Shown here one piece after another: positions 1 to 27,526 of a stretch of DNA of 27,526 nt (positions are counted from its first letter, which is position 1; every line of letters starts with the position of its first letter). The notes beneath the pieces were generated by a model that saw nothing but the letters and a program-made list of their open reading frames with translations, made no database searches and was not told the DNA's origin. Source of the stretch: a virus; the IMG/VR virus record IMGVR_UViG_3300025853_000522, positions 1 to 27,526 of that record. One strand, 5' to 3'. The position numbers and the translations under genes are program-made.

Positions 1-1014
1 ATCATGTTTAAAGGAAACGTTAATAAAAAGAATCCAAAAGCATACAAAGAAAACGGATTAAAAGTACATATGACAAACATATGTTCAGAAATTGCATTAC
101 ACACCGATGAAAACCACAGTTTTGTATGTTGTTTATCGTCTTTAAATTTAGCAAAATATGAAGAATGGAAAGGTACAAATCTTATATACGACGCTATATG
201 GTTTCTTGACGGCGTTATGGAGGAATTTATTCAAAGAGCAAAAGGACTTAGAGGTTTTGAAAATGCCATTCGTTCTGCTCAAAAAGGACGAGCTCTTGGG
301 CTGGGTGTCTTGGGATGGCACACGTACCTCCAAGAGAAAGGTATCCCTTTTGAAGGTTTACTTGCTCAGTTTGAAACTAGGAAAATATTTTCGCAAATTA
401 AAATTGAAAGTGAGAGGGCTAGTATGGTTCTTGCAGAAACTTACGGCGAACCTTTATGGTGTGCTGGAACTGGCATGCGCAATACTCATCTTCGCGCTGT
501 TGCTCCTACCGTTAGCAATAGTAAGCTCAGCGGCAATGTCTCGGCGGGAATAGAACCTTGGGCAGCTAACGTGTTTACTGAGCAATCGGCTAAAGGAACG
601 TTTATACGCAAAAATCCTACGCTTGTTAAATTACTTAGAAAACATAAAATAAATACAAATGAAATATGGAATAAGATATTGGCTGATGGTGGCTCTGTCC
701 AAAATATTGTTGAACTTGATGATATTGTTATGGGACACGAAATCCCCGCAAAAGAAGTCTTTAAAACGTTTAAGGAAATCAATCAACTAGAATTAGTTAA
801 TCAAGCTGGACTGAGACAGCAATATGTAGATCAGTCAGTTAGTTTAAACTTAGCTTTCCCTAGTGTAGCAACACCTAAATGGCTTAATAAGGTACATTTT
901 GAGGCTTGGAAAAAAGGAGTTAAGACTTTATACTATACAAGAACAGAGAGCGTCCTGCGAGGCGATATTGCACAGCAAGCAATGAATGAAGATTGTTTGG
1001 CGTGTGATGGCTAA
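1..1014 (+). CDS. nrdA: Class I ribonucleoside-diphosphate reductase, large (alpha) subunit, C-terminal part
   Basis: Reduces ribonucleotides to deoxyribonucleotides for phage DNA synthesis, working with a radical-generating beta subunit that is not in this window. The reading frame is open at the left edge, so the N-terminal part is missing; the visible ATG at base 4 is internal. Counting residues from that ATG, NICSEI (25-30) carries the catalytic Asn, Cys and Glu seen in E. coli NrdA as N437/C439/E441. VCCLSSLNL follows, and Cys42 fits the partner cysteine C462. LYYTRTE (about 309-315) holds the paired radical-transfer tyrosines. The tail ends NEDCLACDG, a CxxC pair standing in for the C-terminal redox shuttle cysteines. 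The distance from catalytic site to C-terminus is close to that of the E. coli enzyme. It lies on the opposite strand to all other genes here and converges on the late operon. Confidence 0.93.
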   Translation: MMFKGNVNKKNPKAYKENGLKVHMTNICSEIALHTDENHSFVCCLSSLNLAKYEEWKGTNLIYDAIWFLDGVMEEFIQRAKGLRGFENAIRSAQKGRALGLGVLGWHTYLQEKGIPFEGLLAQFETRKIFSQIKIESERASMVLAETYGEPLWCAGTGMRNTHLRAVAPTVSNSKLSGNVSAGIEPWAANVFTEQSAKGTFIRKNPTLVKLLRKHKINTNEIWNKILADGGSVQNIVELDDIVMGHEIPAKEVFKTFKEINQLELVNQAGLRQQYVDQSVSLNLAFPSVATPKWLNKVHFEAWKKGVKTLYYTRTESVLRGDIAQQAMNEDCLACDG

Positions 1015-1053
1015 AGGCTGAAAGTTATAACTATTTAATATATATAAATCAAA

Positions 1054-1080
1054 AAAGGGCTCTCGTTATGAGGGCCCTTT
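1054..1080. terminator. Bidirectional hairpin terminator between convergent gene blocks
   Basis: AAAGGGC (1054-1060) pairs with GCCCTTT (1074-1080). The stem continues through a T-G wobble and CTC/GAG to a GTTAT loop (1065-1069). A-rich sequence on the left and T-rich sequence on the right make it a plausible intrinsic terminator in both directions. It would end the reductase message on the plus strand and the long late operon on the minus strand. Confidence 0.85.
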
Positions 1081-1111
1081 CTGGTTACAGGAACTATTAG
1101 GTATGGTACGC

Positions 1112-1369
1112 CTATTTATCTTGTTCCTTTTTCTTTTTGTATCTACTAACTCTTCCTTTAGTATTTTTTTCATTTCTAGCCGCAGCTTTTTCAGCAGGTG
1201 TTAATTCACTCCAAGTTGATGGCGTATCTTTTGAAACTTTTTTGGTAGGTCTAAAAGTGTTTTCGTCTGTTTCGCTATAATCTTTTTTGCCGCTAGGTGT
1301 TTCCCATTCTTCTTTAAACCAACGGTTTAAGTTTTTAAACGGTGAGTTCATTTTAAAAGGCGAGCTCAT
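1112..1369 (-). CDS. Small basic phage protein with doubled N-terminal SPF tag (85 aa)
   Basis: Function unknown. The protein starts MSSPFKMNSPFK, two copies of the S-P-F tag found on other small proteins of this cluster. A middle block follows (EEWETPSGKKDYS, then NTFRPTKKVSKDTPSTWSEL), and then a basic tail ending KGRVSRYKKKKEQDK. From memory the middle block resembles a family of short proteins in uncultured marine phages; this was not searched. No signal peptide or membrane segment is visible. Its ATG overlaps the stop of the upstream 84-aa gene as TAATG, so translation is probably coupled. It is the last gene before the shared hairpin. High charge and small size would suit a nucleic-acid-binding or packaged protein, but that is inference. 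Confidence 0.7.
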   Translation of the reverse strand: MSSPFKMNSPFKNLNRWFKEEWETPSGKKDYSETDENTFRPTKKVSKDTPSTWSELTPAEKAAARNEKNTKGRVSRYKKKKEQDK

Positions 1370-1623
1370 TACTTTTTTGATGAATTACCCCAGTTAGCTG
1401 CACCTACTTTTCTGCATTTAACCATTGCTCCACTTCTATACGCAGAATTTCCTCCCTTATACCTTGCCGCTACTTTTTTATAACAAGCGTCCTTTAATTC
1501 TAAAGGTGATGTCATATCTTCAATGTGACTGTTAATTTCTTTTGATTGCTTTAAATGCATTTCAGAAGCTCCCTGCAATTCTTTAACTATTTCAGATAAT
1601 CTTCCTTTTTTTAATTTTCCCAT
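1369..1623 (-). CDS. Small conserved phage protein with Cys/Arg/Lys-rich C-terminal motif (84 aa)
   Basis: Function unknown. A helical, charged N-terminal half (about 1-40) is followed by LKDACYKKVAARYKG, then SAYRSGAMVKCRKVGAANWG, ending NSSKK. The Cys-x(n)-RYK-x(n)-SAY-SGA-x-VKCRKVGA pattern is one I associate with short proteins scattered through marine phage genomes, often near structural or lysis genes. I cannot name a curated family with certainty. The two cysteines and many basic residues might indicate metal or nucleic-acid binding, but two cysteines do not make a zinc finger. It begins 4 bases after the amidase stop and overlaps the downstream 85-aa gene through TAATG. It lacks the N-terminal SPF tag of its neighbours. 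Confidence 0.75.
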   Translation of the reverse strand: MGKLKKGRLSEIVKELQGASEMHLKQSKEINSHIEDMTSPLELKDACYKKVAARYKGGNSAYRSGAMVKCRKVGAANWGNSSKK

Positions 1624-1627
1624 TTAT

Positions 1628-2053
1628 TTATATATTACAATATTCTTTATAAGCATCAAAACACGGACAGCTTTTCGCGGCAAACTCATTGTGGCCATGA
1701 ATAGTTGCACTTGTATGCATTTTTTTTAATGTTTTAAGCAATAACAATAAGCTTTCTTTTTGCTCAGGCGTTCTAGTATCTTTAGCAATCCATTTGCCAT
1801 TATCTCCTCTTTCTTCTTCAACTCCTCCAATATAACAAATACCTATAGAATTTTTATTCATTCCTTTAACGTGAGCCCCTGGCTCATATACGCTACGGCC
1901 ATATTCTATTGTACCGTCTAGCAAAACAACGTAGTGGTAGCCTATGCCTTTCCAGCCTCTTTTTAAATGCCATCGGTTTATTTCAGCGGCATCTAAATGC
2001 CTACCTTCCTGTGTAGCGGAGCAATGAACAACTATTTTATCTATATTGCGCAT
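1628..2053 (-). CDS. N-acetylmuramoyl-L-alanine amidase (T7 lysozyme type), endolysin
   Basis: Cuts the amide bond between muramic acid and the peptide stem of peptidoglycan for lysis. The 141 residues form a single amidase_2/PGRP-type domain, close to the 151 of T7 lysozyme. The whole active site can be matched to T7: His10 (in KIVVHCSA, T7 H17), Tyr39 (in GIGYHYV, T7 Y46), His121 (in HGHNEF, T7 H122), Lys127 (T7 K128) and Cys129 (in KSCPCFD, T7 C130). There is no signal peptide or N-terminal membrane anchor, so export would need a holin; a candidate lies three genes upstream (2586-2741). In T7 the same protein also inhibits the phage RNA polymerase; nothing here shows whether this one does. 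Expression is late, within the minus-strand operon. Confidence 0.95.
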   Translation of the reverse strand: MRNIDKIVVHCSATQEGRHLDAAEINRWHLKRGWKGIGYHYVVLLDGTIEYGRSVYEPGAHVKGMNKNSIGICYIGGVEEERGDNGKWIAKDTRTPEQKESLLLLLKTLKKMHTSATIHGHNEFAAKSCPCFDAYKEYCNI

Positions 2054-2057
2054 ATAG

Positions 2058-2294
2058 TTAATTTTCTATTATTGATTTTTTCTTATTGCCTATATTAGTT
2101 TCAGGATTAGTAGGAGCAGGCTTAGGGTCTTGTTCTTCTTTTATGTTAGACTGCCATTTGCCATTTACGCAAGCCATTGTTTTAATTTCAGAATTAAACT
2201 CTTTCGCTTTTCCTCTTTTTATATAGCTTTGCTTTAATTTTTCTTTAGCAATTGAACACTTGTCTTGTTTTTGAAACGGTGAATTTGATCTCAT
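2058..2294 (-). CDS. Small SPF-tagged protein of unknown function (78 aa)
   Basis: Function unknown. I take the ATG at 2294, giving MRSNSPFQKQDKC. This start lies 4 bases after the stop of the upstream 95-aa gene and puts the S-P-F tag at the N-terminus, as in the sister genes. An upstream in-frame ATG at 2354 would add 20 residues and overlap the neighbour by 56 bases, so I reject it. The protein is highly charged, with KEKLKQSYIKRGKAKEF followed by a short MACVNGKWQS segment, then a Pro/Asn/Lys tail that is probably disordered. There is no membrane segment. It sits between the 95-aa gene and the amidase, so it may be a lysis-linked or packaged accessory protein, but nothing specific supports either. 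Confidence 0.65.
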   Translation of the reverse strand: MRSNSPFQKQDKCSIAKEKLKQSYIKRGKAKEFNSEIKTMACVNGKWQSNIKEEQDPKPAPTNPETNIGNKKKSIIEN

Positions 2295-2298
2295 ATTT

Positions 2299-2586
2299 TT
2301 ATTTTTTTTCTTTATGTTTATTACAAAAGCTTTTTGCAGCTGCAACGCTACCAAAGCCCCATTTTTTTAAAGCCATAGCTTTTCTTGTTGGCTCTCCTTT
2401 AGCGTCTTTCATAGCGCCTGCCATACCTGCAAATCTACATGCAAACGATACTCTTCGTTTACCTGTCCCCGATGTTTGTCTTGACCCTAAAGTTTTACCT
2501 GTTTCTTTTTTGTACTTAGACCGCATCTTGCGATTAGACTTTTCATAAGCTTGTTCCTTTATGAAAAGTGGTGAATTGTTTTCCAT
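2299..2586 (-). CDS. Small SPL-tagged basic phage protein, possible relative of a conserved phage/algal-virus domain (95 aa)
   Basis: Function unknown. It starts MENNSPLFIKEQ, a variant of the N-terminal tag (S-P-L for S-P-F). A basic linker is followed by a compact conserved-looking block: TGKRRVSFACRFAGMAGAM, then GEPTRKAMALKKWGF, then SVAAAKSFCNKHK. The RR-x-SF-x-CR-x-x-GM ... N/G-x-P-T/S-R-x-x-x-ALKKW pattern resembles a short domain of unknown function I recall from marine and algal viruses; I give no accession. Its ATG shares a base with the stop of the 51-aa holin candidate (TAATG). Many Arg/Lys residues and two cysteines fit a small nucleic-acid-associated virion protein, which is inference only. 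Confidence 0.7.
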   Translation of the reverse strand: MENNSPLFIKEQAYEKSNRKMRSKYKKETGKTLGSRQTSGTGKRRVSFACRFAGMAGAMKDAKGEPTRKAMALKKWGFGSVAAAKSFCNKHKEKK

Positions 2587-2741
2587 TACTTTTCTTGTTT
2601 AAGTTTAATCCATTTTGTTAACGTATACCCTATAGTTATTAAGAGTAAAAAAATTTTCAATCCATCTTCTATTTGTGTAAAAGTGGTTATGCTTAATGCT
2701 CCTGCATTAATGGCGTATAATTTCATGTCTGATATGCTCAT
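2586..2741 (-). CDS. Putative holin, 51-aa membrane protein
   Basis: This short gene fills the gap between the 165-aa and 95-aa genes. The product starts MSISDMKLYAINAGALSITT and ends KWIKLKQEK. There are two hydrophobic stretches: about residues 8-21 (weaker) and 28-43 (FLLLITIGYTL, strong), followed by a basic tail. That layout (short, membrane-spanning, positive C-terminus, next to an amidase) fits a small phage holin that forms inner-membrane holes so the signal-less endolysin can reach the cell wall. No family motif proves it; another small membrane protein is possible. The start has no Shine-Dalgarno, only an A-rich leader, and the stop overlaps the next start as TAATG. Confidence 0.7.
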   Translation of the reverse strand: MSISDMKLYAINAGALSITTFTQIEDGLKIFLLLITIGYTLTKWIKLKQEK

Positions 2742-2751
2742 TGTTTATTTG

Positions 2752-3249
2752 TTATTTTTTTACTTTGCCGTCTGGGCCGTATTTTTTATAAATATCTAAT
2801 ATTTTTGTACTTGTTTCTTTAGGAACAAAAGAACCTACAGATCCAGCAAAATTATTAGTTGCATCTTCTAGGGATTCCATAATAGGTCTACCGTTTAATA
2901 CATTCGTGGCTTCATGAACCAATCCTCCTATATTAGATCCTGCGCTAGCTACCATTTTTCCTAAAAAAGTATCTCCAAATCCTCCTAATTTTTTTTGTAT
3001 TGCTCTAGCTGTTTCGTCTCCTGCTAAATAATGTCTAGCTAAATCTCCGTACTCAAAACTATTTTGCTCTTCCATTAAACCGTCTTCGTCTGGAACTATA
3101 TTTAGGTATTCATCAGTTCTTTGTCTGGCTTTTTCCTGTGGAAAACCTAAATATTCTTCTGCTTGGTGTTCTAAGCTTTTATGAGGCTCTCCTTCATGCA
3201 TCGCAAAAGGGCTTTTTCCACAAAATTTTTTTTGAAATGGTGAACTCAT
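2752..3249 (-). CDS. SPF-tagged protein of unknown function (165 aa), coupled to the giant protein
   Basis: Function unknown. The N-terminus reads MSSPFQKKFCGKSPFAMHEG, so the SPF tag occurs twice within 16 residues, as in the 85-aa protein. An acidic helical part follows (about 22-75). The region with FGDTFLGKMVASAGSNIGG (about residues 93-111) is Gly/Ala/Ser-rich and mildly hydrophobic, possibly membrane-interacting. The C-terminus is lysine-rich. The ATG overlaps the stop of the 2984-aa gene as TAATG, so the two are probably translated together and may act together, for example both packaged in the virion. There is no catalytic motif I can recognise. Confidence 0.7.
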   Translation of the reverse strand: MSSPFQKKFCGKSPFAMHEGEPHKSLEHQAEEYLGFPQEKARQRTDEYLNIVPDEDGLMEEQNSFEYGDLARHYLAGDETARAIQKKLGGFGDTFLGKMVASAGSNIGGLVHEATNVLNGRPIMESLEDATNNFAGSVGSFVPKETSTKILDIYKKYGPDGKVKK

Positions 3250-6200
3250 TATTTATTTTTATACATTAGTTCTAATATTTTTTCTACTCGGTCTTTTTCA
3301 TATTTTAAAGCTCTTACTTGCTTTTTACTTAAGCCATAATCTAATAAAGTTTTTACTTGCTCAGGTTTATTTTCGCCTTTAATAGAATCAAACTGTCTTC
3401 TAAGCTTTCTTTCAGCGGTTTGTTTTCTAGGCTTTGTTTTTTTCTTAGGTTCTTCTTTAACTCCTTCAACCTTGGCTTCAGGTTTTACTTCAGGTTTTAC
3501 TTCTGGTGTAACTTCTTCTTTTTGAAGTTCTATTATTTTTTCAACTCTTTGCTGCTCTTTACCTAAAGCTTTTATTTCTTTTTTAGTAAGCCCTAAATCT
3601 AAAAGCATGTCAACTTGCTCTTGAGTTTTAGTTTCTTTCTTCATTGTATTAACATCTTCGATTGCTTGCTCTTCAGGAGTTAATACTTTTGCAGCATCAA
3701 ATCCACCGTAATAACCAAGACCTACATCCCATGTGGACCAACCTAAGCCTAGTGCAACTTTTTGCCAAAGAGCGGATTGTTCGTTTACAATACCCCGCAT
3801 ACTATTTAGCTTTTTTATAACTCTATCAAAAGGAACATTGGTAAGCCCTGTTGTTATTTGAGCACCTGCTAAATAAGCTGGATTGTCTAAACTAAACCCT
3901 TTGCTTTTTATATCTTTCATATTCCAACTGAAACTTCTAAGACCGCTGTTTATTTTTTGTATCTTAGAACCAAGAGGCGGCGAGAATCCTAATAAATCAA
4001 ATACTGCTTCTTCGTATTTGGATCTATCTTTTGCATGTTGCTTACCCAATTCCATTAAAGCACTCTTTACCGCAACCACTGCTGCGCCACCAATACCTAA
4101 TCCTTTAAGCTGCGAGTCAATCATACCGTTTGCTATTCTTGAAATCTTTTCACTTTTCTTAGCGTCCATTTCTTCTTCGTCATCTTCGCCAAAGCCTAAT
4201 GCAAATACAGCTTGTTGCAATGCATTGAATATTAAGTTTTGTATAGCACCGTAATAAACAATTTTAGATACGTTTGTTTTCCAATCTCCTCTGCCATTTA
4301 TAAGATCTTGGGCTGCTCTTTTTTGAATACGAGCATACTGCATAGGTGTGTTTGCCCACGCTAATATTACACGACCAGCACCTGATGCTTGTTGCGCACT
4401 AATTCTGTTTGGATTACTTGATTGTTGGCTTTCTTCTGCTATTTGTCTAAAATCGTCAAATGCTTGCTTTTCTGCAGCTTTCTGATCCATACCTTTAGCA
4501 ACTAAAGCTTTTACTCTATTTCTGTAAAATGTAGATCCTCCTGCTGCAATAGCAAAACTATCCGCAAATCTGGTCATAACAAAACCTTTGCTTAATAGGA
4601 ACGCTATAGCAGACTTTACTTTGTTTTTAGAATCTCTTACAGCGTCTGCTATTTCAGATTCACTTACATTTATTTTAAGTCCGTTTCTACGTTCAACTAA
4701 ATAATCAGAATTCATAAGTGTCATAAAGTCACTCCAGAATTGTTTTTGATTTGCAAATGCTAAACCAGCTTTAGCAATATTATTATCACCCCAGTTTATA
4801 AAGTTTACCGACGATATGGTTTGAAGCAATGCAGATCTTGTGTTTAAGAACATTACAGCACCCACAGAATTGTTTAACCAATCTAGCAATCCATCAGTAA
4901 CTCTGTTACCGCCTGGAGGTCTGTTGCTGCCAGATTTCATTCTACGTAAAGAATCCTCCATAGCTTCACGCCATCTAGTTCCGTATGCAGCTTCCATTTT
5001 ATTCATATTATCTTCTGAAAATATAATGTCTACATTTTCTCTCCACTCTTGTTGATACTCTGCTCTGTTTACTTTATTAATATCATTTATAATATCGCTA
5101 GTTATGTTGCCACCCAGCCAATTATTTCCAGGCTTAGGATAAGGTTTGCCTTTTTGAATTTTCATTAATTCATCTGTAAACACACTGAGCTCTGCATTGT
5201 TGCTTACAAAATCATTTAATTCTTTTATATCTTTTTTAGATAAACCTGGAATGCTCATACCTTGTTTAGACCATACAGCAACACGAACAGCCTGCGAAAA
5301 TGTAAATCCACCTATACCCGTTGGTTTGCTCAAGCTTTTAGGTAAAGTTTTTAGGTTTTGTTTTAACGCTTTAAAATCATTAGCTGCTGCTATTTTAGCT
5401 TGTGTTACAGCTGATTCAGCTCTATCATAAGGATCAAGTAAGTTTGTTTTAAGAAATGCCATTTGAGCATCTCCTTTTTTACCTTTACCTAACATTTTAT
5501 ATAACAATCCTGTGAAATCTTCAGCCGATGCTGGAATAAAGAAATTAAATTTTCCTTTGTTAGCACCAACTGTTTTAGCTCTAGCTGCAGAATATTTTTT
5601 ATAAGCTGCAATACCAGCCGAGTCTTCAATCATATCATTTACGATAGTATTAAAAGTTTCCCCTTTGCTTGCTTTAGCTAATTGAACTTTAGATTTAACA
5701 TCTACTTGGCCAAGCACTTCTTTAACTGCTTTTACGTTTTTAATAGCGTCATCTGCAAAATAAAAATCATTATAACCTTCAGCTGCCTTACCCATTATCC
5801 AACCTGCTTTGGCTTGTGCTGTGCCGTCTCCTAAGCCTTTAATATTCTTTAAAGGTATATCAATACCATTTGCTTTCATAAAAGCTTTTATAGGACCATC
5901 AGCATTTTGCGGTCTTGCCGTAAGTATAAAAACATCTTCTGTTCCTCTTGCGTCTGCTATTTTTTGAGCAACTTCAAACAAAGGCCCTTTCTTACCTTCA
6001 ACTACTTTGCTAAATTCAGAGAAGTCAAATTCAGCACCTTGAGATTCAAGATCTGAAGCTTGCTGAGCAAACTGCGTGGCGTTTATTTGAGTAGTAGAAC
6101 CATCAGGCATATTAACAATAACCATACTTTTTGATTTAGCCAATGTATCGTCAAAATCAAATACCCTAATTTTCTTAACAGGTTGATCTAGTTTTCTAGC

Positions 6201-9200
6201 AAGCTCTAAAGCTTTATCGGTTTTAGCTAAAGCGTCAATGCTCATAGGAACCGTTATGTCTCTATTGTATTCTATAGCCTTAGGAATTAAAATACTATTT
6301 CCTTTAGAGGCTTTCATCATGCCAGGCGCTAACTTGTCATAAGCTAATCCTTGTTTTCTAGCATTTTCTAAAGTTATATCACCGCTAAAAAAGTTTTTAA
6401 GTAATGTCTTTTGTATATTTGTTGGTAATCCATTTGTACCAAAAAAGTATTCAGAAAATGTTTTGTTTTCAGGTAAAAACTTGTAGTTGTCTAAGTTTAT
6501 ATCAGCTTCAACTAATCTTATTAAAGAGGCTGTTCCTTCTGGTATTTTTAAATCGCCTGATAATATTCTTGGAACCATAACATCCCAAAAGAAACCCGGC
6601 ATAGACCTACCGTATTTTATATTTACTTTGTTATCGTCAGCCATAGTTAAAGGGCCTTGCATATAAGCAGCTGATACAATTTTAAAAGTATTCTTTACAT
6701 TGCCATTTATGGCAGCAGCTAAAAGCATACTACCTACATTATTTTGGGGCATGTTATGCTCTTCTCTAATTTCAACGTTAAAATCTATTTCACCTTTACT
6801 ATTTAGAGGTAAATATAATATAGGAGGGCTTATTCTCATTAAGCTACCCATATCGTTTTGCGCATCGTCAAGCATTTGCTCAAATAAGAAATCTAATTTA
6901 GGATTTTTCTTTATAAAAGACTGAACATCTAACCAGTAATTTTCTAAATACTCAAGCTTAGCATATTGATCTTTCAAAAAATCTTTTTCGTTTGTTTTTT
7001 TAACAAAAGATTTAGACAATTTTCTTTTACTATCTTTGTAAGGATCTCTAGTTATTATTTCATAAACCTGCCCGTCTTTTATGATTAGCCTGTCAAATAT
7101 TTTAGTAGATCCCATGCTAGATCTTCCTAAGGAACTAGTAGTAGACTTTCTTATTATTTCCCTGTATTGTGGATACTCTTTTAAAAACGTATTTATAGCG
7201 TCCGTCATTAAATCTAGATTACCTCCTAGTATTTTATAACCTGACTTTAAAGGAATATTTTTATCTGCAGCTCTTTCTTTATTATTTATAATTCTAGCTG
7301 GTAAAAGCGGTAATCCAAGGAATTCTTTAACATCACCAAGACTTTTAAAACCTAAATCATTTAATTGTTTTACTGTGTAGTTTTTTAAAGTTCTACCTGT
7401 TATTTTACCTGTTTTGCTTTCTGCCGCTTCTTTAAAGTTTATCTTTTCACCACGAGAAGCCATAGACGTGTTTTTACCCGCAGCAACATCTTGCTTAGCT
7501 TCAAGACTTAAATCTGTGTCAGATCTTACAATTTCGTTTGTAACTAACTTACCGTATAGACTAGCAATACCTTTTAAAGCTTGAGCCTGAGAAGATCTAG
7601 CGTTAAACCCTTCTTGCTTTTTGCCATCAACAATGCCAAACGCTTTTAAAAATTGTGCTTTGTTTATTCCTTTATTTAAAACAAACGGAGCAAGCCCAGC
7701 ACCTTTGCCAAGTCTAGCTTTTTTAGTATAAAATGCGTCAAGCAATCCTTTTGGCACACCTGTAGAGGTGCCTAAGAGCTTGTCTGTTGCAGCTTCTACT
7801 ACAGCGCCTTCCGGTAATATCTTTAATAATTTATCTGCGTTCTTATTGACAAATTGCTGAATAGCCGTAGCATCTGCTTTTGATAAATTAGCAGCAGGAA
7901 CTGTAAGCTTTTTAACTGGTATGCCAATTTCTTTTGCAATAATTTCAGGAGCTAAGTCACCTAATTTTTTAAACGTTAAATTTTTAGGATCAATGTCTTT
8001 AACCTTATCCTGTATCTGTTCTTTAATTTGAGTTACCGCATCTTTAGATATAAAAGAGCTGGGTTTTATTTTTCTAATAACAGGTTTTGTAGCCACTTCT
8101 GTCGCTACTTCTTCAGCGGCAACTCCTTTAGCTTCTGTTACATCTGTAGTAAACTCTTCGCCTAAAACTCTTTGCGAAGCTTCTATAGCTCTAGCAGGTA
8201 AAAACTTATTTACATAAGCAGCTAATGGCACACCCGATTTAGGGTCGTATTCTTTAATTAAATCTATAATACCGCGTTTGCCTGTTTCAATTTCATCTGT
8301 TAATAATTGGCGATCAAAATTAGGTGCTTCGCTTCTTTTATCTACTATCTTATTTACAATAGGTTTAAATTGCTGTATAATATCAAAAGCACCATCTACA
8401 CCTTGAGCTTCAAATATTTTTTGAACTTTGCTAGAAGCTTCAATATTAGAATCTTTACTTTCTTTAACTGTATCATCATCTTCTTCAACAGTGTTAATTT
8501 TTAAAGTCCTATTTTGAACTCTGTCTTGAAAGTTAGACATAAAATTAATAACATCACTAGCTGAATCTAATCTAAGAAGCCAGCTAGAATCCCCCATTAT
8601 GCTAGATATAGTATTATTTAAAAAACCACGTACAGAAGGCATCATCCTAATATCGCTTCTACTTATTTTACCGAGTACAATAGCATTGTTTATTTGAGCC
8701 ATAACCTCCTCAATGTCAACACCGGCCTTGCCTCTTTCTCCAGATTTTAAAAACACTTTGCCTTTGCCTTCTTTATAAAGATTAAACCTAGACATTAAAT
8801 CATTATAATCTTCTTCTGTTATTAAGCCTTGATTTTTTTTATCTGTTATTATTCTAACAACGTCATTAATAGCATTTGTTGCAGATTCATCTAGCTCAAA
8901 ACTACCATCTTTATTTTTCTGTTTTCTTAAATTTTTAGAGTTAACATTCATATGAAATATTTCCTCTATAGGTGCAATAGCTGCATAATTTGCTTGCGCT
9001 CGAGTTCCAGCATGCATACGTAAATTTATAGCTGCTTGATTAACTATTATGTCATTTCCAACTTGAAGAGCGTTTGAGGGTGCATCTCCTGTTAATTTTG
9101 GCAATACATCTGCTATTTGATTATCTGAATACCCGTAATCTTCTTTTAATATTTTTTTTACTTCCTCAGGATTTGTAAAGTCTGAAATATTTATATACTG

Positions 9201-12200
9201 CCCATCGGGATTCATTAAAGTTAAAGCAACATCTGTTGCTAAATCATTAAGCCCTAATGTGTACTCTAAATCTATGTTAGCAGAAGTCCCTAGTTGTTCG
9301 TTTAAATTTTTAGCCTTAAGAGCCATTTCTCTAGCCTTTGTATTTAAAATTTTATCTTTAACTTCTAACAAAGCTGCAGCTTCTTTTTTAATTTCCTCTA
9401 AAGCATTTTTATTAGAATCTGAAGTATCGCCTGATTTGCCAATGCCTTTAGCTTCATTATTCATTTGCCTTAACTGCCTATTTATTTCAGCAACCTCAAA
9501 TATTTGTTCAGGAGTTAATCTGGACATTTTTTGCATAGTAGCACTGCTAGATAAAGCTAATTCTTTAATTATTGCTTTTTTTCTTTTTTTTGCAATTTTA
9601 AGATCATTCCCCTCCAAGCTTTCCATGCTAGCAAAAAGGTTTGTAAGCTCATCTCTTAGTTTTATATTATTTTTAATTTCATCACGACTAGAAAAATCCG
9701 ATTTAACAGCAGCTATAATAGTACCTGTTGTTGTAGGTGTTGTCATAGCTAAAGTGCTAAACAAAGTTTTTACAGCAAAATCTGCGTTAATACCTTCCAT
9801 AAGACTTTTATCTTCATCTAATGTAATAACATCAAGCACATTATGGCCCCAAGCGGTTACCGTTTCTTCAATAACTTCAATAGGCGCTGCTTTTGTAACA
9901 ACAGGTCTTAAACCTCTATAAACATTTCGGGCAGTTGTCCAGCCTGCAAATTGAAAATCATTTTTATATATTTTTGTTTTAATTACATTTTTCATTCCGC
10001 TTTTGGTAGCTGTTTTTCTAAGTATACTTGGTATTTTTAAAGTACCAACTCTTTCAGCCGCCATTGCTATACCTCCAGTAGTATAAGAATTAAAAGCTAA
10101 AGTGCTAAAACTTCTATTTAATTTTATTTCAGCTTCGTCTATTTCTTCTACTAAAGCATCTATTTCTTCTTGAGTAATTAAACCCCATCTTTTTTTCTGT
10201 TCAATGCCTTCTAAAAATTTTATAGCTTCATATTTTTGCGTGGATAAATCGTTAAATTTACCTCCAGCTTCCACTGTAAAAAATCCACCTTGTACAGCTC
10301 TTGATGCATACAAAGCTCTAGTTCTTTGTGCGGCAACGTAAGCTCTTTGTGCCTCAATATATGCTTTAGACCCCACCGTCAAACCCTCTGCTGCTTTAAA
10401 ACCTTTACCAACTGCCCCAAAAGGAAGCATAGACATAAGAATAGTTCCTGATTGATCAGAAGTAGCTTGAAGAGCGTAATCTGTAAAGTCAATACCTTTT
10501 TTTCCAATATCATTTAAAGTTAAAGCCGTAGAAAGTTTAGAGCGTTCTTTTTCAAGCTCTTTGTTGTATTCGTAAAATAGCTGTTGCATATTATCAATAC
10601 CTCTATCCATCAAAACGTCCATTTCTGGCGATTGTGTTACAGCTTTTATTCCTTCTAAAACCGTTTGACCAACTAAATTAGAAAAATTTGCAGGGCCAGC
10701 AACAAAAGTATCGTATATAGAAGAAGTTATTCTTTTCCAATTGCCATAATTTAAACTTAAATTTTTATCTATTAAAGCGGCTTTATCAAATAAATTTTCA
10801 GGTAAATTAGAAATATAATCGTTTTTAAGATTTGTTATTACCTCGTAAGATGCTTGCGTTTTATTCAAGGCTTCTACTTTAGCTTCAACATTTAATTTTA
10901 AATAATCGTTATATTTAACTTTATATTTTCCTTTTAAATCTTCAAGTTGTTTAATTTGTTCACTTGTAAAATCTGCATCTTCTGGTTTAAAAATAAATGT
11001 TGCAAAATTGCCGTCTTTGTCAGGGGACACTCCGGCCGCTTCAGCTTTTATTTTTGTAATTTGTTTTTGAATTTCGTTTAATTTATCAACAGTTGGCTTA
11101 ACATCTTTATCTAATATAGCAACTTGATTTTTTAATTGCTGCTCTATAGGCTTAATTTTATCATTAAAAGTATTTATTTCTTCTTCAGCCTTTCCTGCTT
11201 CTTCAAAAGTATCTGTAAAGTAATTATACATAGGAGAAAGCAAAGGATTAGTATCACCTTCAGCTTTTAGCCCTAATTGTATATTTTGACTTATTAAATC
11301 AAGTTCTGCTTGATAGTTAAACTCAGAAGGGGCTTCAAATTCTCCTTTTTTAAATTCTAAATACTCATTGTATTTATCCCCTAAAGTATTTTGTAAATAT
11401 TTATTATATTCTTCATCAGATTCAAATTCACGAGCCGCACCGTAAGCAGCGCCTTGTCCTGTGCTGGTTCTAACTGCGTTTCTGCTCTTTAAATTTTTTA
11501 AATTAAAATAATCTTCATTAGCTTTTTCTTTTACCTTTGATGGAGGCGGCGGGTCCAAAGCAAGCTCGTCAACTAAATTAGCAATTTTTCTTGATTCCAA
11601 AGCAGCTCCTGGTGAATTTAAAATATCTTTGTAAGGGAGCCTAATAGAACCCGAAGTAATTTCACCGCCGGAAGGCTTAAGACAAGGTGCGTTTGGATCT
11701 GGACAAAAATATTTTTTATATTCACCACTAGAAATAGTTGTAAAACCATCTTCACTTACAACGGCTGTGCTTGTTCCTCCGCTGCCTTTTTCTTTGGTTT
11801 CATCTATAGCATTTTGAACTATTAAATCGGTATCAATATTGCTTTGTATCTTAAGCTCTTCTTTTGTAGGGGCATATGGGTTTTTATACGTTACAACAGG
11901 CGGATCTTTTTCATTGTTTAATACATCCGAAGAACCATTTTCCGAATTTAAGACCGTATTGGTCGATCCTGTATTGGTCTCTGTTTCTACAACAGGATCG
12001 ATTTTCTTTACTTCTTCTAAGTCAAAAGGTTTAAATTCTTCATCTTTAGTTTCTTCTGGTTTAAGTACAGTTCCAGTTCCAACTGGCTCACTTTTTTCTT
12101 GCCCCCAGTTATTGTTTTTTTTCCATTGCTCAATAAGCTTTATTTTTTCAGGTTCAGAAAGATAAATTGGCAATGAATCTACATATTTTTGTAATTCGTT

Positions 12201-12203
12201 CAT
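3249..12203 (-). CDS. Giant multidomain virion/ejection-type protein (2984 aa) with HAD phosphatase domain
   Basis: Probably an internal virion protein delivered with the DNA, comparable in position and size class to T7 gp16-type or 'polyvalent' phage proteins. Visible parts: a polar low-complexity N-terminus with a C-P-D-P-N-A-P-C motif; charged coiled-coil-like sequence (about 330-470); a hydrophobic patch near 582-600; EEIFH at 1080-1084 with DIEE ending at 1166, resembling a degraded HExxH metallopeptidase site; a helical segment at about 1308-1357 (RGIIDLIKEYDPKSG) reminiscent of sigma region 2. A HAD phosphatase core follows: D2016/D2018 in FDFDDT, T2095 in ILTARP, K2132 or K2139, and D2151/D2152 in FADDA. 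A block starting MFLNTRSALLQ (2451) with INWGDNN looks conserved, and a hydrophobic segment lies at about 2645-2670. The C-terminus holds two copies of a ~35-residue module. Nearest neighbours are other probable internal proteins. The HAD call is firm; the ejection role is inference. Confidence 0.85.
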   Translation of the reverse strand: MNELQKYVDSLPIYLSEPEKIKLIEQWKKNNNWGQEKSEPVGTGTVLKPEETKDEEFKPFDLEEVKKIDPVVETETNTGSTNTVLNSENGSSDVLNNEKDPPVVTYKNPYAPTKEELKIQSNIDTDLIVQNAIDETKEKGSGGTSTAVVSEDGFTTISSGEYKKYFCPDPNAPCLKPSGGEITSGSIRLPYKDILNSPGAALESRKIANLVDELALDPPPPSKVKEKANEDYFNLKNLKSRNAVRTSTGQGAAYGAAREFESDEEYNKYLQNTLGDKYNEYLEFKKGEFEAPSEFNYQAELDLISQNIQLGLKAEGDTNPLLSPMYNYFTDTFEEAGKAEEEINTFNDKIKPIEQQLKNQVAILDKDVKPTVDKLNEIQKQITKIKAEAAGVSPDKDGNFATFIFKPEDADFTSEQIKQLEDLKGKYKVKYNDYLKLNVEAKVEALNKTQASYEVITNLKNDYISNLPENLFDKAALIDKNLSLNYGNWKRITSSIYDTFVAGPANFSNLVGQTVLEGIKAVTQSPEMDVLMDRGIDNMQQLFYEYNKELEKERSKLSTALTLNDIGKKGIDFTDYALQATSDQSGTILMSMLPFGAVGKGFKAAEGLTVGSKAYIEAQRAYVAAQRTRALYASRAVQGGFFTVEAGGKFNDLSTQKYEAIKFLEGIEQKKRWGLITQEEIDALVEEIDEAEIKLNRSFSTLAFNSYTTGGIAMAAERVGTLKIPSILRKTATKSGMKNVIKTKIYKNDFQFAGWTTARNVYRGLRPVVTKAAPIEVIEETVTAWGHNVLDVITLDEDKSLMEGINADFAVKTLFSTLAMTTPTTTGTIIAAVKSDFSSRDEIKNNIKLRDELTNLFASMESLEGNDLKIAKKRKKAIIKELALSSSATMQKMSRLTPEQIFEVAEINRQLRQMNNEAKGIGKSGDTSDSNKNALEEIKKEAAALLEVKDKILNTKAREMALKAKNLNEQLGTSANIDLEYTLGLNDLATDVALTLMNPDGQYINISDFTNPEEVKKILKEDYGYSDNQIADVLPKLTGDAPSNALQVGNDIIVNQAAINLRMHAGTRAQANYAAIAPIEEIFHMNVNSKNLRKQKNKDGSFELDESATNAINDVVRIITDKKNQGLITEEDYNDLMSRFNLYKEGKGKVFLKSGERGKAGVDIEEVMAQINNAIVLGKISRSDIRMMPSVRGFLNNTISSIMGDSSWLLRLDSASDVINFMSNFQDRVQNRTLKINTVEEDDDTVKESKDSNIEASSKVQKIFEAQGVDGAFDIIQQFKPIVNKIVDKRSEAPNFDRQLLTDEIETGKRGIIDLIKEYDPKSGVPLAAYVNKFLPARAIEASQRVLGEEFTTDVTEAKGVAAEEVATEVATKPVIRKIKPSSFISKDAVTQIKEQIQDKVKDIDPKNLTFKKLGDLAPEIIAKEIGIPVKKLTVPAANLSKADATAIQQFVNKNADKLLKILPEGAVVEAATDKLLGTSTGVPKGLLDAFYTKKARLGKGAGLAPFVLNKGINKAQFLKAFGIVDGKKQEGFNARSSQAQALKGIASLYGKLVTNEIVRSDTDLSLEAKQDVAAGKNTSMASRGEKINFKEAAESKTGKITGRTLKNYTVKQLNDLGFKSLGDVKEFLGLPLLPARIINNKERAADKNIPLKSGYKILGGNLDLMTDAINTFLKEYPQYREIIRKSTTSSLGRSSMGSTKIFDRLIIKDGQVYEIITRDPYKDSKRKLSKSFVKKTNEKDFLKDQYAKLEYLENYWLDVQSFIKKNPKLDFLFEQMLDDAQNDMGSLMRISPPILYLPLNSKGEIDFNVEIREEHNMPQNNVGSMLLAAAINGNVKNTFKIVSAAYMQGPLTMADDNKVNIKYGRSMPGFFWDVMVPRILSGDLKIPEGTASLIRLVEADINLDNYKFLPENKTFSEYFFGTNGLPTNIQKTLLKNFFSGDITLENARKQGLAYDKLAPGMMKASKGNSILIPKAIEYNRDITVPMSIDALAKTDKALELARKLDQPVKKIRVFDFDDTLAKSKSMVIVNMPDGSTTQINATQFAQQASDLESQGAEFDFSEFSKVVEGKKGPLFEVAQKIADARGTEDVFILTARPQNADGPIKAFMKANGIDIPLKNIKGLGDGTAQAKAGWIMGKAAEGYNDFYFADDAIKNVKAVKEVLGQVDVKSKVQLAKASKGETFNTIVNDMIEDSAGIAAYKKYSAARAKTVGANKGKFNFFIPASAEDFTGLLYKMLGKGKKGDAQMAFLKTNLLDPYDRAESAVTQAKIAAANDFKALKQNLKTLPKSLSKPTGIGGFTFSQAVRVAVWSKQGMSIPGLSKKDIKELNDFVSNNAELSVFTDELMKIQKGKPYPKPGNNWLGGNITSDIINDINKVNRAEYQQEWRENVDIIFSEDNMNKMEAAYGTRWREAMEDSLRRMKSGSNRPPGGNRVTDGLLDWLNNSVGAVMFLNTRSALLQTISSVNFINWGDNNIAKAGLAFANQKQFWSDFMTLMNSDYLVERRNGLKINVSESEIADAVRDSKNKVKSAIAFLLSKGFVMTRFADSFAIAAGGSTFYRNRVKALVAKGMDQKAAEKQAFDDFRQIAEESQQSSNPNRISAQQASGAGRVILAWANTPMQYARIQKRAAQDLINGRGDWKTNVSKIVYYGAIQNLIFNALQQAVFALGFGEDDEEEMDAKKSEKISRIANGMIDSQLKGLGIGGAAVVAVKSALMELGKQHAKDRSKYEEAVFDLLGFSPPLGSKIQKINSGLRSFSWNMKDIKSKGFSLDNPAYLAGAQITTGLTNVPFDRVIKKLNSMRGIVNEQSALWQKVALGLGWSTWDVGLGYYGGFDAAKVLTPEEQAIEDVNTMKKETKTQEQVDMLLDLGLTKKEIKALGKEQQRVEKIIELQKEEVTPEVKPEVKPEAKVEGVKEEPKKKTKPRKQTAERKLRRQFDSIKGENKPEQVKTLLDYGLSKKQVRALKYEKDRVEKILELMYKNK
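3252..3620 (-). repeat. Duplicated ~35-residue module at the C-terminus of the giant protein
   Basis: Residues 2862-2895 (EQVDMLLDLGLTKKEIKALG...) and 2948-2984 (EQVKTLLDYGLSKKQVRALK...) align without gaps over about 34 positions. They share EQV, LLD-GL-KK, AL and RVEKI-EL. Each looks like a small helix-turn-helix bundle, and a Pro/Lys/Glu linker (2896-2947) separates them. The copies have diverged at DNA level, so the duplication is not recent. The module may be a binding or oligomerisation unit. Confidence 0.85.
3481..3516 (-). repeat. 12-base tandem repeat, three units, coding for EVxP
   Basis: Three head-to-tail 12-base units on the plus strand read GGTTTTACTTCA, GGTTTTACTTCT and GGTGTAACTTCT. 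On the coding strand they give E-V-T-P, E-V-K-P, E-V-K-P within the linker between the two C-terminal modules of the giant protein. In-frame gain or loss of units could change linker length without breaking the gene. Confidence 0.8.
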
Positions 12204-12208
12204 TCGAT

Positions 12209-13360
12209 TTAATTTAAGTTGTTATCATCTAAAAATTTTTGCGCCTTTGCTTTTTTAGCTTCTGCTAAATCAAATACCGCTGCATCTTCTTTTACTGTAG
12301 GTGTTTGATTTTTTGTAAATTGCTTTAGATAATTATTCATAAAGTATTCTTTGTATTTTGTTTCAAATAAAACTTTTTTATCTTGTTGTAAAGGTAAGTC
12401 TAATTCATAACTCCAACTAGTGTTTCCAGCATTAGCATTTTGAGCCATTTGGTCGTCCTCACTGACACTTGTGTCTTTAGATATATAAACGTTCCAAGCA
12501 GCCACTACATCTTGCTCAGAGCTCATTAAACCAGCAACCTCAGCATTTATAAAAGGTGTTACTTTCTTTTCAATTTTGGCCATGTCAAACTTGAGCACAT
12601 TTTTTCCTTTTCCTCCGCCTAAATCTATAATTTCATAATCAAAAGAACCATCTGCATTTTTTATTACAAATTCTTCACTTATTTTAGCTGTAGCCTTTAA
12701 TTCTTTATTTTCATTAATCATTTCTTGCATAAACAAACCAGTTTCAGGCAATAAGGCCTGCATTTCACTATTTATATCTGGAGTTGATGCAATTAAAGAA
12801 GTATCTGAATTTATTAAGGACTGAAGAGATACATTGTTAATAACTAAAGGATAAGGCACTTGTATGTCAATAACCTCGTCACCAATTAGCATAGGTTGCA
12901 TTCTAACAAAAGCAGGGCCATTAAATTCAATTTGTTGACTGCCATTTTCTAATAAGTCTAAATATACCTCATAGCCATCATTTTTTGAATAACCAGGTCG
13001 AGCCATCATTATGCTATTAGCCACAGCGTATCTAAAATCATTGTTAGGATCAAAAGCATTTTCATCTGTTACATTTAATTCTGCAATTAAAGTAGTTAAA
13101 AAATCTGTTGATTTTTGAGGAGCTTCTTCTAATTGTTTTAGTTGAGCTAATTCATACGAGCAATGTTCTGATTGGCAGCGATTAGATTCAATAGCAATTT
13201 TAATTTTAGCATAATGTTTGCCAGCGAGCCTATATGCGTTATCTAATAAGCGAAAGTTATAATCACTTGGATTAGCTACAAATTTTGGATTGTAAGCTAT
13301 TGCATTGCTTTCATTAAATTGCTTTAAAAATAAGTTTTTTTGTATATTTATATTATCCAT
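12209..13360 (-). CDS. Probable internal virion/structural protein of unknown function (383 aa)
   Basis: Function unknown; assigned to the virion by position between the 223-aa gp14-like protein and the giant protein, with only 5 bases to the latter. It begins MDNINIQKNLFLKQFN, is mostly soluble and mixed helix/strand, and has a Cys pair in CQSEHCSYEL (about 59-68). The middle is rich in Asn, Ser and acidic residues (about 85-240). The C-terminus is helical and charged, ending AKKAKAQKFLDDNNLN. There is no membrane segment or enzymatic motif. By synteny with podovirus ejection genes (small, medium, giant) it could be the middle ejection protein, but I see no sequence similarity that proves it. 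Confidence 0.7.
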   Translation of the reverse strand: MDNINIQKNLFLKQFNESNAIAYNPKFVANPSDYNFRLLDNAYRLAGKHYAKIKIAIESNRCQSEHCSYELAQLKQLEEAPQKSTDFLTTLIAELNVTDENAFDPNNDFRYAVANSIMMARPGYSKNDGYEVYLDLLENGSQQIEFNGPAFVRMQPMLIGDEVIDIQVPYPLVINNVSLQSLINSDTSLIASTPDINSEMQALLPETGLFMQEMINENKELKATAKISEEFVIKNADGSFDYEIIDLGGGKGKNVLKFDMAKIEKKVTPFINAEVAGLMSSEQDVVAAWNVYISKDTSVSEDDQMAQNANAGNTSWSYELDLPLQQDKKVLFETKYKEYFMNNYLKQFTKNQTPTVKEDAAVFDLAEAKKAKAQKFLDDNNLN

Positions 13361-13377
13361 TGTGTTTTATATAAAAT

Positions 13378-14049
13378 TTATTGCCCAGCCGTAATAGTAG
13401 AAGAAGCTATACTGCCTAAAGAATTAAACATACCTCCTATAGCGCTTGCTTGGTCTTTATTCGCCTGTGCTTCTGCTTGCTTAGACATACCTAGCTGAGC
13501 AGCTACTCTGTCTAGCTCAGCAACTTGTCTTCCTTCTCTTGTGCTAAACATAAATTGTTCTCCTGCAACATCCGCCTGTTGTAATCTTTGTGCTTCAGCC
13601 ATTTTTTGTTGCTGTAAATTAGCCTCCCCTGCAGCTCTTTTATCTTCGTTGGCTTTTTCCTGTGACTCAATACTAGCCGCAACTCCTTTTTTAGACCGTA
13701 AAGCGGCTTGAGCTAACGCTGTGGCTCCACCAGCGCTCCCCCCTGTTTGTCGTATAGTGTCTAATGTATTTGCTAAAGATATATCAGCTTCTTCTATTTT
13801 CATTTCAGCTGCACCTGTAGCTACAGATAAATTGGCAAAAGGATTACTTACCATGCTACTTAAATCCGTTATACCTTCATATGGGTTTATTATAGCTTGA
13901 CGATTTTTTTCTAAATTATTTAATTTATTAGTAAGCCTTCTTCTTTCTCTAGCAGCAGCTCTAGCTCTTTTTTTAGCAGCATTAGAACCAAAAATTCCAC
14001 CTGCTATGCTTGCGACACCTCCTATGATGCCCACTGTTACCATGCTCAT
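13378..14049 (-). CDS. Internal virion protein, T7 gp14/P22 gp7-like (223 aa)
   Basis: Probably packaged in the head or neck and ejected early to help DNA cross the cell envelope. The N-terminus after MSMVTV is a glycine-rich hydrophobic helix (GIIGGVASIAGGIFGSN, about 7-23), followed by a very basic stretch (KKRARAAARERRRL). The rest is a long Ala/Gln/Glu-rich predicted coiled coil (about 75-200) with many QQ and EA steps, and a small hydrophobic C-terminus (GGMFNSLGSIASS). This pattern of glycine-rich membrane-active N-terminus plus alanine-rich helix is typical of T7 gp14-type and P22 gp7-type proteins, which diverge too far for motif proof. The start overlaps the cupin gene's stop by four bases (ATGA), suggesting coupling. 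Confidence 0.65.
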   Translation of the reverse strand: MSMVTVGIIGGVASIAGGIFGSNAAKKRARAAARERRRLTNKLNNLEKNRQAIINPYEGITDLSSMVSNPFANLSVATGAAEMKIEEADISLANTLDTIRQTGGSAGGATALAQAALRSKKGVAASIESQEKANEDKRAAGEANLQQQKMAEAQRLQQADVAGEQFMFSTREGRQVAELDRVAAQLGMSKQAEAQANKDQASAIGGMFNSLGSIASSTITAGQ

Positions 14050-14522
14050 ATTAGTATATTTTTATTGTTCATATTTTCGTATTCTTTGTAACTGGCACAA
14101 GTAAGAATTTCCTCTAGCTTATCAGTGTCTGTTATGTTGTCTGGGTTTGGGTGCACATTTATAAAAACCGAATCTTCTAAAGCCTTTATAACTCTTTTAG
14201 CACCTGATTTAGCGTTTACATATGTAGGAGCTTCATACTCAAAAGTGCCGCTTTCTGTAGCAACCTGTAAGTGACCTTTCATTAAAAACCACGTATGTGA
14301 TCTATTATGTATTTTACCAATAACAATTCCTCCTTTATGCATTTTCATTTCTCTAATATAAACGCCTTCTGAAAAAGAATGCGTTAAAGGAAAAGCTGAT
14401 GAATTGCCTTTAACTATTTGATCGTGCTCCATGCCTAGCAACTCGTTTTCTAAGTCTATTACTTGATTTCTAAAATTAGCTACCGTTAATTCTTTTGACT
14501 TGTAATTATTTAATTTATTCAT
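14046..14522 (-). CDS. Cupin-fold protein in the virion gene block (158 aa)
   Basis: A helical N-terminal part (about 1-40) precedes a small double-stranded beta-helix domain. GGIVIGKIHNRSHTWFLMKG matches the first cupin motif (G...H..H/S-H...F/E...G). PTYVNAKSGAKRVIKALEDS, followed by VFINVHPNP, fits the second, with alternating strands throughout. His residues in IHNRSH and VHPN could bind a metal, but the usual Glu of motif 1 is not obvious, so it may be structural and not catalytic. The C-terminal segment CASYKEYENMN is charged. I recall similar cupin proteins among structural genes of marine podoviruses, of unproven role (a tail or adsorption component, or a virion enzyme). The gene abuts the upstream hub-like gene with no gap. 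Confidence 0.7.
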   Translation of the reverse strand: MNKLNNYKSKELTVANFRNQVIDLENELLGMEHDQIVKGNSSAFPLTHSFSEGVYIREMKMHKGGIVIGKIHNRSHTWFLMKGHLQVATESGTFEYEAPTYVNAKSGAKRVIKALEDSVFINVHPNPDNITDTDKLEEILTCASYKEYENMNNKNILI

Positions 14523-16028
14523 TTAATATCCGTTATTTGACGCATAAGAACTAGTTATTGAAAACAATTGTTTTTCACCGCCCGGGTTGGTTGTTTCATC
14601 TGTTGCCATAACTCCTGTAACAAAATATCCTTTTATTCCGGAAACGGCTTCTCCAAAAATTATTTCACCAGGCATTGGTGTGCTAGCATTTATTAAGTTA
14701 GATACGTAATTGTTTTCTTTTCTATTAAATCCTGCGTAATATTTTGGCAGAGCCGGACTTGTAGTCCCAAATGTAGCTTGATAATTAGCCCTTGCTACTG
14801 CAGCCCCGTTAGCAGGATTAAATACATATTCGCCTTCGTAATAGCTTAATATACCACTTGATTGATCAAAATACATTTCCAAAGCTGAATTAGAAGGATT
14901 TAAATTTTTACCAGTAGCATCTGATGAAAGAGATAATAACTTCCAACCGTTGCTACCTTCATAACCTATTGTTTTGAATGTTTTTGATCTAACTGGTTCC
15001 GCGTTTAATATAAATGTTACGTTAGCACCCCCGTTTACGCCATAGAAATTGCCTCTACTAGCTCTGGTGTCGTAATGTTTCCATAATTTTAAAACATTGC
15101 CTACTTTTTGTACAGAATAAAAATTAGCTCCCAAACTAAACATTACTTGAGGGGCATAAGAGTATCTACTTGTCCAACCTCGTACAGATTCGTCGAATGA
15201 CAATGTATTATACACTGGCGGTATTACCGTTGGTGCGCTGTATTGCTGTAAAGAAGCAACATACTGGTTATTATATATATCGTAAGCACCTAAAACAGAT
15301 CCTACACCAGCGGTTGTATTTAAGTTATTTAGATTATCTCTAAAGAAATCTTTCATATTAATAGCAGAGATCTCATCAATGCCAGATCTGCTTAATCGTA
15401 ATATTGCATTGTTTTCTTTATCTGCAAAATATTTATGATATCCATAAATAGCAAAGCTTTCTGGATTTTTACTTATACCATACTTACCAGCATAGGGTTG
15501 TATAACCCCTATAGTTAAATTGCTTGCAGTAACTGCTCCACCGCCTTCAGCTGCATATATAGCATCTTTGTCGACTAACGCTCTACTAACTTTTCTTTCT
15601 TGAAATATAACTAAATTAGTATCTTCGGCATATAGTTTTTGTATTGAACCATTAGCTGGATCAGCACTTTTTGTTATATCGTCAGCTGTAGAAAAAACAT
15701 TTGTATTGTTAATTCCTGTTCTTGAATTGAATATACCTGAGTATATTAATGTATTAAACCTTGTTACTGCATTTGGCTCATCTTCGACTAAATATGCTTT
15801 AGCTCCATAATCAGTAGACGTGTTATTGTAACCTCCTCTTATACGAGCCTCTTCTATAGCCCAATCGCTTGGCATACCTAATGCTCCAGACAAAGTAACT
15901 ACTGGGTAACCACCTGCTACATTGCTAGGTATACCATCTGAGCCATTCCACATTATGTTGTTGTCAGCTGTCGCAACCTTCTTTAAAACAAAAGAGTTAA
16001 AATACTTTACTTCGACTACTGCTCCCAT
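14523..16028 (-). CDS. Tail-hub/stabilisation-like protein, C-terminal half encoded separately (501 aa)
   Basis: Beta-rich structural protein. Segments such as FNTLIYSGIFNSRTGINNTN, ADPANGSIQKLYAEDTNLVI and GKYGISKNPESFA, followed by FADKENNAILRLSRSG, match what I recall as the C-terminal half of the long stabilisation (P22 gp10-like) tail proteins of crAss-like and Cellulophaga phages. Here that half is its own gene starting MGAVVEVKYFN, 34 bases after the stop of the 1438-aa protein and in another frame. Three consecutive TAA codons sit just upstream of the ATG in its own frame, so it must initiate independently. It likely assembles with the 1438-aa protein in the short tail. The remainder (about 240-501) is Asn/Ser/Gly-rich strands with no enzymatic motif. 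Confidence 0.7.
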   Translation of the reverse strand: MGAVVEVKYFNSFVLKKVATADNNIMWNGSDGIPSNVAGGYPVVTLSGALGMPSDWAIEEARIRGGYNNTSTDYGAKAYLVEDEPNAVTRFNTLIYSGIFNSRTGINNTNVFSTADDITKSADPANGSIQKLYAEDTNLVIFQERKVSRALVDKDAIYAAEGGGAVTASNLTIGVIQPYAGKYGISKNPESFAIYGYHKYFADKENNAILRLSRSGIDEISAINMKDFFRDNLNNLNTTAGVGSVLGAYDIYNNQYVASLQQYSAPTVIPPVYNTLSFDESVRGWTSRYSYAPQVMFSLGANFYSVQKVGNVLKLWKHYDTRASRGNFYGVNGGANVTFILNAEPVRSKTFKTIGYEGSNGWKLLSLSSDATGKNLNPSNSALEMYFDQSSGILSYYEGEYVFNPANGAAVARANYQATFGTTSPALPKYYAGFNRKENNYVSNLINASTPMPGEIIFGEAVSGIKGYFVTGVMATDETTNPGGEKQLFSITSSYASNNGY

Positions 16029-16062
16029 AGGTTATTATTACTTATTTTATTATACATTTCCA

Positions 16063-19000
16063 TTATACTATTTCAAAGCTATATCCTGTAAAACTTACAG
16101 CAGTTTCAGTTGGAGTTGAAAAGTTTGTATTACAATCTGTACAAGGGTGAGTTGGCCCTGTACCCGCGTATAAATCATATACAGCATTTTTATTAGTAGA
16201 AGTTAAACCGCCAGCTCTAAAGAAAGGTATAGTTTGATTGTTAGAGCAAGTTCCTCCGGTGCTAGTTACCGCATCTGTATTATTTATTGTAACTATATTA
16301 TTGCCCGCTGTTAAATTTCCTATACCAGTAGTTGGAAATAAATAATAACCATTTTGTCCAACTCCAGCACCTTCTATTCCAATTAACACAAAAGGGTAGC
16401 CAAGCTGAGACCCGTCAGTGTCATAGCATTCTAATTCTCCTGTAACAATACTTGTAGGCGTTACACTTAAATCTATTGTAGAAGTGTAGCTTTGCTGCTG
16501 CCCTGTGCCCCCTGCGTCTCTTGCAACTAAGATAAATGTGAATTTGCTAGCCGGCATGTTTGGATTTGGCAATATTTTTATAGCTCCTACTTTTGTATTA
16601 GTATTTGCGGGGTCATCATTTTGATCTAATTGGAAATAACCAGCGCCTAAAACATTTTGACTACCTGCTGGCGCGTTTAAATCTGTTAAAGTTGTAAGTG
16701 TATAATCAAAGTCATTGGTTCTTAAATTAACATTACCTGCGCCATTATGTGCTTTAACTTCAAAAACAGGAGATGAAACTTGTGTTCTATTAGCGCGAAT
16801 AGTTGTAGGCACTTCTGTTACAACATTTCCATTAACTTTGCGTTCTGTTGTTATAGGGGCTATGTTAATAGGCCCTAAGGGGGAACTTCCAATAGACACA
16901 GTATTTGTGGAAGCAACTCCGTCTATGTCCTTCGTTACAACTGTTAATTCAAAATTGAATAATCTTACTGCTTGATTTGTACTAAAAAATATATTATTCA
17001 CGTACTCAGCAGTTGGCTTTATTATAAAACTGCCGTTTGCATTATATGTTAATTCAAAATACGGAGTAACCGCTTGTACATTTACATTGTTTAAATTAAA
17101 AACATTACCAAGAGCTATGTTAAATACTCCAGCTGTTGGACCTGTCGCATTATATACAGGCAAATTAGATCCAAAAGCATCAACTAAATATACAGGTGCA
17201 GTAAATATATTATCAGTAGCCGTTATAGTTTCATCCCAGTCAGTTACAAATTGACCAACTCCACCCGCCGCATCACTGGAATTTAAAATTAAAGTGTTTA
17301 AATCACTTATTATACCTGTAGTCGTAGTTTCCCAAAATATATCTAGAAGACTATCCACAGGCTCTGTTTCATACACGGCTAAATATTGAATTCCAGGAGT
17401 AGCTAATTCACGAACACCGCTTGTTAGCGCTAATCCAGGAGCAAAATACAGCACATCATCTCGTGATAAAACTACTGCATTGTTTAAGCCTATTTTAGCA
17501 GGAGCGCTAGAGGTTGCTACATTAAATATTGCAACGTATGTACCCTCTGGAATACCTATACCTGTAACTATTGCGTTGGTAGCTATAGCCCCTGAAATAT
17601 TTTTTATAGGAATATTTCCGGTAGCTGGAGCTGGAGTAGTATCGGTCCAAGCAGGGTAATCGATAGGGGTTGTGGCTACAGTGTTTATTTGCGCTTCACC
17701 TGCGCTATAGTTTAATGTGGATATTTGACCTATTCTATTGTTAGTACTTACTCTAGCAATTAACGGATTTGAGTCTAATAAATAAAACTGCGGAAAATAA
17801 TTAGGGCTTGGCCTATCATTAGGGTTATAATCAAATAAATCTTGAAGAGTTGATATTGTAGAAACTGTATGAGATTGTCTGCCTGGATAATACTGATCAT
17901 TCATTAACGAAGGTTCCCCTAGGTTTGATGTACCTGATATAATGTTAGTATCCGCTAAATTTGTATTTTCAACTCTTCCAAATAATCTAACTGAACTTCT
18001 AAATTGTTTTTGATTTGGGCCTACTTCGTTTAAATCTCTAGGTACTTTATTTATATTATCATTTATTAAAACAGTATGCGATGTTTTATTTATTTCTAAA
18101 TCAACATCCTGCGGGTATGCAGCCATTATACCAGGTAAGTAAACATTGTAGTATTCTTGCTCTGTTTGTTTTACAACAATTTTATAAGAATACCAGCCAA
18201 GAGGGTTATAATTACTTCCTCCTGCGACTCCGTTGTATATACCAGGAGTTCCTAAGCCTACATTTCTAGACGAAGATATTACAGAATTAAATAATACTTT
18301 TAATGAATTGCCAGGAAAAGGATTTTGCTGAATATTATTATCTATGTAAGGAGAATATATTGTGTCCCCTTGAAAAGCATTGCTTTCTGCTGTTACTAAA
18401 TTTTCATTATTTGAAAGAATAACTGAAGAAGTTCTACCATATCTATCTGATAATACTATACCTACCTGATATGTTCTGTTTTGTTTTACAGTTGCATTAG
18501 GATATTCTACTATTGAAACCGTATCTTTATCATCACTAAATGCAGTTATAGTTAAAACAGTATTAGCGGAGGCTGTTGTTATGGCTTTATTTAATGTTAT
18601 ATTACTAAAGTTTGGTTCCGTTCCAGTTACAGCAATAATTTGTGTATCCGCGTCTGCTCCACTGCCTGAAACAAAACTACCTATTTCAATGTTACCAACT
18701 CCTCCATTAGTATCTATTACAGTGTTTTGATTATAAGTGTTAGCGGTGGTTACCCGAATTGTTCCACCTTGTAAATTAAACGAACTTTTTTGGCTAACAC
18801 CCACATTATAATCTAAAGAAGCAGGCGGGGTATGTTTATTTTGAAAATTACCATATACAACTCTGTTGCTGGCTATTTCTTGAGCAAAAGCACGAACGGG
18901 TACTTTGTCAAAAACTCTAGTGATTGCATCACTTGGTAATGTTTTTATAGGTTTTTTAGATATGTAATTATATGCAAAAGTGTTTGGATCAACGGAAGGA

Positions 19001-20379
19001 TTTTCTGTTAATTTAGCTATTGGTATTGTATCTATAACTTTTACGGCTAAACCATCAGACTCTTTATAAAGTATTTCTAATTCTTGTATTTTTAAAGCAT
19101 CACTTATAGTTGATTTAGAAAAAGGTAATGGTATTCTTAATCCTATATCATCAACTTTGTTTTCCATAAAAGAAACTATAGTACTTCTGTACGCTGCTGT
19201 TTGATCATCATCTAATTCTAGCTTAAGTGTTTCGGTATCTTTATTGTAAGTAAAATAGCCGTCTTGCTTAGGTATAAATGCAGGTTGGGTAAATGGGGCC
19301 ATTATAGAATATTCATTGTCGTCAAATCTATATCTATAACTAAATCTAACAAATTTATCTTCTAAGTAAGCTGGATCTCCTGCAAAATTCGGATTATAAT
19401 AAAGGTTTGGATTTAAAATTATTTCAGCGTTATCTTCAATTTTAAAAGGAAAATTAGTTATGCCAGAAAGAGTAAGGTTCCATTGAGGTGGTGGTGTAGG
19501 ATTTCCTGGGGGATTTGCAGTATAAGAAACACCAGTAACTGTAGCATTTGGTATAATTCTTATAGTTCCATCATCTTGAACAACTCCAATTGTAGCTGCG
19601 CCATAAACTGTGCCGCTTATTGAATCAAGCGCAGGGTTAGTCCCGTCAGCCGCTATTTGACCAGATACAGAATCAATTTTAAGTGGGACAACTGTTGCGC
19701 CATTAGCATAAACCTGAGTTGAAAAACCAGCGCCTCCACTTGGAAGAAACTTACTAGTAGCATCTTTCATTGTAGTTTCATACTTTCCAGCACCACCTAA
19801 AGCGCTTGGTTGCCACAATTCTATAGCTTGGTAAGGGTTGTATTTTGCTACACTTATTTGATCTTCTGTAGTGTAGTAAGCGGCATTGTCTTCTGCAAAG
19901 CCTATATTTATTTTTCTGGGTTGATTATAATTGTCCGTCCAAAATAAAAAATCCTCTAATATATTCGATGCGTATATCCTATGGTCTGTTGAAAAATTTA
20001 AAAATGCTCCTTGCACTAATATTTTTGTAGCATTTGCACCACCACTTGAATTGTTTGTATCAAATTGTATTATATAATTTTTAGCTAATTTTTCATATGC
20101 AAGAGACTGAAAATTGTTAGTTAAAAATAAATAAACGTAGCCGTTAGATTCATCAACTTGTTGACCTATACATTCTAAACCTGCAACTAATCCAGACGAA
20201 GGGGCTATATCAAGTACCGCAAAATTTCCTAATACATTTTCTAAAGACCCTACTGAATCTCCTTCAGATTTATTTACTTGTATATTTACAGCATCTCTAT
20301 ACTCACCCTGAGGCATTAGCCTAGCGTCTAAATCTTTATTTAATTTGCTTTTTATAAAGGTATTTCTTGCTTGTGCCAT
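16063..20379 (-). CDS. Large tail-hub/stabilisation (P22 gp10-like) protein with cadherin-like C-terminal domain (1438 aa)
   Basis: Probable main protein of the short tail hub below the neck. The N-terminus (FIKSKLNKDLDARLMPQGEY, then RDAVNIQV, then SEGDSVGSLENVLGN) is a signature I recall for stabilisation proteins in crAss-like and related Bacteroidetes phages. Repeated W/Y-containing strands (FLFWTDNYNQPRKINIG, IELWQP, YSYKIVVKQTEQEYYNVYLPG) suggest beta-propeller-like blades over the first two thirds. Around residues 1200-1310 lies a cadherin/Ig-like beta sandwich (VFEVKAHNG ... FTFILVARDAGG), which may bind surface sugars or proteins. The C-terminal ~120 residues contain several cysteines (GTCSNN, HPCTDCNTNF), possibly disulphide- or metal-stabilised. 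The expected continuation is in the separate 501-aa gene downstream. Confidence 0.75.
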   Translation of the reverse strand: MAQARNTFIKSKLNKDLDARLMPQGEYRDAVNIQVNKSEGDSVGSLENVLGNFAVLDIAPSSGLVAGLECIGQQVDESNGYVYLFLTNNFQSLAYEKLAKNYIIQFDTNNSSGGANATKILVQGAFLNFSTDHRIYASNILEDFLFWTDNYNQPRKINIGFAEDNAAYYTTEDQISVAKYNPYQAIELWQPSALGGAGKYETTMKDATSKFLPSGGAGFSTQVYANGATVVPLKIDSVSGQIAADGTNPALDSISGTVYGAATIGVVQDDGTIRIIPNATVTGVSYTANPPGNPTPPPQWNLTLSGITNFPFKIEDNAEIILNPNLYYNPNFAGDPAYLEDKFVRFSYRYRFDDNEYSIMAPFTQPAFIPKQDGYFTYNKDTETLKLELDDDQTAAYRSTIVSFMENKVDDIGLRIPLPFSKSTISDALKIQELEILYKESDGLAVKVIDTIPIAKLTENPSVDPNTFAYNYISKKPIKTLPSDAITRVFDKVPVRAFAQEIASNRVVYGNFQNKHTPPASLDYNVGVSQKSSFNLQGGTIRVTTANTYNQNTVIDTNGGVGNIEIGSFVSGSGADADTQIIAVTGTEPNFSNITLNKAITTASANTVLTITAFSDDKDTVSIVEYPNATVKQNRTYQVGIVLSDRYGRTSSVILSNNENLVTAESNAFQGDTIYSPYIDNNIQQNPFPGNSLKVLFNSVISSSRNVGLGTPGIYNGVAGGSNYNPLGWYSYKIVVKQTEQEYYNVYLPGIMAAYPQDVDLEINKTSHTVLINDNINKVPRDLNEVGPNQKQFRSSVRLFGRVENTNLADTNIISGTSNLGEPSLMNDQYYPGRQSHTVSTISTLQDLFDYNPNDRPSPNYFPQFYLLDSNPLIARVSTNNRIGQISTLNYSAGEAQINTVATTPIDYPAWTDTTPAPATGNIPIKNISGAIATNAIVTGIGIPEGTYVAIFNVATSSAPAKIGLNNAVVLSRDDVLYFAPGLALTSGVRELATPGIQYLAVYETEPVDSLLDIFWETTTTGIISDLNTLILNSSDAAGGVGQFVTDWDETITATDNIFTAPVYLVDAFGSNLPVYNATGPTAGVFNIALGNVFNLNNVNVQAVTPYFELTYNANGSFIIKPTAEYVNNIFFSTNQAVRLFNFELTVVTKDIDGVASTNTVSIGSSPLGPINIAPITTERKVNGNVVTEVPTTIRANRTQVSSPVFEVKAHNGAGNVNLRTNDFDYTLTTLTDLNAPAGSQNVLGAGYFQLDQNDDPANTNTKVGAIKILPNPNMPASKFTFILVARDAGGTGQQQSYTSTIDLSVTPTSIVTGELECYDTDGSQLGYPFVLIGIEGAGVGQNGYYLFPTTGIGNLTAGNNIVTINNTDAVTSTGGTCSNNQTIPFFRAGGLTSTNKNAVYDLYAGTGPTHPCTDCNTNFSTPTETAVSFTGYSFEIV

Positions 20380-20385
20380 TAAATT

Positions 20386-21609
20386 TTAGTGTTTAATCCA
20401 TTTCGATTTACCTCTCATAACTTGAACTATTTCGTCAAGCTTAATGTTTGATAATCTTATTTTTGCATTTCTAAGCTTTGCTCTTCTATCTTTTTGAAGA
20501 CGTGCAACTAAGTACTCTTGCTGTCCTGCTCTTGTAGATATCATAGAATACAATATAGACGCGTATAATGCATCTTCTGCTAGCTTAGGTACTTTAGTAT
20601 CTGAATCATAAGCCAAGCCGTCTGATATGTATTCTAATACAATTAGCTTTCCAGCTAAATTGCTTGAAAAGGACATTTTACCGTCACGTTCGTCCATATT
20701 AAACCAACCATTTGCTTGAGCATTCTGCGGATCTAATCCGTATTGTCTTCCCCAATTCCAGCTTCCTTCAAATCCATAAGCATTTTGAAAATCAATAACC
20801 TCATCTATACTATTACCTTGTTGGCCATCAATTAAAGTATCATTTGCTTTTTTCCATCTTTCCTCTGTAATAGAAGTTCCTTCTATATTTTCTCCAAAAT
20901 TGTCTTGTGTTGGTACGCCTGCTTGATCCTGTACAGGTGTTCCAAAAGGAGCTATAGTTAAGTTGTTTGCAGGATATATAATTCTTTTTACACCTAGCTG
21001 ATCTATCCAAGATACCCTTACGTAGTTAACATAGTCTTGAGGCAATATAACGCTTAAGCTTGCTGGTATATTTAGCTCCTGAGAATGGATACTTTTTAAG
21101 GTATCGTAGCTAAATTCTTGCAAACTTCTTTTTGCAAAAAACAATACATCTGATTTTTTAGCAGTTTGTATTAATTTACCATCACCCACATAGCCAACCA
21201 TAAAGTTGTCTATAGCATCTGTTAACTTTATATATTCATAGCTTCCGTAATTATCCTCTACGGTATCTCCATAAGCCTTTTCAGCTTCTGTTTGACCATA
21301 CTTGCCTCCTGTTAAAACTTTTAATTGCACAACAACAAAGGTTCCTGTAGCTAAAGTAGCTGTAATATCTATAACATTATTTACAACAGTGTAAGCTAAT
21401 AAATACTCTGTATAAGTCCCAGGCAAACCATTTGCGCTGGTATATACTTTAAAGTTATTTAGAGCATAATCTGCATTAGCGGGGTTCCAATTACCGAATA
21501 CTAAATCTGTATCAAATGTAGTTGGGTATACTTGAGAGTTGCTTCCTGTAGATAAAAAGCCTTGAGCTCCTTGGTAGTATTGTTGATTAGTTTCAGTTAT
21601 TAAACCCAT
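20386..21609 (-). CDS. Neck/ring (tail accessory, P22 gp4-like) protein (407 aa)
   Basis: Likely a ring protein joining portal to tail. The N-terminal part (about 1-110) is beta-rich and variable. A central block (SDVLFFAKRSLQEFSYDTLK ... LPQDYVNYVRVSWIDQLGVK, about 155-205) and a basic helical C-terminus (RRAKLRNAKIRLSNIKLDEI, then VQVMRGKSKWIKH) are the parts I recall as conserved in crAss-like and Cellulophaga phages, where the gene is often annotated as a P22 tail accessory factor or tail-tubular protein. The position between the 258-aa protein and the hub gene agrees. There are no catalytic motifs. The start lies 6 bases after the upstream stop and has no Shine-Dalgarno. Confidence 0.7.
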   Translation of the reverse strand: MGLITETNQQYYQGAQGFLSTGSNSQVYPTTFDTDLVFGNWNPANADYALNNFKVYTSANGLPGTYTEYLLAYTVVNNVIDITATLATGTFVVVQLKVLTGGKYGQTEAEKAYGDTVEDNYGSYEYIKLTDAIDNFMVGYVGDGKLIQTAKKSDVLFFAKRSLQEFSYDTLKSIHSQELNIPASLSVILPQDYVNYVRVSWIDQLGVKRIIYPANNLTIAPFGTPVQDQAGVPTQDNFGENIEGTSITEERWKKANDTLIDGQQGNSIDEVIDFQNAYGFEGSWNWGRQYGLDPQNAQANGWFNMDERDGKMSFSSNLAGKLIVLEYISDGLAYDSDTKVPKLAEDALYASILYSMISTRAGQQEYLVARLQKDRRAKLRNAKIRLSNIKLDEIVQVMRGKSKWIKH

Positions 21610-21615
21610 TTGTTA

Positions 21616-22392
21616 TTATGATTTTTCGTTAATTGACGCTTGTTGTGCTTCTTGAGAAGCTACCTGTATTATAGTAGGATCGTTTATTATAACTCCTGCG
21701 TATTTTAATATGCCAATTATTAAGTTATTTTTTTCAGATATATCTAATTCAAAGTCTACAGACGGACCAGAAGCGCTAGCATCATACAGGTATTGTCCTT
21801 GTGTACCAATATTGAATCCCCAATTAGGAACAGTTGGTGCGAAAAGACAATTTATATTTAATGTCATATTTGTAACAAAAGGAGTTACTTTGACAAGAAG
21901 TTGTTGCACTATAGATGGAGCAACCAATGTAGTTGTTTGAGTTGTTACCGCCAATGGATATTGAACGGTTGGAATAGTTAATTTAGATCTTGTAATTTTA
22001 TTAAAATCTGATTGACTAACTAATTCAGTTACAGAATTGTAAGTAGGATTTCCGGGATATGTTGATACTATATTTCCTATTTTATATATAACACCAGCCC
22101 CTGAATATATAAAACCAAGGTTTGTTGTGTTATAAGTAAAAGCAGCATTTCTTTCAAACGGAAAAAGTTTATAAGCGGTGTCTTTAAACATGTTAAAAAA
22201 CTCCGTATCGTTTTGAGTATTTTTTTGATTTTGACGGTTTAATTGATTGCCGTCTGGAAAATAAGATTCGAATATCTCTGTTTGCACTTGTGCTGCTAAA
22301 CTATTAAATTCAGCCGGAGGTATATAACCTCTTTGTTCTTTGTTTAGAATGTACAAGACTGTTTGATATACTGTGTTTATACTTACTGCCAT
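21616..22392 (-). CDS. Head-tail connector/ring candidate (258 aa)
   Basis: Probably an adaptor protein under the portal. The N-terminus (INTVYQTVLYILNKEQRGYI, then PPAEFNSLAAQVQTEIFESY, then FPDGNQLNRQ) is a helical block I recall from structural proteins of Bacteroidetes and marine phages directly upstream of the gp4-like gene. The middle is beta-rich (GFIYSGAGVIYKIGNIVSTY). The C-terminus is helical (SEKNNLIIGILKYAGVII) and ends with a Gln/Ala-rich tail. Helical adaptor plus beta domain suits a neck ring, but I infer this from order and remembered motifs. It is the first gene after the hairpin at 22411-22433, with an A-rich leader and no Shine-Dalgarno. Confidence 0.6.
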   Translation of the reverse strand: MAVSINTVYQTVLYILNKEQRGYIPPAEFNSLAAQVQTEIFESYFPDGNQLNRQNQKNTQNDTEFFNMFKDTAYKLFPFERNAAFTYNTTNLGFIYSGAGVIYKIGNIVSTYPGNPTYNSVTELVSQSDFNKITRSKLTIPTVQYPLAVTTQTTTLVAPSIVQQLLVKVTPFVTNMTLNINCLFAPTVPNWGFNIGTQGQYLYDASASGPSVDFELDISEKNNLIIGILKYAGVIINDPTIIQVASQEAQQASINEKS

Positions 22393-22410
22393 TTGTTTAT
22401 TTTTATATAC

Positions 22411-22433
22411 TAAAAAGGCGGCCGAAACCGCCT
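22411..22433 (-). terminator. Intrinsic terminator/attenuator after the 271-aa gene
   Basis: On the minus strand AGGCGG and CCGCCT form a six-pair GC-rich stem around a TTTCGG loop (stem bases 22416-22421 and 22428-22433), followed by TTTTTA. It lies between the 271-aa and 258-aa genes inside the late operon, so partial termination would reduce neck and tail expression relative to the head genes. Confidence 0.8.
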
Positions 22434-22453
22434 ATATATAGTATCACTTGTTT

Positions 22454-23269
22454 TTATAGTTTTTTATCTATAGATTTATAGATTTCAACGCCTTCATCTG
22501 TTTTTAAGAAAGCCGCGAACGCTGAGTAAGGGTTTTCGTCAAAAGGAACGTTCATTAGTTTTCTGCCAGTTGACACCCAAGTAAATGTTCTTTGATCTTG
22601 TGATAAGCTTATAATGCCATTTTCTTGTGCTCTAATAGCAAAGTTTCTAAGCTGTACATTTTCATCATTAGCTAAGTTAATAAACAAAGCTGGATTATTT
22701 CTAGCAAATAATAATAGATCTCTTCTTAACTCTTTTGAACTCATTGCGTTTACTTTAGAACCTAATTCAACTCTAAGTATTGCTTCTGCTTGATCTACAT
22801 CCATAGATCTAGCTGCGTTTAATGCGTCAATTTGTAGATCTAAAATATCTAATTGATCCACTGCTTCTTTAATTGCGCTAAACTCTTCGTATATTCTTCC
22901 TTTTAATGGGTGATATAACGATAATAGCTTTTGCAAATTTTGTTTTTCTTTTGGGACTATCAAATCACCGTCTTTAAATATAATGTGGCCTAATGTTGCT
23001 TCGCCTTTTTGCTCATCTATAAGTGGGGAGTCCTGATTTGTAGCATATCTAATCTCTCTTTGTCTGCCCGTTGATTCATCAAAATATAGTAAAGAATGTT
23101 TTTTTGTATGTCTGCTTGGTATTGTTAATGTTAGGGGATTTTTATTACTTCTTAAGTAATAAACCCTATCTTTTATTTCCCAACTTGGTTTAGTTGTTTT
23201 TGGAGCGGATTTTACCGCTGCTTCTTGAGGTGCAACCTCAACTTGCTTTGCTTTAGCTTGTTTAGCCAT
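22454..23269 (-). CDS. Conserved head-associated protein of unknown function (271 aa)
   Basis: Function unknown; head-linked by position directly after the major capsid gene and by its own flanking hairpins. A basic/Ala-rich disordered start (about 1-28) is followed by a beta-rich domain: DRVYYLRSNKNPLTLTIPSR, then HSLLYFDESTGRQREIRYAT, and HIIFKDGDLIVPKEKQNLQK (about 30-120). A long helical part follows (about 125-200) with many Leu and Asp/Glu residues. The C-terminal part (about 205-271) contains RTFTWVSTGRKLM, DENPYSAFAAFLKTDEG and a final IYKSIDKKL. I recall similar proteins next to capsid genes in marine Bacteroidetes phages without an assigned role; decoration, minor capsid or head-completion protein are all possible. 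Its leader is nearly identical to that of the scaffold-like gene. Confidence 0.7.
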   Translation of the reverse strand: MAKQAKAKQVEVAPQEAAVKSAPKTTKPSWEIKDRVYYLRSNKNPLTLTIPSRHTKKHSLLYFDESTGRQREIRYATNQDSPLIDEQKGEATLGHIIFKDGDLIVPKEKQNLQKLLSLYHPLKGRIYEEFSAIKEAVDQLDILDLQIDALNAARSMDVDQAEAILRVELGSKVNAMSSKELRRDLLLFARNNPALFINLANDENVQLRNFAIRAQENGIISLSQDQRTFTWVSTGRKLMNVPFDENPYSAFAAFLKTDEGVEIYKSIDKKL

Positions 23270-23291
23270 AATATAATAAAATTAAATAGTT
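23270..23291 (-). promoter_or_regulatory. Repeated A/T leader motif abutting a start codon (copy 1)
   Basis: The 22 bases directly before the ATG of the 271-aa gene differ by one base from the 22 before the ATG of the scaffold-like gene (26015-26036). The shared core is AACTATTTAATT followed by TATTATATT. There is no Shine-Dalgarno. It lies just downstream of the capsid-gene hairpin, which would suit a promoter re-starting transcription, but it could equally be an unstructured translation-initiation leader. Confidence 0.5.
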
Positions 23292-23304
23292 ATAAGAGTA
23301 ATAA

Positions 23305-23331
23305 TTACCCCCGTTAGTTCAACGAGGGTAA
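23305..23331 (-). terminator. Hairpin after the major capsid gene
   Basis: TTACCC (23305-23310) pairs with GGGTAA (23326-23331), and CGTT (23312-23315) with AACG (23321-23324). There is one C-A mismatch and an AGTTC loop. The minus-strand 3' side is followed by a T/A-rich tract with no pure T-run, so it may be a weak terminator or an mRNA-stabilising hairpin protecting the capsid message. Confidence 0.65.
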
Positions 23332-23354
23332 GAATTACATTAATGTTGAATCAA

Positions 23355-24812
23355 TTAGATTCCTTTAAATAATACAAAGTTGTTAGCAGCTTGTGTTACT
23401 AAACATCTTTCAGACAGGAAGTTTACTTCCATAGCATCTAAAGTAGATGTAAATGCACCACCGGCAGAACCAGTTAACCAAGACTTCATTCTTCTGTCAT
23501 CAGCTTGTGAAGCTCTATAACGTACGTGTAAGAAAGGTCTACGGATATTAGTTCCTAAAACTTGATCATATACTGTAGAAGTTCCAGCTGGCACTAATAC
23601 ACCTTCAATTGAACTTATTCCGTCAATACCTCCACGAGTAGAAGCGTCGTTTAAGTATTTCCAGTCAGTTTTGTAAAAGTCGTAAGAACCTCTTCTAAAT
23701 CCTGAGAATCCAAGGTTTAAAGCCATTTCTTCTGAATTTTCAAATAATCCAAAAGCAGTGCCTCCAGCAAATCCGCCAGATATACTAGCTAGCATATCAT
23801 CAAAATCTAAAGCAGTTTGTCTTTGCAAGAATAACATATTTTCTTCGATAGCTCCTTGAGTGTCTAAGTTTTTCAATATGTCATCAAAAGCATCCAATCC
23901 TGCAGCAGCAGTGAATCCTACATTTACATTTCCACGATCTTCAATAGCGGCAAATAAACCTTCAGTTCCAGCTAATTTAGCAGTTGTAACAGCTGCAATG
24001 CCATCATTTTTTTCACCTTCAACCATTGACATTTCTAAATAATCTTCAAAACGTAATCTTGTTTCAGATTCAGCTTTTAAATACCATAAGTATCCAGATG
24101 TTCCGTCTTCAGTCGCAACTTCAACCCATCCAATTTGCGCCATATCAGAACCATTAACGCTGTATTGGCTTCTAATAATAATTGGGGTATTTGCATACTG
24201 CGTAAATTGCGGCTCTACAGATACTCTAGCATTAGCGCCTGTCATATCTACTCCTTTTTGGTAAGCAGAACCATATACAAATATTTTTAAAGTAGCAGAA
24301 CCAATTGTGACACCGTTGTCTGCATTCTCTAAAGCCTTATTGTTAAAAGGTTGTACGGTGATAGCTTTAGCTCCAGCACCAGGAGCAGAAGCAGAAACAA
24401 GACATTTAGCCTCGCCACCAGTTGCAGGGTCTAAAACAACTATAGTATCATTTACAGAAATAACATTATCTACTCCCGCAGGTATAGTAATAACGTTACC
24501 ATTAGCAGGAGCCGCACCAACGCCACCTCCAGTAGCAGAACAGTCATCATAAGCAATGTGTAATCTATTTTGTTCTGACCAAATTACTTGATCACTTGAC
24601 ATTGGCATTTCAGCGCCAACCATTCTTAAGAAGCCAGATAACGTACGATTTCCGTAACGCTCTACTTCTTGTTCGTATACTTCTGGTAGGTATTGCTGTG
24701 CAAAAGTATCGCTGTTTCCAGCACCACCATCGTCGAATTTTAGGTAGTTAGTATCCAATAGCTGTTGAGTTTGGCTAGGGATAATACTACCAAATTGAGG
24801 AGTTAAACTCAT
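23355..24812 (-). CDS. Major capsid protein (HK97-fold type expected), 485 aa
   Basis: Forms the phage head shell. The N-terminal block (FAQQYLPEVYEQEVERYGNR, then TLSGFLRMVGAEMPMSSDQV, about 37-76) is the kind of N-arm/helix seen in capsid proteins of marine and Bacteroidetes phages. The centre is Ala/Gly-rich strands (about 90-180). Next come the acidic helix around SETRLRFEDYLEMSMVEGEK, a segment with RQTALDFDDMLASISGGFAG, and a C-terminus ending LSERCLVTQAANNFVLFKGI. Gene order (portal, scaffold-like, this gene), a size near 50 kDa and an own downstream hairpin all support the call. There is no fused protease or obvious Delta-domain coiled coil, which fits a separate scaffold gene. The start follows an A/T-only leader. 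Confidence 0.8.
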   Translation of the reverse strand: MSLTPQFGSIIPSQTQQLLDTNYLKFDDGGAGNSDTFAQQYLPEVYEQEVERYGNRTLSGFLRMVGAEMPMSSDQVIWSEQNRLHIAYDDCSATGGGVGAAPANGNVITIPAGVDNVISVNDTIVVLDPATGGEAKCLVSASAPGAGAKAITVQPFNNKALENADNGVTIGSATLKIFVYGSAYQKGVDMTGANARVSVEPQFTQYANTPIIIRSQYSVNGSDMAQIGWVEVATEDGTSGYLWYLKAESETRLRFEDYLEMSMVEGEKNDGIAAVTTAKLAGTEGLFAAIEDRGNVNVGFTAAAGLDAFDDILKNLDTQGAIEENMLFLQRQTALDFDDMLASISGGFAGGTAFGLFENSEEMALNLGFSGFRRGSYDFYKTDWKYLNDASTRGGIDGISSIEGVLVPAGTSTVYDQVLGTNIRRPFLHVRYRASQADDRRMKSWLTGSAGGAFTSTLDAMEVNFLSERCLVTQAANNFVLFKGI

Positions 24813-24826
24813 AATTTTTAGTTTTT

Positions 24827-26014
24827 TTAGTTAAATTTTTTTGTTTTAATTTTCAGTTTTGTAGAGTCAGCACCTGAAATTGCTTTAACTTTAAATCCAT
24901 TTAAAAACACTTCACCTTGAGTTGACCTAGCTTTGGCACTACTTAAGTTTTTTGAACTGTTTACGACTTCTTTCACAGCGTCTGCTTTTCCTTGCTCATA
25001 GAAATGAGCGGCAATCTTATCTACATTGTCAGCGGCATACATAGCTTTGTGATAACCTTTTGTATCTGTAACATTACCTTCAGCGTCTAGGAACTTCCCG
25101 ACAAGGTTTTTAATGTTAGATTGGCTTTCTGCAACTTTATCACGATTTTGAATGTTGTACTTATAATTCTTTTCGCCAACTTTAATATCGAAACCTTCGA
25201 AACTGTCGTTAAAAAGCTGTTTAGTACTTTCTTTAAATTGCGTGTGCTGTTGCTCAGCTTGTTCTTGCTGCTTATTATATCGGTTAAAAAAGTCCATAGC
25301 TTTTTGTTGGTCTTGAGTAACGCCCGGTCTCAACTTGATCTCGTCGTAATATTTACTCTTAGTTTCCTCTAAATAGCCTTTGGCTTTTGCAACTTCTTCT
25401 TTAAACGCAATTTTCTTTTTGCGCATATCTTTTTCCTCATCTACGTCTTCGTCATAAACAAAGTCTTCTAAAATGAGATCTATATCTTCGCCTTCTAAAT
25501 AAGGCTTTTCTTTTTTGTAATATTCTTTTAACAGAGTAACATCGTCTACTTTTGAGTAGTCAGCGTTAAGTCTTGTATAGTCCTCTATTGTCCCGCCTGT
25601 TTCTTCCATAAAGGAAACTAGCTTTTCAATATTTTCTGGCAACTGTTTGCCTAATATTTTTTCGTCTCTTAGTGCTTCCTTAACTTCGGCTTCAACCTTA
25701 GCTACTTCGACTTCTTTGATTGGAGAAAACCTCTCAGCATCCTCGTTGGGCTCTTGTATAGGTTCTCCCACCTTTGCGCTATCTCCGGATGGTTCTTCCA
25801 CAGATATCTTCTCTGTTTCTCCGATTTGAATGGCATCTTCTTTTTGTTTAGGTATTACTACTTTCTTGACGTCTGGCTCTAACTCAATTAAGGGTTCTTT
25901 CATGTTTACCTTAACTGGTTCTTCGCTTACGTTTGTTAGTTTTTTAGGAGTCTTCTTTTTTAATTTAAACTCACCTTCCTGTTTAACAGGCTCATTTGTT
26001 TTTACTTTTGACAT
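24827..26014 (-). CDS. Scaffold-like acidic/coiled-coil protein (395 aa)
   Basis: Probably guides capsid assembly and is absent or minor in the mature head. It sits between portal and major capsid genes, the classic place for scaffolds. The first ~110 residues are Lys/Pro/Glu-rich and look disordered (KLKKKTPKKLTNVSEEP and similar). Residues about 115-310 are highly charged helices (IDLILEDFVYDEDVDEEKDM, and MDFFNRYNKQQEQAEQQHTQ). The C-terminal quarter is more compact (HKAMYAADNVDKIAAHFYEQ), then a basic tail with KLKIKTKKFN. A basic C-terminus that binds coat protein is a known scaffold property (P22); that it acts so here is inference. There is no protease motif. The leader is a near copy of that of the 271-aa gene. 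Confidence 0.65.
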   Translation of the reverse strand: MSKVKTNEPVKQEGEFKLKKKTPKKLTNVSEEPVKVNMKEPLIELEPDVKKVVIPKQKEDAIQIGETEKISVEEPSGDSAKVGEPIQEPNEDAERFSPIKEVEVAKVEAEVKEALRDEKILGKQLPENIEKLVSFMEETGGTIEDYTRLNADYSKVDDVTLLKEYYKKEKPYLEGEDIDLILEDFVYDEDVDEEKDMRKKKIAFKEEVAKAKGYLEETKSKYYDEIKLRPGVTQDQQKAMDFFNRYNKQQEQAEQQHTQFKESTKQLFNDSFEGFDIKVGEKNYKYNIQNRDKVAESQSNIKNLVGKFLDAEGNVTDTKGYHKAMYAADNVDKIAAHFYEQGKADAVKEVVNSSKNLSSAKARSTQGEVFLNGFKVKAISGADSTKLKIKTKKFN

Positions 26015-26036
26015 AATATAATATAATTAAATAGTT
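26015..26036 (-). promoter_or_regulatory. Repeated A/T leader motif abutting a start codon (copy 2)
   Basis: These 22 bases before the ATG of the scaffold-like gene match the leader of the 271-aa gene (23270-23291) at 21 of 22 positions. Only this short leader is duplicated; the bases further upstream differ. A promoter, an RNA-processing site or a translation-initiation leader are all possible. Confidence 0.5.
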
Positions 26037-26044
26037 GTTACTTT

Positions 26045-27526
26045 CTACATGAAAGCTTGCATGCCTTGTTCAGGCTGATTTTCAAAGTCTATAGGTAAGC
26101 CATCATTTTTTCTTTGGCTTATCAATTCACTTTGTTGTGTAGCTTCCATTTTGCTACGTTTATCTTTGCGATCTTCAATTGCTCCTTCTTTTTGCTGGAT
26201 CGTTTGAACATCTAGTTGTTTAAGTTGCATATCGTATTGGAATTTTGTTTGCATTTTTTGTGCTTCTAATTGTGCTGCAATTTCCATACGCTGTATTTCC
26301 ATTTGATTTTTTGATTGTTCAAATTGAACATTAGCACCCATTATAGCCTCTTGCTTTTGTACTTCAGCCATAGCTGTTTTTTCTGCAGTATCTGCCTGTG
26401 CTTGTCCTTGAGCTGCAATATTAGCTTGCTGATTAGCTTGATCTTGTTTAGCTTTTGCTTTGCGCTTTATTTTAAGCATTTGATTTGCTAGCTTAAGATT
26501 TTTTATTTGTCTTAAATCTATAGCATCTTCTAAATTTAAACTACCTTGTTGTAATGAAACTTGAATGTTTGCTTCAAGCTGCGCTAACTCTTCGTCATCT
26601 GGCTCTAACTCTAAAAATATACCAAAATCGTGCAAGTTTAAATTAATAACTTCGTCTAAAGTTTTTATATTAAACGTTGATATAGAGTTTTGTAATGCAC
26701 TTCTTGTAAGCGGAAATTCTAAAGCATCTGCTATTTTAAGAGCAATGTTTTCAGCCAGTTTAAGTGTTATATAAAGACTAGACTGGTTAATATGTCTAGT
26801 GGCAACATTAGACGCATTAGCGGCCATCTTTTGCAGCCCTACAAGCGAGTTCTTGTCCATTGCTGTACCGTCTCTTGCTTCATTTAACCCTGTTACATCG
26901 CGTATCATTTGTAAATAATATTGATACGTTTGTATAAGCGCTCCTATTTTAGCTTGACCGCTTGAGCTATTAAGTTCTTGAATTGGTACTTTACCGGCAT
27001 TCATATCACCGTCTTGTGTAAGTGATCTACCTACAATAGAACCTGTTTGGAAATACATATTAAGTGCTTCTGCAGGATTGTAGTTTGTGCCATTACCTAA
27101 ATCAACTTCTGCAAGTCCGTCCATATCTAAGTATACACCGTCTGGTACCATACGAGATAAAACTTGCTGCAGCTTTAAATGAGTTAATTGAATCATATCA
27201 GCAAAACCAATACATTTGCTTACAATAGATTCAATTCTTCCTTTGTACATTCTAGGCGCACATATAGCATAATTCATTTCAACCTTAGTTGTATCTGCGA
27301 CAGGTCTTGTCATGTTTTCCGCTAACTCCCATTTAAGCATATCGTTATTACCTAACACTTTTGCTCCTGTATATAATACTTCGATAGATCTTGATACTCT
27401 TTCAAAATTATCATTTTCAGGCGGGTTAAATGTGTCTGGCTTTTCTAAAGCTTTCATCAGCCCTTGTTCTGTTTGCTTTATTTTAAATACTTGATTGTGA
27501 TATGTTTTGTATTCAAAGTATAAAAC
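26045..27526 (-). CDS. Portal protein, C-terminal part (runs off the right edge)
   Basis: Forms the ring through which DNA enters and leaves the head. The reading frame stays open to the last base of the window (VLYFEYKTYHNQVFKIKQTE before the in-frame Met at 27457), so that Met is internal and the N-terminus is missing. Portal-like parts: YYLQMIRDVTGLNEARDGTA with LVGLQKMAANASN (the stem/wing helices that in many portals carry a 'TG-x-x-x-AR/DG' motif), a hydrophobic-acidic segment LHDFGIFLELEPDDEELAQL, and a very long Gln/Ala/Lys coiled coil (about residues 325-445 from the internal Met). A Q-rich C-terminal helix of this sort is typical of podovirus portals with a barrel and of crAss-like portals. 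It is followed by the scaffold-like and capsid genes. Confidence 0.75.
   Translation of the reverse strand, partial: VLYFEYKTYHNQVFKIKQTEQGLMKALEKPDTFNPPENDNFERVSRSIEVLYTGAKVLGNNDMLKWELAENMTRPVADTTKVEMNYAICAPRMYKGRIESIVSKCIGFADMIQLTHLKLQQVLSRMVPDGVYLDMDGLAEVDLGNGTNYNPAEALNMYFQTGSIVGRSLTQDGDMNAGKVPIQELNSSSGQAKIGALIQTYQYYLQMIRDVTGLNEARDGTAMDKNSLVGLQKMAANASNVATRHINQSSLYITLKLAENIALKIADALEFPLTRSALQNSISTFNIKTLDEVINLNLHDFGIFLELEPDDEELAQLEANIQVSLQQGSLNLEDAIDLRQIKNLKLANQMLKIKRKAKAKQDQANQQANIAAQGQAQADTAEKTAMAEVQKQEAIMGANVQFEQSKNQMEIQRMEIAAQLEAQKMQTKFQYDMQLKQLDVQTIQQKEGAIEDRKDKRSKMEATQQSELISQRKNDGLPIDFENQPEQGMQAFM

Follow-up and report, generated by a model that had tools for sequence, protein, structure and literature searches.

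The window, that is the whole 27,526-base stretch of a virus record analysed here, encodes four small proteins which begin with a common short peptide built around S-P-[F/L]. This peptide is a real, strictly N-terminal and modular tag, carried by otherwise different proteins. The first-pass annotation had described four minus-strand ORFs with such a start, two of them bearing the motif twice, followed by unrelated bodies. All four ORFs are present, the doubling is borne out, and the bodies belong to DUF5872 (85 aa), to DUF6321 (95 aa) or to no family (78 and 165 aa). The tagged ORFs and their neighbours are:

1112..1369, minus strand: 85-aa basic protein with a DUF5872 body (PF19197, E=2.5e-10), starting with MSSPFKMNSPFK
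1334..1369, minus strand: doubled tag of the 85-aa protein, MSSPFKMNSPFK, whose SPFxx[KN]SP spacing is that of the class II tag (SPFMAKSP, see below)
1369..1623, minus strand: 84-aa protein whose residues 39-41 are an internal SPL, ahead of a KDACYKK...AYRSGAMVKCRK domain, read from the sequence
1628..2053, minus strand: untagged amidase (endolysin; Amidase_2, E=2.3e-14; phrog_822, E=2.2e-55)
2058..2294, minus strand: 78-aa tagged protein of no known family (no Pfam or PHROG match), starting with MRSNSPFQKQ
2268..2294, minus strand: short tag of the 78-aa protein, MRSNSPFQK; relatives start similarly, with MRSNSPFRQDKC and MKSNSPFKQDKC
2299..2586, minus strand: 95-aa basic protein with a DUF6321 body (PF19846, E=9.4e-11), starting with MENNSPLFIK
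2560..2586, minus strand: short tag of the 95-aa protein, MENNSPLFI; homologues start with MNQKSPLHIKE, MAYKSPINIKE and MKQSPFYIKE
2752..3249, minus strand: late tagged protein of 165 aa, its body all-helical in the AlphaFold model, starting with MSSPFQKKFCGKSPFAM
3202..3249, minus strand: tag of the 165-aa protein, of the full bipartite class I, MSSPFQKKFCGKSPFA, read from the sequence
3249..12203, minus strand: giant 2984-aa protein (ORF without Pfam or PHROG family), upstream of the tagged genes

Four of the seven small ORFs of the window have SP[FL] within their first 13 residues, and three or more such starts occur in none of 200,000 shuffles of the seven. Across all the proteins of the window, the motif is present 6 times in 380 N-terminal residues, versus 3 times in the other 8,292. 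The untagged neighbours had been put forward as controls showing that local composition is not the cause. The motif is indeed absent from the amidase and from the 51-aa protein, and the shuffles exclude a composition effect, but the 84-aa neighbour does carry an SPL. In the sequence TSPLELKDACYKK, this SPL directly precedes the domain, and the 45-aa proteins of two contigs (L228 and L245) begin with MKLTKGSPFQLKDACYHKVKKQ, with an SPF near the start, right before a similar domain; the 84-aa protein is therefore not a clean negative control. Its internal SPL may possibly be a relict, or an internal tag. In 21 related IMG/VR contigs taken together with the window, 53 of the 690 dereplicated ORFs have [ST]P[FLIM] within their first 20 residues, versus 10.4 +/- 3.4 after shuffling. 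Chance and local composition as the origin of the tag are ruled out by the shuffles and the position tests.

Two main forms of the tag are distinguished. The class I form is M-S-S-P-F-x3-F-x2-K-[S/T/N]-P-[L/F/I] and the class II form is M-S-K-F-S-S-P-F-M-A-K-S-P-L; weaker forms (MKPFT.KH...SPL, MALKKNFFKGLQGGVNxSPL, or a single SPF or SPL) are found on several bodies. The contigs used are fragments, partly redundant, and their ORFs were called mechanically. A scan of 2.9 million viral contigs with the class I pattern M-x-S-P-F-[KQ]-[KQ]-x-F, with ATG-anchored retrieval, returned 49 contigs, 40 of which have the full bipartite tag, and several different tagged genes are often adjacent in them. 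The same pattern has 46 matches in 257 Gb of cellular genomes, a single one of which fits the full bipartite tag, and these cellular matches are read as chance. The class II pattern K-F-x-S-P-F-M-x-K-S-P (KF.SPFM.KSP), which includes no start codon, gave 30 matches in the same number of viral contigs, and all 30 sit 1-5 codons past the sole upstream ATG of their frame. The strict tag, counted in 2,340 distinct ORFs, stands at the N-terminus in 82 cases and inside the protein in two, one of which (L135) is probably an over-extended start. The first-pass annotation had proposed searching marine phage genomes for the pattern at N-termini, and enrichment there is clear (82 versus 2; 30 of 30); similar tags in uncultured phages, which it mentioned, are real and appear in these scans. 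In the scans run, the tag is confined to relatives of the window phage, a family of uncultured marine phages. Searches of the open-access literature with the tag strings found no paper which describes it.

The bodies behind the tag are diverse. Clustering of 150 tagged ORFs gives about 65 body clusters, an approximate figure given that short, Lys-rich mosaics split and merge and that a looser setting merged 48 of 80. In one contig (L241), three neighbouring genes have the class II tags MSKFSSPFMAKSPLD, MSKFSSPFMAKSPLN and MSSKFSTPFMAKSPLN, each followed by a different body. Conversely, the same body can follow different tags: the sequence ...KSPIDKKLVGKQHRLPEE stands behind MNASKFSGPFMK in G022 and behind MSSPFQKEFIK in L133. 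Common descent of the whole proteins is excluded by the number of body clusters and by the differing domains. Even if the tagged proteins are not packaged, a strictly N-terminal signal of 14 residues on some 65 kinds of bodies calls for an explanation.

In the class II tags and in the second half of the class I tags, serine is encoded by both TCN and AGY codons, which are two base changes apart, so the residues are kept at the protein level. The tag is thus selected largely as a peptide. The beginning of class I is different: its first six codons, ATGAGTTCACCATTTCAA, hardly vary, silent positions included, possibly as a result of the recent spread of a 5' cassette or of an effect on translation. 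Tags are also slightly more alike within than between genomes (p=0.0085 for 12 pairs, some of which are nearly duplicate), which hints at a partner specific to each genome. Both observations would also suit a tag that has no function as a protein, the peptide being the by-product of a 5' DNA segment which spreads by recombination or helps translation to start. We consider this very improbable: across the TCN/AGY switches, the class II tags and the second half of the class I tags keep their residues, and F, K, F, K and P are kept in divergent homologues of the 165-aa protein.

The capsid protein encoded in the window shares 36-48% identity with the major capsid proteins of Panino (a Maribacter phage), of Flavobacterium Elemovirus and of Cellulophaga phi38:1/Calle (Pervagoviridae), and it is weakly similar to that of phi46:3. 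One tail protein contains the C-terminal domain of the crassvirus muzzle protein (PF25729, E=2e-7). On the basis of these two proteins, the phage is a podovirus related to crassviruses and similar to Pervagoviridae, an informal placement; flavobacteria are its putative hosts, as read off from the hosts of the capsid relatives. The capsid protein is found in 30 of 42 records, mostly tag-bearing, and in none of the four false-positive controls among them. In the regions read of the cultured, capsid-sharing relatives Elemovirus, Panino and phi38:1, the tag is absent, and it is therefore dispensable for assembly across the wider group.

We propose that the tag is an address label which loads small late proteins into the virion for delivery to the host, an explanation to which we give about an even chance. 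The tag, found on many late proteins that are small, mostly basic and unrelated to each other, would be a short, flexible N-terminal address peptide and would bind one common phage-made partner, either in the virion or in the assembly pathway. Candidates for this partner are the major capsid protein, a scaffold-like protein (24827-26014), the portal, a 271-aa protein (22454-23269), parts of the giant protein and GroEL. Through this partner the tagged proteins would be loaded into the particle as internal cargo and, after adsorption, they would enter the host along with the DNA. The bodies could therefore turn over fast, while the label stays fixed. The common partner, the packaging, the injection and the host-directed functions of the bodies are all inferred. 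The giant 2984-aa protein is, judging by its position, a candidate for ejected cargo.

The 22 contigs contain 40 tagged ORFs, every one of them on the structural strand, which holds 724 of the 1,031 other ORFs (Fisher p=2e-6). The tagged ORFs group at three places: upstream of the terminase, among the tail genes and downstream of the giant protein. Sorted by distance from the capsid gene, 11 are upstream, 25 follow the giant protein on its downstream side and 4 lie between tail genes, a noisy split in which two contigs are cut at another point of the genome; the 11 upstream ORFs are near GroEL/GroES in the contigs read. The tagged proteins are about 100 aa long, and their bodies are more basic than untagged proteins of 50-260 aa: the net charge per residue is +0.053 versus +0.010 (p=7e-8) and the Lys content 15% versus 10%. 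No match to defence-system models was obtained for ten tagged proteins.

Two other readings of the tag were rejected. Of 251 residues which follow the proline of the motif, 238 are F, L, I, V or M and 5 are K; this hydrophobic position is at odds with a DNA-binding motif of the SPKK type (S/T-P-K/R-K/R). A Sec or lipoprotein signal peptide does not fit either, since the sequences, as read, show no hydrophobic core in tags such as MSSPFQKKFSAKSPL.

The location within the structural operon would also agree with small proteins anchored to the surface of the particle at a single site, as head fibres, decoration proteins or part of the tail hub, and N-terminal anchors with variable bodies are known. 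In phi-crAss001, the tail fibre gp22 docks in the hub by residues 1-26 (PMC10172136). Such a role seems unlikely for bodies that are short, Lys-rich and basic, and that are of the DUF6321 or DUF5872 type or helical, with no recognisable fibre or adhesin fold. Alternatively, the late proteins would stay unpackaged, and the tag would bring them to a partner outside the virion, for instance the GroEL/GroES of the phage or a complex for lysis or assembly. One tagged array adjoins phage GroEL/GroES genes, the array of the window surrounds the lysis genes, and a T4-type prohead protease was not found in 16 records; nothing points to a specific partner, however, and four relatives have their homologue of the 165-aa protein among tail genes, so that we hold this second possibility to be rather improbable.

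The structure of the 165-aa protein, which has no Pfam or PHROG match, was modelled with AlphaFold (mean pLDDT 80.7). The body is predicted to be all-helical with good confidence, and the pLDDT is below 50 at residues 1-5 and 8-21. The model thus predicts a disordered or flexible tag in front of a folded body, as the address-label proposal would have it. A Foldseek search of PDB and BFVD gives no match to the body at E<=0.001. The four homologues in the relatives mentioned above sit between tail genes. The tags of this family vary (MSSPFQKKFSEKTPF, MSFSSKFTGKNPI, MNFSKKFLGKNPL), and the homologues keep only M1, F5, K8, F9, K12 and P14 of the tag.

DUF6321 (PF19846) and DUF5872 (PF19197) are small viral domains, which include the bodies of the 95-aa and 85-aa proteins, respectively. 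The DUF6321 proteins of Methylophilales, Pelagibacter and Synechococcus phages have no tag, unlike the 95-aa protein. In phages MEP301 and HTVC200P, untagged DUF6321 relatives adjoin portal, scaffold or capsid genes. In the open-access literature searched, one paper mentions DUF5872. The nearest indirect evidence for packaging comes from phi38:1, in which small basic proteins encoded upstream of the terminase carry the annotation of structural proteins by similarity to phi18:1. The small structural proteins gp69, gp77 and gp80 of phi38:1 have no tagged homologues in the contig set, and the link to virion data is therefore by position only.

The first-pass annotation had also suggested processing of the tagged proteins by a protease. 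A protein of 102 aa, conserved and with invariant HExxH and WExEA motifs, occurs in 53 of the 85 tagged sources versus 4 of the 47 untagged ones, and its gene is mostly less than 2 kb from a tagged gene. This protein, not found in the window and below the Pfam cut-offs, loosely resembles minigluzincin and IrrE-type metallopeptidases in its predicted structure (Foldseek probability up to 0.91, with an E value that is not significant). It could process the tagged proteins, or it could be cargo itself. We nevertheless hold it quite improbable that a phage protease such as this one recognises or processes the tag: 32 tagged sources are without the HExxH protein (many of them are fragments), the protein itself bears a tag-like start, and no residue is conserved just after the tag. 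Together with the absence of S77/S78 matches described below, this leaves processing without direct support, even if the small HExxH protein is among the tagged genes in many relatives.

Of the earlier idea of a detachable tag acting as a sorting signal, the detachable tag is strongly supported: it is strictly N-terminal, precedes tens of unrelated bodies, is confined to these phages in the scans run and uses both Ser codon families. As to its role, loading into the capsid is the best supported of those proposed, and plausible on account of the late-strand location, the small basic bodies and the precedent of the T4 internal proteins. If the tag is a packaging label, sequence would suffice to list the injected proteins of uncultured phages, which the T4 leader made possible for the internal proteins of the T-even phages, and a large set of small proteins would be worth testing against bacterial defences. 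The tag would represent a second solution to the question of how phages pick the proteins they carry; it would also be a candidate peptide with which to load capsids with foreign proteins. More tentatively, and we regard this as possible rather than probable, uncultured phages of the flavobacterium type may have an undescribed protein-level addressing system, in which a virion component reads a single peptide code of at least two dialects without a T4-type scaffold and prohead protease, and through which dozens of different host-directed proteins are loaded and exchanged.

The window phage and phi-crAss001 have a related tail architecture, judging from the muzzle domain PF25729. Crassvirus virions are rich in protein cargo, and the cargo genes (C1, C2 and RNA-polymerase-associated) are in the structural region (PMC10172136). 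These cargo proteins are large (60-277 kDa), with no common N-terminal tag described in the portion of that report used here, whereas the tagged proteins are about 100 aa long.

The closest parallel is with the internal proteins of T-even phages. The window phage, a podovirus of the crassvirus/Pervagoviridae type, is unlike T4, and packaging of its tagged proteins is a proposal. T4-type processing, in which the leader is cut by the Peptidase_S77 gp21, was rejected as a candidate: S77/S78 prohead proteases (PF03420, PF04586) have no match in 16 records, all of them fragments that may miss a gene, and the T4 positive control of the S77 search matches at 4e-113. As no residue is conserved after the tag and S77/S78 was not found, any mechanism differs from that of T4. 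The T4 head proteins gp68 and gp21-gp24 show no resemblance to the tag, and the tag is likened to the T4 capsid-targeting sequence (CTS) by the anatomy of the leader, not by sequence alignment to the T4 ip genes. The T-even internal proteins (T4 Ip1-3) share only an N-terminal leader, which directs their packaging into the head, and they are injected to block host defences (PMC12373910, PMC3012670). A leader shared by non-homologous small proteins is also what is found here (82 N-terminal versus 2 internal occurrences; about 65 body clusters). As with the CTS of IPI, IPII and IPIII, one short N-terminal leader precedes several small non-homologous bodies at variable loci (PMC3012670, PMC12373910).

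The first six codons of the class I tagged genes (ATGAGTTCACCATTTCAA) are nearly invariant at the DNA level despite the unrelated bodies that follow, and this conservation exceeds the expectation from codon usage. Examples are the gene starts at 3232-3249 of the window and in the viral contigs L130, L140 and L160. The 84-aa protein of the window carries TSPLELKDACYKK ahead of its own domain, and MKLTKGSPFQLKDACYHKVKKQYKVFPSAYASG starts 45-aa proteins in contigs L228 and L245.

Window 1369-1623, minus strand, 84-aa protein
Window 14046-14522, minus strand, 158-aa protein

The 158-aa protein, flanked by structural genes, resembles (E=5.5e-30) PHROGs annotated as short tail fibres and adhesins.

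The tagged bodies themselves look like mosaics in sequence, because short modules (e.g., LSQKTKDSLQNKA...FYSKKHKVYVDGEDGVL) are shuffled among those of three contigs.

L172:12268-12813, tagged body
L170:694-1146, tagged body
L227, tagged body

Many arrays also contain a very conserved protein of 65-70 aa with a short SPF start (FPEIKEENKGKFTAWAKKNGFKDACSAASAVM).

L134:1788-1988
L077:7484-7681
L137:7397-7600, and others

DUF6321-like proteins occur untagged in Methylophilales and Pelagibacter phages, where head genes adjoin, and in a Synechococcus phage.

L126:3962-4234
L127:3914-4165
L128:3890-4171

The class II tagged body at L238:12280-12669 (SWLDWAQDGLTAGGMIPAVGAIPDIIN...AAIIPVVGQG) has no Pfam match and contains no toxin domain; it is reminiscent of the helical pre-toxin region found in polymorphic toxins.

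L082:4526-4834, plus strand, 102-aa protein among tagged genes

This conserved protein, with invariant HExxH and WExEA motifs, lies among tagged genes in L082 and about 50 further contigs, and none was found in the cultured flavobacterial relatives. Its predicted structure loosely resembles minigluzincins and IrrE.
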